NCBI RefSeq assembly: GCF_900113835.1 | Contig: NZ_FOQV01000001.1 | Location: 248,001 to 312,000 of the forward strand | Length of the DNA stretch: 64,000 nucleotides | Direction of reading: 5' to 3' | DNA from: Allobosea sp. OK403 | GTDB lineage: Bacteria; Pseudomonadota; Alphaproteobacteria; Rhizobiales; Beijerinckiaceae | Shown here: one piece after another, positions 1-64,000 of the stretch | Layout of the letters: every line of letters starts with the position of its first letter | Numbering within the stretch: the first letter of the stretch is position 1 | Made by a program: the position numbers and the translations under genes | The notes under the pieces: model-generated | What the model was told of the DNA's origin: nothing | Database searches by the model: none | Seen by the model: the letters and a program-made list of their open reading frames with translations, nothing else

Positions 1-200
1 CAGTGCAGCACGCTCAAGCCGCCGACATAGGCGGAGAGGACGCCGAAATAAGCCGGCGCAGCCGGGGAGTTGGCGATGACGAGGGCAAGCGCTGCTACCG
101 CCATCAGCAGGACACCGCCTGCCGCTTCGCTCGCGAGAAAGGCGCTCAGCGGGGAGCGCCGGGCGGGCGCGGAAGAGCTGTGGGCTTTGTCCGGGGTCAC
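1..200 (-). CDS. nhaA: Na+/H+ antiporter NhaA, N-terminal part (cut by window edge)
   Basis: Sixty-six codons run from a GTG at 200 to the window edge and stay open. An in-frame TGA lies 39 nt upstream and no ATG lies between, so GTG is the only reasonable start. The reading has a short basic leader, then FLASEAAGGVLLM and a hydrophobic helix ending ALALVIANSPAAPAYF, then YVGGLSVLHW, which is the characteristic start of NhaA with its first membrane helix. NhaA exchanges sodium for protons across the inner membrane in pH and salt homeostasis. Only about a sixth of the protein is visible, so the catalytic aspartates cannot be checked. Confidence 0.85.
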   Translation of the reverse strand, partial: MTPDKAHSSSAPARRSPLSAFLASEAAGGVLLMAVAALALVIANSPAAPAYFGVLSAYVGGLSVLH

Positions 201-227
201 GATCGTGCGGCTCTCATCTAGGAGTGA

Positions 228-275
228 GAGCAGGATCAATGCGAAAAACCGGTTCCCACTTTTCGCATCCTGCTC
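228..275. repeat. Intergenic palindromic element (GCGAAAA type)
   Basis: Outer arms GAGCAGGAT/ATCCTGCTC and inner arms GCGAAAA/TTTTCGC enclose the loop ACCGGTTCCCAC. The same design, in opposite orientation, occurs at 37044-37095, and a relative at 55766-55811. It lies in the gap between the nhaA start and the MFS gene end; nothing else was seen in 276-397. Confidence 0.7.
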
Positions 276-397
276 GGGGCTCTGCGGTCTACCTTTCTGA
301 AGGGTGCGCGCGCTCATGTCACCCCGCACCGCCGTTGGATCGCGCCGCCACCGCGGCACAGGCTCGCCGCATGCCGGCCGATCGTCGACCGCGCTCC

Positions 398-1657
398 TCA
401 TGGCAATGATGATCGCGGCGAAACCGGGATCCGCTGCGATGTGAGAGCCGACCGCAGGCGCAGCCAGCTTAGCACTCCTGCCGCTCCCGCCGCGATTGTC
501 ATGGCCAGGAGGAGCAAGGCGGCGCCGTGGAACAGCCCGTCAAAGCCGTAGCGCGCGATCAGCGGCGTGCTCAGGAGCGGCGAACAGAACTGGCCGATGA
601 AGACGGAGGCGGTCAGCAGCCCGCCTGCCAGCCCTCTGCGCCGGAGCGGAGCGAGACCCAGCGCCAGCGCGATGAAGCCGGGCGAGACCAGAGCGTAGCC
701 CGCACCGATCGCCGCGGTTGCCGCGAAGGAGTGGGAGGCCGTCATGGCCAAGGGCAGCAGCAGGAAGCCGAGCGCCATCGCGGCATAGCCCATGGCGAAA
801 ATGCCGATATGGCCGATCGCGTGCTGGATCCGCGAGTAGAGCAGCGCAAAACCGCCGCCCGACAGCATCAGGATGCCCAGCGCCGCGCCGGTCATGGCCG
901 CGCTGTTGTAGCCTCGCTCGTCCAGGAAGAACGACAATTGGGTCGGCATGACGAAGAAGATCAAGTTGGTCAGCGCCTGCAAGAAAACCAGCAAGGCCAG
1001 GCGCACGCGCCAGGGCGCGTGCCCTTCGGCACCGTTCGCCGGCTTGGCGCTGAGGGACTGCGTTGGTCGGGGCGGATCGACGATTGCGATCCACATCAGC
1101 GGCAGGAAGGCGGCGGCGAGGCCATAGATGGCGAAAGGCAGGCGCGGCGAGAGCACTGCTGCCCAGCCCGCAAGCGAGATGAAGATAAGGCCGCCGAAAT
1201 TGCGCGCCGAAATCTGCAGGCCCGTCAGTGCGTTGCGGTCCTTTCCCGTGAAATAGTCTCCGACCAGGGCGGTTTGCGCCGTCATGATCAGGGCGACCGC
1301 GATACCGAGCACGAGGCGGCTGGCGAAGATCGTCGGGAGATCGGGCAGGACGAGGCCGGCGCAGCCGGCGATCACGAACAGGATCGTGCCGGAGAGCAGC
1401 ATCGCGCGCCGTCCGAACCGGTCGGCCACCAGGCCGGCGAGCGGCGCGCAGAGGGCGACGCTGAGGGATGGCGCCGGCACCAGCAGCCGCGTCAGGATCG
1501 CGGCGTTCGGATCGCCCGAGAACAGCCGCTCGAGCCCGGGCAGGGCCGGGCTGATCGTGGCATTGGCCATCGTGGTGAGCGATGCCGCCATCAGCAGCGC
1601 AACAGTGCGCGGATCCCGCCAAATCGGGTTCGACGGCGTGGCACGACAATCCTGCAT
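398..1657 (-). CDS. MFS transporter, probable drug efflux
   Basis: A 419-residue integral membrane protein with about twelve hydrophobic segments. The loop between helices 2 and 3 has the MFS signature GLVADRFGRR, a D-R-x-G-R-R motif typical of drug:proton antiporters. Start ATG at 1657 follows an AGAGGAAA ribosome site. It is transcribed divergently from a MerR regulator, and the shared spacer has a MerR-type promoter reading toward this gene, so it is probably the regulated target. Substrate unknown; a multidrug or metabolite exporter role is inferred from family and context only. Confidence 0.85.
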   Translation of the reverse strand: MQDCRATPSNPIWRDPRTVALLMAASLTTMANATISPALPGLERLFSGDPNAAILTRLLVPAPSLSVALCAPLAGLVADRFGRRAMLLSGTILFVIAGCAGLVLPDLPTIFASRLVLGIAVALIMTAQTALVGDYFTGKDRNALTGLQISARNFGGLIFISLAGWAAVLSPRLPFAIYGLAAAFLPLMWIAIVDPPRPTQSLSAKPANGAEGHAPWRVRLALLVFLQALTNLIFFVMPTQLSFFLDERGYNSAAMTGAALGILMLSGGGFALLYSRIQHAIGHIGIFAMGYAAMALGFLLLPLAMTASHSFAATAAIGAGYALVSPGFIALALGLAPLRRRGLAGGLLTASVFIGQFCSPLLSTPLIARYGFDGLFHGAALLLLAMTIAAGAAGVLSWLRLRSALTSQRIPVSPRSSLP

Positions 1658-1693
1658 GGCTTTTTCCTCTTGCTGAAATCCAGCGTTCGGGAG

Positions 1694-1724
1694 AGCCTAC
1701 AAGTTCAAGTCAACTTGAGGTCAA
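1694..1724 (-). promoter_or_regulatory. MerR-type promoter and operator for the MFS gene
   Basis: On the minus strand TTGACC (1724-1719) and TAGGCT (1699-1694) are separated by 19 bp, the over-long spacing that MerR-family activators correct. The spacer holds a dyad at 1704-1719 (TTCAAGT/ACTTGAG arms, one mismatch) resembling the SoxR-type operator. The regulator gene starts 3 bp away, so the site could also mediate autoregulation. Confidence 0.6.
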
Positions 1725-1726
1725 GC

Positions 1727-2182
1727 ATGCCGATTCTGGATATCGGGGAGGTGGCGCAACGCTCGGGCGTGCCGGCCTCGACGCTGCGCTATTACGAGGA
1801 GATCGGCCTGATCGGTTCGCTCGGGCGGCGCGGACTGCGCCGGCAATTCGATGCTGACGTGCTCCTGAGATTGTCGCTCATCGGCCTCAGCAAGGCGGCG
1901 GGCTTCTCGCTGGTCGAGATCGCCGGCATGTTCGGACAGAACGGGCAGCCCGATCTTCCCCGGGCCCAGTTTCATGCAAAGGCGGACGAATTGCAGCGCC
2001 AGATCGTCGATCTCAGCGCTCTGCGCGACATGCTGCGCCATATCGCCGATTGCCCCGCGCCGACGCATCTGGAATGCCCGACCTTCCGCGGGCTCCTGAA
2101 ATCGGCCTCGCAGGGGACGCTCGTCACGCACCCTTCCCTTGGGGAGGCCGGGAGAGGGCTGAAGCCGGCGCGGCGGCGCTGA
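1727..2182 (+). CDS. MerR family transcriptional regulator
   Basis: 151 residues. The N-terminal winged helix reads MPILDIGEVAQRSGVPAST then LRYYEEIGLI, the classic MerR DNA-binding start, followed by a dimerisation helix around residues 85-110. Two cysteines in DCPAPTHLECP (about residues 110-120) could bind an effector or metal, but the SoxR iron-sulfur spacing is not present. The reading frame is open far upstream, yet the domain begins exactly at ATG 1727. It is divergent from the MFS gene and has a dyad in the shared 19-bp-spacer promoter. The effector is unknown. Confidence 0.85.
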   Translation: MPILDIGEVAQRSGVPASTLRYYEEIGLIGSLGRRGLRRQFDADVLLRLSLIGLSKAAGFSLVEIAGMFGQNGQPDLPRAQFHAKADELQRQIVDLSALRDMLRHIADCPAPTHLECPTFRGLLKSASQGTLVTHPSLGEAGRGLKPARRR

Positions 2183-2315
2183 CATTCCCGGGGCCGCGAT
2201 GGGCCATCCTGTTAGCCGCACCATCTATCGCTTGGACAGATTTCCACCCCATGATACGGGACGCCGCAACGGGACCGGGCCGTGAGCGGCCACCTTATTA
2301 CAGCAGGAGCCGGAT

Positions 2316-3614
<1,299 letters not shown>

Positions 3615-3623
3615 GGTCGCGCT

Positions 3624-3724
3624 AGAGCCGGATCCGATCAGGTCGGGTCGACCTGATCGGATCCGGCTCTCATTATTTGATAGAGAACGCATTATCCGAT
3701 CAGGTTGCAGCGCAACCTGATCGG
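3624..3724. repeat. Twin palindromic intergenic element
   Basis: The first palindrome has perfect 22-bp arms (3624-3645 and 3649-3670) around GGT. The second has 13-bp arms (3696-3708 and 3712-3724) around AGC. Both contain CCGATCAGGT, which also forms the palindrome at 19551-19577. The block opens with CTAGAGC and ends with GCTCTAG, as other copies of the family do. It sits between glyA and nrdR and could act as a terminator-like or processing hairpin, although no T-run follows. Confidence 0.8.
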
Positions 3725-3760
3725 CGCGTGCTCTAGGGCTGACGAAAGAAAGAGGCCGCC

Positions 3761-4258
3761 ATGCGCTGTCCCTATTGCGGCTCCCTCGACACGCAGGTGA
3801 AGGATTCCCGTCCAACCGACGACCACGCCTCGATTCGTCGTCGTCGCGTTTGCCCCGATTGCGGTGGGCGCTTCACCACCTTCGAGCGCGTGCAGCTGCG
3901 CGAGCTCGTCGTGGTCAAGCGCTCGGGCCGGCGCACCGCCTTCGATCGCGACAAATTGCAGACCTCGATCGAGGTCGCGCTGCGCAAGCGCCCGGTCGCG
4001 CCGGAGCGGATCGAGCGCATGGTCAACGGCATCGTGCGCCAGCTCGAAAGCTCAGGCGAGGGCGAAATCCCGAGCTCGACCGTCGGCGAACTGGTGATGG
4101 AAGGGCTGAAATCGCTCGACGATGTCGCCTATGTCCGTTTCGCCTCGGTCTACCGCAACTTCCGCGAAGCCCGCGATTTCGAGGAGATCCTGGGCCAGCT
4201 CAGCGCCGATGACGAGGACGGCGCGAGCGCGCCGCCGCCTGCCCGCAACGATGACTGA
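3761..4258 (+). CDS. nrdR: Transcriptional repressor NrdR
   Basis: 165 residues. The N-terminal zinc ribbon has C3-P-Y-C6 and C31-P-D-C34, and the ATP-cone follows from about residue 49 ([16 protein letters not shown]). NrdR senses ATP/dATP and represses ribonucleotide reductase genes. The C-terminal tail after about residue 150 is acidic and low-complexity. Its end overlaps ribD by 8 bp (ATGACTGA), which implies translational coupling. Its place between glyA and ribD is a standard alphaproteobacterial arrangement. Confidence 0.97.
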
Positions 4259-5384
4259 CCAGGCTGCGATCGACCGCGCCTTCATGCGTCAGGCGCTGGA
4301 TTTCGGCGCGCGCGGGCAAGGCACGACCGCGACCAATCCTTGCGTCGGCGCCATCGTCACCCAGGATACAGCGGATGGTCCCGTGATCGTGGCCCGCGGC
4401 CACACTCAGCCCGGCGGCCGGCCGCATGGCGAGGCGAACGCCTTCGACCGCGCCGGGCCGAACGCCGCGGCGGGCGGCACGCTCTATGTCACGCTCGAAC
4501 CCTGTTCGCATCGCACCATCCGCGCCGCGACGCCTTGCGTCGAGCGTACGATCCTGGCCGGCGTGAAGCGCGTCGTGGCGGCCATGGCCGATCCCAATCC
4601 GCGTTTTCGCGGGCTCGGTTTCGCATTGCTGCGGACAGCGGGCATCAGCGTCACCACGGGCGTGCTGGAGGCCGAGGCTCAACGGACCCATCGCGGCTAT
4701 GTGCTGCGGCTGACGCAGGGACGCCCCATGGTGACGTTCAAGGTCGCCCGCACCAGGGATGGCTATGCTGGCGGGGCGGAGGGCTCGCGCATAGCTGTGT
4801 CCTGCCCTGCGGCGTCGGCCTGGGTCCATCTCCAGCGGGCGCATTACGATGCGATCATGCTCGGCATCGGCTCGGTGCTCATCGACGATCCGCTGCTGAC
4901 CGTGCGCCTGCCCGGCATGGCTGGACGCTCGCCAATCAGGGTCGTGCTGGATTCGCAGCTTCGGCTGCCGCTGTCGTCCCAGCTCGTCGCCACAGCGGGC
5001 GAAGTGCCGGTCTGGGTCGTGGCGACGGAGGCTGCTCCCATCGAGCGCGAGCGGGCGTTGGTTGCGGCCGGCGTCGAGGTCATGCGCGTCTCTGCCGGTG
5101 CGGATGGCCATCTCGATCTGGCTGAGATGCTCCAATTGCTGGGAGCGCGCGGCATCAACCGCGTCTTTTCCGAGGGTGGGCCGACCATTGGCGAGAAACT
5201 CGCCCTTGCCGGTTTTGCCGATGAGGTCATTGTCTCGACCTCTCCGAAATTGCTGGGCCACCCCGGCATCGTCGCCGTGCGTCCGGGCCTTGCGGCGATG
5301 CTGGCAAATCCCGATCTCTATCGCCTTGCCGATAGCGGCCTGATCGGCCACGACCATTTCGAGCATTTCACGAGGGTTTTCTGA
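4251..5384 (+). CDS. ribD: Bifunctional riboflavin deaminase/reductase RibD
   Basis: 377 residues. The N-terminal deaminase domain (about 1-150) has the zinc/catalytic motif H59-G60-E61 and cysteines C85 and C96; the reductase domain fills the rest and ends with the substrate-loop sequence [12 protein letters not shown]. It converts the 2,5-diamino-pyrimidinone product of GTP cyclohydrolase II to the 5-amino-ribitylamino-uracil phosphate. ATG 4251 was chosen because the domain begins there and it overlaps the nrdR stop. The second zinc loop is two residues longer than the usual PCSHxGRTPPC form and lacks GRTPP. Confidence 0.94.
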
Positions 5385-6031
5385 TGTTCACCGGCATCGT
5401 CACCGCCATCGGCACCGTCGTGGAAGCTGAGGCCAAGGGCCCCAGCCTGAAACGGCTTGCCATCGCCAGCCCCTATGACGCAGCCGGCATCGAGATCGGT
5501 GCTTCGATCGCCTGCGCCGGCGTCTGCCTGACGGTCACGGGCCTGCGGCCGCGCAGCGATGGCGAGCCCGGCTGCATCTTCCAGGTCGAGGCTGCGGCGG
5601 AGACGCTTTCCAAGACGCTGGTCGGCAACTGGGCGCCCGGCACGCGGATCAATCTCGAACGCTCGCTCAAGGTCGGCGACGAGCTCGGCGGCCACCTCGT
5701 CACCGGCCATGTCGATGGCGTCGCCACGATCCTGAAGATCGATCCGATTGAGGCCAATCCCGACGAACAATGGGGCGCAACCGCGCGTTTCCATATCCGC
5801 GCGCCGCAAGGGCTCGCCCCCTTCATCGCGACCAAGGGCTCGATCTGCCTCGACGGCACCTCACTCACCGTCAACAGCGTCGAGGACGATGTCTTCACCG
5901 TGCTGCTGATTCCGCACTCCTTCAGCGTCACCACCTGGGGGCAGCGCAAGGCGGGCGATCCCATCCATCTCGAGGTCGATCTGATGGCGCGCTATGCCGC
6001 GCGGCTTGCAGAGGCGCGCCCGCAGGGCTAA
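5384..6031 (+). CDS. ribE: Riboflavin synthase alpha chain
   Basis: 215 residues, starting with the invariant MFTGIV. Two lumazine-binding repeats are visible, the first from residue 1 and the second from about residue 105 with GHLVTGHVDG at the junction. It dismutates two molecules of 6,7-dimethyl-8-ribityllumazine to riboflavin. TGATG joins it to ribD (1-bp overlap), so the pair is translationally coupled. The gene is followed by a 185-nt gap holding an inverted repeat before ribH. Confidence 0.96.
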   Translation: MFTGIVTAIGTVVEAEAKGPSLKRLAIASPYDAAGIEIGASIACAGVCLTVTGLRPRSDGEPGCIFQVEAAAETLSKTLVGNWAPGTRINLERSLKVGDELGGHLVTGHVDGVATILKIDPIEANPDEQWGATARFHIRAPQGLAPFIATKGSICLDGTSLTVNSVEDDVFTVLLIPHSFSVTTWGQRKAGDPIHLEVDLMARYAARLAEARPQG

Positions 6032-6045
6032 GAGCCGGTCTCAAC

Positions 6046-6160
6046 ACAGCCCTCATCCTGAGGAGCCGCGCAGCGGCGTCTCGAAGGATGCTCCAGAGCG
6101 TACTGGACCATCCTTCGAGACGCCATTTCTGACGAAACGGCTCCTCAGGTTGAGGGCTGT
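6046..6160. repeat. Intergenic long inverted repeat inside the rib operon
   Basis: Left arm 6046-6068 (ACAGCCCTCATCCTGAGGAG) and right arm 6138-6160 (ending TGAGGGCTGT) are near-complementary, and an inner pair CGTCTCGAAGGATG / CATCCTTCGAGACG lies within. It is a dispersed-repeat type sequence placed between ribE and ribH. No T-run follows, so it looks more like an RNA-processing or stability hairpin than a terminator. Confidence 0.75.
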
Positions 6161-6216
6161 GAGTGCTTTGGGCTTTTCGCGCCAGGCGCTCTTCGCCTTC
6201 AAGAGGATCAAGAACC

Positions 6217-6726
6217 ATGGCCGGACCCCGGCAAATCTCGGCCGACAAGGCCGCAACTCCTGCCGTCTCGCTGGACGGTGCGCGCGTGCTCGTGATCGAG
6301 GCGCGTTTCTACGACAAGCTTGCCGACGAATTGCTCGAAGGCGCTCTTGCCGTGCTCGACAAGGCCGATTGCCGCGTCGACGTCGTCACCGTGCCGGGCG
6401 CGCTCGAAATTCCCTCCGCCATCATCATCGGCCTGCGCGCTGCTGATGAGGCCGTCGACCCCTATGAGGCGGTTGTGGCGCTGGGCACCGTCATTCGCGG
6501 CGAGACCGGCCATTACGACATCGTCGCCGGCGAAAGCTCGCGCGCCTTGATGGACATCTCCGTGGCCTTCGCTCTGCCGCTCGGCAACGGCATCCTGACC
6601 GTCGAGAACGAGGCGCAGGCCTGGGCGCGCGCCAACCGCTCCGAGATGGACAAGGGCGGCGGCGCGGCTGAAGCCGCGCTTGCCGTGCTGCGCTACAAGC
6701 GCTCCCTGGCGGAGCAATCCAAATGA
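6217..6726 (+). CDS. ribH: 6,7-dimethyl-8-ribityllumazine synthase
   Basis: 169 residues. It condenses 5-amino-6-ribitylamino-uracil with 3,4-dihydroxy-2-butanone-4-phosphate to give lumazine, the RibE substrate. [11 protein letters not shown] and [12 protein letters not shown] carry the substrate-binding loop and the catalytic histidine. ATG 6217 was preferred to an upstream ATG at 6163 because AAGAGGA precedes it and the upstream segment lies in repeat-flanking DNA. The stop overlaps the nusB start (ATGA). Confidence 0.96.
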
Positions 6727-7190
6727 GCCGGGCCGAGATGCGACGAGGCGCGCGGCTTTCCGTCGTGCAGGCGCTCTACGAGATGGAAATCGGCGGGCGC
6801 GGCGTGATCGAGGCCATGGCCGAGTTCGAGGCCTTCTGGATCGGCAAGGAGGTCGAGGAGATCGAATTGCCCAAGGCCGAGCTCGCTTTCTTCCGCGATC
6901 TGCTCGGCGGCGTGGTCCGTGAGCAGCGGCTGGTCGATCGCTCGGTCGACGATGTGCTTGCCGCCGGCTGGCCGCTGAAGCGCGTCGAGGCGGTGGTGCG
7001 CGCCGTGCTGCGCGCCGGCGCCTATGAGCTCGCCTTCCGCAAGGATGTGCCGGCGCGCGCCGTGATCTCGGAATACGTCGCTGTCGCGCGCGCCTTCTAT
7101 GAGGGCGAGGAGATCGGCATGATCAACGCCGTGCTCGACAAGATGGCCCGCGACTTCCGCGCCGACGAATTCGACGCGGCGACGGCCTGA
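6723..7190 (+). CDS. nusB: Transcription antitermination factor NusB
   Basis: 155 residues, all-helical by composition. It has the N-terminal RNA-binding part ([17 protein letters not shown]) and the conserved C-terminal segment [16 protein letters not shown]. NusB binds boxA RNA with NusE (S10) in rRNA antitermination. It overlaps ribH by 4 bp and is followed 7 bp later by thiL, the usual alphaproteobacterial ribH-nusB-thiL order. Confidence 0.95.
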
Positions 7191-7197
7191 GCCCGTC

Positions 7198-8223
7198 ATG
7201 GCCGGCGCTCCCGAACGCCCCGGCGAATTCGAATTGATCGCCCGTTATTTCGCGCCTATCGCGGGAGCGGGCGGGCTCGGCCTCGTCGATGATGCCGGAT
7301 TGCTCAGGCCGGCGCGCGGTTATGAGACGGTAGTGACGACCGACGCGCTGGTCGCCGGTGTGCATTTCTTCGCCGACGACCCCGCGGCCTCGATCGCGCG
7401 CAAGGCGCTCGCCGTGAACCTGTCGGACCTCGCAGCCAAGGGTGCCAGGCCCGAAGGCTTCGTGTTGAGCCTGGCTTTGCCGCATGGCTGGACCGAAGCC
7501 TGGCTCGCGGACTTCGCGCAGGGGCTCGCCCGGATCGCGGGAGAGGGGGCCTGCCCGCTTATCGGTGGCGACACGGTCTCGACGCCAGGTCCCTTGATCC
7601 TCTCGATCACCGCCTTCGGCAGCGTTCCAGCCGGCCGGATGGTGCCGCGCTCGGGCGCCAGGCCCGGCGACGTCATCCTGGTCTCCGGCACGATCGGTGA
7701 CGGGGCGCTCGGACTCCAGGCACATGGATTCTCGGCGCATGGGCTCTCAGCGCATGGGTCGGGCAAGCCAGGCTGGGTTGCCCGCGTCAGCGAGGAGCAT
7801 CGCCATTTCCTTGCCGACCGCTATCTGCATCCGCAACCGCGGCTGGCGCTGGCGGCTGCGCTGCAGCTCCATGCTTCGGCGGCGATGGATGTGTCCGATG
7901 GGCTCGTCGGCGACCTCGCCAAGCTGCTCAAAGCCTCGAAAGCAGGCGCCGAGATCGATCTCGACACGGTTCCGCTCTCGGCTGCGGCCCGCGCCGCGAT
8001 CATGGCCGATCCCGCTCTGGCGGAACTGGCGTGGACGGGCGGGGACGATTACGAAATTCTCTGCACGGCATCTGAAAGAGAATATCTTTCCCTGATCGTT
8101 GCGGCGGAGGCTGCGGGCATCGCGCTCGTCGCGATCGGCCGGGTGACGGACCAAGGCGCGGTGAACTATCGCGAAAAGGGCAGGGCGCGAAGCTTCGCGC
8201 AGGGCTCCTTCGCTCATTTTTAA
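7198..8223 (+). CDS. thiL: Thiamine-monophosphate kinase
   Basis: 341 residues. ThiL phosphorylates thiamine monophosphate to the active pyrophosphate. Visible motifs are GEFELIARYF at the start, the metal/ATP segment GLVDDAGLL, TTDALVAGVHFF, and GGDTVSTPG; AMDVSDGLVGDL and WTGGDDYEIL lie in the second half. Residues 175-189 are an in-frame triple repeat AHGFS-AHGLS-AHGSG, encoded by three 15-bp units at 7720-7764, an apparent expansion in a surface loop. It belongs to the nusB transcription unit. Confidence 0.95.
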   Translation: MAGAPERPGEFELIARYFAPIAGAGGLGLVDDAGLLRPARGYETVVTTDALVAGVHFFADDPAASIARKALAVNLSDLAAKGARPEGFVLSLALPHGWTEAWLADFAQGLARIAGEGACPLIGGDTVSTPGPLILSITAFGSVPAGRMVPRSGARPGDVILVSGTIGDGALGLQAHGFSAHGLSAHGSGKPGWVARVSEEHRHFLADRYLHPQPRLALAAALQLHASAAMDVSDGLVGDLAKLLKASKAGAEIDLDTVPLSAAARAAIMADPALAELAWTGGDDYEILCTASEREYLSLIVAAEAAGIALVAIGRVTDQGAVNYREKGRARSFAQGSFAHF

Positions 8224-8267
8224 AGGTGGCCGTTGCAAGCGCCGCCTCGGTTAGGGCGGCGCCATCG

Positions 8268-9473
8268 ATGAACCAGCACGTTCCCCTCAATGACGGCGAC
8301 GCTCTCGCCAAGCGCAATACCCTGGTGCTGGCCTGTGCGCAGGCGCTCGGTGGCGCCAATCCGGCGATCGTGATCTCGCTGGGCGGCATCGTCGGGGCAA
8401 GCCTCGTCGCCGACAAGACCTTCGCCACCGTACCGGTCAGCCTGCTGCAGCTCGGCATCGCCACGGGCGTCATTCCAGCCGCCATGCTGATGCGCCGGCT
8501 CGGCCGGCGCGGCGGTTACCTCATCGGCACGCTGATCGGCGCGGCCGGCGGAAGCCTTGCGGCTGCAGGCGCGACCGAACGCCTGTTCTGGCTGTTCTGC
8601 CTCGGCACCTTCACCTGCGGCCTCTACGGCTCCTTCGTCCAGAGCTACCGCTTCGCTGCCGCCGACACGGCGAGCGAAAGCTTCAAGCCGCGCGCCATCT
8701 CCTGGGTGATGGTCGGCGGCATCGCGGCGGGCATCATCGGCCCGCAATCGGTCTATTGGACGCGCGATCTGACGCCATCAGCGCCTTTCGCCGCCAGTTT
8801 CCTGGCGCAAGGCTGTCTGGCGCTGATCGCCATGCTGGTGGTGATGCGGTTGCGCGCGCCGCCGGTCGCCGCTGCCGCTAGGACCGGTGGCCGCCCGCTC
8901 GGCGAGATCATGCGCCAGCCGCGCTTCATCGCCTCGGTCACGGCCGCGCTCGTCGCCTACGGCCTGATGAGCTTCGTCATGACGGCAGCCCCGCTCGCCA
9001 TGGTCGCCTGCGGCCACTCGGTCGGCGATGCCGCACTCGGCATCCAGTGGCATGTGCTCTCGATGTTCGGGCCGAGCTTCTTTACCGGCAGGCTGATCGC
9101 CCGGTTCGGCAAGGAGAAGATCACCGCGATCGGGCTCATGCTGACGGCGCTGGCCGCGATCGTCGGGCTGACCGGCCTGAGCGTGGCGCATTTCTGGGGC
9201 GCACTGGTCCTGCTTGGCCTTGGCTGGAATTTCGGCTTCATCGGCGCGACTGCCCTGGTCACCGACTGCTACCGGCCGGAGGAACGGGTGAAGGTCCAGG
9301 CTGCCAACGATTTCCTGGTCTTCGGCTCGGTCGCCATCGCCTCCTTCTCGTCGGGAGGCCTGCTCAACGCGGGCGGCTGGAACAGCGTCAACTGGCTCGT
9401 CTTCCCGCCGGTCGCGATCGCGCTGGCGCTGGTCGCCTGGCAGGGGCTGTCGCGCCGGGCCGTGCCGGCCTGA
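8268..9473 (+). CDS. MFS transporter
   Basis: 401 residues with about twelve membrane segments and the loop-2/3-like motif LMRRLGRRGGYLIG. It resembles single-polypeptide MFS carriers of the YbfB/CynX type that flank metabolic genes. The frame is open from GTG 8226, but ATG 8268 gives a plausible start (AGGGCGG upstream). It follows thiL closely on the same strand and may be co-transcribed. The substrate cannot be told from sequence. Confidence 0.8.
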   Translation: MNQHVPLNDGDALAKRNTLVLACAQALGGANPAIVISLGGIVGASLVADKTFATVPVSLLQLGIATGVIPAAMLMRRLGRRGGYLIGTLIGAAGGSLAAAGATERLFWLFCLGTFTCGLYGSFVQSYRFAAADTASESFKPRAISWVMVGGIAAGIIGPQSVYWTRDLTPSAPFAASFLAQGCLALIAMLVVMRLRAPPVAAAARTGGRPLGEIMRQPRFIASVTAALVAYGLMSFVMTAAPLAMVACGHSVGDAALGIQWHVLSMFGPSFFTGRLIARFGKEKITAIGLMLTALAAIVGLTGLSVAHFWGALVLLGLGWNFGFIGATALVTDCYRPEERVKVQAANDFLVFGSVAIASFSSGGLLNAGGWNSVNWLVFPPVAIALALVAWQGLSRRAVPA

Positions 9474-9541
9474 TCCATGCGGGTCTGATCCTTGCCGGTC
9501 AGATCTTTGCGGCTGCGTGACAGCTGTCGATTTGGAGAAGA

Positions 9542-10342
9542 ATGATGCGTCCCCACCAGTTTCCCGTCGCCGCCGGTCATATTCCTCCCGGAGCGATCGG
9601 CCATAATCGCGGTGTGGTCCGTCCGAACTATGCCTTCATGCCGCCCGAGGGCGTGCTGGTCAGCCGCCTGCCGCAATTCGAGCGCACCATCGGCCGCATC
9701 CTGACCGCCCCGGTCATGGGCGCGCGCTTCGCGCAATATGTGCTGGAGATCGAGCCCGGCGGCGGTACGCGCCAGCCCTTCCGCGAGGACGGTATCCAGC
9801 ATTTCTACTATGTCCTGTCCGGGCAGGTGGGTTTTGCGATCGCTGGCGGCCCCGCCCAGGCCTTGACGTCAGGTGGCTTCGCCTATGTCCCGGCCGGAGT
9901 TGCCTTCTCGTTGCGCAATGAGGGGCCGGAGCCGGCACGGGTGCTGGCCTTGCGCAAGCGCTTTGAAGCGATCGACCTGCCCGCGCCGGAACCGATCATC
10001 TCGCATCGCGACGCCGTGCCGGTCACCAACCATACCGGGCTCGAGGGGCGCGGCTTCCAGTTCCTGCTGCCCTATGGCGACATGCGCTTCGACTTTGAGA
10101 TGAACCTGATGTGGTTCAAGCCGGGCACATGCTTCCCCGATGTCGAAACCCATGTGATGGAGCACGGGCTCTACATGCTGGAAGGGCAGGGGCTCTATTT
10201 CCTCGGCACGGAGTGGCACGAGATCTGGGCGCAGGATTTCATCTGGATGGGCGGTTACTGCCCGCAGCAATTCTACCCGGCCGGCTTCGGCGACGCCTGC
10301 TATCTGCTCTACAAGAACGTCAATCGCGACGTCGCGCTGTAG
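9542..10342 (+). CDS. allE: (S)-ureidoglycine aminohydrolase
   Basis: 266 residues, bicupin fold. The C-terminal cupin contains the manganese-binding signature ETHVMEHGLYMLEGQG, characteristic of the YlbA/AllE family, and the protein ends GDACYLLYKNVNRDV as in that family. It releases ammonia from (S)-ureidoglycine to give ureidoglycolate in allantoin (purine) breakdown. GGAGAA precedes the ATG pair. No other purine-degradation gene is visible nearby, so its partners must lie elsewhere. Confidence 0.9.
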   Translation: MMRPHQFPVAAGHIPPGAIGHNRGVVRPNYAFMPPEGVLVSRLPQFERTIGRILTAPVMGARFAQYVLEIEPGGGTRQPFREDGIQHFYYVLSGQVGFAIAGGPAQALTSGGFAYVPAGVAFSLRNEGPEPARVLALRKRFEAIDLPAPEPIISHRDAVPVTNHTGLEGRGFQFLLPYGDMRFDFEMNLMWFKPGTCFPDVETHVMEHGLYMLEGQGLYFLGTEWHEIWAQDFIWMGGYCPQQFYPAGFGDACYLLYKNVNRDVAL

Positions 10343-10356
10343 CGGCGCTCGCGCCT

Positions 10357-10659
10357 TTATTCCGCTGGCCAGCTCTCTTCCGGCCAATCGCGGGCATTGT
10401 GGATCACGCGCAGGATGACGAGGCGCGAGGTCTCGGGGATCGCATATGCGATCATATAGGGCAGGCGAGGGATCGTCCGTTCATAGGTGGCGCCAACGCG
10501 CCCGGGGCGCCCCGTCGGCATCTCTGCCAGCGTCCGCGCGGCGTCGTCGATGGCCGCCGCCACGCGGCGGGCCGCATGCGGATTGTCTCGTGCGATGAAG
10601 CTGATCGTCGCGTTGAAATCATCGAGGGCGCTGGCGGGCCACTCGACGCTTCGGCTCAT
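10357..10659 (-). CDS. RelE/ParE-family toxin
   Basis: 100 residues with the ParE/RelE fold pattern: an N-terminal helix pair (SALDDFNATISFIARDNPHA), then RPGRVGATYERTIPRLPYMIAY and the closing strand LVILRVIHNARDWP with the family R and W near the C-terminus. Its start overlaps the antitoxin stop by 4 bp (ATGA). It probably inhibits gyrase or cleaves ribosome-bound mRNA; which of the two cannot be told from sequence. Confidence 0.88.
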   Translation of the reverse strand: MSRSVEWPASALDDFNATISFIARDNPHAARRVAAAIDDAARTLAEMPTGRPGRVGATYERTIPRLPYMIAYAIPETSRLVILRVIHNARDWPEESWPAE

Positions 10660-10913
10660 GCCTTGATCCGTTCCGCCGCCGCTATCGTTTTCTCAAGGCG
10701 CGCGATGGCCTCGTCATGGGACACCACCCGGCCCGCCTGCATGTCGGCGAGGCCGTCACGCACGCCGTCGATGATCGCGCTCTCGCGGGCGACATAGGCT
10801 TCGATCGCCTCGGCCGCGAGATAGGAGTTCGTCCGGCGTGTCGCTGAGGCGATCCTTCCGAGGCCATCCTTCACCTCCTTGGAGAGGCGGATCGTCATGG
10901 TCGTGCTGCTCAT
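10656..10913 (-). CDS. Ribbon-helix-helix antitoxin (CopG/ParD-like)
   Basis: 85 residues from ATG 10913. TMTIRLSKEVKDGLGRIA is the ribbon-helix-helix DNA-binding strand and first helix; the C-terminal half is an acidic, charged helix (SHDEAIARLEKTIAAAERIKA) that would wrap the toxin. A longer reading from 10943 is possible, but the short one starts just before the domain, and a -10-like TAGATT next to the TGTACA palindrome lies upstream, as expected for autoregulation. Confidence 0.85.
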   Translation of the reverse strand: MSSTTMTIRLSKEVKDGLGRIASATRRTNSYLAAEAIEAYVARESAIIDGVRDGLADMQAGRVVSHDEAIARLEKTIAAAERIKA

Positions 10914-10999
10914 CCGCGGCCGCCTGTGTTTGAATGTACACAATCTAGCACATCGGCATTCGGCAGGCCATCGCAGCGTCGATCCAAAACCACCCGTTT

Positions 11000-11025
11000 A
11001 CACGGCGAAAGTCCTATCGCCGTGT
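11000..11025. repeat. Perfect hairpin between the toxin-antitoxin pair and hppA
   Basis: Arms ACACGGCGA (11000-11008) and TCGCCGTGT (11017-11025) with an 8-nt loop. No T-run follows on either strand, so an operator or leader hairpin is as likely as a terminator. Confidence 0.6.
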
Positions 11026-11187
11026 TTGCGATTCTGTTCGAAACTTGGCACAAATTTGGCTGACACTGACGAGGCGCATGCGGGCGCGATTTTCTCGGGC
11101 CCGCATTTTCACGAGTCAGGCGTCCAAGAACGTTAAGGGGAGCGCAAAGCCTCTCCGCGGGTCGAAAGCTCAAGGTCAGGAAACCGA

Positions 11188-13344
11188 ATGTCAGCTCTAC
11201 TGATTATCATCGTTTTAAGTGCGCTTTCGATCGCATATGGCGTCTGGGCCTATGGCGACGTGATGAAGCGCGATGCCGGCAACCAGCGCATGCAGGAGAT
11301 TTCCGCTGCGGTGGCCGAGGGCGCGCAGGCCTATCTCAAGCGCCAATACATGACCATCGCGCTCGTCGGCATCGTGCTCTTCGCGGTGCTCGCCTATCTG
11401 CTCGGGCAATGGGTCGCGATCGGCTTCCTGATCGGCGCGGTGCTTTCGGGCCTCGCCGGATTCATCGGCATGAACGTCTCCGTCCGGGCCAATGTCCGCA
11501 CGGCGCAGGCGGCGATGCAGTCGCTGGGCGACGGCCTCGACGTCGCCTTCAAGGCGGGCGCCGTCACCGGCATGCTGGTGGCGGGGCTCGCGCTGCTCGG
11601 CGTCGCGGTCTATTACGGCGTCCTGACCTCGTTCCTCGGCTTCACCCCATCGAGCCGCACCGTCATCGACTCGCTCGTCGCGCTCGGTTTCGGCGCCTCG
11701 CTGATCTCGATCTTCGCCCGCCTCGGCGGCGGCATCTTCACCAAGGGCGCCGATGTCGGCGCCGACCTCGTCGGCAAGGTCGAGGCCGGAATCCCGGAGG
11801 ATGATCCGCGCAACCCTGCCACCATTGCCGACAATGTCGGCGACAATGTCGGCGATTGCGCCGGCATGGCGGCAGACCTGTTCGAGACCTATGCGGTGAC
11901 GCTGGTCGCCACCATGGTGCTGGCCGCGATCTTCTTCGCGGGACAGGCGACGCTGGGCACCATGATGCTCTACCCGATGGCGATCGGCGCATCCTGCATC
12001 GTCACCTCGATCATCGGCACCTTCTTCGTCAAGCTCGGCGCCAACCAGTCGATCATGGGCGCGCTCTACAAGGGCTTCATCGCGGCCGGCGTGCTCTCGA
12101 TCGGCGCGATTGCGGCGGTCAACTACCTGATGTTCGGCGGCTTCTCGGCCTCGTTCACCACGGTGCAGGGCGTCACCTTCACCTCGGGCGGCCTCTTCGG
12201 CTGCGCGCTGGTCGGCCTGGCGGTAACGCTGCTCATCGTCGTCATCACCGAATACTACACCGGCACCGGCAAGCGCCCGGTCGTCTCGATCGCGCAGGCC
12301 TCGGTTACCGGCCACGGCACCAACGTCATCCAGGGCCTTGCGGTCTCCTTGGAATCGACCGCGCTGCCGACCATCGTGATCATCGCCGGCATCATCGTCG
12401 CCTATGGCCTGGCCGGCTTGTTCGGCATCGCCATCGCCACCACGGCCATGCTGGCGCTCGCGGGCGTGGTCGTGGCGCTCGACGCCTTCGGCCCGGTCAC
12501 CGACAATGCCGGCGGCATCGCCGAAATGGCGGGCCTGCCCAAGGAGGTGCGCCACTCCACCGACGCGCTCGATGCGGTGGGCAACACCACCAAGGCGATC
12601 ACCAAGGGTTATGCGATCGGCTCCGCCGGCCTCGGCGCCCTGGTGCTGTTTGCCGCCTACACCTCCGATCTCAACTTCTTCATCGGAGAAGCCAACAAGG
12701 CGGGCTCGACGACGTTCCAGTACTTCAAGGGCGTCACTGTCGATTTCTCGCTGTCGAACCCCTATGTCGTCGTCGGCCTGCTGCTCGGCGGCCTGATCCC
12801 CTTCCTCTTCGCCGGCATGGGCATGACCGCGGTCGGCCGCGCCGCCGGCTCGGTGGTGGAGGAGGTCAGGCGTCAGTTCAAGGAGAAGCCCGGCATCATG
12901 GACGGCACCGAGCGGCCTGATTACGGCCGCGCCGTCGATATGCTGACCAAGGCCGCGATCAAGGAAATGATCGTGCCTTCGCTGCTGCCGGTGCTCGCGC
13001 CGATCGTGACCTTCTTCGCGATCAACGCCATTGCCGGAAAGAACCAGGCCTTTGCCTCCGTCGGCGCCATGCTGATGGGCGTCATCGTCACCGGCATTTT
13101 TGTGGCCATCTCCATGACCTCGGGCGGCGGCGCCTGGGACAACGCCAAGAAGTCCTTCGAGGACGGCTTCGTCGACAAGGACGGCGTGCGCCACATGAAG
13201 GGCTCCGAGGCGCACAAGGCCTCGGTGACCGGCGACACCGTCGGCGACCCCTACAAGGACACGGCGGGCCCCGCCGTGAACCCGGCGATCAAGATCACCA
13301 ACATCATCGCATTGCTGCTGCTGGCGATCCTGGCGCATTCCTGA
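11188..13344 (+). CDS. hppA: Membrane-bound proton-pumping pyrophosphatase
   Basis: 718 residues, about sixteen membrane helices. It couples pyrophosphate hydrolysis to proton export. The catalytic acidic loop [19 protein letters not shown] and the segment [10 protein letters not shown] are visible; the lysine in the latter marks the potassium-independent type. A second acidic substrate loop is [15 protein letters not shown] and the conserved end is [15 protein letters not shown]. It is monocistronic, with a 244-nt upstream region and a strong terminator 28 nt after the stop. Confidence 0.97.
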
Positions 13345-13371
13345 GCGGCTGCGTGTCGCGCAATGAGATGG

Positions 13372-13398
13372 ACCCCGCGGAGCGATCCGCGGGGTTTT
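13372..13398 (+). terminator. Rho-independent terminator of hppA
   Basis: ACCCCGCGG (13372-13380), a 6-nt loop, CCGCGGGGT (13387-13395) and then a short T-run. It lies directly downstream of the hppA stop. Confidence 0.9.
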
Positions 13399-13467
13399 CC
13401 ATTGTTCGGCAAAGACTTGCGGCCATCAGTTGAATCAAGACGCGGATCCCTTGAAACAACCTGCGAA

Positions 13468-13487
13468 GCTACGGTCGCAACCGTAGC
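13468..13487. promoter_or_regulatory. TetR-type operator upstream of the EamA exporter
   Basis: A perfect 8-bp dyad GCTACGGT / ACCGTAGC around CGCA, 59 bp before the exporter start. Its size and sequence style match operators of TetR-family repressors. No TetR gene lies in the window, so the regulator would be encoded elsewhere. Confidence 0.5.
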
Positions 13488-13546
13488 GTTCCTGCAAGTT
13501 CTGGGATGTCGGCTGTGACATGGTCCTTCCAACCAAGGAGAGCGCC

Positions 13547-14473
13547 ATGACGACACAAGCCCTGACCACCCCTGCTGCGGAGGCGAATCGTGCCACCGAA
13601 CTCGGCCTGCTGCTGGTTCTCGCCACGCTCTGGGGCGGCTCCTACAGCTTCATCAAGATCGGCGTGGAGACGATCCCGCCCCTGACCCTGATCGCGGCGC
13701 GCACGCTGATCGCCGGTGCGATCCTGCTCGCCATCATCCGCTGGCGGGGTGTGAAGCTGCCGCGCGATTCTGCAAGCTGGCGGCGTTTCCTGGTGCAGGC
13801 CTGCCTTAACAGCGTCGTGCCCTTCACGCTGATCGCCTGGGCCGAACGCAGCGTCGATGCTGGCCTCGCCTCGATCCTGAACGGAACCACGCCCGTCTTC
13901 GTTTTCCTGATCGGGCTGGCGCTGGCGCCGGGCAAGCGTCCGGACGCGCGCAAGGCGCTCGGCGTGCTGGCGGGCGTGGCCGGGATCAGCCTGATCGTCG
14001 GTGTTCAGGCCTTCGCCGGGCTGGGCAGCGCCGTCGTGCCGCAATTGGCGATCGTGCTGGCGACCGTATGTTACGCTTGCGCCGCTCTGTTTGGCCGGAA
14101 TTTCGGCGGCATGGACCCGCTCCTGCCGGCGGCCGGCTCGATGCTGATGGGCGCTGCCGTGCTGCTGCCATTCGCGCTTGTCATCGACCGGCCCTGGACG
14201 CTGACGCCCTCCCGGGACTCGCTGATGGCGTTGCTTGCACTTGCGGTGTTCTCGACGGCGCTCGCTTTCGCGATCTATTTCCGCCTGATCCGCACGCTCG
14301 GCGCGGTCGGGACCACGGCCGTGTCCTATCTGCGCGTACCGATCGGGGTCGCCATCGGCATCCTGTTCCTGGGCGAGAGCTTGAGCCCGACAGCCTGGAC
14401 GGGGCTCGCTTTGGTCGTGCTCGGCGTCGCGGCGATGACGTTTCCCGAGCGCAAGCTAGCGGTTCGCGCCTGA
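13547..14473 (+). CDS. EamA-family (DMT) exporter
   Basis: 308 residues with ten predicted membrane helices in two EamA repeats (about 18-145 and 160-300). WGGSYSFIKIGVETIPP and RTLIAGAILL are typical of the first repeat. Members export amino acids, nucleosides or drugs. ATG 13547 was chosen for the AAGGAGA site just upstream. An 8-bp dyad 59 bp upstream suggests TetR-type control, and a bidirectional terminator follows. Substrate not assignable. Confidence 0.88.
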   Translation: MTTQALTTPAAEANRATELGLLLVLATLWGGSYSFIKIGVETIPPLTLIAARTLIAGAILLAIIRWRGVKLPRDSASWRRFLVQACLNSVVPFTLIAWAERSVDAGLASILNGTTPVFVFLIGLALAPGKRPDARKALGVLAGVAGISLIVGVQAFAGLGSAVVPQLAIVLATVCYACAALFGRNFGGMDPLLPAAGSMLMGAAVLLPFALVIDRPWTLTPSRDSLMALLALAVFSTALAFAIYFRLIRTLGAVGTTAVSYLRVPIGVAIGILFLGESLSPTAWTGLALVVLGVAAMTFPERKLAVRA

Positions 14474-14497
14474 GCACAGCGAGCCCGCGCTCAAAGA

Positions 14498-14525
14498 AAA
14501 ACCCGCGGCGTGAGCCGCGGGTTTT
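14498..14525. terminator. Bidirectional terminator
   Basis: AAAACCCGCGGC (14498-14509), loop GTGA, GCCGCGGGTTTT (14514-14525). The A-run on one side and T-run on the other let it end both the EamA gene and the convergent bamE gene. Confidence 0.92.
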
Positions 14526-14550
14526 GTGTTTCGCCAAGCCGTTTGAACGG

Positions 14551-15045
14551 TCACGTGCCGAATGGCGTGAACCTGGTGACGCCCTTGAAGAGGTTGCGCA
14601 GGAAGCTCTGCTCCTCGCCGCCGGTCGGGGTGGTGCGGCTGATGAAGTCGAAGGGCACACCGTCCTGCAGGCCGTAATTGGCGATGCGCTCGACCTTGAA
14701 GGCCTTGTTGAAATAGATCACCAGCACCTTCTGGTCGACCACGCTCAGATCCTGGAACTGGAAGCGCCGGCGCACCGTCTGGCTGATGTAGTAGAAGGTC
14801 CGGTTGCCGACCGTGGAGGTGGTCGAGGGCGTGCCGAGCGCCGTCAGCACGGCCTGCACGTCCATGCCCGGCTTGACCTGGGCGATGAGCGCGTCATCCA
14901 TGACGAAGCCGCGCGTGTATTCCTCATTGAGGCCCGCAGAGGTCGGGAGCATGAAACCGCCGGCGTCCGGGCCGCAGCCCGCCAATGCCAGGGACGATGT
15001 CGCAAGGATGCCGAGCAGGGCGGCGCGGCGATTGGTGAGGGTCAT
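14551..15045 (-). CDS. bamE: Outer membrane assembly lipoprotein BamE
   Basis: 164 residues. The signal peptide ends in the lipobox LALAGC with C24 as the lipidated residue. The SmpA/OmlA fold follows (ALIAQVKPGMDVQAVLTALG, then FYYISQTVRRRFQF). BamE is a lipoprotein of the BAM complex, which inserts beta-barrel proteins in the outer membrane. It is divergent from the bc1 chaperone gene, a neighbour pair seen across Rhizobiales. Confidence 0.92.
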   Translation of the reverse strand: MTLTNRRAALLGILATSSLALAGCGPDAGGFMLPTSAGLNEEYTRGFVMDDALIAQVKPGMDVQAVLTALGTPSTTSTVGNRTFYYISQTVRRRFQFQDLSVVDQKVLVIYFNKAFKVERIANYGLQDGVPFDFISRTTPTGGEEQSFLRNLFKGVTRFTPFGT

Positions 15046-15186
15046 TGGGACTCAAATCCAGGCCGTGGCGTCAAGGGCGAAAGGCCCAAGCCGCTTGTCA
15101 AATGGGTAAGGCTTGGCGTAACGCCCGAGCATGGCTTTGGCAAGGCAAGGACCCGCTTGGGACCTTAGCAAGGAGATGGCTGCGTA

Positions 15187-15729
15187 ATGTTCGGCCTATT
15201 CGGCAAGCGTGAAGCCCGGCTCGCACCGGTGAACGCCTTGTTCGCGCGCGTCGCCGAGGCGTCGCGGCGGCCGGCTTTCTATATCGAAGGCGGCATTCCC
15301 GACACATTCGAGGGGCGCTTCGAATCGCTGACGCTGCACACCTTCCTGGTGCTGCACCGCCTGCGCGAATTGCCGGCGCCGGCCGCCGATCTGGCGCAGG
15401 ACTTCGTCGATGCCTGCTTTTCCTATCTCGAACTTGGTTTCCGCAATGGCGGCATCAGCGATATCGCGGTACCCAAGCGGATGAAGAAGATCGCCCAGAG
15501 CTTCTTCGGCCGGATCAAGGCCTATGAGGCCGCACTTGTCTCGGCGGAGCCGGAGGCGCTGACCGAGGCGCTGCGCCGCAATGCGAGCCAGGGCGAGGGG
15601 GCCGCAATCCTGGCGGACTATATGAGGCGGGCGCAGGCAGGGCTGGCGGCCCGCACGCTTGAAGCGATCCTGAACGAGCCCGAGCTGTTCCCGGCCCTGG
15701 CGCAGCTGGAACGTAGCCATGTCGCCTGA
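15187..15729 (+). CDS. Ubiquinol-cytochrome c chaperone family protein
   Basis: 180 residues, all helical, from ATG 15187. FEGRFESLTLHTFLVLHRLRE and GGISDIAVPKRMKKIAQSFFGR match the CBP3/UQCC1-like chaperone family that assists assembly of the cytochrome bc1 complex. Its end overlaps the DUF177 gene by 11 bp. Function is by family resemblance. Confidence 0.88.
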   Translation: MFGLFGKREARLAPVNALFARVAEASRRPAFYIEGGIPDTFEGRFESLTLHTFLVLHRLRELPAPAADLAQDFVDACFSYLELGFRNGGISDIAVPKRMKKIAQSFFGRIKAYEAALVSAEPEALTEALRRNASQGEGAAILADYMRRAQAGLAARTLEAILNEPELFPALAQLERSHVA

Positions 15730-16279
15730 TCCGGAGAAGATTTTGCCCCTGAGCCATCCCGTCCGTGTTGAGGGCATCAAGCTGCGCCCCGGCAACGTCA
15801 CCGTCTCCGCACCGGCAGAGGCGCTGCCTCGCATCGCCGCCGAACTCGGCCTGGCTTCGCTGGAGGCGCTGGAGGCGCATTACACGCTTTCGCGCAATGG
15901 CGAGAAGGTCAAGCTCGAGGGCGCGATCCAGGCGAAGGCGCACCAGATCTGCGTGGTTACGCTCGAGTCCTTCCCGGTCGAGATCAAGGTTCCGATGAAG
16001 CTCGATTTCGCCCCCGAGGACGAGGCGCGGATCGCGGCGAGGCGCGGCGATGCCGGCGATGAAGGCGAGATCGACATCGAGGTCAGGCTGAACGAGGCCG
16101 ACCCGCCGGAGCCCATCGTCGACGGCGTCATCGATCTGGGGGCGGTCACGCTGGAATTCTTGGCGCTGGCGCTCGATCCCTATCCGCGCAAGCCTGGCGT
16201 GAGTTTCGATGTGGCGCCGGCCGAGCCTGGCATCGAATCGCCTTTTGCGGTTCTGGCCAAGCTGAAACGCGAACAATGA
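15719..16279 (+). CDS. DUF177/YceD family protein
   Basis: 186 residues. [27 protein letters not shown] is the conserved DUF177 core; in place of a four-cysteine zinc site this copy keeps one Cys at QICVV, as alphaproteobacterial forms do. The acidic region [20 protein letters not shown] and the closing PFAVLAKLK are also typical. In many bacteria the gene precedes rpmF and plsX and is tied to 23S rRNA stability. Here plsX follows, but rpmF is absent from the gap. Confidence 0.88.
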
Positions 16280-16394
16280 GGCGGGCAGCAGCCTTCGCGG
16301 CGGCTTGCAGCGGCGGCTCAAGTCGCTATTGTCCGGCCCGCAACGCGCTGCCTCCACAAGAAGGGCGGCCGCTCCCAGGATCCACCATCACCTC

Positions 16395-17453
16395 ATGACA
16401 CGTCCGGTTACAATCGCGCTCGATGCGATGGGCGGAGACCACGGCCCATCCGTGGTCATTCCCGGCGCCGCCCTGACGCTGGAGCGGCGTCCCGATGCGC
16501 GCTTCGTGATCTTCGGCGACGAGACGCAGGTCATGCCGTTGCTCGACGCGCATCCCAGGCTCAAGGCGGTCACCACCTTCCACCACACGGATGTGTCGGT
16601 GAAAATGGACGACAAGCCGAGCCAGGCGCTGCGCTATGGCCGCTATAAATCCTCGATGTGGCGTGCCATCGATGCGACCAAGACCGGCGAGGCCGATGTC
16701 ACGATCTCGGCCGGCAACACCGGCGCGTTGATGGCGATGTCGAAATTCTGCCTCAAGTCGATGCCGCAGGTCGACCGCCCGGCGATCGCATGCCTGTGGC
16801 CGACCGTGCGCGGCGAGAGCGTCGTGCTCGATGTCGGTGCGACGATCGGCGCGGATGCCCGCCACCTCGTCGATCTCGCGGTGATGGGCGCGGCCATGGC
16901 CCGCGTCGTCTTCGATATCGACCGCCCGACGGTCGGCCTGCTCAATGTCGGCGTCGAGGAGATCAAGGGCGTCGAGGCGGTGAAGGAAGCCGGCCGCATT
17001 CTGCGCGAGAGCAACCTGCCGCATCTGGCCTATCACGGCTTTGTCGAGGGCGACGACCTCGGCAAGGGCACGGTCGATGTCGTGGTCACCGAGGGCTTCA
17101 CCGGCAATATCGCGCTGAAGACGGCAGAGGGCACCGCCCGCCAGATCGCCTCCTATCTGCGTGCGGCGATGAGCCATTCGCTGATGGCCAAGATCGGCTA
17201 TCTCTTCGCGCGCAGCGCCTTTGCCGCGCTCAGGGACAAGATGGATCCGCGCAAGGTCAATGGCGGCGTCTTCCTGGGGCTCGAGGGCATCGTCATCAAG
17301 AGCCATGGCGGCACCGACGCCATTGGCTTCGCCAGCGCCGCCGAACTGGGCTATGAAATGGCTCGCGAGAACCTGATGGCGAAGGTCCGCGAGATGGTGG
17401 CCGCGACTGCGCGGCCGGAGGCGGCGGCGCAGCAGGCCGCCACCGCCGAATAG
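16395..17453 (+). CDS. plsX: Phosphate acyltransferase PlsX
   Basis: 352 residues. PlsX makes acyl-phosphate from acyl-ACP for the PlsY step of phosphatidate synthesis. The start [13 protein letters not shown] and the segments [15 protein letters not shown] and [14 protein letters not shown] are diagnostic. ATG 16395 was preferred because the domain begins at residue 5; the frame is open further upstream. fabH follows after 12 nt, giving the conserved plsX-fabH pair. Confidence 0.96.
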
Positions 17454-17465
17454 GGAACAGCTTTC

Positions 17466-18443
17466 TTGTCCATTCTGCGCTCCATTCTGTGCGGTTGCGG
17501 CTCCTATCTGCCGCAACGCATCGTCACCAACGCCGAGCTGGCACAGCGCGTCGACACGACCGATGAGTGGATCGTGCAGCGCACCGGCATCCGACAGCGC
17601 CATATCGCGGCCGATGACGAGGCGACCTCGGTGCTGGGCCTGAAGGCGGCGCAGGCTGCGCTCGCCGACGCCGGCATGGACGCCTCCGAGATCGATCTGA
17701 TCATCGTCGCGACCGCGACGCCCGATCACACCTTTCCCGCGACCGCGACACAGATCCAGGCCGCGCTCGGCATCAATGGCGGCGCAGCCTTCGATCTCCA
17801 GGCGGTCTGCTCGGGCTTCGTCTTCGCGCTCGCGACGGCCGACAAGTTCCTGACCACGGGCGCCGCCAAGGCTGCGCTCGTCATCGGTGCGGAGACCTTC
17901 TCGCGCATCCTCGACTGGGAGGACCGCACCACTTGCGTCCTCTTCGGCGACGGCGCCGGCGCGGTCGTGCTGAAGGCAGGTCCCGGCGAGGGCACGCTCG
18001 CCGATCGCGGCGTGCTGGCGACCCATATCCGCTCGGATGGCCGCTACAAGGACAAGCTCTATGTGGATGGCGGCGCGGGTTCGACTAAGACCGTCGGCTT
18101 CCTGCGCATGGAGGGCAAGGAGGTTTTCCGCCACGCCGTCGTCAATCTGGCGGAGACGGTTCGGCACACCTTCGAGGAGACGGGGCTGACTGGCGCCGAT
18201 ATCGACTGGTTCGTGCCGCATCAGGCCAACCGTCGCATCATCGACGCCACCGCCCACAAGCTGGGCATCGGCCATGAGCGCGTCGTCGTCACCGTCGACC
18301 GGCATGGCAACACCTCGGCGGCCTCGATTCCGCTGGCGCTTGCCGAGGCGCATCACGACGGCCGCATCAAGCGCGGACAGCTCGTCCTGATCGAGGCCAT
18401 GGGTGGCGGTTTCACCTGGGGGTCTGCCTTGATCCGGTGGTGA
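17466..18443 (+). CDS. fabH: Beta-ketoacyl-ACP synthase III
   Basis: 325 residues with a TTG start. FabH condenses acetyl-CoA with malonyl-ACP to start fatty-acid synthesis. The catalytic triad is visible: C115 in LQAVCSGF, His in [10 protein letters not shown] and Asn in [10 protein letters not shown]. It lies 12 nt after plsX in a lipid-synthesis operon, with ihfA and a MerR gene downstream, as in most Rhizobiales. Confidence 0.96.
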
Positions 18444-18496
18444 AGCACGGCGCAGGAAACCCGTCGAATTATGACGGATTTACTTGGTTTTTCTAA

Positions 18497-18513
18497 CAAA
18501 TTTCCAAAATTTG
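18497..18513. promoter_or_regulatory. AT-rich perfect dyad upstream of ihfA
   Basis: CAAATTT (18497-18503), CCA, AAATTTG (18507-18513), within an AT-rich island in a GC-rich chromosome, 122 bp before ihfA. It may be part of a promoter or a nucleoid-protein site; no specific regulator is recognised. Confidence 0.35.
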
Positions 18514-18634
18514 GGTGAGTTGGCGGGTGTTCGAGGATTGACCGGCGCAGCCGGGACGCCTAGCGTCCGCCATCCATATTGGCGAAGGGCAGGCGGCATG
18601 CCCGCTGGCCGACATAACGCCTTGGAGGATATGA

Positions 18635-18949
18635 ATGGCGGGGCAAACGGTTACTCGCGCCGATCTGTGCGAGGCTGTCTATCAGAAGATCGGTCTGTCG
18701 CGGACGGAGTCGTCGAAGCTCGTCGAGGCGGTGCTGGACGAAATCTGTGACGCGGTCGCGCGCGGCGAGAACGTGAAGTTATCCTCTTTCGGATCCTTCG
18801 TCGTGCGAGACAAGGGCGAGCGAATCGGGCGTAATCCGAAGACGGGAGTCGAAGTCCCGATCGAGCCGCGTCGTGTTATGGTGTTCAAGCCTTCGAATGT
18901 GATGAAGGCGCGCATCAACGGACAGTTGGGTGAGGGCGAAGACGAGTGA
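18635..18949 (+). CDS. ihfA: Integration host factor subunit alpha
   Basis: 104 residues, the HU/IHF fold. [19 protein letters not shown] at the start and the DNA-clasping arm [17 protein letters not shown] with its intercalating proline are visible. IHF-alpha pairs with IHF-beta to bend DNA by about 160 degrees. GGAGG precedes the ATG. It overlaps the frame of the next MerR gene at GTGA. Confidence 0.96.
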
Positions 18950-18981
18950 GCCTGGAGTTCCACACCGGCGATGAGGCCGAA

Positions 18982-19533
18982 ATGGACACCAAGAGCGCAG
19001 ATGCCTTCCGGACGATCAGCGAGGTCGCAGAAGACCTCGATATTCCTCAACATGTGCTGCGTTTCTGGGAAACGCGCTTCACGCAGATCAAGCCGCTCAA
19101 GCGCGGCGGCGGGCGGCGCTATTATCGTCCCGACGACGTCGCGCTGCTGAAGGGCATTCGCCGTCTGCTCTACGGCGAGGGCTACACCATCAAGGGGCTG
19201 CAGCGCATCCTCAAGGAGCAGGGGCCGCGCCATGTCCAGGCCATCGGCCGAGGCGCGCCGGTCGGCCCGCCGGGGCCGGAGCGGGCATCCGCGCCAGCGA
19301 CAGCGATGCAGGGCGATGCCGGGGCGGTCCATGCCACGGCCGCCTACCCGCAGGAGGGCGAGCCGCATCAGGCGTTCGCGCCCCAGAACTTCGCGCCCCA
19401 GCATTCGCGTCCGATCCCGCCCGAAGGCCTCGACGATCTGACGCTGCTCGCCGCGGTTCTGGCCGAGCTCGGCGAATGCAAGCGCATCCTGCGCAGCGCC
19501 CTGGCGCCTCAGCCTGTTCCCGACGGCGCCTGA
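18982..19533 (+). CDS. MerR family transcriptional regulator (ihfA-linked)
   Basis: 183 residues from ATG 18982; an earlier GTG at 18946 overlaps the ihfA stop and is also possible. [18 protein letters not shown] then [18 protein letters not shown] is the MerR winged helix, continuing to [14 protein letters not shown]. The C-terminal half is a low-complexity Ala/Pro/Gln-rich linker (about 85-160) followed by a short helix. The ihfA-merR pair is conserved in alphaproteobacteria; the target is unknown. Confidence 0.85.
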
Positions 19534-19550
19534 CGCGGCTGGAGCAGTTT

Positions 19551-19656
19551 CCGATCAGGTCGGATCGACCTGATCGGCTAACGCGCGCTCTACCTCATTA
19601 TTTTATCGCATTTTCTTCACGCGAACCGGTGTCCACTTCGCTCGAAAATGCTCTAG
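19551..19656 (-). repeat. Core-plus-palindrome intergenic repeat, copy 1
   Basis: A palindrome with perfect 12-bp arms (19551-19562 and 19566-19577, CCGATCAGGTCG) is followed by the conserved core in reverse orientation (19595-19656), which ends at GCTCTAG and contains CACGCGAACCGGTGTCCACT. The palindrome arm shares CCGATCAGGT with the elements at 3624-3724. Confidence 0.85.
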
Positions 19657-19662
19657 CGTCGA

Positions 19663-20148
19663 TCAGGTGACGGGCGGCTCTTCTTTCGGGTGCGGCCTGT
19701 CGACTTCGCGGCGGTGCGAGGAGGCGCCGCGTCGCCTGTCGGAGCGACCCGCAGCGCCGGATTTGTGCAACGGCACCAATGTGGCGAGGACCGGGCTGGG
19801 ATAGTGTTCCAGCGTCGAGCCTGTGGCCGCATCGACACCCATTCCGACGAGTCCGCCGATCAGGACGTTGCCGGCAAAACCGGCTGCGCCGGCTCCTGCG
19901 ACGCGTGTCGCAACCGGGATCTGCATGTCTTCATAGCCACGCTTGCTGAAACTGACGGTGAACTCGGCTTTGCGGCTGACCTCCCAGGTGCAGGGTGTCG
20001 CCGGACAGGCATGTCCGAGCGATGTCCGAGCCTCGGCTTCGGGCGGTATGCTGTTGACGGTGATTTGATCGGTCGTGCCGCGCGTTACGGTCGCGCAACC
20101 ACCCAGGGCGCCCGCGATCGCGGCCACCACGAAAATTCGGAAATTCAA
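19663..20148 (-). CDS. Putative lipoprotein, PEGA-like
   Basis: 161 residues. The signal peptide ends in the lipobox LGGC (C18), followed by ATVTRGTTDQITVNSIPPEA, a pattern seen in small lipoproteins with a PEGA-like beta domain. A glycine-rich hydrophobic stretch at about 83-108 (GAGAAGFAGNVLIGGLVGMG) could insert in a membrane. The C-terminus after about 130 is basic and poorly constrained. No function can be assigned. Confidence 0.65.
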   Translation of the reverse strand: MNFRIFVVAAIAGALGGCATVTRGTTDQITVNSIPPEAEARTSLGHACPATPCTWEVSRKAEFTVSFSKRGYEDMQIPVATRVAGAGAAGFAGNVLIGGLVGMGVDAATGSTLEHYPSPVLATLVPLHKSGAAGRSDRRRGASSHRREVDRPHPKEEPPVT

Positions 20149-20284
20149 TGTTTTAGCCCCCAGCCAGTAATGCGGGCTGGCCTAACGTCATCGCCGCCGG
20201 GCGACAACCTCTCCGTGTAAAGAAGCTGTGTTTATCGCGCATAAGGCCATGCCGTGGCGTCGGCTTGATATTCGGAGGCCGCGC

Positions 20285-20290
20285 TATAGA
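20285..20290 (+). promoter_or_regulatory. -10 element of the sugE promoter
   Basis: TATAGA lies 6 bp before the first riboswitch stem, so transcription would begin at or just before the aptamer. No convincing -35 hexamer at ideal spacing was found. Confidence 0.45.
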
Positions 20291-20292
20291 TC

Positions 20293-20366
20293 GGTGCCGA
20301 GGACGACCTCGGCGAAAGCCTCTCCCATCATCAGGCGTGGACGACCTCGCCCTTTCTGCACAGGAG
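20293..20366 (+). promoter_or_regulatory. Guanidine-II (mini-ykkC) riboswitch
   Basis: Two successive hairpins each carry an ACGA loop. P1 is GCCGAGG-ACGA-CCTCGGC (20296-20313) and P2 is GGCGTGG-ACGA-CCTCGCC (20334-20351, one T-T mismatch), with a 20-nt linker. The ribosome site AGGAG (20362-20366) follows 10 nt after P2 and the SMR exporter starts at 20374. Paired short stems with ACGR loops just upstream of a ribosome site are the definition of the guanidine-II class, which turns on guanidinium exporters. Stem pairing, loop identity and gene context all agree. Confidence 0.92.
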
Positions 20367-20373
20367 CGCCATT

Positions 20374-20688
20374 GTGGCTTGGCTCTATCTCTTCGTCGCG
20401 GGCCTGTTCGAAGTCGGCTGGGCGATTGGTCTCAAATACACGCAAGGCTTCACGCGGCTGGTTCCCAGCGTGCTGACGCTCGCCAGCATGGTGGTGAGCC
20501 TGGGCCTGCTCGGGCTTGCGCTGAAGAGCCTGCCGCTCGGCACGGCCTATGCGATCTGGACCGGTGTCGGCACGATCGGCACGGCCGTGCTCGGCATCGT
20601 CCTCCTGGGCGAGCCGGCGGGCGCGCTGCGTCTTGCCTGCATCGGCCTGATCGTCGCGGGCATCGTCGGCCTGAAGCTCATCTCCTGA
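20374..20688 (+). CDS. sugE: SMR guanidinium exporter SugE/Gdx
   Basis: 104 residues, four membrane helices, GTG start. The essential glutamate is E13 in [13 protein letters not shown], and [17 protein letters not shown] is the helix-3 signature of the SugE/Gdx branch rather than the EmrE branch. Gdx proteins export guanidinium in exchange for protons. The guanidine-II riboswitch directly upstream strongly supports that assignment over generic quaternary-ammonium export. Confidence 0.95.
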
Positions 20689-20752
20689 ACGGATGCGGCC
20701 CGGGCCGGCGAGCGCACAGGCGTTGATGGCCTCATCAGCGCCTGTGCAACGA

Positions 20753-20923
20753 TCAGCGCCTGTGGAAGGCCTGGGGCCAATAGCCGCCACGCTCCAGCGC
20801 GACAATCAGCACAATGATGAGGAGCGTCACTGCCAAGGTCACGAGCTTGGCGTTCCAGGGCGTGCCGCGGCCGATCAGCCAGATCAAGGTCATGCCGATC
20901 AGGAGAGGGATGATCATGTCCAT
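20753..20923 (-). CDS. Small two-helix membrane protein
   Basis: 56 codons from ATG 20923 to TGA 20755-20753, preceded by GGAG at suitable distance. It reads MDMIIPLLIGMTLIWLIG, then RGTPWNAK, then a second hydrophobic helix LVTLAVTLLIIVLIVAL, and ends RGGYWPQAFHRR. Two hydrophobic helices joined by a short polar turn, with a charged tail, make a chance reading unlikely. It is convergent with sugE. Function unknown. Confidence 0.6.
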   Translation of the reverse strand: MDMIIPLLIGMTLIWLIGRGTPWNAKLVTLAVTLLIIVLIVALERGGYWPQAFHRR

Positions 20924-20934
20924 GGCGATACTCC

Positions 20935-21035
20935 AGAGCGTTTTCGAGCGAAGTGGATACCGGTTAGCGTGAAGAAAACGCGTTAAAACAAAGAGCTAGA
21001 GCAGTTTCCGATCTAATTGGGTCGGAAACTGCTCT
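20935..21035 (+). repeat. Core-plus-palindrome intergenic repeat, copy 2
   Basis: The core runs 20935-20993 (GTTTTCGAGCGAAGTGGATA, CCGGTTAGCGTGAAGAAAA). It is followed by a palindrome with perfect 14-bp arms, AGAGCAGTTTCCGA (20998-21011) and its complement (21022-21035), around a 10-nt centre. It lies downstream of the LysR gene end. Confidence 0.85.
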
Positions 21036-21091
21036 AACCCAGCTGGCGATCGATGAAACCCTGGTGGAGGCGGCGGGCACGCCGCCCGGCC

Positions 21092-22072
21092 TCAACCTTG
21101 CCGGGGCGAGATCGCCTTGTCGCCCTCGATCAGCGGTTTCATCCGGCCGAGCTCGCCGGCGATGAAATCCATGAACAGCCTGACCCTGGGCGAATGCCGC
21201 AGGTCGGGATGGGTCAGGAGCCAGAGATCGGCGGCAAAGCCCGGGTCGGGCGCCGCCAGCCGCGTCAGCCCCGGTCTCGTATCGGCGATGAAGCAGGGCA
21301 CAAAGCCGATGCCGATGCCCGCCTCGACCGCTTCCGCCAGGCCCAGCACGGTGTTGACCTTGTAGACGATACGCTCCGGCGCGACATGCTGGTTCAGATA
21401 GCGCACAGCCTTCAGCGCCGTGAACTGGTCGCCGAGCGAGATCCAGTTGCGGGCCCACAGGCTCTCGATCGAGATATCGGCAGCTTCCGGGAAATCGGCG
21501 ATGCGGCCATAGAGTGCCCAGGCGATGCGGGCGGCACGGCGGCCGACGAGGGTCTCGGGCGGGTTGTCGGTCGCACGGATCGCGACATCCGCGTCGCGCT
21601 TGGACAGGTTCAGCGCCTGGTTGCCGAGCAGGATGTCGAGCCGGATATCGGGGCACTGCCCGAGGAAGGCGGCGAAGACCGGCGTCAGCAGGTCGACCAG
21701 CAGCGTGTCGTTGGTGGTGACGCGCAATTCGCCGGCGGGCTTGATCTCCTGCCCGGCGAGTCGGCGGGCAAAGGCGGTGATGTCCTCGTCGACACGCTCG
21801 GCGAGTGTTGCCATCTCGTCGCCGGCGGGCGTCGCGACATAGCCGCTGCGATGGCGCTCGAACAGCTTGAGGCCGAGTGCCTCCTCGATCTGCCCGAGTC
21901 GGCGGAACACCGTCGAATGGTTCAAGCCGAGCACCGTGGCGGCCGCCGGTAGCGCGCGCGTATCCGCGATCGCCTTGATCAATCGAAAGTCGTCCCAGGC
22001 CAGGGTCTTTGCGGCCGTATTCTTGGCAGTCGTATTCTTGGCGGTCGTGTTCATGCGCGCACTCTCGGACAT
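21092..22072 (-). CDS. LysR family transcriptional regulator
   Basis: 326 residues. The winged helix spans about residues 25-85 (DFRLIKAIADTRALPAAATV then HSTVFRRLGQIEEALG), followed by a substrate-binding domain to about 310. An N-terminal five-residue repeat, NTTAK-NTTAK-NTAAK, encoded by 15-bp units near 22008-22053, precedes the domain and looks like a recent expansion. It lies 73 nt after doxX on the same strand and probably controls the doxX/dioxygenase/hydrolase group. Confidence 0.9.
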   Translation of the reverse strand: MSESARMNTTAKNTTAKNTAAKTLAWDDFRLIKAIADTRALPAAATVLGLNHSTVFRRLGQIEEALGLKLFERHRSGYVATPAGDEMATLAERVDEDITAFARRLAGQEIKPAGELRVTTNDTLLVDLLTPVFAAFLGQCPDIRLDILLGNQALNLSKRDADVAIRATDNPPETLVGRRAARIAWALYGRIADFPEAADISIESLWARNWISLGDQFTALKAVRYLNQHVAPERIVYKVNTVLGLAEAVEAGIGIGFVPCFIADTRPGLTRLAAPDPGFAADLWLLTHPDLRHSPRVRLFMDFIAGELGRMKPLIEGDKAISPRQG

Positions 22073-22145
22073 GGCTTCGCCGCCATCAAGGCGCTGCGGC
22101 CAAGATGACGGCGAAGGAGCGTGGGGTAGACGTCTTGAACGTGGC

Positions 22146-22571
22146 TCAGGCCGTGGCGGTCGCGCCGTTCCAGCTCAGGCGGGCGGGCTTCAGGGCCAGC
22201 GCGCCATCGCCGATCAGGCCATGGGCCAGCGCGGCCAGCGCCAGGAAGGCGGGATATTCCCAGCCGCCATTGGGGGCGTTGAAGACCCAGCCATTGGGGG
22301 CATGGACCATCAGGGCACCGAGCAGGACCGGCAGCAGCAGGATCGAGACATAGCGGCCATAGAAGCCGGTCAGGATGGCGAGGCCGCCGAAAAGCTCGGC
22401 CAGCATGATCGGCCAGGCGAGGAAGGCGGGCAGGCCGACCTGGCCGAGGAAGCCGGCGAAGCCTGCCGGAGTGAAGATCACGAGCTTGAGATAGGCGTGA
22501 GCGATGAACATCAGGCCGAGCGCGATGCGCAGGCCGAGAGCACCATAGGGAGCGAGGCGGTTGTCGATCAT
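22146..22571 (-). CDS. DoxX family membrane protein
   Basis: 141 residues with four hydrophobic helices. LRIALGLMFIAHAYLKLVIFT and the later PIMLAELFGGLAILTGFYGR are typical of DoxX-like quinol/redox membrane proteins. ATG 22571 follows GGAGAT. The frame is open much further upstream but the domain starts here. It is divergent from the MhqO-like dioxygenase, an arrangement found in quinone-responsive clusters. Confidence 0.88.
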   Translation of the reverse strand: MIDNRLAPYGALGLRIALGLMFIAHAYLKLVIFTPAGFAGFLGQVGLPAFLAWPIMLAELFGGLAILTGFYGRYVSILLLPVLLGALMVHAPNGWVFNAPNGGWEYPAFLALAALAHGLIGDGALALKPARLSWNGATATA

Positions 22572-22632
22572 GGGGGCAATCTCCGATGGGGCCGGGCTGG
22601 CCTCTGCCCAAAAGATTGACCCGGCCGGTTCG

Positions 22633-22678
22633 CAATGCAAATTGTGAGATACCAAGATCGACATTGCGACAGTGCAAT
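22633..22678. promoter_or_regulatory. LysR-type binding sites between doxX and the dioxygenase
   Basis: ATTGC-N6-GCAAT at 22663-22678 fits the T-N11-A rule of LysR operators, and a second dyad CAAT-GCAA-ATTG sits at 22633-22644, about three helical turns away. Both lie in the shared 198-bp divergent spacer. Confidence 0.5.
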
Positions 22679-22769
22679 CTATTCGCCCTGGCGCTTTGAG
22701 CTCGCCCGACCAATCTTTGGAGCCAACGGAGCACCCGCTCCTCGGCCCGTTTTGGGAGGAGTTGTCATC

Positions 22770-23702
22770 ATGCAGATCAACGGCATCCACCACGTCACCG
22801 CGATTTCCGGCCCGGCGCGCCGCAATCTCGACTTCTATGGTCGGGTGCTCGGCCTGCGCCTGGTCAAGAAGACCGTCAATTTCGACGATCCCGGCACCTA
22901 TCACCTCTATTACGGCGATGTAGCCGGTGCGCCCGGCACCATCCTGACCTTCTTCCCCTGGGAGCATGCCGCGCCCGGCAGGCTCGGTGTCGGCGAGACG
23001 CAGGAGACGGTGTTCCGGGTTCCCGAAGGCGCGATCGGCTATTGGGCGCATCGCTTCATTGAACACGGTGTGCCCCATGATGTGCCGGTGAAGCGCTTCG
23101 GTGAGAGCGTGCTGGCCTTCCGCGATCCCGACGGGATGCGGCTGGCGCTGGTCGGTCTGCCCGGTATCGAGCGTGAGGCGGCCTGGGACGGCGGCGATGT
23201 TCCAGCCGAACATGCGATCCGCGGTTTCCATAGCGTCAGCCTGCTGCTCGAAGACGCTGCGCCCACCGCCGCGATCCTGGGCGACGTGCTCGGATTCAAG
23301 GAGATCGGGCGTGAGGACACGCTGATCCGCTACCGGGCGGAGGGCGCGGCCCTTGGCACGATCGTGGATCTGCGGGTCGCCGGCGGCTTCCTGCCGGCCC
23401 GGCAGGGTGCAGGCTCGGTCCACCATGTCGCCTTCCGCGCCGCAGACGATGCAGCGCAGGAGGAAATGGTGCGCCGCCTCGCGGAGAACCATGGCATCCG
23501 CACGACCGAGCAGCGGGACCGGAACTATTTCCGCTCCGTCTACTTCCGCGAGCCCGGTCGCGTTCTCTTCGAGATCGCGACCGATGCGCCAGGCTTTGCC
23601 GTCGACGAACCGGCGGCGACGCTCGGCCAGGCGCTGAAGCTCCCCGCCGGGCTCGAGACGCAGCGGGCGCGCATCGAGGCGCTGCTGCCGGAACTCGGCT
23701 GA
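22770..23702 (+). CDS. Ring-cleaving dioxygenase, MhqO-like
   Basis: 310 residues, two glyoxalase-type (VOC) modules. INGIHHVTAISGPARRNLDF holds the first metal histidine, VHHVAFRA the second and LFEIATD the glutamate. MhqO-type enzymes open hydroquinone or catechol rings in quinone detoxification. GGGAGGA precedes ATG 22770. A hydrolase of the MhqD type follows, after a 166-nt gap of tandem hairpins, and DoxX is divergent. Confidence 0.9.
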   Translation: MQINGIHHVTAISGPARRNLDFYGRVLGLRLVKKTVNFDDPGTYHLYYGDVAGAPGTILTFFPWEHAAPGRLGVGETQETVFRVPEGAIGYWAHRFIEHGVPHDVPVKRFGESVLAFRDPDGMRLALVGLPGIEREAAWDGGDVPAEHAIRGFHSVSLLLEDAAPTAAILGDVLGFKEIGREDTLIRYRAEGAALGTIVDLRVAGGFLPARQGAGSVHHVAFRAADDAAQEEMVRRLAENHGIRTTEQRDRNYFRSVYFREPGRVLFEIATDAPGFAVDEPAATLGQALKLPAGLETQRARIEALLPELG

Positions 23703-23837
23703 GATCGCACCGCCCTGCCGGGCCTTCGAGCCGGGCAGGCAACTCGGCTGGCATCATGCCGCCCTGCCTGGCTTTCGAGCCGGGCAGGCAACTCGGCTGA
23801 CACCATGCCGCCCTGCCTGGCTTTCGAGCCGGGCAGG
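23692..23837 (+). repeat. Three tandem 49-bp units, each with a TTCG-loop hairpin
   Basis: Units begin at 23692, 23741 and 23790 with AACTCGGCTG. The first unit includes the last codons and stop of the dioxygenase gene. Each has CCTGCC..GGCT-TTCG-AGCC..GGCAGG: 11-bp stems with one T-G pair in units 2 and 3 and two mismatches in unit 1. The array fills the gap before the hydrolase start. Confidence 0.9.
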
Positions 23838-23868
23838 GCGGGCCACGCCGCTTACAAATAGGAGAACC

Positions 23869-24492
23869 ATGATGGACGCTGTCGCGACCACGGATTTCAT
23901 TCACGTCTTCGAGCCGGGCACTGAGGCATCGCGCCCGCCGCTGCTGCTGCTCCATGGCACAGGCGGCAATGAGCACGACCTGCTGCCGCTCGGGCGCATG
24001 GTCGCGCCCGGCGCGAGCCTGCTCTCGCCGCGCGGCAAGGTCTTGGAAGGGGCGATGCCGCGCTTCTTCCGGCGCTTGGCGGAGGGCGTCTTCGACGAGG
24101 CCGACCTCACCGCGCGCACGCATGAGCTGGCGGATTTCGTCGCGGAAGCCCGCAAGCGCTACGATCTGCCGGCGCCGGTTGCGCTCGGCTTCTCCAATGG
24201 CGCCAACATTGCGGCCAGCCTCTTGCTGCTGCGCCCGGAGGTTCTGGCCGGAGCTGCGCTGGTTCGCGCCATGTCGCCTTTCCGGAAGCCGCCCAAAGCC
24301 GATCTCGCCGGCAAGCGGGTTCTGATCCTGTCGGGTGCGCTCGATCCGATCATTCCAGCCGAGGATGCGGAGCGCCTGGCGCAAACCCTGTCTGCAGGCG
24401 GAGCGCTGGTCGACCACCGCATCTTGCCGACGGGCCATGGCCTGTCGCAAGGCGATGTCGGCCTGCTGCGGGGCTGGCTGGATCAGGCTTGA
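23869..24492 (+). CDS. Phospholipase/carboxylesterase, MhqD-like
   Basis: 207 residues, alpha/beta hydrolase. The oxyanion loop LLLLHGTGGNEHDLLPL, nucleophile elbow GFSNGAN, acid SGALDPIIP and histidine GHGLSQGD are visible. Proteins of this type follow MhqO in quinone-resistance clusters, although their substrate is not known. GGAGAA precedes the ATG pair. Confidence 0.9.
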   Translation: MMDAVATTDFIHVFEPGTEASRPPLLLLHGTGGNEHDLLPLGRMVAPGASLLSPRGKVLEGAMPRFFRRLAEGVFDEADLTARTHELADFVAEARKRYDLPAPVALGFSNGANIAASLLLLRPEVLAGAALVRAMSPFRKPPKADLAGKRVLILSGALDPIIPAEDAERLAQTLSAGGALVDHRILPTGHGLSQGDVGLLRGWLDQA

Positions 24493-24500
24493 GATTCAGG

Positions 24501-24760
24501 AGGTTGTTAGGGCCTCTGGGGCGGATTTGATGAGGTCAAAACGGTGGAGATGGGAGGAGCATTGCGCGGGCGATACCATCGGTATCGGCAAGCGATGCGA
24601 CGCTGCAGCTCCGCCGTTTTCACCTCACCCGCAGGGCGCGGCGCTTTTGCGCGACTGCGGCGTCGTTCTTCGTAGCAAACCGGAAGGTTTGCGTCCTCGA
24701 ACTCCTGGCATTCGCGCAAAATCACCGGCGTCAAATCAACCCCAGAGTCCATAACAACCT
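24501..24760. mobile_element. MITE-like element of nested inverted repeats
   Basis: Terminal inverted repeats of 31 bp (24501-24531 and 24730-24760) start AGGTTGTTA and match at 26 positions. Inside lie a second inverted pair (24533-24549 with 24609-24625, 15 of 17), the hairpin CGATACC-ATC-GGTATCG (24571-24587) and the hairpin GCAAACC-GGAA-GGTTTGC (24675-24692). A further 9-bp pair lies just outside (24481-24489, 24763-24771). No reading frame is convincing. A non-autonomous insertion element is the simplest reading; a structured RNA is possible. Confidence 0.55.
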
Positions 24761-24783
24761 CTAGCCTGATCCAGAGTGGGTGC

Positions 24784-25014
24784 TCACGCCTCTGCGGTAG
24801 CCTTGCGCTTGGCGGGCTTGGCCTTCACGACAGGAGGAGCCGGCGGCTCGGCCGCCTGCTTCGCCAGCCTGAGTGCCTTCAGCGCCTCGATCTTCTTGCG
24901 GGAGGCAGCCTCCTCGGCCGCGATCCGCCCGCTCGATTTCTGCTTTTCGCGCGGTGCTTCCTGAACGCTGTGCACGTCGTGCCAGGCGCGTGGTCCGCGA
25001 TCTTCCCCTGCCAT
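24784..25014 (-). CDS. Small basic conserved-type hypothetical protein
   Basis: 76 residues, highly charged, predicted as one long helix: EAPREKQKSSGRIAAEEAAS, then KKIEALKALRLAKQAA, then a Pro/Ala/Lys tail (PPAPPVVKAKPAKRK). Small cytosolic proteins of this composition are common in Rhizobiales genomes. No domain is recognised and the function is unknown. Confidence 0.6.
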   Translation of the reverse strand: MAGEDRGPRAWHDVHSVQEAPREKQKSSGRIAAEEAASRKKIEALKALRLAKQAAEPPAPPVVKAKPAKRKATAEA

Positions 25015-25149
25015 TGCTTCTTCCCCTATGTCACGTCGCGTCCGTCACAGGCAGCCTACGCGTGAAATGGGGCGGATACGAGCCGGGATTATCCGCATGC
25101 TCGGCAAGGCTCCGGGCGATAAGGCACCGGGCGATAAGCCGCCGGGCGA

Positions 25150-25266
25150 TCAATCGAGCAATGGCAGGATGATGATCGTGGCGAAGACGATCACGACAAG
25201 CGCCCGCAGCAGGATGGCGCTCTGACTCGAGACCTGATTTTCCACCGAACGCGAGAAAGCATGCAT
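25150..25266 (-). CDS. Possible single-helix membrane peptide
   Basis: 38 codons from ATG 25266 to TGA 25152-25150. The N-terminus MHAFSRSVENQVSSQ is polar, and SAILLRALVVIVFATIIILP forms one membrane helix, ending LLD. The ribosome site is weak. The 3' end abuts a 15-bp triple repeat (CCGGGCGATAAG units, 25111-25155). Confidence 0.4.
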   Translation of the reverse strand: MHAFSRSVENQVSSQSAILLRALVVIVFATIIILPLLD

Positions 25267-25668
25267 GAGTACATCACCGGCCACGCGACAGCGCTGACGT
25301 TGGGGTAGAGCTGGGGCGAACGCAAGGAAGATTAGCCGGGCTTGTGGATAACTTGCCGGCCAGCGCCGCCAGGTAAGCAGATTTGCCGTTGGAGGCCGCT
25401 GAAAGGGAACCATAGTCGATTGGCGCGCCTTGGGCCGCGGGAGGCGGATTATGCATGGTCGCGCTGGAAGTCCGCGGTTGAAGGCTCGGCGTTTGTCTAT
25501 TCTGAGAGCATTTGCTCAAGACGTACTGTGAAATATGCATTTAGTTTAACCAATCACGCCGAGACGGCTGGCGCTGGCTGACCAAGTTCGGTATGAGTGA
25601 TTACCTCGCCTCAACAAGAAGGCGACAGGTGAAACATTTCAGATTCAAGCAACCTCGGTGTCCGTTCA
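25267..25668. other. Intergenic region without a supported gene
   Basis: Minus-strand and plus-strand frames here lack a ribosome site and recognisable composition. GAGCA-TT-TGCTC at 25507-25518 is a small dyad, and the stretch 25525-25555 is locally AT-rich and could hold the promoter of the secreted-protein gene at 25669. Confidence 0.5.
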
Positions 25669-26211
25669 ATGCAGTTGCGTGCTCGGTCTCTGTTGATTGG
25701 CCTGGTCTCGGCCTTGTCTGCACTCACGGCGTCGCAGGCGCAGGCCGGCTTGCTCGAAATGCTGTTCGGCGCCCCTGTTCCGCAGCGGCAAGAGATTGCG
25801 CCGCTGGAGATGACGATCCGGCCGACGAAGAAGCCGACATCGAAACCGAAGATCCCGCGCGTCTCGATGGACGATGACGGCGATTCCAAGCGGTATCTGC
25901 AGGTCTCGATCGACCCCGTCAGCAATCCCGACTGGTATCTCACCGATCCGACCTTGCGCCGCGGTGACATCGTTGTCCTGCCGAACAAGGTGCTGGTCTA
26001 CGCCGGCGGCAGGACCTCGCGGCGATTGGCGGATTTCGACGATCTGCAGGGAACGCGGCTGGTGTCGAGCCGGGATCGCGAACGCATCAAGCTCCTGACC
26101 GAATTCTCCGGCCGGGCGATGCCGAAATTCAAGATCGTGCCCGAGTTCGTCAGCACGCCGGCCTCCCTGAGCGCCCAGGCCGAGCGCAAGGTCAACGTCA
26201 TTATGCCGTAG
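25669..26211 (+). CDS. Secreted hypothetical protein
   Basis: 180 residues. The signal peptide runs to about residue 26 (LLIGLVSALSALTASQAQA), then a proline/lysine-rich linker (RPTKKPTSKPKIPRV) and a small folded domain (SNPDWYLTDPTLRRGDIVVL, then VYAGGRTSRRLADFDDL). Such exported proteins recur in Rhizobiales. No catalytic motif is seen; a periplasmic location is inferred. Confidence 0.7.
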   Translation: MQLRARSLLIGLVSALSALTASQAQAGLLEMLFGAPVPQRQEIAPLEMTIRPTKKPTSKPKIPRVSMDDDGDSKRYLQVSIDPVSNPDWYLTDPTLRRGDIVVLPNKVLVYAGGRTSRRLADFDDLQGTRLVSSRDRERIKLLTEFSGRAMPKFKIVPEFVSTPASLSAQAERKVNVIMP

Positions 26212-26482
26212 GCGCGATCCCGGCTGGGTGTTGCCGCCTGGGCTGGGGCATCGCGGCGCTCAGGCGATTCCCGGTGTCCTTGGAATCACCGCTTATGCGG
26301 TTTGTCCGGAATAAGGGTGCGTTTCAGAGACAAGATGAGCGAGCTGGGGGGAGCAGAAGCGCCCAGCGCCATCCTGCCGGTCTCTCTGTCGCGAAGCTTG
26401 GGGAGTGGCCGCCTGGCAGGCGATCTGGCCGATAGCGCGCAGGGCGGCGGTCGGCTGCGATTTCATCGACAGTAGAGAAAAA

Positions 26483-26560
26483 TGGTCGGAGCGAGAGGAT
26501 TCGAACCTCCGACCCCTTGTCCCCCAGACAAGTGCGCTAACCGGGCTGCGCTACGCTCCG
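26483..26560 (-). tRNA. tRNA-Pro (anticodon GGG)
   Basis: A full cloverleaf: acceptor CGGAGCG/CGCTCCG, D-arm GCGC/GCGC, anticodon stem CTTGT/ACAAG with loop CTGGGGG (anticodon GGG), T-arm GGAGG/CCTCT with loop TTCGAAT, discriminator A and encoded CCA at 26485-26483. A T-run follows on the transcribed strand. Length 78 nt with CCA. Confidence 0.97.
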
Positions 26561-26766
26561 ACGGCTCGGCTTATAGTGTCGCGTTGCCGTGGATGCAATG
26601 CGCTTCGACACATTGTCGGTGACTCCGTGAAAGGAGCGTTTGATTGCCCCGAAGCGAGACGTGGCGGCGGGGTGGCTGTTAACCCTCGATTAAGGCTTTG
26701 GTTGCGGGCCGGGGCCTGTTTCCGCATCGTATCGCTGGGACGGGGGTCCTTCGGGCGGAGATGACC

Positions 26767-27585
26767 ATGTCACTGGCGACAGCCACAGTGGAGCGGAGCA
26801 AGGTCTCCGTGCCGGCCCCTGCGAAGCCGCTGGGCTCGATCGAGAGCTTCTTCCGCGATCTCGCCCCGGACTGGCATTCGCAATGGGCCTGGGACCATTA
26901 CGAATCGACGATTCTCGATCTTTCCCGTCAGTTCGGCCTGCGCCGTGTCTGCGAGATCGGCGGCGGGCGCGATCCGCTGTTCTCGACCGCCCAGGCGGCG
27001 CGCCACGGCATCGACCTCATCGTCAACGACATCGATGCGGGCGAGCTGGCGCTGACGCCGGCCGGCCTCAGGACGGCGCGATTCGACATTGCCGGCGATC
27101 TCTCCGAGCCGGATGTCACGCGCGGCGGCTATGACCTCATGGTCTCGCGCATGGTCTTCGAGCATGTCCATGACGTCGAGCGCGCCTGGACCAACATCCA
27201 TGCCCTGCTGGCGCCGGGCGGCGTCGCGCTCGCCTTCTTCCCGACGCTGTGGGCGCCGGTTTTCGCGATCAACCACATCCTGCCCGAGAAGCTCTCGCGT
27301 GCGATCGTGCACGCGCTTTATCCGGCGCGGCGTGATGGCGGCGGCGATCCGAAATTCCCGGCCTTTTACGACTGGTGCCGGGGCAGCAAGCGTCAGCTCG
27401 GGCCGATGCTGAACCGCGCCGGCTTCCGCGACGTCCATATCCAGCACTTCTGGGGGCACGGCTATTTCGACCGCATGCCCGGGCTGAAGCAGGCCGACCA
27501 TGTCTTCAACGCGCTGGCGGCGAAGACCGGCTGGGATTTCGTGACGACCTACGCCTATGTCGTGGTGCGCAAGGACAGGGTCTGA
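26767..27585 (+). CDS. SAM-dependent class I methyltransferase
   Basis: 272 residues. VCEIGGGRDPLFSTAQ is motif I of the Rossmann methyltransferase fold, VNDIDAGELAL holds the acidic residue that binds SAM ribose, and YDLMVSRMVFEHVHDVERAW is motif II/III. ATG 26767 was chosen because GGAG lies 6 nt before it. It is convergent with, and overlaps by 31 bp, the membrane polymerase gene at the edge of an exopolysaccharide locus, so it may modify a sugar or lipid carrier. Confidence 0.8.
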   Translation: MSLATATVERSKVSVPAPAKPLGSIESFFRDLAPDWHSQWAWDHYESTILDLSRQFGLRRVCEIGGGRDPLFSTAQAARHGIDLIVNDIDAGELALTPAGLRTARFDIAGDLSEPDVTRGGYDLMVSRMVFEHVHDVERAWTNIHALLAPGGVALAFFPTLWAPVFAINHILPEKLSRAIVHALYPARRDGGGDPKFPAFYDWCRGSKRQLGPMLNRAGFRDVHIQHFWGHGYFDRMPGLKQADHVFNALAAKTGWDFVTTYAYVVVRKDRV

Positions 27586-28832
27586 GCGGCGCGCGCTCGC
27601 GATGCATCGGGATTCGGCGTCGGCAGCGCCGCCAGCCCCCAGATTAGCCCGAGCATCAGATAGAGATGGCGCCAGTGGTCTGTGTCGATCTGCACGCCTT
27701 GCAGGATCGTGATGAACAGCACTGACCAGAGCGCGATGGCGTGGTTCTGCCAGGGGGTACGCCTGAACACGAGCGCCCAGCCGACATAGCAGGTCGCCAC
27801 CATCAGGGCGAGCCAGGCGCAGCCGCCGAGCCAGCCATAGGAGGCGAAGGCGTTGATGTAGACGTTGTGCGGATCCTCAGGGAAGATCCAGCGAAACCGC
27901 AGCGGCCCGAAGCCGTTGGGCTCGCCGAGTAGCAGCGGGATCGAGCGCAATTGGCTGCCGAAGCGCCCGGTGACACCCTGGTCGTAGCTCTGGTCCAGGC
28001 TGGCGCGGACCTCGAAGACGCTACGGATGTCCTCGAAGGACAATGCGATGAGCAACGCCATCACCACGAGAACGAGTGCTGCGGCGGTCAGGAAGACAAT
28101 GCGCATGCGCCGTGAAGCGCTGGGTGAGGTCAGGAAGGTCAACAGCACCATCAGCACGGCCGAGGCGGCGAGATTGCCCCAGGCGCCGCGCGAGAACGAC
28201 AGGAACAAGGCGAGAAGCGGCACGCTCATGACCAGGAAGCCGCGCATCAGCCCGAGCCGGCCAATCAGGACATGTTGCAGGGCGAAGATGATTGGCAGCA
28301 CCAGGAAGGGGCCGAGCACGTTCGGGTCCTTGAACGTGCCCGAGGCGCGGCCATAGAGCGTGAAGACGTCGCCAAGGCCCGCAATGTCGAAATAGCCGAG
28401 AGTGCCGGCAAGTCCGGCGCACCAGGCGGCGAAGAGATAGCCGCGCCGCAGCGTCTCCAGCCGCGCGATGGTATCGTCGGTCATGATGGCGGCCAGGAAG
28501 ATCGCAGTGATCATCAGATAGACCGAGACTGCGGTGAAGCGCACCGAAGTCGGCTCGTCCATCCAGGGAATGAGCGAGAACGCGCCGCCGATATTGTAGA
28601 GCAGCAGCAGGCTCAGGAAGGGCACCAGCTTCTGCGAGAAGCGGATGCCCGTCAGCGTGAAGGCGAAGACGGCCAGCAGGAAAATCACTTCGTAGGGCGA
28701 GGGCTCGATCAATGCGAAGCCGCTCGACGCAGTCAGCAGCCAGAGCGCGCCGCGCTTGATCGCGGCATAGGAAATCCGCAGGCCGCCGCTACGGCCAGCA
28801 GCAGTCCCGGCGCGATCGGCGAGCGCGCTCAA
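27555..28832 (-). CDS. O-antigen ligase/polymerase-family membrane protein
   Basis: 425 residues with about ten to twelve membrane helices. The large periplasmic loop and conserved motif FPEDPHNVYINAFASYGWLGG match the Wzy/WaaL family, whose PHN..Y segment is catalytic. GRASGTFKDPNVLGPFLVL is also typical. It probably polymerises exopolysaccharide repeat units. The ATG overlaps the stop of the sugar-transferase gene (ATGA), so the two are coupled. Confidence 0.9.
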   Translation of the reverse strand: MSALADRAGTAAGRSGGLRISYAAIKRGALWLLTASSGFALIEPSPYEVIFLLAVFAFTLTGIRFSQKLVPFLSLLLLYNIGGAFSLIPWMDEPTSVRFTAVSVYLMITAIFLAAIMTDDTIARLETLRRGYLFAAWCAGLAGTLGYFDIAGLGDVFTLYGRASGTFKDPNVLGPFLVLPIIFALQHVLIGRLGLMRGFLVMSVPLLALFLSFSRGAWGNLAASAVLMVLLTFLTSPSASRRMRIVFLTAAALVLVVMALLIALSFEDIRSVFEVRASLDQSYDQGVTGRFGSQLRSIPLLLGEPNGFGPLRFRWIFPEDPHNVYINAFASYGWLGGCAWLALMVATCYVGWALVFRRTPWQNHAIALWSVLFITILQGVQIDTDHWRHLYLMLGLIWGLAALPTPNPDASRARAAQTLSLRTTT

Positions 28833-30382
28833 TAGGCGTTCTCGTTCTTGGTCAGCAGCGAGAGCGGCGTCTTCACCAGGATGTAGAGGTCGAGCAGCAC
28901 CGACCAGTTCTCGATGTAATAGAGGTCGTGCTCGACGCGGCGCTGAATCTTGTCCTCGGTGTCGGTCTCGCCGCGCCAGCCGTTGACCTGGGCCCAGCCA
29001 GTGATGCCGGGCTTGACCTTGTGGCGGGCGAAGTAGCCGTCGACGACCTGCTCATAGGCGCGGTTCGAGGCGGTGGCGTGGATCGCATGCGGGCGCGGCC
29101 CCACCAGTGAGAGATCGCCCTTCAGGATGACGTTGATGAGCTGTGGCAACTCGTCGATCGAGGTCTTGCGGATGAAGCGGCCGACGCGGGTGACGCGCGG
29201 ATCGTCCTTGGTGACCTGCTTGGCGGCGGCGAAATCGCTCATCTCATGGTAGAGCGAGCGGAATTTGAGGACTTCGATCAGCTCGTTGTTGAAGCCGTAG
29301 CGCTTCTGCCTGAACAGAACCGGCCCCTTCGAATCGAGTTTGATCGCGATTGCGGTCGCGAGCATCACCGGCGAGAGCGCGATCAGGGCGAGCGTGCCGA
29401 CGATCTTGTCGAAGACGAATTTGACGACGATGTCCCAGTCGGCGATCGGCCGGTCGAACACGTCGAGCACGGGCACGGCGCCGATATAGGAATAGGAGCG
29501 CGGCCGGAACCGGAGCTTCGACATATGCGCGGAGAGGCGGATGTCGATCGGCAGCACCCAGAGCTTGCGCAGCATGGTGAGCAGCCGCGCCTCGGCCGAG
29601 ATCGGCAGGGTGAAGATCACCAGGTCGAGCTTGGTGCGGCGCGCGAATTCGACGAGATCGTCGATCGTGCCGAGCTTGGGATAGCCGGCAACGAGATCGG
29701 GCGAACGGTCGTCATTGCGGTCGTCGAAGACGCCGCAGACGCGCAAGCCGGTGTCCCGCTGCGCTTCCAGCGCGTGGATCAGCGCCTCGCCCGCTTCGCC
29801 GCCGCCGACGATCGCCGTGCGCCGCTCCAGCCGGCCCGAACGCGTGAGCTGGCGCACGCTCAGCGTCACGACCAGCCGCTCGCCGAGCAGCGCGGCAAGG
29901 CCGCCAGCATAGAACCCGACCAGCCAGATGCGTGAGACCTGGTCGCCGATCTTGAGGAAGAAGAAGGCCGCCAGCGCGATCATGAACAAGGTTGTCCAGC
30001 CGGTCGCGAGCCTGACCGCCATGGCGACGAAATTTCTGAGCGCGCCGACATGGTAGAGCTGCAGCGCCTGAAAGGAGGCGAGCGCCCCGATCGCCAGCGC
30101 CGGAATCGTGATCTGGTAGGGCAGGGCGTTGTCGATATTGCCCGCCACATAGAGCCAGTAGACCAGCCCGCCCACGCCGAAGACGGCCAGCACGTCGAAG
30201 AGCCGGACGAAGCCCTCGATCATCACGGGCGAGAGCGTCGGCTTGACCGGCATCGCGGCGATGCGCTCGGCCAGCGGGTGGAAGGCGCGCGTCGCGCCGC
30301 TCTTGGAGGGGCCGAACATCTCGGAGGTCGCAGCCGTGGCCGCGTCGACCTTGATCAGATCGCGAACATCAAAAGCGCCCAT
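28829..30382 (-). CDS. Undecaprenyl-phosphate sugar phosphotransferase
   Basis: 517 residues. Four to five N-terminal helices (about 55-175) precede a CoA-binding-like Rossmann segment (RRTAIVGGGEAGEALIHALE) and a C-terminal bacterial sugar-transferase domain: DSKGPVLFRQKRYGFNN, then EVLKFRS and SIDELPQLINVILKGDLSLV. It starts exopolysaccharide units by placing hexose-1-phosphate on undecaprenyl phosphate (WcaJ/ExoY type). ATG 30382 is preferred to TTG 30409. First gene of the two-gene unit with the polymerase. Confidence 0.92.
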   Translation of the reverse strand: MGAFDVRDLIKVDAATAATSEMFGPSKSGATRAFHPLAERIAAMPVKPTLSPVMIEGFVRLFDVLAVFGVGGLVYWLYVAGNIDNALPYQITIPALAIGALASFQALQLYHVGALRNFVAMAVRLATGWTTLFMIALAAFFFLKIGDQVSRIWLVGFYAGGLAALLGERLVVTLSVRQLTRSGRLERRTAIVGGGEAGEALIHALEAQRDTGLRVCGVFDDRNDDRSPDLVAGYPKLGTIDDLVEFARRTKLDLVIFTLPISAEARLLTMLRKLWVLPIDIRLSAHMSKLRFRPRSYSYIGAVPVLDVFDRPIADWDIVVKFVFDKIVGTLALIALSPVMLATAIAIKLDSKGPVLFRQKRYGFNNELIEVLKFRSLYHEMSDFAAAKQVTKDDPRVTRVGRFIRKTSIDELPQLINVILKGDLSLVGPRPHAIHATASNRAYEQVVDGYFARHKVKPGITGWAQVNGWRGETDTEDKIQRRVEHDLYYIENWSVLLDLYILVKTPLSLLTKNENAY

Positions 30383-30409
30383 GACAAGCCATCCCGGTCC
30401 GGCCGGCAA

Positions 30410-30900
30410 GCCGAGGCTTCCGGTCTTCTTACCTTGCGTCTAGCGGAAAATGTTCACGGAAGGCTTAATCGGACCCGTGGTTCTTGCGGAGGATTCGCAA
30501 GGAATTTGGCTGGAAACGCCGCGTCGGCAAGCTCCGTTCCGGCGGTTTTGAGCCCCACAAAAACGCGAAATCGAAAAGGGCGATTTTCGCTTGGCCCGTC
30601 AAGGTATTAATCCGGGACTTGGGCTGCTGTTTTCTATGGTTTTTGTCCTTGAAAAGTTATTTTAAGTTGACAAAAAGCAACGTTGCGGGCATATCTGACC
30701 GCGATGAGTGTCTGAGAAGCACATTTCTGAGCGGATTATGAGAACGGCTTTCGGCCGTTGTCGCGATGCCGCTGTGCTGCTTTCGCGGTGTTCCCGCTGA
30801 AGGCTTTCAATCCGGATACCGTCTTTCAAAACTCGAACTTTTGCCTAGCTGCCTTGCGTCGCCCCCGCGACGTCCAGCGCCGGCTTCGCCCGTGTGCAAC
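30410..30900. other. Long divergent intergenic region with a promoter candidate
   Basis: No supported gene. TTGACA (30667-30672), 17 bp, CATATC (30690-30695) is a plausible plus-strand promoter about 210 nt before the SMR pair, in an AT-rich island (30600-30720). A hairpin AACGGC-TTTCG-GCCGTT lies at 30743-30759 in the implied leader. The stretch also supplies the promoter for the sugar-transferase gene on the minus strand. Confidence 0.5.
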
Positions 30901-31254
30901 ATGTCTTTTCATTGGTTGGTTCTGCTCGCGGCCATCGCCGTCGAGATCGTCGCGACGGCCGCGTTGAAGTCGGTCGTCTCGGCGCCGTTCATGGTCACCC
31001 TCCTGCCGCTCATCCTGATCGGCCTGTCCTTCACTCTGCTGAGCGTGGCGCTGCGCGTCATTCCGCTGGCCGTCGCCTATGCGGTCTGGGAGGGGCTCGG
31101 CATCGTCGGCATCGCCGCCGCCGGGCATCTGCTCTTCGGCGAGCACCTCACGCCGACGCGGATCGTGGCGCTCTGCGCCATCATCACTGGCATCGTGCTG
31201 CTCGAGCGTGGCGTCGGCGGCGAGGCGGAGGAGTTTGAGGGGAGGCTGGCATGA
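30901..31254 (+). CDS. SMR efflux subunit, long partner (MdtJ/EbrB-like)
   Basis: 117 residues, four helices with an extra acidic C-terminal tail (GVGGEAEEFEGRLA). The conserved glutamate is E15 in WLVLLAAIAVEIVATAALK, and LAVAYAVWEGLGIVGIAAAG is the SMR helix-3 motif. Adjacent SMR genes form heterodimers that export polyamines or drugs. It overlaps the next gene by 4 bp (ATGA). Confidence 0.88.
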   Translation: MSFHWLVLLAAIAVEIVATAALKSVVSAPFMVTLLPLILIGLSFTLLSVALRVIPLAVAYAVWEGLGIVGIAAAGHLLFGEHLTPTRIVALCAIITGIVLLERGVGGEAEEFEGRLA

Positions 31255-31589
31255 CCGCCCCTCTTCTGCCGCAAGGCCTCGCGATCGCCTGGCTGGCGCT
31301 GGCGGTCCTGCTCGAAGTCTCCGGCACCTATCTGCTCAAGCTCTCCGACGGCATGAAGCGCTGGCTCGCCGGCGGCGTCGGCATCCTGCTGGTGGTCGGC
31401 GCCTTCGCGGCCCTGGCTCAGGCGATCAAGGGCATGGACCTGTCCGTCGCCTATGCCGTCTGGGGTGGGGCCGGGTTGGTGATCACCGCGATCGTCGGCA
31501 TGCTCGCCTTCGGCCAGCGCATCCGCCCCTCCGGTTGGGCCGGGATCGCGCTCGTCATTGCCGGCGTCGTGGCGCTCAAGCTGCTGTGA
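31251..31589 (+). CDS. SMR efflux subunit, short partner (MdtI/EbrA-like)
   Basis: 112 residues, four helices, with the essential glutamate at E22 in WLALAVLLEVSGTYLLKLS and the helix-3 motif VAYAVWGGAGLVITAIVG. It is translationally coupled to the preceding SMR gene, so the functional unit is probably a heterodimer. Its last 14 bp overlap the convergent glycosyltransferase gene. Confidence 0.88.
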   Translation: MTAPLLPQGLAIAWLALAVLLEVSGTYLLKLSDGMKRWLAGGVGILLVVGAFAALAQAIKGMDLSVAYAVWGGAGLVITAIVGMLAFGQRIRPSGWAGIALVIAGVVALKLL

Positions 31590-32745
31590 CGCGGGCGGCC
31601 ATCGCGTCGCGATAGGCGGCGATAACGCCGTCGACCATGGCGTCGAGAGAGAAATTTTCGCGCACATGCCCGGCGAGATCCGCAGCTTGCGCCTGTCGCT
31701 CGGTATCGGGGGTGGTGAGTATCGCCTTGATCGCATCGGCGAGGACGACTGGATCGTTGGCGGGGATCAAGCGGTGCCTGTGGCGTGGGCCGTAGATTTC
31801 GTTGATGCCGCCGACATCGGTCGAGATCAAGGGCTGGGCCGCGGCTGCCGCCTCCAGGATGACATAGGGCAGCGATTCCGCCCGCGACGGGATCACCATT
31901 ACACGGGCTTTTGAGAGCGCCCTACGGATCGGTCCCGGCGGCTCGAAGACGCATTGCTCTGCGATGCCGCGATCGATCGTCATCTTGCGCAGCTCGGCCT
32001 CGTCCGGCCCCGAGCCGACGATCAGGATGCGCGGCGTCAGCGCGTGCTGGCTCTTCAGCAAAGCAAGCGCGTCGATCAGCGTGTCGACGCCTTTGGCCGA
32101 GCGCAATTCACCGAGATAGAGGAGGTCGAACGCCGCCTGGGAATGGTCGATCGGCTCGAACTCGGCCTCGGAGATGCCGTTCAGCACGATGCGGTGGTCG
32201 GTTCGCGGCATGTGCCCGACATAGGCTTCGAAGCGCCCGGCGATGAAGCGGCTCTCGAACAGGAACATATCGGTCGCGCCTTCGAGCAATCGCTCGACGG
32301 CCATATAGATCTTATGCTCGGTCCCGCCGGGCTTGTAGTTGAAGCTGCCGCCATGGGGCGTATAGGCCGTGGCATAGTTCCGGCCCGGGCTGAATAGGGC
32401 GGGAATGCGCCCATACACGCCGCCCTTCGAACCGTGGCAATGGACGATGTCGGGCCTCAGCGCCTTGCGGATCGAGATCTCGCTCATCTGCGCCTTCGCG
32501 TCGGCCAAGCTCGGATAGCGCGACATCGGCACGCGGGTCACGCCGAGCGAAAGCTGGGGCGAGAGCTCGCGGAAGACCTCGTCGGCGCGGGCGCCGCCCG
32601 TGGTGGCGTCGCAGAAGATGCCGACATGGTGCCCGCGCTCGACCTGGCCGCGCGCGAGATCGAGCACATGCCGAAACAGGCCGCCGAGCGGCGCGCGGAA
32701 GACGTGGAGAATACGCAGCGGCTGCGCCTGCGGGCTGTCCGTCAT
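31576..32745 (-). CDS. Glycosyltransferase family 4
   Basis: 389 residues, GT-B fold. The N-terminal domain has FRAPLGGLFRHVLDLARG and DIVHCHGSKGGVYGRIPALF; the C-terminal domain has LLYLGELRSAKGVDTLIDAL and the nucleotide-sugar site VIPSRAESLPYVILEAAAAA, with the family glutamates. It adds one sugar to the exopolysaccharide unit. The Wza-type gene lies 19 nt upstream on the same strand. Confidence 0.92.
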   Translation of the reverse strand: MTDSPQAQPLRILHVFRAPLGGLFRHVLDLARGQVERGHHVGIFCDATTGGARADEVFRELSPQLSLGVTRVPMSRYPSLADAKAQMSEISIRKALRPDIVHCHGSKGGVYGRIPALFSPGRNYATAYTPHGGSFNYKPGGTEHKIYMAVERLLEGATDMFLFESRFIAGRFEAYVGHMPRTDHRIVLNGISEAEFEPIDHSQAAFDLLYLGELRSAKGVDTLIDALALLKSQHALTPRILIVGSGPDEAELRKMTIDRGIAEQCVFEPPGPIRRALSKARVMVIPSRAESLPYVILEAAAAAQPLISTDVGGINEIYGPRHRHRLIPANDPVVLADAIKAILTTPDTERQAQAADLAGHVRENFSLDAMVDGVIAAYRDAMAARVTAA

Positions 32746-32764
32746 CGGAAGCGCTCCGGACGGA

Positions 32765-33325
32765 TCAGAACCAGCGTTCCTTGATGACGATCGTATCGCC
32801 CGGCTGGACGGAATAGGTGATCGGCACCGTCGCGGTGATCAACTGGCCGTCGACCTGCCGCGTCACCTCGGCCGAGGTGCGTTGCCCGCGCGGCGTGAAG
32901 CCGCCGGCGATTGCGACCGCCGTCTGCACCGTCATGCCGTTGACGTAAGGAAACTGGCCGGAATTGGAGACTTCGCCCAGAACGAAGAACGGGCGGTAGG
33001 TGTCGACCTCGACCGAAACCTTGGGCTCGCGCAGATAGCCGCGCCGCAGCCGGCCCTCGATCGCCTTTTCGAGCTGCTGGGTGGTGTGCCCTTGCGCCTC
33101 GATCGTATCGATCAATGGCATCGAGATGCGGCCAGCGCCGTCGACCGCGTAGATGTTCGAGAGATTATCCTGCCCAAAGACGATGATGCGGAGGCGGTCG
33201 CCACTGGCGAGCCGATAAGGGCCGCTCGGCTGGGCGACGGCGTAATCGGCGTCGACATAGCGTGGTGTGCAAGCGGTCGCGGTCATGGCGACGGCCAGAA
33301 CGAGAGGGACGAGATGGCGACTCAT
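32765..33325 (-). CDS. Polysaccharide export lipoprotein, Wza/BexD type
   Basis: 186 residues. Signal peptide with lipobox TATAC (C19), then the poly-export domain (SGPYRLASGDRLRIIVFGQD) and a SLBB-like segment (RPFFVLGEVSNSGQFPYVNG). It would form or gate the outer-membrane exit for exopolysaccharide. It is shorter than Wza itself, as small Rhizobiales forms are. First gene of a unit with the GT4 gene; divergent from the GumC-type gene. Confidence 0.92.
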   Translation of the reverse strand: MSRHLVPLVLAVAMTATACTPRYVDADYAVAQPSGPYRLASGDRLRIIVFGQDNLSNIYAVDGAGRISMPLIDTIEAQGHTTQQLEKAIEGRLRRGYLREPKVSVEVDTYRPFFVLGEVSNSGQFPYVNGMTVQTAVAIAGGFTPRGQRTSAEVTRQVDGQLITATVPITYSVQPGDTIVIKERWF

Positions 33326-33505
33326 CGCGAGCGATACCCATGCGGAAACTGAGGTCAGGATTAGGCTGATATGGTTAAGAAAATCTGATGATGAACAAGG
33401 TCTGTCTGCCAGTTGCCGGCTTTAACTCGGCACTAACCTTACTGAGCTTTGATGGTGATCGCGTTCTCTCCAGAGCGCCGCGAAGTGTCCGTGAAGGGAA
33501 GCGTC

Positions 33506-35692
33506 ATGACCGCTCAGACCGAGAGCCAAGCGCGAGCCGAAAGCCAGGCACGAACCGAAAACTATGGGCGTGATGCCGGCGAGGCGCGCGGCGACATGCT
33601 CGATCTGCCGGCGCTGTGGGCGGCGATCAAGCATCGCAAGCTCTGGATCATCGCCCCGACGGTGGCGGCGCTCGGCCTGTCCTTCGTCGCGGTCAACCTC
33701 GTCCCTGCCCGCTACACCGGCGAGGCACGCATCCTTCTGGAGAACCGCGACAGCTTCTATACGCGGCCGGGGCAGAGCACCGGCGAGAGCTCGGGCCAGC
33801 AATTCGACAGCGAAGGCGTGCAGAGCCAGGTCCAGGTCATCATGTCGCGTGACCTGGCGCGCGAGGCGATCAAGCGCATCGGCCTTGTCGGCAATTCCGA
33901 GTTCGATGCGGGCGCAGGCGCGCTGAGCGCGCTGAAGAAGATCGGCGTGATGATCGGAATCGGCGGCCATCCGGCCGATCGGTCGCCGGAAGAGCGCGTC
34001 CTCGAGAAATATTATGACCGCTTGCTGGTCTATCCCGTCGGTCGCTCGCGCATCGTCTCGGTCGAGTTCACTTCGCGCGATCCCGAGCTCGCGGCCAAGG
34101 GGGCCAATACGATCGCCAGCACCTATCTGGAGACGCAGGAGGCGGCGAAGCAGGACACGGCGCGCAGCGCCTCCTCCTGGCTCTCGACCACGATCGAGCC
34201 CTTGCGCAAACGCCTTGCCGAGGCCGAGGCCAAGGTCGAGGAATACCGCTCCCGCAATGGCCTGCTGGTTGGCGCCAACAACACCACGATCACCTCCCAG
34301 CAGCTCACCGACCTCTCGGCTCAGCTTTCTGCCGCCCGCAGCCAGCAGGCCGAGGCGCAAGCCAAGGCCGGCCTGATCCGCGACGCGATCAAGCAGGGGC
34401 GTACCTTCGAAATTCCCGATGTCGCAAATAACGAACTGGTGCGCCGCCTGATCGAGCAGCGCGTCAACCTGCGCGCCCAGATCGCGCTCGAATCGCGCAA
34501 CCTTCTCTCCGAGCATCCGCGGATCAAGGAATTGAACGCCCAGCTTGCCGATCTCGAGGGTCAGCTCCGTGCTGCCTCCGAGCGTGCCGTACGCACCCTT
34601 GAGAACGAGGCCAAGATCGCCGGCCAGCGTGTCGAGAGCTTCACCGCCGCCCTCGATGGCCAGAAGAAGAACGTTTCCAGCGCCAATGACAGCGAGGTGC
34701 AGCTGCGCGCCCTGGAGCGCGAGGCCCGCACGCTGCGCGACCAGCTCGAGCAGTATATGCAGCGCTACCGCGAGGCGATGGCGCGCGACACCCAGAACGC
34801 TGCACCGGCCGATGCCCGCATCATCTCGCGCGCCGTGGAGCCGACCGAGCCGTCCTTCCCCAAGAAGATCCCGACCATGGTTGTGGCGACGCTGGCGACC
34901 TTCATGATCGCGCTGGCCGCGGTCGCCTCGCGCGAATTGCTCAGCGGGCAGGCCGGTGCGCCGTCCGGCAAGCCGCAGCGCGCTCCGGGTTGGGTCGGCG
35001 GCGGCACGACCGCTCGCACCGATCCGCGTCGCGAGCGCGTCGCGGGGCTGCTCACCCATGGCGGCCGGCTCGGCCAGATCACGCTCGACCTCGAGCGGCC
35101 GGAAGAGACGCTGGCCGATCTCGCCGAGCGGATCGACGAGCCGCCGCGCGGCATGGCCCCGATGGTCGTGGTGCTGGATGGCGGCGGTGACGGCGCGACG
35201 ACGGCCCGCGACCTGGCCGAACTGTTGTCCCAGCGCTGCCGCTGCATCATCGTCGATCTCGTCGTCGACGAGGATCTCAGCCAGCCCGGCTTCTCGGAGC
35301 TGCTCGCCGGCGAGGCGCTGTTCTCCGATATCATCACGCGCGCCGAGGGCTCGCGGCTGCATCGCATCGGGCCCGGCCATGCCGGCCGCGACGCGGTGCT
35401 GGCGGCACCTCACCTTGTCGAGGTCGCGCTGGATGCGCTCTGCGAGACCTATGACTGGGTGCTGGTGGCGGCAGCCTCAAGCGATGACAGCGCCGTTCTG
35501 GCGCCGATCGCCGGGCGCGCCCAGGGCGGGCTGGTCATGGCCGGCCAGGTCGGCAACGGCCACGCGGTCGAGGCGGCCTATCGCCTCTCGGATCTGACGA
35601 AGGCGCCGGTTGCGCTCGTGCTCGACGCGCCGCCCGTCAACTTCGCCGGGGCGATGGCGATGATGCGCCAGCATGACGAGGAACCGGCCTGA
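33506..35692 (+). CDS. GumC/Wzz-type exopolysaccharide chain-length protein with degenerate kinase domain
   Basis: 728 residues from ATG 33506 (AGGGAAG upstream). Membrane helices at about 46-66 and 453-475 flank a periplasmic coiled-coil region (about 170-430) typical of Wzz/GumC. The cytoplasmic C-terminus resembles a BY-kinase, but the P-loop reads LDGGGDGATTARDLAELL, without the GK(T/S) lysine; the Walker A' equivalent is CIIVDLVVDED and there is no terminal tyrosine cluster. It probably sets chain length without ATP-driven autophosphorylation. A short ESQAR repeat marks the N-terminus. Confidence 0.9.
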   Translation: MTAQTESQARAESQARTENYGRDAGEARGDMLDLPALWAAIKHRKLWIIAPTVAALGLSFVAVNLVPARYTGEARILLENRDSFYTRPGQSTGESSGQQFDSEGVQSQVQVIMSRDLAREAIKRIGLVGNSEFDAGAGALSALKKIGVMIGIGGHPADRSPEERVLEKYYDRLLVYPVGRSRIVSVEFTSRDPELAAKGANTIASTYLETQEAAKQDTARSASSWLSTTIEPLRKRLAEAEAKVEEYRSRNGLLVGANNTTITSQQLTDLSAQLSAARSQQAEAQAKAGLIRDAIKQGRTFEIPDVANNELVRRLIEQRVNLRAQIALESRNLLSEHPRIKELNAQLADLEGQLRAASERAVRTLENEAKIAGQRVESFTAALDGQKKNVSSANDSEVQLRALEREARTLRDQLEQYMQRYREAMARDTQNAAPADARIISRAVEPTEPSFPKKIPTMVVATLATFMIALAAVASRELLSGQAGAPSGKPQRAPGWVGGGTTARTDPRRERVAGLLTHGGRLGQITLDLERPEETLADLAERIDEPPRGMAPMVVVLDGGGDGATTARDLAELLSQRCRCIIVDLVVDEDLSQPGFSELLAGEALFSDIITRAEGSRLHRIGPGHAGRDAVLAAPHLVEVALDALCETYDWVLVAAASSDDSAVLAPIAGRAQGGLVMAGQVGNGHAVEAAYRLSDLTKAPVALVLDAPPVNFAGAMAMMRQHDEEPA

Positions 35693-35695
35693 GGC

Positions 35696-36925
35696 CTATT
35701 CCTCGCTGGCGCTGCGGCCCCGGTTCAGCCAGCCCGAGGCGCGCTGCGCCAGTTTCAGCAGCATCGGCGAGCTTTTGACCCGGCGCTTGAGCGCGCGCTT
35801 GGCCCGGGCCACGCTGGCGAAGGCGCGTCCCTTCATTGTGAGCGGCAGGAAGGTGTCGACCAGTTCGTCGCGATCGTCGCAGATCGTCGTCTTGTAGCGC
35901 GCTTCGCCGACGCCGAGATCGAAGACGCTGATGCCGGCATGGCCTTTCAGCTTGATCAGATCGACCAGCAGGATCTCGCCGGGGCTGGTCTTGGCGATCT
36001 CGCTGTCCATGTCGAAGGAGGTCGCCATCCCGGAGAAGCGCTGGCCCTGTACCGCGCCGACATAGGTCGCGACCGAATGGCCCTCGACATCGAGCGAATA
36101 GAGTTCGAGCGCAGGCGCGACCGCGCCGCCCGTCGCGGCGGCGCGCTGCAGGAAGGAGCGCATCGCCGGATCGGCGAAAGGATCGGGCACGCCCATGGCC
36201 CTGAAGCGCGCGGCCTTCTGGATCAGGAAGGCGTCGATCACGCTGGCGATCTCGCCCTGGCTCTCCGCCTTGACCAGTCGCGACGCGCCGAAGCTGGCGA
36301 AGCGGTTGCGCTTGTTCTTGAGCTTCTTATGCGCGTGGCTGCTCATGGCGCGCCGCAGCGCACCGTCGGAATCGCCTGGCGTGAGCGCGAGCTTATAGGC
36401 GCCGCTCGGGCTCGGCCCGGCTGCGAGCCGGGCCGTCGGGTTCGCCACGCCCTGCCACAGCGTCGGCTGGTTGACGAAGACGAAAGCGTCGAGCCCGCCG
36501 ATCGCCGCCCCGATCTCGTCGAGCATCCGGCGCGTCGTTTCGGCATCGAGGGCTGCGGCAAAATCGGGCGCGTAGAGGCCCATATGATAATTGGCGTGCT
36601 TGCCGCCGATGAATTCGGCGAAGCGGATGCCGTTGCGGCGCATGATGACCAGCGGCAGGATCGCGATCGGCTGGGCCAGCGCGTCGCGCAGCACGGCATA
36701 GCGGAAATCCATGCCATGGGCCGCTCCGACCGTCTCGGTGAAGGGCTGCACCCAGCCATAGGCCTGATAGGGCGTCACCAGCGCATGCGCCTCCAGCGCG
36801 CGCCAATCGGCTTCGATCGCGGCGATATCGGAGGAGACCGCGAGCGAGCGCCAGGGCCGGGCGCCAAGCGCGCTGTGGTTCTCCGTGAGAGACAGGGCCG
36901 AAGGGCGTTCGGCGAGTGCGGACAT
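35696..36925 (-). CDS. GNAT/CelD (FemAB-like) acyltransferase
   Basis: 409 residues. The C-terminal half has the acetyltransferase pattern of BioF2/CelD proteins: SHAHKKLKNKRNRF, later SLDVEGHSVATYVGAVQGQR and the substrate segment GISVFDLGVGEARYK. Members are found in exopolysaccharide clusters and are thought to decorate sugars with acyl groups. ATG 36925 was chosen over a TTG at 36931. It ends 3 bp from the convergent GumC-type gene. Confidence 0.85.
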   Translation of the reverse strand: MSALAERPSALSLTENHSALGARPWRSLAVSSDIAAIEADWRALEAHALVTPYQAYGWVQPFTETVGAAHGMDFRYAVLRDALAQPIAILPLVIMRRNGIRFAEFIGGKHANYHMGLYAPDFAAALDAETTRRMLDEIGAAIGGLDAFVFVNQPTLWQGVANPTARLAAGPSPSGAYKLALTPGDSDGALRRAMSSHAHKKLKNKRNRFASFGASRLVKAESQGEIASVIDAFLIQKAARFRAMGVPDPFADPAMRSFLQRAAATGGAVAPALELYSLDVEGHSVATYVGAVQGQRFSGMATSFDMDSEIAKTSPGEILLVDLIKLKGHAGISVFDLGVGEARYKTTICDDRDELVDTFLPLTMKGRAFASVARAKRALKRRVKSSPMLLKLAQRASGWLNRGRSASEE

Positions 36926-37043
36926 GCTCAAGCGGCCTCTGCGGGCAAATGATGCGCCCTTTTAACCCGCTATTGTGAACAGTCCGGTCAAGCTCGCGTG
37001 AGCTGGCCGCGAGATCGGTGAACAGCGTTACCGAGCGGTTGCT

Positions 37044-37270
37044 AGAGCAGGATGCGAAAAAGTGGGAAGCGGTTTTTCGCAATCGATCCGGCTCTAACTC
37101 TTTGATGAGAGACGGATTCAGATTTCACACGGGATCACTTTGTGATCCCGTGTGAAATCATCCGGCTCTAGAGCATTTTCGAGCAAAGTGGACACCGGTT
37201 CGCGTGAAGACGATGCGATGAGACAAGGAAGTAGAGCATTCCCGCGATTCGGAGGAACGCGAGAATGCTC
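37044..37270 (+). repeat. Cluster of palindromes and core repeat, copy 3
   Basis: Four elements in series: a GCGAAAAA/TTTTTCGC hairpin bounded by AGAGCAGGAT/ATCCGGCTCT (37044-37095); a perfect palindrome with 18-bp arms (37121-37138, 37142-37159); the conserved core (37170-37229); and a 13-bp-arm palindrome with one mismatch (37234-37270). The last ends one base before the GAGGGA ribosome site of the deacetylase. The gap 36926-37282 holds no gene. Confidence 0.85.
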
Positions 37271-37282
37271 GAGGGATAAGCG

Positions 37283-38335
37283 ATGAACCTGCGCCACAAA
37301 GCCTTCTCGGCCGTGTTCAAGGCGATCGCGCTGACGCGCGCGGATCGCTGGGGCAGGGGCTTTGCGCAAGGCGCGGGCGTGATCCTGACTTTGCACCATG
37401 TCCGGCCGGCTTCTCCCGCGGGATTCCAGCCCAACCGCCTGCTGGAGATCACGCCGGAGTTTCTCGACCTGACCCTGACGCTGATCAGGGGCGAGGGTTA
37501 TGACGTCGTCTCGCTCGATGAGGCTGTGGCGCGCCTGACCAGCAACAGGCAGAGCCGTTTCTTCGTCGCGCTGACCTTCGACGACGGCTATCGCGACAAT
37601 CTCGACCATGCCTGGCCGGTGCTGGCGAAGCATGAGGCGCCCTGGACGCTGTTCGTGACGCCCGGCTTCGCCGACCGCAGCGCACGGCTCTGGTGGCTGG
37701 AGCTGGAGGAGGCGATCCGCGTCCTGCCGTGCATCGCGGTGGAGCTGCCCGATGGCGGCTTTGCCGCTCGCACCGAAACCGACACTGAGAAGCTGCACGC
37801 CTTCACCGCGCTCTACTGGCGTCTGCGCAAACAGCCGGAAGCGATTCTGCTCTCTGCGATTTCCGCCCTGGCGCAACAGGCGGGCGTCGATGCCGCTGCG
37901 CTCACTGAGCGCGATTGCCTGCCCTGGGAGACGCTGCGCGCTGTCTCGGGCGCGCCCGGCGTGACGATCGGTGCCCATACGCTCAGTCACCCGATGCTGG
38001 CGAAACACGAGGCCGAGGTCGCCCGCAGCGAGATCGTCGAGAGCAAGGCGCGGCTCGAGGCGGAGCTCGGCATCCCCATCCGCCATTTCGCCTACCCGGT
38101 CGGCGATCCCGGTTCGGCGGGACCCCGCGAATTCAAGATGGCGGGGAAGGCGGGGTTCGCGAGCGCCGTGACGACGCGGCCGGGCCATCTCTTCGACGCG
38201 CATGCGCACCATCTCCACGCCTTGCCGCGCGTTTCGCTCAACGGTTTGCACCAGAGCGAGGAGGCGGTGCGGGCGCTGCTCTCCGGCCTGCCGCTTCTGC
38301 TGTGGAACCGGGGACGGCGGGTGAATGTGGGGTAG
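37283..38335 (+). CDS. Polysaccharide deacetylase family protein
   Basis: 350 residues, NodB-type domain. The catalytic aspartate pair is in LTFDDGYRDN and the metal histidines in IGAHTLSHPML; IRHFAYPVGDPGSAGPREF is the third motif. It would remove N- or O-acetyl groups from exopolysaccharide or modify a lipid-linked sugar. It begins just after a palindrome cluster. A second, degenerate copy of its last 38 codons occurs at 38706-38819. Confidence 0.9.
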   Translation: MNLRHKAFSAVFKAIALTRADRWGRGFAQGAGVILTLHHVRPASPAGFQPNRLLEITPEFLDLTLTLIRGEGYDVVSLDEAVARLTSNRQSRFFVALTFDDGYRDNLDHAWPVLAKHEAPWTLFVTPGFADRSARLWWLELEEAIRVLPCIAVELPDGGFAARTETDTEKLHAFTALYWRLRKQPEAILLSAISALAQQAGVDAAALTERDCLPWETLRAVSGAPGVTIGAHTLSHPMLAKHEAEVARSEIVESKARLEAELGIPIRHFAYPVGDPGSAGPREFKMAGKAGFASAVTTRPGHLFDAHAHHLHALPRVSLNGLHQSEEAVRALLSGLPLLLWNRGRRVNVG

Positions 38336-38353
38336 CTTGGCGGGGATGATGCT

Positions 38354-38668
38354 GTGAGTGGTTATTTTTTGGGACTCGTGATCATACCGGCTGTGTTGTT
38401 CGCTGGTGGATGGCTCTTATTCTATACGAGTGAGACGACGTATCAGGTCGTTCTCGCTAAGATATTTGGGCTTTTACTGGTCGCCCCATTCCTGTTCATC
38501 GCGTCCATGTCAGCAAACATGCCTCATGTTCACGACGATCCCGCGATAGCGCCGACTTACGGCATGTTTATATTGGCCGGAATTATATTTAAATTTAATA
38601 GAAAGATCGGGATTTATTTTACAGGGATCCCGTATGCGGTGATGCTGTATTTTTACTTAAGTAGATAG
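38354..38668 (+). CDS. AT-rich orphan membrane protein
   Basis: 104 residues from GTG 38354, with about three to four hydrophobic helices (YFLGLVIIPAVLFAGGWLLF; IFGLLLVAPFLFIASM; a third at the C-terminus). The base composition and codon use (ATA, AAT, TTA) are far more AT-rich than any neighbour, which suggests recent acquisition. It sits between the deacetylase and a duplicate of the deacetylase tail. Function unknown. Confidence 0.65.
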   Translation: MSGYFLGLVIIPAVLFAGGWLLFYTSETTYQVVLAKIFGLLLVAPFLFIASMSANMPHVHDDPAIAPTYGMFILAGIIFKFNRKIGIYFTGIPYAVMLYFYLSR

Positions 38669-38705
38669 AGGCGTTCCAGCTCGCGCCGAAAATCTCGATC
38701 GGCTC

Positions 38706-38819
38706 TTGCCGCGCGTTTCGCTCAACGGTTTGCCTCAGATCTGTGAGGCGGTGCGAGGGCTACTCTCGGGTCAGCCGTTTCTGCTGTGGAACCGGGGGCG
38801 GCGGGTGAATGTGGGGTAG
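38706..38819 (+). pseudogene. Remnant of a second deacetylase 3' end
   Basis: Ungapped alignment to 38222-38335 with about 14 mismatches. In frame it reads LPRVSLNGLPQICEAV, later LLWNRGRRVNVG and a stop, nearly the deacetylase C-terminus. Nothing recognisable as the rest of a deacetylase precedes it; the AT-rich gene intervenes. Confidence 0.85.
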
Positions 38820-38850
38820 TGTGCCTCTGCTCGAAAACCAGCAGGCGCGG

Positions 38851-39004
38851 GAGCCCTCTCCTGTAAGGAGAGGGTTGGGTGAGGTGTAGGCCGTTTGACG
38901 CTTTGGCCGTGGCCTCACCGCTGCTTCGCTGTGAGGGCGTTACGCAACTGGTCCAGGGGCCGACACCTCACCCCTGCCCCTCTCCTTACAGGAGAGGGGT
39001 TCCC
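38851..39004. repeat. Long intergenic inverted repeat
   Basis: Arms of about 37 bp (38851-38887 and 38963-39004), each with CCTCTCCT and TAAGGAGAGG-type segments, around a centre that itself holds GGCCTCACCGC / GCTGTGAGGGC. No T-run. The gap 38820-39062 holds nothing else. Confidence 0.75.
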
Positions 39005-39062
39005 CGCGCCCTTTCCCTCAGTCTCGGGTGCTGCCCTCGGATCCGAGAATGACGACCGCCCT

Positions 39063-39272
39063 TCACCTCTCGTCCTTACGCTCCATCCAGCGGATCAGCG
39101 GCAGAAGCGGCAGGACCCAGGCGAGGCCGAGCGCGATATAGGCGATCGTCTGCACCAGCTTCGGCGCCTCGGTGATGCGGCCCTGCGCCAGCGCCATGGC
39201 GACGAGTGCGTAGACGCAGACGAAGACGAGGATCGCGACGGTGCCGATCAGCTTTCGGTGGCTCTGGGTCAT
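39063..39272 (-). CDS. DUF2842 family membrane protein
   Basis: 69 residues from ATG 39272, two membrane helices (KLIGTVAILVFVCVYALVAM and IAYIALGLAWVLPLLPLIRW). This small family is typical of alphaproteobacteria and often lies next to ctaA or cytochrome genes, as here. Role unknown; a link to cytochrome oxidase biogenesis is only suggested by position. Confidence 0.8.
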   Translation of the reverse strand: MTQSHRKLIGTVAILVFVCVYALVAMALAQGRITEAPKLVQTIAYIALGLAWVLPLLPLIRWMERKDER

Positions 39273-39378
39273 GCTTCGTCTCCGGCCGCGCACACCGTCG
39301 GCTGCGGCAATGCGGGCGTTGTCGGGTCTATCTTGCGGGTCTATCTGTCACCCGCGCGCCTGATTGTGAAGCGCGGCA

Positions 39379-40488
39379 TTGACGAGCGAAGGCGCAACTT
39401 CCGTGACGATCGCCCTGGACCAGCCTGTTTCCGAGACCCGCAGCGATACAAGCTTTGCTGGCATCCGCCGTTGGCTCTGGATCGTCGCCGCGCTCGTCTT
39501 TGTCATGGTCATCGTCGGCGGCGCGACGCGGTTGACGGGCTCGGGCCTCTCGATCACCGAATGGAAGCCGATCACCGGCGCATTGCCGCCGCTCTCGCAG
39601 GCCGCCTGGGCGGCCGAGTTCGAGAAATATCGCGCGAGCCCCCAATACCAGCTCCTCAATGCCGGCATGGCGATCGGTGAGTTCAAGTTCATCTATTGGT
39701 GGGAATGGGGCCACCGCCAGCTTGGCCGCTTCATCGGACTGGTCTATCTCGCCGGTTTCCTGGTCGTGGCGCTGCGCCGCCTGCTGCCCTGGCGGCGGAC
39801 GTTCACCCTCTTCGGCATGGGCCTGCTGCTGGGCCTGCAAGGGGCAATCGGCTGGATCATGGTGGCTTCGGGGTTGGAGCCCGGCATGGTCGCCGTCGCG
39901 CCGGTGAAACTGACGCTGCATCTCACCTTCGCCGGGTTGTTCTTCGCCTCGGTCATCGCTTTTGCGACCTCATTGACACCGCTGCGGCGCGTCGAGCCGG
40001 CGCGGGCGCGCGCTGTGGCCTGGCTGCTCCTGGCGCTGCTCTTCCTGCAGATCGCGCTCGGCGGGCTTGTGGCTGGGGCGCGGGCGGGCTTCACCCTCAA
40101 CACCTGGCCGTTGATGGACGGCGCGCTCGTGCCGCCGGCCTCGATGCTGTTCGCGCAGAACCCGTTCTGGGAGAATTTCGTCGACAATGTCGCCCTGGTG
40201 CAGTTCAACCACCGCCTCGGCGCCTATCTCCTGCTCGCGGTCGCGCTCTGGCACATGCTCTGGCTGCGCCGCGTCATGCCGGGCTCGGGCGCGGCCAAGC
40301 GCGCCACCGCAATCACGGGCCTCGTCCTGGCGCAATCGGCGCTCGGCATCGTGACCTTGCTGCTCGTCGTGCCGCTCTGGGCGGGGCTGGCGCATCAGGC
40401 GCTCGGCTTCACTGTGCTCGCCATGGGCGTGGTGCATCTGACGCGGACGGAGGGGGCTGCGCGCGCCGTGTCGTCATTGCGAGCGTAG
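39379..40488 (+). CDS. ctaA: Heme A synthase
   Basis: 369 residues, eight helices. The heme-ligand histidines appear in WWEWGHRQLGR, KLTLHLTFA, VQFNHRLGAY and GLAHQALGF, in the two-fold arrangement of CtaA/Cox15. It oxidises heme O to heme A for cytochrome c oxidase. The start is TTG 39379; GTG 39403 is an alternative. The last codons (VSSLRA and the stop) lie inside an intergenic repeat beginning at 40472. Confidence 0.95.
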   Translation: MTSEGATSVTIALDQPVSETRSDTSFAGIRRWLWIVAALVFVMVIVGGATRLTGSGLSITEWKPITGALPPLSQAAWAAEFEKYRASPQYQLLNAGMAIGEFKFIYWWEWGHRQLGRFIGLVYLAGFLVVALRRLLPWRRTFTLFGMGLLLGLQGAIGWIMVASGLEPGMVAVAPVKLTLHLTFAGLFFASVIAFATSLTPLRRVEPARARAVAWLLLALLFLQIALGGLVAGARAGFTLNTWPLMDGALVPPASMLFAQNPFWENFVDNVALVQFNHRLGAYLLLAVALWHMLWLRRVMPGSGAAKRATAITGLVLAQSALGIVTLLLVVPLWAGLAHQALGFTVLAMGVVHLTRTEGAARAVSSLRA

Positions 40489-40560
40489 CGAAGCAATCCA
40501 GGAGCGGCAGCGCTCGACGCCCTCCTGGATTGCTTCGTCGCTATGCTCCTCGCAATGACG
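40472..40560. repeat. Intergenic inverted repeat between ctaA and metY
   Basis: CGTCATTGCGAG (40472-40483) and CTCGCAATGACG (40549-40560) are perfectly complementary, and GAAGCAATCCAGGAG / CTCCTGGATTGCTTC lie within. It supplies the ctaA stop codon and ends one base short of the convergent metY stop, so it could serve both transcripts. Confidence 0.88.
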
Positions 40561-40561
40561 G

Positions 40562-41839
40562 TTAGGCCAGCGCCTGATCGAGATCGTCGATCAGATCGGC
40601 GACATCCTCCAGCCCGATCGAGAGCCGCACCACCTCCGGTCCGGCGCCGGACGCCGTCTTCTGCGCGTCGGTGAGCTGGCGGTGGGTGGTCGAGGCCGGG
40701 TGGATCACCAGCGAGCGGGTGTCGCCGATATTGGCGAGATGCGAGAACAGCTTGAGGTCCGTGACCAGCTTGACGCCGGCCTCGTAGCCGCCCTTGAGGC
40801 CGATGGTCATGACCGCGCCGCCGCCCTTGGGCGAGTAGCGCTGGGCGAGCTCGTAATATTTATTGCCGGGCAGGCTGGCATAGCTGACCCATTCCACTGC
40901 CGGATGGCTCGACAGGTGTTTGGCGACCGCCAGCGCGTTCTCGCAATGGCGCTGCATGCGCAGCGGCAGGGTCTCGATGCCGGTCAGGATCAGGAAGGCG
41001 TTGAAGGGCGAGAGCGCCGGACCCATGTCGCGCAGGCCGAGCACACGGGTTGCGATGGCGAAGGCGAAATTACCGAAGGTCTCGCCCAGCACCATGCCGT
41101 TATACTCCGGCCGGGGCTTGGACAGCATCGGGTATCGGTCGTCGCCGACCCAGTTGAACGAGCCGCCATCGACGATGATGCCGCCGACGGAATTACCGTG
41201 CCCGCCGAGGAACTTGGTGGCGGAGTGCACGACGATGTCGGCGCCATGCTCGAAGGGGCGGATCAGATAGGGGCTCGCCATCGTGTTGTCGACGATCAGC
41301 GGGATGTTGTGCTTTTTGGCGATGGCCGCGATGCCGGCGATGTCGACCACGACGCCGCCGGGATTGGCGATCGATTCGATGAAGATCGCCTTGGTCTTGG
41401 GCGTCACCGCCGCGGCAAAGCTCTCAAGATCGTCGGAATCGGCCCAGATCACGCCCCAGCCGAAGTTCTTGTAGGAGTGGTTGAACTGGTTGATCGAGCC
41501 GCCATAGAGCTTCTTGGCGGCGACGAACTCGTCGCCGGGCTGCAGCAGCGCGTGGAAGGTCAGGAACTCGGCGGCATGGCCCGAGGCGACGGCGAGTGCC
41601 GCCGTGCCGCCTTCGAGCGCAGCCACGCGCTCCTCCAGCACTGCATTGGTCGGGTTGCCGATGCGGCTGTAGATATTGCCGAAGGCCTGCAGACCGAAGA
41701 GCGAGGCGGCGTGGTCGACATCGTCGAAGACGAAGCTGGTGGTCTGGTAGATTGGCGTGGCGCGCGCGCCGGTGGCTGCGTCAGGGGCCGCGCCCGCATG
41801 GATGGCAAGCGTGTGGAAACCCGGTGCGCGGTCGGTCAT
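40562..41839 (-). CDS. metY: O-acetylhomoserine aminocarboxypropyltransferase
   Basis: 425 residues, Cys/Met-metabolism PLP enzyme. Motifs: PIYQTTSFVFDDVDHAASLF at the start, RIGNPTNAVLEERVAALEGG, and the PLP lysine in VHSATKFLGGHGNSVGG. The length and NWVGDD insertion fit O-acetylhomoserine sulfhydrylase rather than cystathionine synthase. It makes homocysteine from O-acetylhomoserine and sulfide. No SAM riboswitch was found upstream. Confidence 0.94.
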   Translation of the reverse strand: MTDRAPGFHTLAIHAGAAPDAATGARATPIYQTTSFVFDDVDHAASLFGLQAFGNIYSRIGNPTNAVLEERVAALEGGTAALAVASGHAAEFLTFHALLQPGDEFVAAKKLYGGSINQFNHSYKNFGWGVIWADSDDLESFAAAVTPKTKAIFIESIANPGGVVVDIAGIAAIAKKHNIPLIVDNTMASPYLIRPFEHGADIVVHSATKFLGGHGNSVGGIIVDGGSFNWVGDDRYPMLSKPRPEYNGMVLGETFGNFAFAIATRVLGLRDMGPALSPFNAFLILTGIETLPLRMQRHCENALAVAKHLSSHPAVEWVSYASLPGNKYYELAQRYSPKGGGAVMTIGLKGGYEAGVKLVTDLKLFSHLANIGDTRSLVIHPASTTHRQLTDAQKTASGAGPEVVRLSIGLEDVADLIDDLDQALA

Positions 41840-41926
41840 GGCGTGCTCCCTGAAAACTTCTGAATTCGAGACGATGCGTTCGTTTTAAAGAACGGTCGCG
41901 ATGGCGTCAATTCAGGGGCCAGGTGC

Positions 41927-43159
41927 TCAGGGGCGGGCTGCGAGCTGCGGCCCGATATGCTCGGGCCGGATGCCGAGGCCGACGATGCGCGCCGGGATGC
42001 GGCGCAACATCGGGAACCAACCGAACAGCTTGACGAGGAAGGGCGGCCCGAGCGGCGCATCGCTGTCGGCGCGCGCCAGGAGCGGCGAGATGATGCGGTT
42101 TTGCGCCAGGACCTGGATGCGTTGCGTCGCCCTGGTCGGGAACTCCCGGCGCTCCTGCACGGCTGCGAGATCGGCATCGGTGAGCCGCTTCTCGCGCAAG
42201 GGCGCGGCGAGGCGATTGGCCGCCGCAACCGCGTCCTGCACCGCGAGATTGACCCCAACGCCGCCGATCGGCGACATCGCATGCGCTGCGTCGCCGATGC
42301 AGATGAGGCCGGGGCGCCACCATCTCTCGAGCCGGTCGACGGCGACCGTCAGCAGCTTGACGTCGTTCCAGTTCGTGATCGTCTCGATCCGGTCGGCGAA
42401 CCAGGGCGCCAGCGCCACGATTGTCTCGCGGAAGGCCGGCAGCCCTGCTGCGCGCAGATCCTCGAGCTTGCCCTTGGGAATGACGAAGGCGCATTGCCAG
42501 TAATCGCCCCGGTCCAGCGTGACGAGCAGGCGGCCATTGGCGACCTGGCCGCCGGTCTGGCCGGGGTCGCTTGCCTCGCGCGGCAGCCTGAACCAGAGGA
42601 CGTCCATCGGTGCGCCGATGTCGAGGCTTTTCAGGCCGGACGCCGCCCGGATATCGGAATGGCGCCCATCGGCCGCAACGACGAGATCGGCGCGGATGCT
42701 GAGCGGGCCGCCATCGGCCGTGCCGGTGAGGCCGGTGATCCGGCCGTCCTCCTCGATCAACCCCTCGGCCTTCGCAGTCATCAGCAAGGTGAAGCGCGCC
42801 TGCTCGCGGCCCCTGTCGGCCAGGAAGTCGAGGAAATCCCATTGCGGCATCATCGCGACATAAGGAGCCACGACCGGCAGATGCGTGAAATCGACGAACT
42901 GAATGGTCTCGTCGCCGAAGCGGATGGCGAGCTCGCGGGTCTTGGTGTGCGGCAGCTTGAGGAAATCCTCGAGCAGGCCGAGCTCGTGCATCACTTGCAG
43001 CGTCGAGGGGTGGATGGTGTCGCCGCGGAAATCGCGCAGGAAATCGGCATGCTTTTCCAGCACGACGACATCGACGCCGGCACGCGCCAGCAGGAAGCCG
43101 AGCATCATCCCGGCCGGGCCGCCGCCGGCGATGCAGCAGGTGGTGGAGAGCTCGCGCAT
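41927..43159 (-). CDS. FAD-dependent monooxygenase (UbiH/PHBH-like)
   Basis: 410 residues. The FAD site CCIAGGGPAGMMLGFLLARAG, the DG motif VVAADGRHSDIRAASG and the second FAD motif CIGDAAHAMSPIGGVGVNLA place it in the class A flavin hydroxylases. ATG 43159 follows GGAGG. The aromatic substrate is not assignable. It stands alone, divergent from nothing obvious, with an inverted repeat upstream. Confidence 0.9.
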   Translation of the reverse strand: MRELSTTCCIAGGGPAGMMLGFLLARAGVDVVVLEKHADFLRDFRGDTIHPSTLQVMHELGLLEDFLKLPHTKTRELAIRFGDETIQFVDFTHLPVVAPYVAMMPQWDFLDFLADRGREQARFTLLMTAKAEGLIEEDGRITGLTGTADGGPLSIRADLVVAADGRHSDIRAASGLKSLDIGAPMDVLWFRLPREASDPGQTGGQVANGRLLVTLDRGDYWQCAFVIPKGKLEDLRAAGLPAFRETIVALAPWFADRIETITNWNDVKLLTVAVDRLERWWRPGLICIGDAAHAMSPIGGVGVNLAVQDAVAAANRLAAPLREKRLTDADLAAVQERREFPTRATQRIQVLAQNRIISPLLARADSDAPLGPPFLVKLFGWFPMLRRIPARIVGLGIRPEHIGPQLAARP

Positions 43160-43201
43160 CGCATCGCCTCCGCGGTCCAACCTTCGGCACTTAAACGCAA
43201 G

Positions 43202-43316
43202 GTCATCCCGGGCGAAGCGAAGCGCAGACCCGGGATCCATTCCTGAGCCTCAGCCAATGAATGCTCCGGAATGGATCCCGGATCGGCGCGGCTTTCAGCC
43301 GCTTGTCCGGGATGAC
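43202..43316. repeat. Intergenic inverted repeat (GTCATCCCGG family), copy 1
   Basis: Arms begin GTCATCCCGG and end CCGGGATGAC, with inner GGATCCATTCC / GGAATGGATCC. A second copy is at 57150-57262 with the same internal order, including GATCGGCGCGGCT. Confidence 0.9.
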
Positions 43317-43346
43317 CCGGTGGTTACAAGCAAAATCACCATGGCC

Positions 43347-43877
43347 TCACGTCCCCGGCCGATGGATCGTCAGCTTCTGAAAACCCTTGCCGGCGAGCAC
43401 CGGCTTCTTCGAGGAGAGTATCCGCGAATTGACGCCCTGCCAGCCGATCTCGCCGGAGAGCCGGCCATATTCGATCTTGGGGCAGCGATTCATGATCACG
43501 GTGACGCCCTTTGCCTCGGCCCGCGCGGCGGCCTCGTCATTGCGCACCGAAAGCTGCATCCAGATCACCTTGGGCAGAGGATCGAGCGTCAGAGCCTCGT
43601 CGGTGATCGGTCCGGCTGCTTCCGAATTGCGGAAGATCTCGACCATGTCGATCGCTCCGGGGACGTCCTTGAGTGAGCCATAGACGGTCTTGCCCAGCAG
43701 CGTCTGTCCAGCGAGCCCCGGATTGACGGGGATCACGTCATAGCCGCGATCGAGCAGGTATTTCGTCACGATCCAGCTCGGACGCGCCTCATTGCTGGAG
43801 GCTCCCACCAGCGCGATGCGCTTCACGCTCTTGAGGATGTCGCGGATCAGGCTGTCGGGGTAGGCGTCGTGAGGCAT
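43347..43877 (-). CDS. CoA-binding protein (YccU-like)
   Basis: 176 residues, a single Rossmann-like CoA-binding domain: SVKRIALVGASSNEARPSWI, YDVIPVNPGLAGQTLLG and GVTVIMNRCPKIEYGRL near the end. YccU-family proteins bind CoA but their reaction is unknown. ATG 43877 starts the domain; the open frame extends upstream into divergent promoter DNA. Confidence 0.88.
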   Translation of the reverse strand: MPHDAYPDSLIRDILKSVKRIALVGASSNEARPSWIVTKYLLDRGYDVIPVNPGLAGQTLLGKTVYGSLKDVPGAIDMVEIFRNSEAAGPITDEALTLDPLPKVIWMQLSVRNDEAAARAEAKGVTVIMNRCPKIEYGRLSGEIGWQGVNSRILSSKKPVLAGKGFQKLTIHRPGT

Positions 43878-44071
43878 GAAGCTGATCCGGCAAGAGGGCG
43901 AGGTGGTTCTACACCTGCGCTGGCGGAGCGTCGATCTCGAAGCACGAGCGGCGCTCCCAGCGGTAAACCTGCTGGAAACGACAGATTCGGCTGCGGAACC
44001 TTGCCGCAGCGGCTGGAGCCGCAAGCGGGTCGTGCTAAATCCTCAAACTCGAACCGCCGTTTCGGAACTCC

Positions 44072-44353
44072 ATGCGCGTCCTGCTCGTCCTGATCGCCTT
44101 CGGCATGATTGCCGTGCCCGCTCTGCTTGCGCTGTCGCGCGAGGATGCATCGCGCGGCCGGCGCATCGGCAGCGCGCTGGTGATCTTTCTGGCGCCGGCC
44201 ATCGCGCTCGGGATGATCCATGGCGTGCCGGAGCTCAATGGCCGAGCGCTGGACTATCCGATCGCCTGGACGACGCTGCGGCTGGTGCTTTCCGCGCTCG
44301 CGCTGATCCTGCCCTGGTGCCTCTATGTCTGGCTTGCCGGCCCGCGCCGCTGA
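44072..44353 (+). CDS. Small three-helix membrane protein
   Basis: 93 residues: helices at MRVLLVLIAFGMIAVPALLA, GSALVIFLAPAIALGMIH and LRLVLSALALILPWCLYVWL, with a basic loop between. No family recognised. It precedes the ureohydrolase gene by 20 nt and may be co-transcribed with it. Confidence 0.65.
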   Translation: MRVLLVLIAFGMIAVPALLALSREDASRGRRIGSALVIFLAPAIALGMIHGVPELNGRALDYPIAWTTLRLVLSALALILPWCLYVWLAGPRR

Positions 44354-44373
44354 GCCCTTTCGAGATCGCTGAC

Positions 44374-45330
44374 ATGACCGAACCCGCCGACACCCCGACG
44401 ATCGACCACGCCTTCACCGGCGACAGGCGCGGGGCCGCGCATGACCCGACCTATGCCGGCGCGCTCTCCTTCATGCGCCGCCGCTACAGCAAGGATGTCA
44501 CCGGCTGCGACCTGGTGATCTGGGGCGTGCCCTTCGACCTTGCCGTCTCGAACCGGCCGGGCACGCGCTTCGGCCCGCAAGCCCTGCGCCGCGTCAGCGC
44601 GATCTTCGACGGCGACGCGCAATATCCCTCGCGTATCGACCCGTTCGAGCATCTCTCGGCTGTCGATTACGGCGATTGCCTGCTGCCGCGCAGCGATCTC
44701 CAGGGCTGCGCCAAGGCGATCGAGGAGGGGGCGGCGAAGATCATCGCCAGCGGCGCCCATCTCGTCACGCTCGGCGGCGACCATTTCATCACCTTGCCGC
44801 TGCTGCGCGCCCATGTCGCCCGCCATGGCAAGCTCGCTCTGGTGCAGTTCGATGCGCATCAAGACACCTGGGATGACGGCGTCGGCGCGATCAGCCACGG
44901 CACCTTCGTGCTTGAGGCGGTGCGCGAGGGGCTGATCGATGTCGAGCGCTCGATCCAGATCGGCATCCGCACGGTCGCGCCGCGCGATTGCAGCATCGCG
45001 GTCATCGACGGTTACGAGGCGCAGACGCTGGGCGTGGACGGCGTGGTCGCGCGCATCAGGCAGCGGGTGGGGCAGGGCCCGGCCTATCTCACCTTCGACA
45101 TTGACGGGCTCGACCCCGCCTTCGCGCCGGGCACCGGCACGCCGGTGGCGGGCGGGCTTTCCGCGGCGCAGGGGCTGGGCATGGTCTGGGGCATCCGCGA
45201 TCTCGATTTCCGCGGCATGGACGTGGTCGAGGTCTCGCCGCCCTATGACCATGCCGATGCGACCGCAATCGCCGGCGCGGCCGTGGCGCAGCATTACATC
45301 CAGGCGCTGGCGCTGAAGAAGATGGGATGA
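44374..45330 (+). CDS. speB: Agmatinase/ureohydrolase family enzyme
   Basis: 318 residues. The manganese ligands are visible in TLGGDHFITLPLLRAH, VQFDAHQDTWDD and FDIDGLDPAFAPGTG. It should release urea from agmatine or a related guanidino compound. ATG 44374 is where the family N-terminus begins; the frame is open much earlier. Since a guanidinium exporter under a guanidine riboswitch lies elsewhere in the window, guanidine hydrolase activity of a paralog cannot be excluded, but no nickel-chaperone genes are adjacent. Confidence 0.88.
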   Translation: MTEPADTPTIDHAFTGDRRGAAHDPTYAGALSFMRRRYSKDVTGCDLVIWGVPFDLAVSNRPGTRFGPQALRRVSAIFDGDAQYPSRIDPFEHLSAVDYGDCLLPRSDLQGCAKAIEEGAAKIIASGAHLVTLGGDHFITLPLLRAHVARHGKLALVQFDAHQDTWDDGVGAISHGTFVLEAVREGLIDVERSIQIGIRTVAPRDCSIAVIDGYEAQTLGVDGVVARIRQRVGQGPAYLTFDIDGLDPAFAPGTGTPVAGGLSAAQGLGMVWGIRDLDFRGMDVVEVSPPYDHADATAIAGAAVAQHYIQALALKKMG

Positions 45331-45335
45331 TGCGG

Positions 45336-45486
45336 TTGAATCGGTTTGGCAGCACTGCGGCGCAACCGATTCAAATCATTGAGATAGGCCCTCTCGTCAT
45401 GCTCGGCCTTGTGCCGAGCATCCACGTCTTGAACACGACGCTTGCCGGACGAAGACGTGGATGGTCGGGACAAGCCCGACCATGGC
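45336..45486. repeat. Inverted repeats downstream of the ureohydrolase
   Basis: TTGAATCGGTT (45336-45346) pairs with AACCGATTCAA (45364-45374) just after the stop. A second, dispersed-type element runs 45395-45486 with ATCCACGTCTT / AAGACGTGGAT arms and GGTCGGGACAAGCCCGACC within. The rest of 45331-45635 holds no supported gene. Confidence 0.75.
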
Positions 45487-45635
45487 GGTGGAGCGTTGGC
45501 CTGCGTCGAGATTGACAGCGCAGCCTCCCTCCATCATATCCCTCTCCATGATCACGAACCCGATCCGACGTCGCCCGACCATGGCCGCCCCTGCGCGACC
45601 GCGATGACGCTCGGCTGTTAGTCCGATTGTCCGCG

Positions 45636-45660
45636 ACCGCGCCATGAGCGCGGTTTTTTT
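45636..45660 (+). terminator. Rho-independent terminator upstream of argC
   Basis: ACCGCGC (45636-45642), loop CATGA, GCGCGGT (45648-45654) followed by a run of seven T. It lies 306 nt after the nearest plus-strand stop, so it may end an uncharacterised short transcript or long-3'UTR mRNA. Confidence 0.88.
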
Positions 45661-45710
45661 ATGTCTGAAGCCGACGAAACAACCTGCTTTCGCACCCATC
45701 GGGGGTCCAG

Positions 45711-46646
45711 ATGAGCCAGAACCTGAAATCCATCTTCATCGACGGCGAGGCCGGCACCACGGGGCTCGGCATCCGCGACAGGCTCGCGGCCGTGCCCGAG
45801 GTCGTGGTCAAGAGCATCGCTGCCGACAAGCGCAAGGATCCCGCCGCGCGCAAGGAGATGATGGCGGGCGTCGATCTCGTCGTGCTCTGCCTGCCCGATG
45901 ATGCGGCCAGGGAATCGGTCGCGCTCGCCGACGAGCTGGGTGGGGATGCGCCCAAGATCGTCGATGCGGCGACGGCCCATCGCGTTGCGCCGGACTGGGT
46001 CTATGGCTTCGCCGAGATGGCGCCCGGCCATGCCGAGAAGATCGCCAACGCCAATCGCGTCTCCAATCCCGGCTGCTATCCGACCGGCGCGATCGCGCTG
46101 CTGCGGCCGCTGGTCGATGCCGGCCTGTTGGCGCAGGACCACCCCGTCACCGTCAATGCGGTGTCGGGCTATTCCGGCGGTGGCAAGAGCATGATCGAAG
46201 CCTATGAGGCCGGCGCTGCTCCGGCCTTCGAGCTCTACGGGCTTGGGCTCCATCACAAGCACCTGCCGGAATTGCAGCTCTATTCGCGCCTGACGCGGCG
46301 GCCGATCTTCGTGCCCTCGGTCGGGAATTTCCGGCAGGGCATGCTGGTCTCGATTCCGCTGCATCTCGACATGCTGCCGGGCAAGCCGACGACCGCCGCG
46401 CTCGAGGCTGCTCTGGCGGCGCACTATGCCGGCTCGACCTATGTCAGCGTCGTGCCGAGCGCCCAGGCCGGTGGCAAGCTGGAGCCGGAATCGCTCAACG
46501 ACACCAACCGGCTGGAACTGCGCGTCTTCGGCGATGACGCGCTGGGGCAGGCGGTTCTGGTCGCCAAACTCGACAACCTCGGCAAGGGCGCGTCGGGTGC
46601 GGCGGTGCAGAACATCCGGCTGATGCTGGGGCTCGCTGAGGGCTGA
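45711..46646 (+). CDS. argC: N-acetyl-gamma-glutamyl-phosphate reductase, short form
   Basis: 311 residues, the short ArgC type common in alphaproteobacteria. IFIDGEAGTTGLGIRDRLA is the NADP-binding start, SNPGCYPTGAIALLRPL carries the catalytic cysteine, and NAVSGYSGGGKSMIEAYE is conserved. It makes N-acetyl-glutamate semialdehyde in arginine synthesis. A terminator and the ribosome-site region (GGTCCAG) precede it. Confidence 0.95.
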   Translation: MSQNLKSIFIDGEAGTTGLGIRDRLAAVPEVVVKSIAADKRKDPAARKEMMAGVDLVVLCLPDDAARESVALADELGGDAPKIVDAATAHRVAPDWVYGFAEMAPGHAEKIANANRVSNPGCYPTGAIALLRPLVDAGLLAQDHPVTVNAVSGYSGGGKSMIEAYEAGAAPAFELYGLGLHHKHLPELQLYSRLTRRPIFVPSVGNFRQGMLVSIPLHLDMLPGKPTTAALEAALAAHYAGSTYVSVVPSAQAGGKLEPESLNDTNRLELRVFGDDALGQAVLVAKLDNLGKGASGAAVQNIRLMLGLAEG

Positions 46647-46728
46647 TATCGAGCCTTCACGGAAACGTGAAGAGAGGCCTGTCCTAACACAAGGCCGTTT
46701 CCGCGGGCGCGTCGTACCATAATGGCAG

Positions 46729-47868
46729 ATGCGCGCCGCGAAGGCGCGGCGAAAGGAAGAGTTCTTGCCGACGGCCGTGTCCCCGGAAAACCAATTGATC
46801 GACCGCATCTATGAGGCGGCCATCGTCTCGGAGGGATGGCCGGAGGTCTTGCGGGCGACGGCCGAGGTTGCCGGCTGCCGTGAGGCGCTGTTCGGCACGA
46901 TACTGGATGGAGAGGCGCGCCTGACGGCGTCGAGCGCGGCCTTCGAGAATACCTATAACGACATCATGCTGCGCCTGCCCGTGCCGGTGAACCAGCGCAG
47001 TTTGCGGCTTCTTGCCTGCCGGCATGCGGGCTTCATCACCGATACGGATGTGTTCACGGCTGACGAGATCGCCACCGAGCCGCTCTATCAGGAGATGCTG
47101 ATCCCGTCAGGCTATGGCTCGGCCGCGGCGACGGCGATTACCTGCCCCTCGGGCGATGTGATCGTCGTCCATTGCGAGCGCGGTTTCGACGAAGGCACGG
47201 TGGAGCCCGAGGCGGTCGCCTCGCTCAACCGCTTGCGGCCGCATTTCGCCCGCGCCGGCCTGCTCGCGCGGCGTCTCGGCCTGGAGCGGGCGAGGGCTGC
47301 CGCCCAGGCGCTCGAAATGATGGGTTTGCCTGGCGCCGTGCTGGGGCCGGGCGGGCGCATTCTCAGCAGCAACAGCCTGCTGAGCGCGCTGATGCCGGCG
47401 GTCTTTCGCGACCGGCCGGCGCGGCTCGGGATCGTCGACGCCGCCGCCGACCGCATGCTGGAGACGGCCATGGCGGCGCTCGCCTATCAGGCTCATGACG
47501 CGGCGGTGCGGTCGATCGCGATCCCGGCAGGGCAGGGGCACCCGCCCATTGTCGTGCATCTCTCGCCCGTGACAGGCCGGGCGCGCGACGTGTTTACGCT
47601 GGCGAGCGCGATCCTGGTCGCGACGCCGGTGCTGCCCCATCGCGTTCTCGGCGCCGATCTCATCGAGGGCCTGTTCGACCTGACGCCGGCGGAGGCGAAG
47701 CTCGCGGCGATGATCGCCGCCGGGCATGCGCCCCGGCAGGCGGCGCAGCGACTGGGCGTGACGGAGGGGACCGCGCGCACGACGCTCAAGCGCGTCCTCG
47801 CCAAGACGGGGGTTCACCGCCAGTCGGACCTCGTCGGCATGCTTCAGGGCGCGGCCAAGCTCGGCTGA
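46729..47868 (+). CDS. LuxR-type helix-turn-helix regulator
   Basis: 379 residues from ATG 46729; TTG 46765 after AAAGGAAGAG is a credible alternative giving 367. The C-terminal domain (about 305-375) reads FDLTPAEAKLAAMIAAGHAP, then QAAQRLGVTEGTARTTLKRV, the LuxR DNA-binding fold. The N-terminal two thirds, with no receiver domain, are probably a sensory (PAS-like) part. It stands alone, followed by a 178-nt leaderless gap and a terminator. Confidence 0.85.
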   Translation: MRAAKARRKEEFLPTAVSPENQLIDRIYEAAIVSEGWPEVLRATAEVAGCREALFGTILDGEARLTASSAAFENTYNDIMLRLPVPVNQRSLRLLACRHAGFITDTDVFTADEIATEPLYQEMLIPSGYGSAAATAITCPSGDVIVVHCERGFDEGTVEPEAVASLNRLRPHFARAGLLARRLGLERARAAAQALEMMGLPGAVLGPGGRILSSNSLLSALMPAVFRDRPARLGIVDAAADRMLETAMAALAYQAHDAAVRSIAIPAGQGHPPIVVHLSPVTGRARDVFTLASAILVATPVLPHRVLGADLIEGLFDLTPAEAKLAAMIAAGHAPRQAAQRLGVTEGTARTTLKRVLAKTGVHRQSDLVGMLQGAAKLG

Positions 47869-48046
47869 CTGCCGAGGCGGCAGGATAAACCGCTATGCCC
47901 CCATTTGGGGGGTGCGCGGATCGCGACGGCGTGAAATCTCTGGAAACATATGCGGCCGGTCGGCTGCAGTTAGGGGCGTCGTCACTCCGGCGGACCGCTT
48001 CCGGTGGGCTCTCATGGCAGAGAGGGCCGTTCGCCGGTTGAAGCTT

Positions 48047-48090
48047 ACGCCACCATGACCGGGTCAAGCGGCCATGGTGGCGTTTTTTTT
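48047..48090 (+). terminator. Strong rho-independent terminator
   Basis: ACGCCACCATG (48047-48057) and CATGGTGGCGT (48073-48083) form an 11-bp stem and are followed by eight T. It ends the LuxR-type transcript or a separate short RNA starting after 47868. Confidence 0.93.
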
Positions 48091-48096
48091 AAGCTC

Positions 48097-48948
48097 TCAG
48101 GAAGCCTTGAACGGCACGAAGTTCTGCTTCTGCGTGCCCAGCCCGTCGATGCCGAGCGTGACGACCTCGCCGCCCTTCAGGAAGCGCGGCGGCTTGAAGC
48201 CGAGGCCGACGCCGGGGGGCGTGCCGGTGGTGATGACGTCGCCGGCATCCAGCCGCATGAACTGGCTGATGTAATGCACCAGATAGGCGGCGCCGAAGAT
48301 CATCGTCTTGGTCGAGCCGTTCTGGACGCGCTCGCCATCGACCTCGAGCCACATGCCGAGATTCTGCACGTCGGCGATCTCGTCGGGGGTCACCAGCCAG
48401 GGGCCGAGCGGCCCGAAGGTCGGGCAGCCCTTGCCTTTTGCCCATTGCCCGCCGCGCTCGGCCTGGAACTCGCGCTCCGAGACGTCGTTGCAGACGCAGA
48501 AGCCGGCGATTGCGGCCATGGCGTCCTTTTCGTCGATATAGGAGCCGCCGTCGCCGATGACGATGGCGAGCTCGACCTCCCAGTCGGTCTTCACCGAGGC
48601 CTTCGGGATCATCACGTCGTCATAGGGGCCGACGATGCAGTTCGGCGCCTTGTTGAACAGGATCGGCTCCTTGGGGATCGCGGCGCCGGTCTCGGCGGCG
48701 TGATCGGCGAAGTTGAGGCCGACGGCGATGAAATTATGCACGTCGCCGACGCAGGCGCCGATTCGCGGCGAGCCCTGAACGAGCGGCAGCGATTCGGGAT
48801 CGAGCGCCTTGAGCTTGGCGAGCGAGGCCGAGCCGAGCGTCTTGCCGGCGAGATCCGGAATCACGCTGGAGAGGTCGCGCAGGCCGCCCTTGGCGTCGAG
48901 AAGCGCCGGTTTTTCCTGGCCGAATGCGCCGTATCGCAGCAGTTTCAT
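48097..48948 (-). CDS. Fumarylacetoacetate hydrolase family protein
   Basis: 283 residues. The FAH fold is shown by FIAVGLNFADHAAETGAAIP, KTDWEVELAIVIG (metal-binding glutamates) and QFMRLDAGDVITTGTPPGVG. Relatives hydrolyse acylpyruvates or ureidoglycolate; the exact substrate is not visible. ATG 48948 follows CAGGGGGGAAAC. It is convergent with the LuxR-type gene, whose terminator abuts its end. Confidence 0.9.
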   Translation of the reverse strand: MKLLRYGAFGQEKPALLDAKGGLRDLSSVIPDLAGKTLGSASLAKLKALDPESLPLVQGSPRIGACVGDVHNFIAVGLNFADHAAETGAAIPKEPILFNKAPNCIVGPYDDVMIPKASVKTDWEVELAIVIGDGGSYIDEKDAMAAIAGFCVCNDVSEREFQAERGGQWAKGKGCPTFGPLGPWLVTPDEIADVQNLGMWLEVDGERVQNGSTKTMIFGAAYLVHYISQFMRLDAGDVITTGTPPGVGLGFKPPRFLKGGEVVTLGIDGLGTQKQNFVPFKAS

Positions 48949-49379
48949 TGTGTTTCCCCCTGTTTCAATCGATCTAAGTCGGGTGGCGCGCACCTGAGCG
49001 GATGGGGCGCGCAATGACAAGTGAGTTCCCGCGCATGACGCGGCTGCGTCTGGATAGCCATGAGATTGTTGCGCCGATGCAACGTATCCCGCGAAAGCAA
49101 CAAGCCCGGCAATCGGGCTGCCTTGCATGGATTTTAGCCGGGTGCGTCGAAATCGGCGATAGTTCGCATGTAAACGATCGTTTTGTCCGTGCTGCTTCGC
49201 GACGATGCGAGAAATCGGCGGGTTTTTGCCGGCTTTCCGGCATGCCGCATCGGAAACAAGCGAAGTTGCGGCGTTTTCAGGGCGCTTGCGGCGGGATTGC
49301 GGCGAAACCGGCCTCGCGTCATGGTGGTGTCAGCGAGGCGCTTCGACCTCGAAAGACGCAATCAAAGGGATGGAATAGG
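48949..49379. other. Long divergent intergenic region upstream of fadL
   Basis: No supported gene in 431 nt. It holds a hairpin AGCCCG-GCAAT-CGGGCT at about 49106-49121 and the PsrA-like site at 49172-49183, plus repeated GGCG-type runs. Confidence 0.5.
49172..49183. promoter_or_regulatory. PsrA/FadR-like operator upstream of fadL
   Basis: AAAC-GATC-GTTT matches the AAAC-N4-GTTT part of the consensus bound by the fatty-acid-responsive TetR regulator PsrA, but the outer bases (T and T) do not match its G/C. It lies about 197 bp before the FadL-type porin start, so fatty-acid control is a reasonable inference. Confidence 0.45.
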
Positions 49380-50699
49380 ATGAAGAGCTCCGTTCGCCTC
49401 ATCGCCGCGGCAACCGTTTCGGCAGCTGCTCTTCTCGCGGCCGGCTCGGCGTCTGCCAGCTCCTTCGCCATCCGCAGCGGCCAGAGCGCCGAAGGGCTCG
49501 GCATGGCCTATGCCGGCGCTGCCTCGGGTGGCATCGGCATGGGGTCGATGGCCTGGAACCCGGCCACGATCACCATGTTCCCCGGCCGCAACAGCAACTG
49601 GAACTTCACCTATCTCAACGCGAATGCCGATTATCAGCCGACTGCGCCGACACGCCTGGGTTCGCCCCTCGGGCCGCTGAGCCCGATCCAGAACGGTACC
49701 GGCAATCTCGGCGGCGACGGCGCCTTCATCCCGGCCTCCTACAGCGCCTGGCAGCTTACCGACCGCTTCTGGCTCGGCGTGACCACCGGCGCGCCCTATG
49801 GCCTGCGCTCCAAGCCCGACCAGCAGGTCAATGCCGGACAGGTCTATGGCCGCTCGGCCAAGGTGCAGACGATTAACGTCTCGCCGACCGTCGGCTATAA
49901 GGTGAACGACTGGCTCTCGGTCGGCGCCGCGCTGCAGGTCCAGTACTTCAATGCCGCGCTGAAGCAGGCCTCGGGCATCGGCCCGACGGCGGCACCGGTG
50001 ATCCTCGAAGGCGATACGATCGATTTCGGCTACCGCTTCGGTTTTACCCTGACGCCGTTCCAGGGGACCTCGATCGGCCTTGCCTATCGCTCGGAGGTGC
50101 GCCAGACGCTCGAGGGCACGTTCCGCACGCCGCTTGCGGTCATTCCGGTCAAGGCCAACCTCAACCTGCCCGATTCGGTCGTGCTCGGCGTTTCGCAGGT
50201 GCTGAACGACCAGTGGCAGGTCCATGCCGGCGTGGAATGGACGAACTGGAGCCGCTTCCGCAACATTCCGATCGTCAGCAAGCTGGGCGGCGTGCCCGTC
50301 ACGAGCCTGAACTTCCAATATGACGATGCTTGGTATTTCTCGCTGGGCGCGGAATACAAGTATAGCAGCGCGCTGACGCTGCGCGCCGGTGTCGGCTACG
50401 AGCTTTCGGCCGTGAACGACCGCAACCGCACGATCTTCATCGCCGACAATGACCGCCTCTGGCTCTCGGCCGGTCTGAGCTATCAGGTCACGGACAAGCT
50501 GAAGCTCGATCTCGGCTACACCTATATCGATGTGAAGAAGGCGAGCGTGAACTACACCGGCACGCATCCGCAGCAGGCCGCCGTGTTCTACACCGCCGAG
50601 GCCAAGCCCTTCATCCACGTCGCCTCGGTCGGCTTGACCTATCGCTGGGACGACCCCGCCGAGACGGTCCCGGTGCGCCCGGTCGTCCGCAAGAACTGA
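49380..50699 (+). CDS. FadL/OmpP1 family outer-membrane transporter
   Basis: 439 residues. Signal peptide to about residue 27 (AAALLAAGSASAS), then the plug start SFAIRSGQSAEGLGMAYAGA with GGIGMGSMAWNPATIT, the NPA motif of FadL, and a beta-barrel ending in LTYRWDD and a C-terminal aromatic-poor tail. It would take up long-chain fatty acids or other hydrophobic compounds. Terminator at 50721 follows. ATG 49380 begins the signal peptide. Confidence 0.92.
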   Translation: MKSSVRLIAAATVSAAALLAAGSASASSFAIRSGQSAEGLGMAYAGAASGGIGMGSMAWNPATITMFPGRNSNWNFTYLNANADYQPTAPTRLGSPLGPLSPIQNGTGNLGGDGAFIPASYSAWQLTDRFWLGVTTGAPYGLRSKPDQQVNAGQVYGRSAKVQTINVSPTVGYKVNDWLSVGAALQVQYFNAALKQASGIGPTAAPVILEGDTIDFGYRFGFTLTPFQGTSIGLAYRSEVRQTLEGTFRTPLAVIPVKANLNLPDSVVLGVSQVLNDQWQVHAGVEWTNWSRFRNIPIVSKLGGVPVTSLNFQYDDAWYFSLGAEYKYSSALTLRAGVGYELSAVNDRNRTIFIADNDRLWLSAGLSYQVTDKLKLDLGYTYIDVKKASVNYTGTHPQQAAVFYTAEAKPFIHVASVGLTYRWDDPAETVPVRPVVRKN

Positions 50700-50720
50700 G
50701 CGGAGCTTCCGCACAATGGA

Positions 50721-50748
50721 AAAGCCGGCCTTGGGGCCGGCTTTTTTT
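50721..50748 (+). terminator. Rho-independent terminator of the fadL-type gene
   Basis: AAAGCCGGCC (50721-50730), loop TTGG, GGCCGGCTTT (50735-50744) and further T. It lies 21 nt after the stop. Confidence 0.93.
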
Positions 50749-50868
50749 GTTTGTGAAGCTTGGGGCGAGCGCGGGGCTGTGAAGGCATCTCTGCGGACGG
50801 GCAGCGCTCATAGCGGCGGCCCGGCTACACAAGAAATGTCGCGCCGCGCCCTCTGGAGATTGTTACGG

Positions 50869-51672
50869 TCACGGTTCCTGCGTATCGGCCGGAGCAACCG
50901 CAAGACCATCGATGCCGCTGCGCGCGACGGAGCACGCCAGAAAGCCGCTTGAGCGCATCTCGCCGAGGGCCGCGTTGATCAGCTGAAGCCGGTCCTGATG
51001 ATCGAGTGGCACGGCCACGGCTTGCGGCACTCCGTAAAAATTGTCGTCGAGCATTCGCAGGCCGGGAACGCCGTGCGTCGCGCTGGCGAGCCGCTGTCGC
51101 CCGCCCGCGAAGGCAATCACGTCCCCGGTCCGAAGCCACTGGACGCCATCTCGCAAGGTATAGTCGGGCGTCTCTCGCAGCTTCGCTGCGGCGAGCCACC
51201 CTTTCAGCCAGACGCCGACACTGTCATCGGTGTTCACTCCAATCACCTGAGCGGGTCGGTCAAGCTCCTTCACGGAGCGGAGCGGGGAATCCGCACTCAC
51301 AAGCGCGCTCTGCTGCACCAGCATGTACGTCCGGGAGTAGAGCACAATGCCGGTGCGCGCCGGGTTTGGAGCGACAAATCCAATGTCGACCTGACCGCTT
51401 CGGACTGCCTCGAGCACGGCGGCGGCCGTCGGGAGGGGCGTGATGTTGACCGGCACGTCCGCCCGGCGGCCGAGCTCGCGCGTGATGTCGGCGATCACAC
51501 CCGAAATTGTGCCGGTTGCCGGGTCGAGGCGAGCCTGCGCGACGTTCGTACCGATATAGGCAACGCGCAGCGTGCCGCTTGGCGCCAGCACGGGGTCGGC
51601 AGCCTGCACCGAACAGGCGAACAAGACCGCAATGAGCGTGAGCAGGGCGCAGCGCATGGGAAACCTCGGCAT
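50869..51672 (-). CDS. Periplasmic substrate-binding protein, ABC-type
   Basis: 267 residues with a signal peptide to about 24 (ALLTLIAVLFACSVQAA). SGTLRVAYIGTNVAQARLDP and the late ALGEMRSSGFLACSVARSG fit family 3 amino-acid-type binding proteins. No permease or ATPase gene is adjacent, so it may be an orphan receptor. ATG 51672 follows GGAGG; the frame is open upstream. Confidence 0.82.
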   Translation of the reverse strand: MPRFPMRCALLTLIAVLFACSVQAADPVLAPSGTLRVAYIGTNVAQARLDPATGTISGVIADITRELGRRADVPVNITPLPTAAAVLEAVRSGQVDIGFVAPNPARTGIVLYSRTYMLVQQSALVSADSPLRSVKELDRPAQVIGVNTDDSVGVWLKGWLAAAKLRETPDYTLRDGVQWLRTGDVIAFAGGRQRLASATHGVPGLRMLDDNFYGVPQAVAVPLDHQDRLQLINAALGEMRSSGFLACSVARSGIDGLAVAPADTQEP

Positions 51673-51762
51673 GGGAAACCTCCGCCCATTGCTAGGCGCT
51701 AGGGTATCGTGGTCACAACTTATCCGCTCCGGCGAAAAGCGATATGCGCCGGCGAAAACACC

Positions 51763-51878
51763 TAGGGCGTCTTCGAGCGAAGTGGGGTACCGGTTCCCAC
51801 GCGACAAACGCGAAGCGTTTGCGCGGGGAAAGCGCGTCAAAACAATGACTTGGAGCACTTAAATGATCCAGCTGGATC
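51763..51878 (+). repeat. Core-plus-palindrome intergenic repeat, copy 4 (degenerate)
   Basis: The core (51763-51848) is diverged (CTTCGAGCGAAGTGGGGTAC, CGGTTCCCACGCG) and carries an internal hairpin CAAACGC-GAA-GCGTTTG. A palindrome GATCCAGCTGGATC follows at 51865-51878. It lies between two minus-strand genes. Confidence 0.65.
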
Positions 51879-51888
51879 GGAGCCCGCG

Positions 51889-52284
51889 CTAGGTCGGCTC
51901 CGCGCCTTGTTCGCCGCTGACGAGCCATGTGCGCTTAGCTCTCAAATAGTCGGCCATCGCTTTCAAATCAGCTGCCTTGGCCTCGAGCTTGTCGATCTGC
52001 GCGCTGACGATTTCGATCCTCCGCTCGGACGTCATGCGTCCGGCGCGGCGCTCGGCACCCAGGGCCGCGATCTCCTTGAGGGACAGTCCGGCGGCCCGGG
52101 ACAGGCGAATGAGTTCGACGGCGCTCACGTCGCTTTCGGCGAAGACCTGATACGCATGGCGACCGCCCTTTGTGCCCGCACCGGGGCGGAGAAGCCCGAG
52201 GCGGACATAGAAGCGCACCGTGTCGGTTGTCAGCCCGGTCGCCCGCGCAAATTCGGAGATCAGCACGATCCGTCTCTTGACCAT
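51889..52284 (-). CDS. MerR family transcriptional regulator
   Basis: 131 residues. The winged helix LISEFARATGLTTDTVRFYV with LGLLRPGAGTKGG is followed by helices (ERRIEIVSAQIDKLEAKAAD) for dimerisation. ATG 52284 is where the domain begins. It is divergent from an aldo-keto reductase, and a MerR-type promoter with a 6-bp dyad reads toward that gene. No cysteine-rich metal site is seen. Confidence 0.88.
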   Translation of the reverse strand: MVKRRIVLISEFARATGLTTDTVRFYVRLGLLRPGAGTKGGRHAYQVFAESDVSAVELIRLSRAAGLSLKEIAALGAERRAGRMTSERRIEIVSAQIDKLEAKAADLKAMADYLRAKRTWLVSGEQGAEPT

Positions 52285-52307
52285 GGAGTATGGTCCACAC
52301 TTACAGC
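52277..52307 (+). promoter_or_regulatory. MerR-type promoter for the aldo-keto reductase
   Basis: TTGACC (52277-52282), a 19-bp spacer and TACAGC (52302-52307), with the dyad GACCAT-GGAGT-ATGGTC at 52279-52295 covering the -35 end. It overlaps the start of the divergent MerR gene. Confidence 0.6.
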
Positions 52308-52337
52308 ATCTGCCTCGGCAGGTGCAGAGGTGACGAG

Positions 52338-53207
52338 ATGACGAACGAGATCTTTCGGATCGGCGGTGATCTGCCGGTGCATCGCATGGGATTTGGCGCA
52401 ATGCGCCTGACTGGCCCCGGCGTCTGGGGACCGCCGGAGAAACCGGCTGAAGCGGCCGCCGTCTTGCGCCGCGCGGTCGAACTGGGAATCGATTTCATCG
52501 ACACCGCCGACGTCTATGGCCCCGGCGACAATGAGAGGCTGATCAGGGACACGCTGGTTCCCTACGAGCCGGGGCTGGTGATCGGCACGAAAGGCGGGAT
52601 GGTTCGCAGCGGCCCGGCGACGCCGGACAATCCTGGCATCTCTATGAATGGCCGCGCCGCGCATATCCGCCGGGCCGTCGAAGGCAGCCTGCGCGATCTG
52701 GGCCTTGAGTGCATCGACCTCTATCAACTCCACCGGATCGATCCGGCGATTCCGATCGAGGACACGATGGCGGTGTTCCTCACCTTGCGGAACGAAGGCA
52801 AGATTCGCCATATCGGCCTGTCCGAGGTCGGGATTGAGCAGATCGAGCGAGCGCGATCGGTCGTCGAGGTCGCTACCGTCCAGAACCGCTACAATCTGGC
52901 CGATCGCCGCCACCACGACGTTCTGGAATACTGCGAGCGGCACGGGATCGGCTTCATCGCCTTCTACCCGCTCGGGGCCGGCACATTGGCCAAGTCGGCG
53001 GCGGTGAAACAGATCTCGGTGCGCACCGGCGCAACGTCGGGGCAGGTCGCGCTGGCATGGCTGCTGCAGAGATCGCCTGCGACAATCCTGATCCCGGGTA
53101 CGTCATCCCTGACGCATCTCGAACAGAACGTCGCTGCCCGCGACCTCGTTCTGACGGAGCAGGAGATGATGGCTCTCGAGCAGATGGATGTGATGTCGCT
53201 CGGGTGA
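52338..53207 (+). CDS. Aldo-keto reductase
   Basis: 289 residues, TIM barrel. The catalytic tetrad is visible: Asp and Tyr in FIDTADVYGPGDNE, Lys in VIGTKGG and His in LYQLHRID. QVALAWLLQRSPATILIPGT is the NADPH-binding end. It reduces aldehydes or ketones; the pyridoxal-4-dehydrogenase-like branch is plausible. Divergent from its probable MerR regulator. Confidence 0.92.
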   Translation: MTNEIFRIGGDLPVHRMGFGAMRLTGPGVWGPPEKPAEAAAVLRRAVELGIDFIDTADVYGPGDNERLIRDTLVPYEPGLVIGTKGGMVRSGPATPDNPGISMNGRAAHIRRAVEGSLRDLGLECIDLYQLHRIDPAIPIEDTMAVFLTLRNEGKIRHIGLSEVGIEQIERARSVVEVATVQNRYNLADRRHHDVLEYCERHGIGFIAFYPLGAGTLAKSAAVKQISVRTGATSGQVALAWLLQRSPATILIPGTSSLTHLEQNVAARDLVLTEQEMMALEQMDVMSLG

Positions 53208-53213
53208 GGGGCG

Positions 53214-55049
53214 CTACGCCTTCATCTTCACATAGCTGCCGGGCGCATCCTCCAACGCCGGCAGCTTGCCGTCGCCGGGCTGGCGCGCCGGGACGCGCTT
53301 TGGCGCCTGCGCCTCGATCCAGGCGAACCAGTGCGGCCACCAGGAGCCGGGATGCTCGGTGGCCGCTGCGATCCAATCCTCGTAGCGCCCCAGAGCCGGG
53401 CCGCCGGTCCAGTACTGATATTTGACCTTGGCGGGCGGGTTGACCACGCCGGCGATGTGACCCGAACCCGCCACGACGTAATCGACCGGGCCGCCGAAGC
53501 ATTGCGAGCCGAGGAAGACCGACGGCGCCGGGGCGATATGGTCCTCGCGCGCGGCCAGGTTATAGACCGGGATCGTCACCTTCTTCAGGTCGAGCGCCTT
53601 GCCTCCGATGCGCATCTCGCCCTTTGAGAGCTTGTTCTCGAGATAGCAGCTGCGCAGGTAGAAGGAGTGGTTGGCGGCCGGCATCCGGGTCGAATCGGCG
53701 TTCCAGTAGAGCAGGTCGAAGGCGGTCGGGGCCTTGCCCTTGAGGTAGTTGTTGATCGCATAGGACCAGATCAGGTCGTTGGGCCGCAGCATGTTGAAGG
53801 CACCGGCCATGCGCGAGCCGTCGAGATAGCCGCTCTTGGCCATCTTCTCCTCGACCGCGCGAATCTGGTCCTCGTCGACGAAGACGGATAATTCGCCGGC
53901 CTTGGAGAAATCCACCTGCGTGGTGAAGAAGGTGGCGCTGTCGATGCGCTTGTCCCGGGTGGCCGCCATATAGGCCAGCGAGACGCCGAGCAGCGTGCCG
54001 CCGACGCAGTAGCCGATCGTGGTGACGCGCTTCTCGCCCGTCGCCTGCTCGATGGCGTCGAGCGCTGCAAAGACGCCCTCGCGCATATAGCTCTCGAAAT
54101 CCTTGTTGGCGTGGCGCTCGTCGGGATTGACCCAGGAGATGCAGAAAACCGTCAGCCCCTGCGATACGCACCAGCGGATGAAGCTCTTCTCGGCGTTGAG
54201 GTCGAGGATGTAGAACTTGTTGATCCAGGGCGGCACGATCAGGAGCGGGCGCTTCAGCACCTGCTCGGTCGCGGGCGCGTACTGGATCAGCTCCATGATC
54301 TCGTTGCGGAAGATCACCTTGCCCGGCGTGGTGGCGATGTTGACGCCGACCTCGAAGGCATGCGCGTCCGACTGGCGGATCTTGAGTTCGCCCTTGCCGG
54401 CCTCGATGTCCTCGGCCAGCATCTTCATGCCGCGCACGAGATTGTCGCCGTTCTGCCGCAGGGTCTCGCGCAGCAATTCCGGATTGGTCGCGACGAAGTT
54501 CGAGGGTGAGAGCGCGCCGGCGATCTGCTTGACGTAGAAACGCGCCTTCTCGCGCGTATGCGGGTCGATGTCCTCGGTGCGCTCGACCACGTCCTCGGCC
54601 CAGCGCGAGCCGATGAGATAGGCCTGCTTGACGAAATCGAACATCGGATGCGCCGACCAGTCGGGGTCGTTGAAGCGCGCGTCGCGCTTGTCAGGCTGGG
54701 CCACGGGCTCGGTTGCCTCGCCGCTGACGCGCTTCAGCGTGGCGCTCCACAGGCTGAGGAAATCGGCGGTGATCGAGGCCTGCGCCTCGATGATCTTGCG
54801 GGGATCGCTGACCCAGCGCTCGGCGACGCGACTGAGCGTCTTGACCATCTCGCTGACCTCTTCGGTCGCAGCCGGCTTGGCCTCGCCACGCTCGATCGGC
54901 TTCAGATAGGCTGCGGTGACCTTGCCGTATTCCTCGACCAGGCGGCCCATATTCTGCGTGAATTGATCGAAGTCGGGCGCTAGGGTCTCCGGCGCGGCAT
55001 CGGGCGATCCGGCGTCCAGTCTCGGCTTGTCGTCCTTTGGCCGATTCAT
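53214..55049 (-). CDS. phaC: Class I poly(R)-hydroxyalkanoate synthase
   Basis: 611 residues, class I length. The lipase-box equivalent is TIGYCVGGTLLGVSL with the catalytic cysteine; the aspartate/histidine region has YNLAAREDHIAPAPSVFLG and GSGHIAGVVNPP. It polymerises hydroxyacyl-CoA to PHA storage granules. Its end lies 6 bp from the convergent aldo-keto reductase stop. Promoter candidate on the minus strand: TTGTCA and CTTAAT, 17 bp apart, near 55110-55140. Confidence 0.96.
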   Translation of the reverse strand: MNRPKDDKPRLDAGSPDAAPETLAPDFDQFTQNMGRLVEEYGKVTAAYLKPIERGEAKPAATEEVSEMVKTLSRVAERWVSDPRKIIEAQASITADFLSLWSATLKRVSGEATEPVAQPDKRDARFNDPDWSAHPMFDFVKQAYLIGSRWAEDVVERTEDIDPHTREKARFYVKQIAGALSPSNFVATNPELLRETLRQNGDNLVRGMKMLAEDIEAGKGELKIRQSDAHAFEVGVNIATTPGKVIFRNEIMELIQYAPATEQVLKRPLLIVPPWINKFYILDLNAEKSFIRWCVSQGLTVFCISWVNPDERHANKDFESYMREGVFAALDAIEQATGEKRVTTIGYCVGGTLLGVSLAYMAATRDKRIDSATFFTTQVDFSKAGELSVFVDEDQIRAVEEKMAKSGYLDGSRMAGAFNMLRPNDLIWSYAINNYLKGKAPTAFDLLYWNADSTRMPAANHSFYLRSCYLENKLSKGEMRIGGKALDLKKVTIPVYNLAAREDHIAPAPSVFLGSQCFGGPVDYVVAGSGHIAGVVNPPAKVKYQYWTGGPALGRYEDWIAAATEHPGSWWPHWFAWIEAQAPKRVPARQPGDGKLPALEDAPGSYVKMKA

Positions 55050-55169
55050 GGCGCGTCTTCTCCCGTCGCTTTATTCTGCGGGGCAGCTTAACACTCCCCA
55101 TTTTGGTCCCATTAAGGACGTAGCTGATATGATTGACAAACAAAAATCGACAATGCGCCGGAACTGCTC

Positions 55170-55631
55170 ATGCTCTTCGACCCGCCCATGATGAAATCGA
55201 TGATCATGCTGCTGGGGCCGGCCGTGATTGCCCTGTCGCTGGCAGGCTGCGCGGGCGAGGGGCCGGTCAAGACGGTGGCCGAAGTCGCCGGAATCGCCAC
55301 GACCCCGCAAGAGCCCAAGAGCTTCGTGCAGCAGAGCCGCCCTGCCGATCCGGCCTATATCCCGATCAACAAGACGGTCGCCGTCAATCCCTTATGTCCC
55401 GGTCCGACCCCACCGCCAGCCTATACGCCGACGGGGCAGGCTGCCCGTTTCGCGGCTCCGGTGCCTGATCGGAAGCCGACCGACCCGTGCAAGCCGCGCG
55501 CCGAGTTCAAGCAGATCGAGAGCCAGCTCGAGGCCAGGCGAATGTCCAATGATGCGGCAGGTTCCCAGGCGGTCTCGCTCGGCAAGGCCTTGCCGGCGCC
55601 GGCTCCTGCTGCGGCGCTGCCGACGAACTGA
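55170..55631 (+). CDS. Hypothetical lipoprotein
   Basis: 153 residues. Signal peptide MLLGPAVIALSLAGC with lipobox LAGC at about residue 27; the rest is rich in Pro, Ala and Lys with no domain (KTVAVNPLCPGPTPPPAYTP; RAEFKQIESQLEARRMS). An internal ATG at 55188 would shorten the leader. Divergent from phaC; probably periplasmic and disordered. Unknown function. Confidence 0.65.
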   Translation: MLFDPPMMKSMIMLLGPAVIALSLAGCAGEGPVKTVAEVAGIATTPQEPKSFVQQSRPADPAYIPINKTVAVNPLCPGPTPPPAYTPTGQAARFAAPVPDRKPTDPCKPRAEFKQIESQLEARRMSNDAAGSQAVSLGKALPAPAPAAALPTN

Positions 55632-55765
55632 GCCGGCATCGGCGCCGGGAAAACCGGCTTTTCCCGAGCGTTCGATCGATTCTTGCGTTTTTAGGGCTGC
55701 CAAGACCGAAGATGCGGTGCTAAGCACCCTTGGCGCAAGGATTATGACTTGCGCGCATCATTGGA

Positions 55766-55870
55766 GCATCGGCCCGAAAAGTGGAGTCCGGTTTTCGGAA
55801 GAAGCCGATGCAAAATCATAAGGACTACGGCATCGGACCGAATACGATATTCGGTCCGATGCCGTAGTCC
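55766..55870. repeat. Palindromic intergenic element with 23-bp arms
   Basis: A hairpin GCATCGGC/GCCGATGC with inner CCGAAAA/TTTTCGG (55766-55811) is followed by a perfect palindrome, arms 55822-55844 and 55848-55870, centre CGA. The palindrome repeats GCATCGG from the first hairpin. It fills the gap before the aminotransferase. Confidence 0.85.
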
Positions 55871-55897
55871 GCCGTCCTGGCGAGGGATCTGTTCGAT

Positions 55898-57118
55898 ATG
55901 GCCGATTTTCACCGCATCAAGCGCTTGCCGCCCTACGTCTTCGAACAGGTCAACAAGATCAAGGCAGCCGAACGCGCCAAGGGCGTCGACATCGTCGATC
56001 TCGGCATGGGCAATCCTGACCTGCCGGCCCCCAGGCATGTCATCGAGAAGCTGGTCGAGACCGCCGGCAAGCCGCGCACCGACCGCTATTCGGCCTCCAA
56101 GGGCATCGGCGGCCTGCGCCGTGCCCAGGCGCATTATTATGAGCGGCGCTTCGGCGTGAAGCTGGACCCGGAGACGCAGGTCGTCGCGACGCTCGGCTCC
56201 AAGGAAGGCTTCGCTAATATGGCGCAGGCCATCACCGGCCCGGGCGATGTCGTGCTGGTGCCCAATCCGAGCTACCCGATCCACGCCTTCGGCTTCCTGA
56301 TGGCGGGTGGCGTCATCCGCTCGGTGCCGGCCGAGCCGACGCCGGCGTTCTTCCCGGCGCTGGAGCGGGCGATCATCCATTCCGTGCCGAAGCCGATCGC
56401 GCTCGTCACCTGCTATCCCGCGAATCCGACGGCCTTCACCGCCTCGCTCGATTTTTACCGTGATCTCGTCGCCTTCGCGAAGAAGCACGAGCTGATCCTG
56501 CTTTCCGACCTTGCTTATGCCGAGGTCTATTTCGACGACAACAATCCGCCGCCCTCGATGCTGCAGGTGCCGGGTGCGATGGATGTGGCGGTCGAGTTCA
56601 CTTCGATGTCGAAAACCTTCTCGATGGCAGGCTGGCGCATGGGCTTCGCCGTCGGTAATGAGCGGCTGCTGGCTGCGCTCGCACGCGTAAAATCCTATCT
56701 CGACTACGGCGCCTATACGCCGATCCAGGTCGCGGCGGCGGCGGCTCTGAACGGCCCCGACGATTGCATCCGCGAGATGCGCGAGATCTATCGCAAGCGC
56801 CGCGACGCGCTGGTCGAGAGTTTCGGCAAAGCCGGCTGGGAGGTGCCCGTGCCGCAGGCCTCGATGTTCGCCTGGGTGCCGATTCCGGAGAAGTTCCGCC
56901 ATCTCGGCTCGCTGGAGTTCTCGAAGCTCTTGATCGAGAAAGCCGAGGTCGCGGTCGCGCCGGGCATCGGCTTTGGCGAGCATGGCGACGATTTCGTCCG
57001 CATCGCCATCGTCGAGAACGAACAGCGCATCCGCCAGGCGGCCCGCAATATCGGCCGCTTCCTCAAGACGGCGGACCAGACCCTGCACAACGTCATCCAG
57101 ATGCCGAAGGCCGGGTGA
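55898..57118 (+). CDS. Class I/II aminotransferase (AlaC/LL-DAP aminotransferase-like)
   Basis: 406 residues. The PLP lysine lies in TSMSKTFSMAGWRMGFAVG, and DIVDLGMGNPDLPAPRHVIE with CYPANPTAF are family motifs. Its group is annotated both as alanine transaminase and as LL-diaminopimelate aminotransferase. In Rhizobiales this gene commonly precedes hom and glpX, as here, which supports an aspartate-family amino-acid role. Confidence 0.9.
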   Translation: MADFHRIKRLPPYVFEQVNKIKAAERAKGVDIVDLGMGNPDLPAPRHVIEKLVETAGKPRTDRYSASKGIGGLRRAQAHYYERRFGVKLDPETQVVATLGSKEGFANMAQAITGPGDVVLVPNPSYPIHAFGFLMAGGVIRSVPAEPTPAFFPALERAIIHSVPKPIALVTCYPANPTAFTASLDFYRDLVAFAKKHELILLSDLAYAEVYFDDNNPPPSMLQVPGAMDVAVEFTSMSKTFSMAGWRMGFAVGNERLLAALARVKSYLDYGAYTPIQVAAAAALNGPDDCIREMREIYRKRRDALVESFGKAGWEVPVPQASMFAWVPIPEKFRHLGSLEFSKLLIEKAEVAVAPGIGFGEHGDDFVRIAIVENEQRIRQAARNIGRFLKTADQTLHNVIQMPKAG

Positions 57119-57149
57119 GGGTGGAGCCGCCGCTTATCCCATCCGCATT

Positions 57150-57262
57150 GTCATCCCGGACGCAGCGAAGCGGAGATCCGGGATCCATTCCTGAGCTTTC
57201 CCGATTGGCGTTCCGGAATGGATCCCGGATCGGCGCGGCTGAAGCCGCTTGTCCGGGATGAC
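57150..57262. repeat. Intergenic inverted repeat (GTCATCCCGG family), copy 2
   Basis: Same structure as 43202-43316: outer GTCATCCCGG / CCGGGATGAC, inner GGATCCATTCC / GGAATGGATCC and GATCGGCGCGGCT. Confidence 0.9.
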
Positions 57263-57373
57263 GCGCGGGTGAGATATGGCGAAGCGGGACTGGACCGCGC
57301 AGCCCAAACATGGGAACCCCTTGGCGGCGGACATTCTCGTCCGGCTAGGGCAATGCTCTAAGCTTTTAGAATC

Positions 57374-57425
57374 GATCACGTTTCTCGCATTCGGACGATT
57401 CCGCCCGAATGCGAGAAACGTGATC
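57374..57425. repeat. Perfect palindrome with 21-bp arms
   Basis: Arms 57374-57394 and 57405-57425 around a 10-nt loop (ACGATTCCGC). The left flank holds a GCTCTAAG remnant like the family's boundary. It ends 20 nt before the start of the next gene. Confidence 0.85.
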
Positions 57426-57445
57426 TTGGGACTGAGGCACGCGAG

Positions 57446-57877
57446 ATGTTCAGCAAAGGCCGTTTGATCGGCATCGGCTTCGGCCTGTTCGCGTTGATCA
57501 GCCTCGTCGCCACTTATGATTATTCGCGCGGGCGCCTGCCCGAGACGGATTCGCCGCTGGTCGCCGATGTGCTGGCCGCAACGGTTGCGCGCGATTGCGG
57601 CCGGGACGCCACCGAGATCGTCGCCCGCTATATCCCCCTGGGCACTGAACAGGCACAGGCCGAACAGGTTCTGGAGAGCGTGACCATCGTGCCGCCCAAG
57701 CCCTGGTTCTGGCGCCCCATGATCGAGAACTCGACCGCCTGGGACGGCGCCTCGGTGGAGGCGCTGCGGACGATCAAGGCCACGGCCTTCGGCAACAACC
57801 TGCTGCGGATCCATCTGAGCTTCACCGAGAAGAAGGTGAAGCGGATTGCAGCCGAGGTGGTCTGCCGCTTCGAGTGA
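57446..57877 (+). CDS. Membrane-anchored hypothetical protein
   Basis: 143 residues with one N-terminal helix (LIGIGFGLFALISLVATYDY) and a small periplasmic domain (PLGTEQAQAEQVLESVTIVP; AEVVCRFE at the end). Two cysteines (in ARDCGRD and at the C-terminus) could pair. No family recognised. The acetyltransferase gene follows after 24 nt. Confidence 0.7.
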   Translation: MFSKGRLIGIGFGLFALISLVATYDYSRGRLPETDSPLVADVLAATVARDCGRDATEIVARYIPLGTEQAQAEQVLESVTIVPPKPWFWRPMIENSTAWDGASVEALRTIKATAFGNNLLRIHLSFTEKKVKRIAAEVVCRFE

Positions 57878-57901
57878 GCGCCCGCGTATGGAGAACGTCC
57901 T

Positions 57902-58363
57902 GTGACGATCGTGGTTCAGCGAGAAAACCCGGATCAGCCGAGCGTCGTTGATTTCCTCAGGCAGGCTGATGAGCGCTCCTCGACGCTCTACCCATCGCAG
58001 AACCGGGTCGGATCGCCCCTGAGCGCGCTGCTGGCGGATAATATTCGGTTCTTCGTCGCAAGGGCGGACGGCAAGGCGCTGGGATGCGGCGGCTACGCCG
58101 TCTTCCCCGGCTCGGCTGAAATGAAGCGCCTGTTCGTCGATCCCGCTTCGAGAGGGCAGGGCGTCGGCTTCCGGCTCGTCCAGGCGATCGAGGCTGCCGC
58201 GGCTCAGGAGGGTGTCCGGCAGATCTTCCTGGAGACGGGCGTCAAGTCGGATGAGGCCTTGGGGCTCTACCGGCGCATCGGATTCAAGCAGTGCGGACCG
58301 TTCGGTTCCTATGCCAACGACCCGTTGAGCATCTTCATGGTCAAAGCGCTCGAGCCGGCGTGA
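57902..58363 (+). CDS. GNAT family N-acetyltransferase
   Basis: 153 residues, GTG start. The acetyl-CoA loop RGQGVGFRLVQAIEAAA and the strand MKRLFVDPASR preceding it, with ALGLYRRIGFKQCGPF near the end, are the GNAT motifs. Substrate unknown. hom begins 62 nt later, so co-transcription is possible. Confidence 0.9.
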   Translation: MTIVVQRENPDQPSVVDFLRQADERSSTLYPSQNRVGSPLSALLADNIRFFVARADGKALGCGGYAVFPGSAEMKRLFVDPASRGQGVGFRLVQAIEAAAAQEGVRQIFLETGVKSDEALGLYRRIGFKQCGPFGSYANDPLSIFMVKALEPA

Positions 58364-58425
58364 ATGGCCGGTCATCCCAAGCTGCGCCGTTGACTCGCGC
58401 CTCCCCTCATGCGACCCCGCGCCAT

Positions 58426-59772
58426 ATGACCCTCGCGCCTTCCTCGCCACAATCCTCGCCGCTTCGCATCGGCCTTGCCGGGCTTGGCACCGTTGGAGCC
58501 TCCGTGCTGCGCATCCTGCGCCGGCAGGAGAACGCGCTTGCCGCCCGCTGCGGCCGCGCCATTCGCGTCACCGCCGTCTCGGCGCGCGACAGGACGCGGG
58601 ATCGCGGCGTCGATCTTGCCGGCCTGACCTGGTTCGACGATCCCGTCGCGCTGGCGAAATCCTCGGAGATCGACTGCCTGGTCGAGCTCATCGGCGGCTC
58701 GGACGGCCCGGCCAAGGCTGCGGTCGAGGCCGCGCTCGCCTCAGGCAAATCGGTCGTCACGGCCAACAAGGCGCTGCTCGCCCATCACGGCGTGGCGCTG
58801 GCGACGCTCGCCGAGGAGCAGGGCGTGGCGTTGGCCTTCGAGGCCTCGTCCGCAGGCGGCATCCCGGTGGTGAAGACACTGCGCGAGGCTTTGTCGGGCA
58901 ACAATGTCACGCGGCTCTATGGCATCCTGAACGGCACCTGCAACTACATCCTCTCGCGCATGGAGATGGAGGGGCTGACCTTCGAGGCCTGCCTCGCTGA
59001 CGCCCAGCGCCTGGGTTATGCCGAAGCCGACCCGACCTTCGATGTCGAGGGCTACGATACCGCCCATAAGCTCGCCATCCTGACCAGCCTCGCATTCGGG
59101 ACAAGGATCGACGCCGAAGCGATTCATGTCGAAGGCATTTCCTCGATTGCCCCGCTCGATCTGAAGATGGCCGACGAACTCGGCTACCGGATCAAGCTGC
59201 TCGGCGTCGCCGAGCGCACCAAGACCGGCATCGAACAACGCGTGCACCCGACCATGGTGCCGAAATCCTCCGCCATCGCGCAGGTGATGGGCGTGACCAA
59301 TGCCGTCACCATCGACGCCGACGCGGTCCGCGAGATCACCCTGGTCGGCCCCGGCGCGGGCGGCGACCCGACGGCCTCGGCCGTCGTCGCCGATATCGCC
59401 GATGTCGCGCGCGGCACGGCGGGCCTGCCCTTCGGCCTGCCTGTGGCGCGGTTGGAAACGCCGACCCGCGCACCGATGCAGCGGCATGAGGGCGGCTACT
59501 ACGTCCGGCTTGCCGTGCTCGACCATCCCGGCGCCGCGGCCGCGATCGCGACCCGCATGGCTGAAGCCGACATCTCGCTCGAAAGCATCGTCCAGCGCCG
59601 TTCGGAGAGCGCTGCCGCGCGCGACCCCTCCGGGCGTTCCGGCGCGCCGGTCCCGGTCGTACTCATCACTTACGCCACCAGCGAATCCGCGATCCGGGCA
59701 GCGCTGGAGAAGGTTTCTGCCGACGGCCATATCGCGGAACCGCCGCAAGTCATCCGTATAGAGCGGGAGTAG
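58426..59772 (+). CDS. hom: Homoserine dehydrogenase
   Basis: 448 residues. NAD(P) motif IGLAGLGTVGASVLRI, catalytic segment GGIPVVKTLREAL with NGTCNYILSRME, and LADAQRLGYAEADPTFDVEG are diagnostic; a C-terminal ACT domain (about 365-448) would sense threonine. It makes homoserine for methionine and threonine, feeding the metY step seen at 40562. ATG 58426 begins the domain. Confidence 0.96.
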   Translation: MTLAPSSPQSSPLRIGLAGLGTVGASVLRILRRQENALAARCGRAIRVTAVSARDRTRDRGVDLAGLTWFDDPVALAKSSEIDCLVELIGGSDGPAKAAVEAALASGKSVVTANKALLAHHGVALATLAEEQGVALAFEASSAGGIPVVKTLREALSGNNVTRLYGILNGTCNYILSRMEMEGLTFEACLADAQRLGYAEADPTFDVEGYDTAHKLAILTSLAFGTRIDAEAIHVEGISSIAPLDLKMADELGYRIKLLGVAERTKTGIEQRVHPTMVPKSSAIAQVMGVTNAVTIDADAVREITLVGPGAGGDPTASAVVADIADVARGTAGLPFGLPVARLETPTRAPMQRHEGGYYVRLAVLDHPGAAAAIATRMAEADISLESIVQRRSESAAARDPSGRSGAPVPVVLITYATSESAIRAALEKVSADGHIAEPPQVIRIERE

Positions 59773-59844
59773 GCGATCGGCGGTCGGCAATAGCCACGCC
59801 CGACCGCCCATTGCCGATTGCCGACTGCCCATAGGGAGCCATCC

Positions 59845-60843
59845 ATGTCCGAAGATCTCCGTATTTCCCCGAACCAGATCATCGAGCGTTATCTCTCGAT
59901 GGAGTTGGTCCGCGTCACCGAGCGCGCCGCCGTCTCGGCCGCGCGCCTGCGCGGGCACGGCAATGAGAAGGCGGCGGACCAGGCGGCGGTCGACGCCATG
60001 CGCCGCGAGCTCAACCGCCTGCCGATCGACGGTGAGATCGTCATCGGTGAGGGTGAGCGCGACGAGGCGCCGATGCTCTTCATCGGCGAGAAGGTCGGCA
60101 CCAGGCAGGGCCCCAAGGTCCACATCGCCGTCGATCCGCTCGAGGGCACGACGCTCTGCGCCAAGGACATGCCCGATTCCATCGCCGTGATGGCGATGGC
60201 CGAGGCCGGCAAGCTGCTCAATGCGCCCGACGTCTACATGAACAAGATCGCGATCGGCCCGGGCTATGCCCGCGGCGTGGTCGATCTCGACGCGTCCGCG
60301 ACCGACAACATCCATGCGCTGGCCAAGGCCAAGGGCGTCAAGCCGAGCGAGATCTCGACCCTGATCATGGACCGCCCGCGCCATGCCAAGTTGATCGAGG
60401 AGGTCCGCAAGACCGGCTGCTCGATCCGCCTGATCACCGATGGCGACGTCGCCGGCGTGATCTACTGCACCGAGCCGGATAAGACCGGTATCGACCTCTA
60501 TCTCGGCATCGGCGGCGCGCCCGAGGGCGTGCTGGCGGCGGCCGCGCTGCGTTGCGTCGGCGGCCAGATGCAGGGCCGACTCATCCTCGACACCGAGGAG
60601 AAGCGCGCCCGTGCCCTCACCATGGGCATCACCGATCCGAACCGGAAATACAGCATGGAGGAGATGGCCTCGGGCGACACCATCGTCTGCGCCACAGGCG
60701 TCACCAATGGCGGCATGCTGAAGGGCGTCAGGTTCGGCAAGGACGTCATCGAGACCGAGACGATCGTCTATCGCTCGATCACCGGCACCGTGCGCCGGAT
60801 CTATGGCGAGCACCGTCAGTTCGAGAAGTTCAAGCTGGATTGA
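59845..60843 (+). CDS. glpX: Class II fructose-1,6-bisphosphatase
   Basis: 332 residues, with IVIGEGERDEAPML and HIAVDPLEGTTLCAKDMPD as the metal-binding motifs. GlpX hydrolyses fructose-1,6-bisphosphate in gluconeogenesis. It follows hom as in other Rhizobiales. ATG 59845 was chosen over 59818; a short repeat-like stretch of GCCGATTGCCGACTGCCCAT precedes it. Confidence 0.96.
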   Translation: MSEDLRISPNQIIERYLSMELVRVTERAAVSAARLRGHGNEKAADQAAVDAMRRELNRLPIDGEIVIGEGERDEAPMLFIGEKVGTRQGPKVHIAVDPLEGTTLCAKDMPDSIAVMAMAEAGKLLNAPDVYMNKIAIGPGYARGVVDLDASATDNIHALAKAKGVKPSEISTLIMDRPRHAKLIEEVRKTGCSIRLITDGDVAGVIYCTEPDKTGIDLYLGIGGAPEGVLAAAALRCVGGQMQGRLILDTEEKRARALTMGITDPNRKYSMEEMASGDTIVCATGVTNGGMLKGVRFGKDVIETETIVYRSITGTVRRIYGEHRQFEKFKLD

Positions 60844-60874
60844 GCCTGAGAGGCGAGAGCCTCATCCAACCTGG

Positions 60875-60975
60875 CGCGTTCGCGAGCGAAATGGACGCCG
60901 GTTCGCGTGAAGACAACGCGTTAAAACAAAGGGACACAGCAATTTGACGATCTGACCAGATCGTCAAATTGCTGT
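60875..60975 (+). repeat. Core-plus-palindrome intergenic repeat, copy 5
   Basis: The core (60875-60933) is followed by a perfect palindrome with 19-bp arms (60936-60954, 60957-60975) around AC. The next base starts GGAGA, the ribosome site of the CoA-transferase gene at 60984, so the folded RNA would sit against it. Confidence 0.9.
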
Positions 60976-60983
60976 GGAGAGCC

Positions 60984-62177
60984 ATGCCGCGCCCGACGCC
61001 GTCTTCAGCGCTCAACCGCCTCCGCGTGCTCGATCTCTCGCGCGTCCGGGCGGGGCCGACCTGCGTGCGCGTCTTCGCGGATTTCGGCGCCGATGTGATC
61101 AAGGTCGAGAGCCCGCCGGGCTTCGACCCCAACGAGAACATGAGCGGGCCGCGGCATGGCTATGACATGCAGAACCTGCATCGCAACAAGCGCTCGCTGA
61201 CGCTCAATCTGAAGACGGAAGGCGGCGCGGCGGTCCTGCGCAAGCTGATCGAGAGCGCCGACCTCCTGGTCGAGAACTTCCGGCCCGATGTGAAGGAGCG
61301 GCTCGGCCTCGATTTCGAGACGCTGCACGCGCTCAATCCGCGCCTGATCCTGGTCTCGATCTCAGGCTTCGGCCAGAGCGGGCCTTACCGGACGCGCGCG
61401 GGCTTCGACCAGATCGCCCAGGGCATGGGCGGAATGATGTCGGTGACCGGTCTGCCCGGCCAGGGGCCGGTGCGCGCCGGCATCGCGGTCGCCGATTCCG
61501 CTGCCGGGCTTTATGGCGCGATCGGCGCATTGGTGGCGCTGCAGGAGCGCGCGGTCTCCGGCAAGGGCCAATGGGTCCAGACCTCGCTGCTCGAAGCCCA
61601 GATCGCGATGATGGATTTCCAGGCGGCGCGCTTCCTGGTCGAAGGCCTGGTGCCGCCGCAGGCCGGCAACGACCATCCCTATTCGACGCCGATGGGCGTC
61701 TATGCGACGCGCGACGGCCACATCAATATCGGCGTCGGCGCGGAAGGGCATTGGCGCTCCTTCTGCAGGGCGATCGACCGCCCCGACCTCGCGACCGATC
61801 CGCGCTACGACAATATGGAGAAGCGGCTCAAAGCGAGGCCCGAATTGCGCGTGCTGATCGAGGGGATCCTGGCCACGCAGGACAGCGCCCATTGGCTGGC
61901 AGCCTTCGAGGCGGCGGCCGTGCCGGCCGGGCCGATCTACGCAGTCGACGCAATGTTCGACGATCCCCAGGTCCAGCATCTGGGCATCGCGCAACCGGTT
62001 TCGCATCCGGTGATCGGCGATTTCCGTGTCATCGGCGAGCCGGTCGGCCTGTCGCGCACGCCAGCCTCTGTGCAGACGCCGACGCCCGAAGCCGGCGAGC
62101 ACAATGCCGAGATCCTGGGCGAGCTCGGCTATGACGAGGCGGCGATCACGCGTTTGAGGGATAGTGGCGCGATCTAG
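60984..62177 (+). CDS. CaiB/BaiF family CoA-transferase
   Basis: 397 residues, family III CoA-transferase. LSRVRAGPTCVRVFADFGAD, DVIKVESPPG and RNKRSLTLNLKTEGG are the N-terminal motifs; GIAVADSAAGLYGAIG contains the catalytic aspartate. It moves CoA between carboxylic acids. Its TAG stop lies at the first base of a repeat (62175), and a crotonase gene follows, suggesting an acyl-CoA pathway. Confidence 0.92.
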   Translation: MPRPTPSSALNRLRVLDLSRVRAGPTCVRVFADFGADVIKVESPPGFDPNENMSGPRHGYDMQNLHRNKRSLTLNLKTEGGAAVLRKLIESADLLVENFRPDVKERLGLDFETLHALNPRLILVSISGFGQSGPYRTRAGFDQIAQGMGGMMSVTGLPGQGPVRAGIAVADSAAGLYGAIGALVALQERAVSGKGQWVQTSLLEAQIAMMDFQAARFLVEGLVPPQAGNDHPYSTPMGVYATRDGHINIGVGAEGHWRSFCRAIDRPDLATDPRYDNMEKRLKARPELRVLIEGILATQDSAHWLAAFEAAAVPAGPIYAVDAMFDDPQVQHLGIAQPVSHPVIGDFRVIGEPVGLSRTPASVQTPTPEAGEHNAEILGELGYDEAAITRLRDSGAI

Positions 62178-62233
62178 AGCATTTTCGAGCGAAGTGGACG
62201 CCGGTTCGCGTGAAGACAATGCGATAAAACGGG
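62175..62233 (+). repeat. Core intergenic repeat, copy 6
   Basis: Core sequence only (TAGAGCATTTTCGAGCGAAG, later CCGGTTCGCGTGAAGACAAT); no adjoining palindrome. It provides the TAG stop of the CoA-transferase gene and ends 18 nt before the crotonase start. Confidence 0.9.
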
Positions 62234-62251
62234 GAGAAGGGGTTAGAGAGC

Positions 62252-63031
62252 ATGGACGACGAGATTCTCTACACCGTCGCGGACGGCATCGGCACGATCA
62301 CGCTCAACCGCCCCCAGGCCCGCAACGCGCTGACCTTCGCGATGTATGAGCGGCTCGCCGCGATCTGTGGCGATCTTCCCGGCCATGGCGACCCGAAAGT
62401 GCTCGTCTTCACCGGCGCGGGCGAGAAGGCTTTTGCCGCCGGCACCGACATCACGCAGTTTCGAGCCTTCAATACGCCTGACGATGCGCTGGCCTATGAG
62501 AGCCGGATCGACCGCATCATCACGGCGATCGAAAGCTGCCCGATCCCGACCATCGCTGCGATCTCGGGCGCGGTCACGGGCGGCGGTGCCAGCATTGCCT
62601 GCGCCTGCGACATCCGGATCGCGACACAATCGGCCCGCTTCGGCTTTCCGGTGGCGCGCACGCTCGGCAATTGCCTGTCGATGAGCAACTACGCCAGGCT
62701 TGCGACGCTGCTCGGCCCGGCCCGCGTCAAGGATATCGTCTTCACCGCGCGCTTGATCGAGGCTGAGGAGGGGCAGCGCATCGGGCTCTATAACGAGCTC
62801 GTCGCCGACCATGCCGCGCTCCTCGTGCGGATGCGCGAACTGGCGACGACGATCGCCGGCCATGCGCCCTTGACGATGCGCGCGACCAAGGAAGCGCTGC
62901 GCCGCATCGCCAAGGCCAATGGCCACCCGCAGGGCGATGACCTAGTCCTGATGTGCTATATGAGCGCCGATTTCCGCGAGGGCATGGAAGCCTTCCTCGG
63001 CAAGCGCGCGCCGCATTGGCAGGGCAAGTGA
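62252..63031 (+). CDS. Crotonase-family protein lacking the catalytic glutamates
   Basis: 259 residues, crotonase fold. The oxyanion-hole segments GEKAFAAGTDITQF and SGAVTGGGASIACACDIRIA are present. In enoyl-CoA hydratases the latter reads GGG-C-E-L; here GGGASI lacks that glutamate, and the second glutamate position (QPE) is replaced by FPV in FGFPVARTLG. It therefore may not be a hydratase but an isomerase, dehydrochlorinase or other branch. Paired with the CaiB-type gene. Confidence 0.88.
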   Translation: MDDEILYTVADGIGTITLNRPQARNALTFAMYERLAAICGDLPGHGDPKVLVFTGAGEKAFAAGTDITQFRAFNTPDDALAYESRIDRIITAIESCPIPTIAAISGAVTGGGASIACACDIRIATQSARFGFPVARTLGNCLSMSNYARLATLLGPARVKDIVFTARLIEAEEGQRIGLYNELVADHAALLVRMRELATTIAGHAPLTMRATKEALRRIAKANGHPQGDDLVLMCYMSADFREGMEAFLGKRAPHWQGK

Positions 63032-63070
63032 GGCGAGCGAAGCGGCAGCCGGGAAGCGATCCATCCTAGA

Positions 63071-63470
63071 GCGTCATTCTCGGGGCTCTGCGCCTCGCTC
63101 CGCCCGAGAATGACGCGCTTTTTTTCCCTTCTCCCCTGGCGGGAGAAGGTGGCGCGCAGCGCCGGATGAGGGGGCGCCGTGCCCTGTCCGGTTGGCGTCG
63201 TGTTCAGGCCAATTGGTGAGGTCACAGCGCCCCCTCATCCGTCTCGGCTTCGCCGAGCCACCTTCTCCCGCCAGGGGAGAAGGGTTCCCCGAGCCTTGCC
63301 GTCATTCTCGGGCTTGCCCCGAGAATCTCATGACCAGAGTGCTCTGGTTTATGAGATGGTCGGGTCAACCCCGACCATGACGCGCCTCAGATCCCGGGCT
63401 CTACGCGGAGTTTATCCTTGGGCCGACCAAAGGTCGGACCCGGGGGCGTAGCCCCGGAATGACGGCGTGG
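63071..63470. repeat. Block of three intergenic inverted repeats
   Basis: GCGTCATTCTCGGG/CCCGAGAATGACGC (63071-63084, 63103-63116); perfect 28-bp arms at 63126-63153 and 63257-63284 that bracket a unique 103-nt spacer; and a mosaic (63301-63470) with GTCATTCTCGGGC, GGTCGGGTCAACCCCGACC and GGCGTAGCCCC hairpins. No gene is supported in 63032-63492. Confidence 0.85.
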
Positions 63471-63492
63471 TTCCGAGCTAGAACAACATGCT

Positions 63493-64000
63493 CTATCCCA
63501 CCGCCTGCGCCGCGGCGCGCCCGGCAATCCGGCCGGAGAACAGGCAGCCGCCGAGGAAGGTGCCTTCGAGCGCGCGATAGCCATGCAGGCCGCCGCCGCC
63601 GAAGCCGGCAGCTTCTCCGGCCGCGTAGAGCCCGGGCACCGGCTCGCCAGCCCCATCCAGCACACGCGCGGATAAATCCGTCATCAGCCCGCCCAATGAT
63701 TTGCGGGTCAGGATATTGAGCCTGACGGCGATCAGCGGGCCATGCGCCGGGTCGAGGATGCGATGCGGTTTTGCGGTCCGGATCAGGCGGTCGCCGAGAT
63801 AGGCGCGGGCGCCGCGCAGCGCCGTGACCTGCAGATCCTTGCCGAAGGGGTTGTCGAGCGTGCGGTCGCGCGCCTCGATCTCGGCCCGAAGCTGCGCCTC
63901 ATCGATCAGCGTCTCGCCGGCAAGCGCATTCATGCGCGCGACCAGCCGGGAAAAATCGGTCTCGACGATGAAATCCTCGCCGTTGTCCATGAAGGCCTGG
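63493..64000 (-). CDS. FAD-binding dehydrogenase, C-terminal part (cut by window edge)
   Basis: The frame is open to the right edge; the 169 visible residues end with the FAD motif GLYAAGEAAGFGGGGLHGYR and ALEGTFLGGCLFSGRIAGR, typical of 3-ketosteroid-dehydrogenase/fumarate-reductase-like flavoproteins. The N-terminal FAD-binding motif and active site lie outside the window, so substrate is unknown. Confidence 0.85.
   Translation of the reverse strand, partial: QAFMDNGEDFIVETDFSRLVARMNALAGETLIDEAQLRAEIEARDRTLDNPFGKDLQVTALRGARAYLGDRLIRTAKPHRILDPAHGPLIAVRLNILTRKSLGGLMTDLSARVLDGAGEPVPGLYAAGEAAGFGGGGLHGYRALEGTFLGGCLFSGRIAGRAAAQAVG

Follow-up and report, generated by a model that had tools for sequence, protein, structure and literature searches.

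A MITE-like two-hairpin repeat of Allobosea sp. OK403 whose palindrome arms are probably rewritten in part by template switching

How can a repeat keep a conserved core while the arms of the palindrome beside it agree within a copy and differ from copy to copy? This question was raised by six repeats in one window of the Allobosea sp. OK403 genome (the whole stretch of DNA that was analysed, 64 kb in length). In the original prediction, palindromes adjoined five of the six cores. Since simple duplication would copy a palindrome along with its core, it was proposed that the palindromes are made, swapped or homogenised in place. The best explanation of our data, which we consider quite likely, is a combined one: a MITE-like element whose hairpin-2 arms are in part rewritten by template switching. 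Our confidence that the repeat is such an element is, taken alone, higher still.

A complete copy begins with hairpin 1, which is the core and has the form TAGAGC(G/A)TTTTC...GAAAA(C/T)GC. It is followed by a AAAACAAAG-like linker and then by hairpin 2, the palindrome, bounded by TAGAGC...GCTCTA. When folded as DNA, copies 2, 3 and 5 each formed two hairpins, and none of 200 shuffles per copy folded as well. All six predicted cores of ~60 bp were confirmed in the 64-kb window. Copy 1 (19540..19655, minus strand, ends counted by hand) consists of an A-class core at 19598-19654, a locus-specific 12-bp palindrome at 19551-19577, whose longest exact arms are 12 bp, and a B1-type right end. The other five copies lie on the plus strand. 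Copy 2 (20934..21036) has a G-class core at 20935-20991 and a near-perfect B1 hairpin 2 at 20997-21036 with exact outer arms of 15 bp. Copy 3 (37169..37272) joins an A-class core (37170-37226) to a B2 hairpin 2 (37232-37272) with one mismatched pair. Copy 4 (51763..51891) is a long-core variant (51765-51845) with a degenerate B1 hairpin 2. Copy 5 (60874..60976) carries a G-class core at 60876-60929 and, at 60935-60976, a B1-type hairpin 2 that is perfect over arms of 20 bp. Copy 6 (62175..62230) is a truncated A-class core with no second hairpin.

Perfect palindromes do stand beside four cores, as predicted, and nine with arms of at least 12 and a loop of at most 12 occur in the window, against 0, 0, 0, 1, 0, 1, 0, 0, 0 and 2 in ten shuffles. 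The predicted arms of 12 bp at copy 1 and 18 bp at copy 3 were found again, and those of copies 2 and 5 had to be lengthened from 14 and 19 bp to 15 and 20 bp. The 18-bp palindrome assigned to copy 3, however, lies upstream of the core and belongs to a different repeat (37043..37170, plus strand), of which it forms hairpin II at 37121-37159. The "14-bp palindrome" of copy 4 is GATCCAGCTGGATC, whose arms are just 7 bp. At the gathering threshold, Rfam gave a tRNA as its sole match in the window.

The repeat beside copy 3 is missing at this position in the relatives G019 and G001, and similar repeats were seen in L021, L026 and G019. It has the order AGAGCAGGATGCGAAAAAGTGGG..., spacer AACTCTTTGAT, then hairpin II, and its hairpin II arms also seem to vary between copies and agree within a copy. 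The long core of copy 4 (51763-51848) contains CGCGACAAACGCGAAGCGTTTGCGCGG, as do those at C13:25755, C13:293173 and C13:297407; no ortholog of copy 4 was found in the relatives. The core loop of the Nitrobacter locus L107 holds another insert.

The profile search found 59 core copies at E<=1e-4 in 1.264 Mb of the window genome (G000), and one dinucleotide-shuffled control gave no match at E<=1. Extrapolated to the genome size of 6.64 Mb, this amounts to about 300 copies. An exact 30-base core pattern matched at least 103 stretches across the genomes scanned; this being a lower bound, the pattern is spread wider than the matches listed. The same core was found in Caulobacter, and in Bradyrhizobium, Chelatococcus and Caulobacter it is joined to other palindromes. 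For further comparison we used 115 own-genome copies: the 59 from the contiguous 1.264 Mb and 56 from loci chosen by similarity to typed queries (profile cut-off 30 bits), the latter a sample that favours consensus-like copies.

The classes of core and palindrome are strongly linked. G-core/B1, G-core/B2, A-core/B1 and A-core/B2 were found in 56, 13, 4 and 33 copies, respectively (Fisher p 1.5e-12), and G-core with B1 or A-core with B2 accounts for 89 of 106 copies. Nine of the 115 copies fitted neither palindrome class by the score cut used, which was not strict (threshold 18, with shuffled stretches scoring up to 25). A few palindrome classes that travel with their cores were the very outcome that, according to the original prediction, would mark an ordinary dispersed family. 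This is largely what we observed, and the in-place rewriting described below survives it for a part of the copies. The B1 consensus is itself imperfect, with the left arm GAGCAATTGAACGATCC and the right arm (reverse-complemented) GAGCAATTTCCGATCC, and one B2 subfamily of five copies has mismatched arms. The motif GANTC occurs in the hairpin-2 stretch of 0/60 B1, 32/46 B2 and 1/9 other copies, and in 60/94 copies from other genera.

It turned out that core and palindrome move as a unit. We compared G000 with G019 (~93% DNA identity over aligned blocks) and with G001, a same-genus relative, within the available stretches, which gave 38 pairs from the 59 copies and four single loci. Reading against these genomes revealed an empty ortholog in a relative for 11 G000 copies and for 4 G019 copies. 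The G000 insertions are 101, 102, 102, 102, 119, 108, 102, 102, 103, 126 and 104 bp long, that of 126 bp being a long-core variant. Three G019 insertions measure 98, 100 and 118 bp, and the fourth (371256) was read from the alignment. Thus most insertions are 98-108 bp, with the three exceptions of 118, 119 and 126. For copy 2, the syntenic stretch of G019 and that of G001 have no core. The inference that the palindromes must be made separately from the cores is therefore not needed: the two insert together, and their classes are linked.

The junction retained a TA at 9 of the 15 empty sites. Five sites have no TA (C11:524238, C12:389786, C13:235711, C13:293173, C13:309183), which is due to divergence or misalignment, and at the remaining one, G019 61676, the junction is ambiguous. 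At C11:423755, a CTAA case, GTTCTAAACAGG became GTTCTAGAGC...GCTCTAAACAGG upon insertion, and GGCTAATTC changed in like manner in a CTAA case of G019. These two cases indicate that the duplication is TA and not four bases. Ends were recognised in 88 of the 115 copies, with TA before GAGC in 66 and after GCTC in 64; outside an intact TA, the flank is YTA on the left in 64/66 and TAR on the right in 64/64. The element therefore targets TA, with a preference for YTAR, and leaves the TA duplicated. Both a whole insertion with an empty site and a target duplication, as expected of a MITE, were found. A search for terminal inverted repeats common with an autonomous element gave only the element's own GAGC..TTTC-like ends and no parent.

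Such a symmetric preference, for Y ahead of the duplicated TA and R behind it, fits a DDE transposase better than a tyrosine transposase. This bears on the idea of a REP/RAYT-type system, in which the tyrosine transposase of the genome would mobilise the hairpins in single-stranded form. The genome does have one Y1_Tnp gene, at L184, but that locus (3336 bases) contains neither the core nor the TAGAGC/GCTCTA end of the scanned form, and we consider such a system very unlikely. RAYT was rejected as the mover on the same grounds, the gene locus being without the core and the repeats not flanking the gene. The RAYT-like gene (L184:1100-2150) is flanked by copies of TTACGGTGACAGT, which are unrelated to the core. 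An IS630-type mover was also rejected, Pfam DDE_3 having no match in the genome. DUF4096 transposases are encoded at two loci and show no matching ends as far as seen: the element at L368 ends in CTAGGCTCAGGACTCATT/AATAGGTCCTGAGCCTAG, which the repeat does not, and L367 gave no clear ends. The mover of the repeat would probably be a DDE transposase that duplicates TA and acts in trans.

The core and palindrome thus form one small non-autonomous MITE-like element of ~102 bp with two hairpins, of an alphaproteobacterial kind. The kind itself is ordinary and of known type (CIR/RIME/Bru-RS), likened here by description only. RIME is ~108 bp long and has two palindromes. It is the rhizobial intergenic mosaic repeat of Osteras, Stanley and Finan (1995; cited in PMC2245857), again likened by description. 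The palindromic intergenic repeats Bru-RS1 and Bru-RS2 of Brucella (Halling and Bricker 1994) are 103-105 bp long and, as described in PMC2267715 and PMC2266754, are associated with IS711. The target of IS711 is reported as YTAR with the TA duplicated (PMC2266754); in contrast to Brucella, no IS711-like element with matching ends was found here. Closest by description are the CIR, the Caulobacter CcrM-associated intergenic repeats of Chen and Shapiro 2003 (via PMC2229807, PMC10969869). The original prediction recognised no described family with such a rule, yet in the account of PMC2229807 the CIR have this anatomy: a length of ~110 bp, a pair of long inverted repeats that form arms on either side of a linker, and TA ends. 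The folds of copies 2, 3 and 5 show the same arrangement. The CIR are also described as abundant in alphaproteobacteria and as having a GANTC in or close to one hairpin loop; here 32/46 B2 copies have it in the hairpin-2 stretch. Caulobacter has the same core as the present repeat. The B1 hairpin 2 differs in having no GANTC, and mobility is left open in the CIR passages of the review (PMC2229807), whereas the empty sites show mobility here. Because GANTC is absent from the B1 hairpin 2 and the likeness is one of description and not of published sequence, we would not file the repeat as CIR. Exact sequence pieces of the core and of a related repeat gave no publication in a literature that covers few subscription journals.

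We then have to ask how an element that brings its palindrome with it comes to have private arms. Among the 60 B1 copies, the arms are perfect in six and contain a single mismatch in two. No two of these eight are alike, and none of their arm pairs recurs in another of the 60. The predicted difference between copies thus holds for the perfect B1 copies; these are a minority, and the bulk of the B1 class has a single imperfect palindrome in common, with 33 of the 60 at an arm distance of 0.24-0.29. All six perfect copies come from the contiguous part, which holds 38 of the 60 B1 copies. The predicted agreement within copies was borne out in both classes: arm distance was 0.276 within against 0.331 between copies for B1, and 0.191 against 0.221 for B2, with 0 of 2000 permutations as low when every copy was retained. 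In further tests, copies above an arm distance of 0.45 were dropped (57/60 B1 and 41/46 B2 retained), and the agreement again exceeded that in all of 5000 permutations. With the homogenised copies omitted, the observed agreement was reached in 0/5000 permutations for B1 and 4/5000 for B2. Conversion of whole arms is therefore not the sole source of agreement, and smaller co-changes exist.

Orthologous loci show how arms change. At C13:256002, G001 has a family-type left arm, and the left arm of G000 exactly reproduces the right arm of the same copy, down to a private base and a 1-nt deletion; G019 has no element there. The private base stands on both arms, so that an earlier copying event is needed even if the perfect state were ancestral. 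The left arm of copy 5 reads TAGAGCAG... in G019 and CACAGCAA... in G000; each of three left-arm differences in G000 matches the right arm common to both genomes, one inner pair also differs on both arms, and in G001 the hairpin is mostly lost. At both loci an arm is thus an exact copy of the other arm of the same locus, as template switching would produce. At C11:523129 the left arm of G019 is of the right-arm type. At C12:2350, three adjacent pairs have changed on both arms, CCA in G001 and G019 against TAC in G000, with the partner arm altered to match and the inner arms perfect in all three genomes; as both arms changed, this reading needs a first step that is not seen. Across the genome, both arms are of the right-arm type (TCCGATCCNNNNGGATCGGA) at 10 sites, and the reversed control gave 0. 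At the copy 5 locus (60875-60933), G019 and G001 have two tandem cores and G000 has one.

These four loci belong to 15 same-class shared loci that were read by eye (C11:285170, 308876, 326886, 523129, 543798, 570472, 657801; C12:2301, 343372; C13:25755, 100085, 131203, 168144, 256002, 297407), and at the other 11 the arm change was one-sided, confined to a single pair, or none. The proportion of 4/15 is no rate, since loci had been chosen for perfect copies (C13:256002, C12:2350 and C12:325912 were looked up for their perfect G000 copy). Two further perfect copies offer no comparison: in G001 the site of C13:235711 is empty, and both relatives have unrelated sequence opposite C12:325912. The predicted homogenisation in place is therefore real, for a minority of copies.

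Could selection have made the arms agree? Point mutation followed by selection for a functional hairpin, such as a terminator or an RNA structure, would restore pairing step by step. In its favour are the arm agreement that extends beyond the homogenised copies, the hairpins of copies 2, 3 and 5, which fold far better than shuffles, and single-pair co-changes such as those of copy 3 and C13:100085. But most B1 copies retain the imperfect consensus, a subfamily with mismatched arms was repeated in five B2 copies, and at C13:256002 the clustered changes, a deletion among them, reproduce the opposite arm exactly. We therefore regard selection as an unlikely source of the pattern.

Another possibility is that ectopic gene conversion or recombination among hundreds of copies replaces arms or modules, and that perfect arms come from other copies. 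At the site of copy 1, both relatives have a G-class core with an ordinary B1 hairpin; G000 combines an A-class core with a new 12-bp palindrome beside the old right end. Judged by its sequence, copy 1 is a chimera relative to its orthologs. At C11:584608, C13:234698 and C12:325856, G000 has the core repeat, and G019 or G001 has another family with the same TAGAGC-type ends, which reflects either repeated use of one site or exchange. Copy 1 and these three sites look exchanged and keep conversion from other copies partly viable, and they give some support to the predicted swapping. Against this, no two of the eight B1 copies with perfect or near-perfect arms have the same arm pair, none of these pairs has a match among the other B1 copies examined, and the base copied at C13:256002 is private to the right arm of that locus. 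The copies examined are part of the genome's total, so an unseen donor is possible. On balance, ectopic exchange as the general source of the arms seems improbable.

Arm perfection could also be coupled to transposition, if an intermediate re-copied one arm and insertions started with a private perfect palindrome. Three insertions missing in at least one relative (C11:363788, C13:235711 and copy 2) have perfect or near-perfect arms unlike those of other examined copies, and they support such a coupling. Several other relative-lacking insertions, for example C11:591219 and C13:168908, carry an ordinary imperfect hairpin and count against it. We think the coupling highly improbable; if true, it would be a built-in diversification step.

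We thus favour the combination of a mobile element and template switching. The element inserts at TA and brings hairpin 2 along with the core, in most cases as an imperfect palindrome. In some copies, replication across hairpin 2 would then have switched template, and one arm would have been re-copied from the other. Re-copying would perfect the arms and spread a private change to the opposite arm, with the outcome that arms agree within a copy and differ between copies. The rewriting itself is observed at orthologous loci, and the replication step behind it is deduced from what is known of quasi-palindrome correction. Template switching is described as homogenising inverted-repeat arms and inverting spacers (PMC8604942; PMC8794818). 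As in quasi-palindrome correction (Ripley 1982 via PMC8604942; PMC8794818), one arm serves as template for the other and the changes are clustered. The mechanism is not new; the difference lies in the substrate, here a natural family of related quasi-palindromes.

Such a large family of near-identical quasi-palindromes, part of which is common to orthologous sites, is a natural template-switch mutation assay in a wild bacterium. The rate of template switching, its direction (the template arm) and its replication-direction bias could be read from existing genomes. In addition, covariation between hairpin arms is commonly read as proof that an RNA structure is under selection, yet mutation by itself can produce it, as has been pointed out before for RNA genes (PMC8794818).

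A perfect core-type palindrome at C11:437528-437571 has its loop inverted relative to G019. This is likely a spacer inversion, as template switching would give, although it may be an independent insertion in the opposite orientation. The insertion of copy 6 is absent in G019, G001, G012, G013 and G006, and its first three bases (62175-62177) supply the TAG with which the CoA-transferase gene at 60969-62177 ends. In these relatives, the stop of that gene is TGA (G019, G001, G013), TAA (G006) or TAG (G012).
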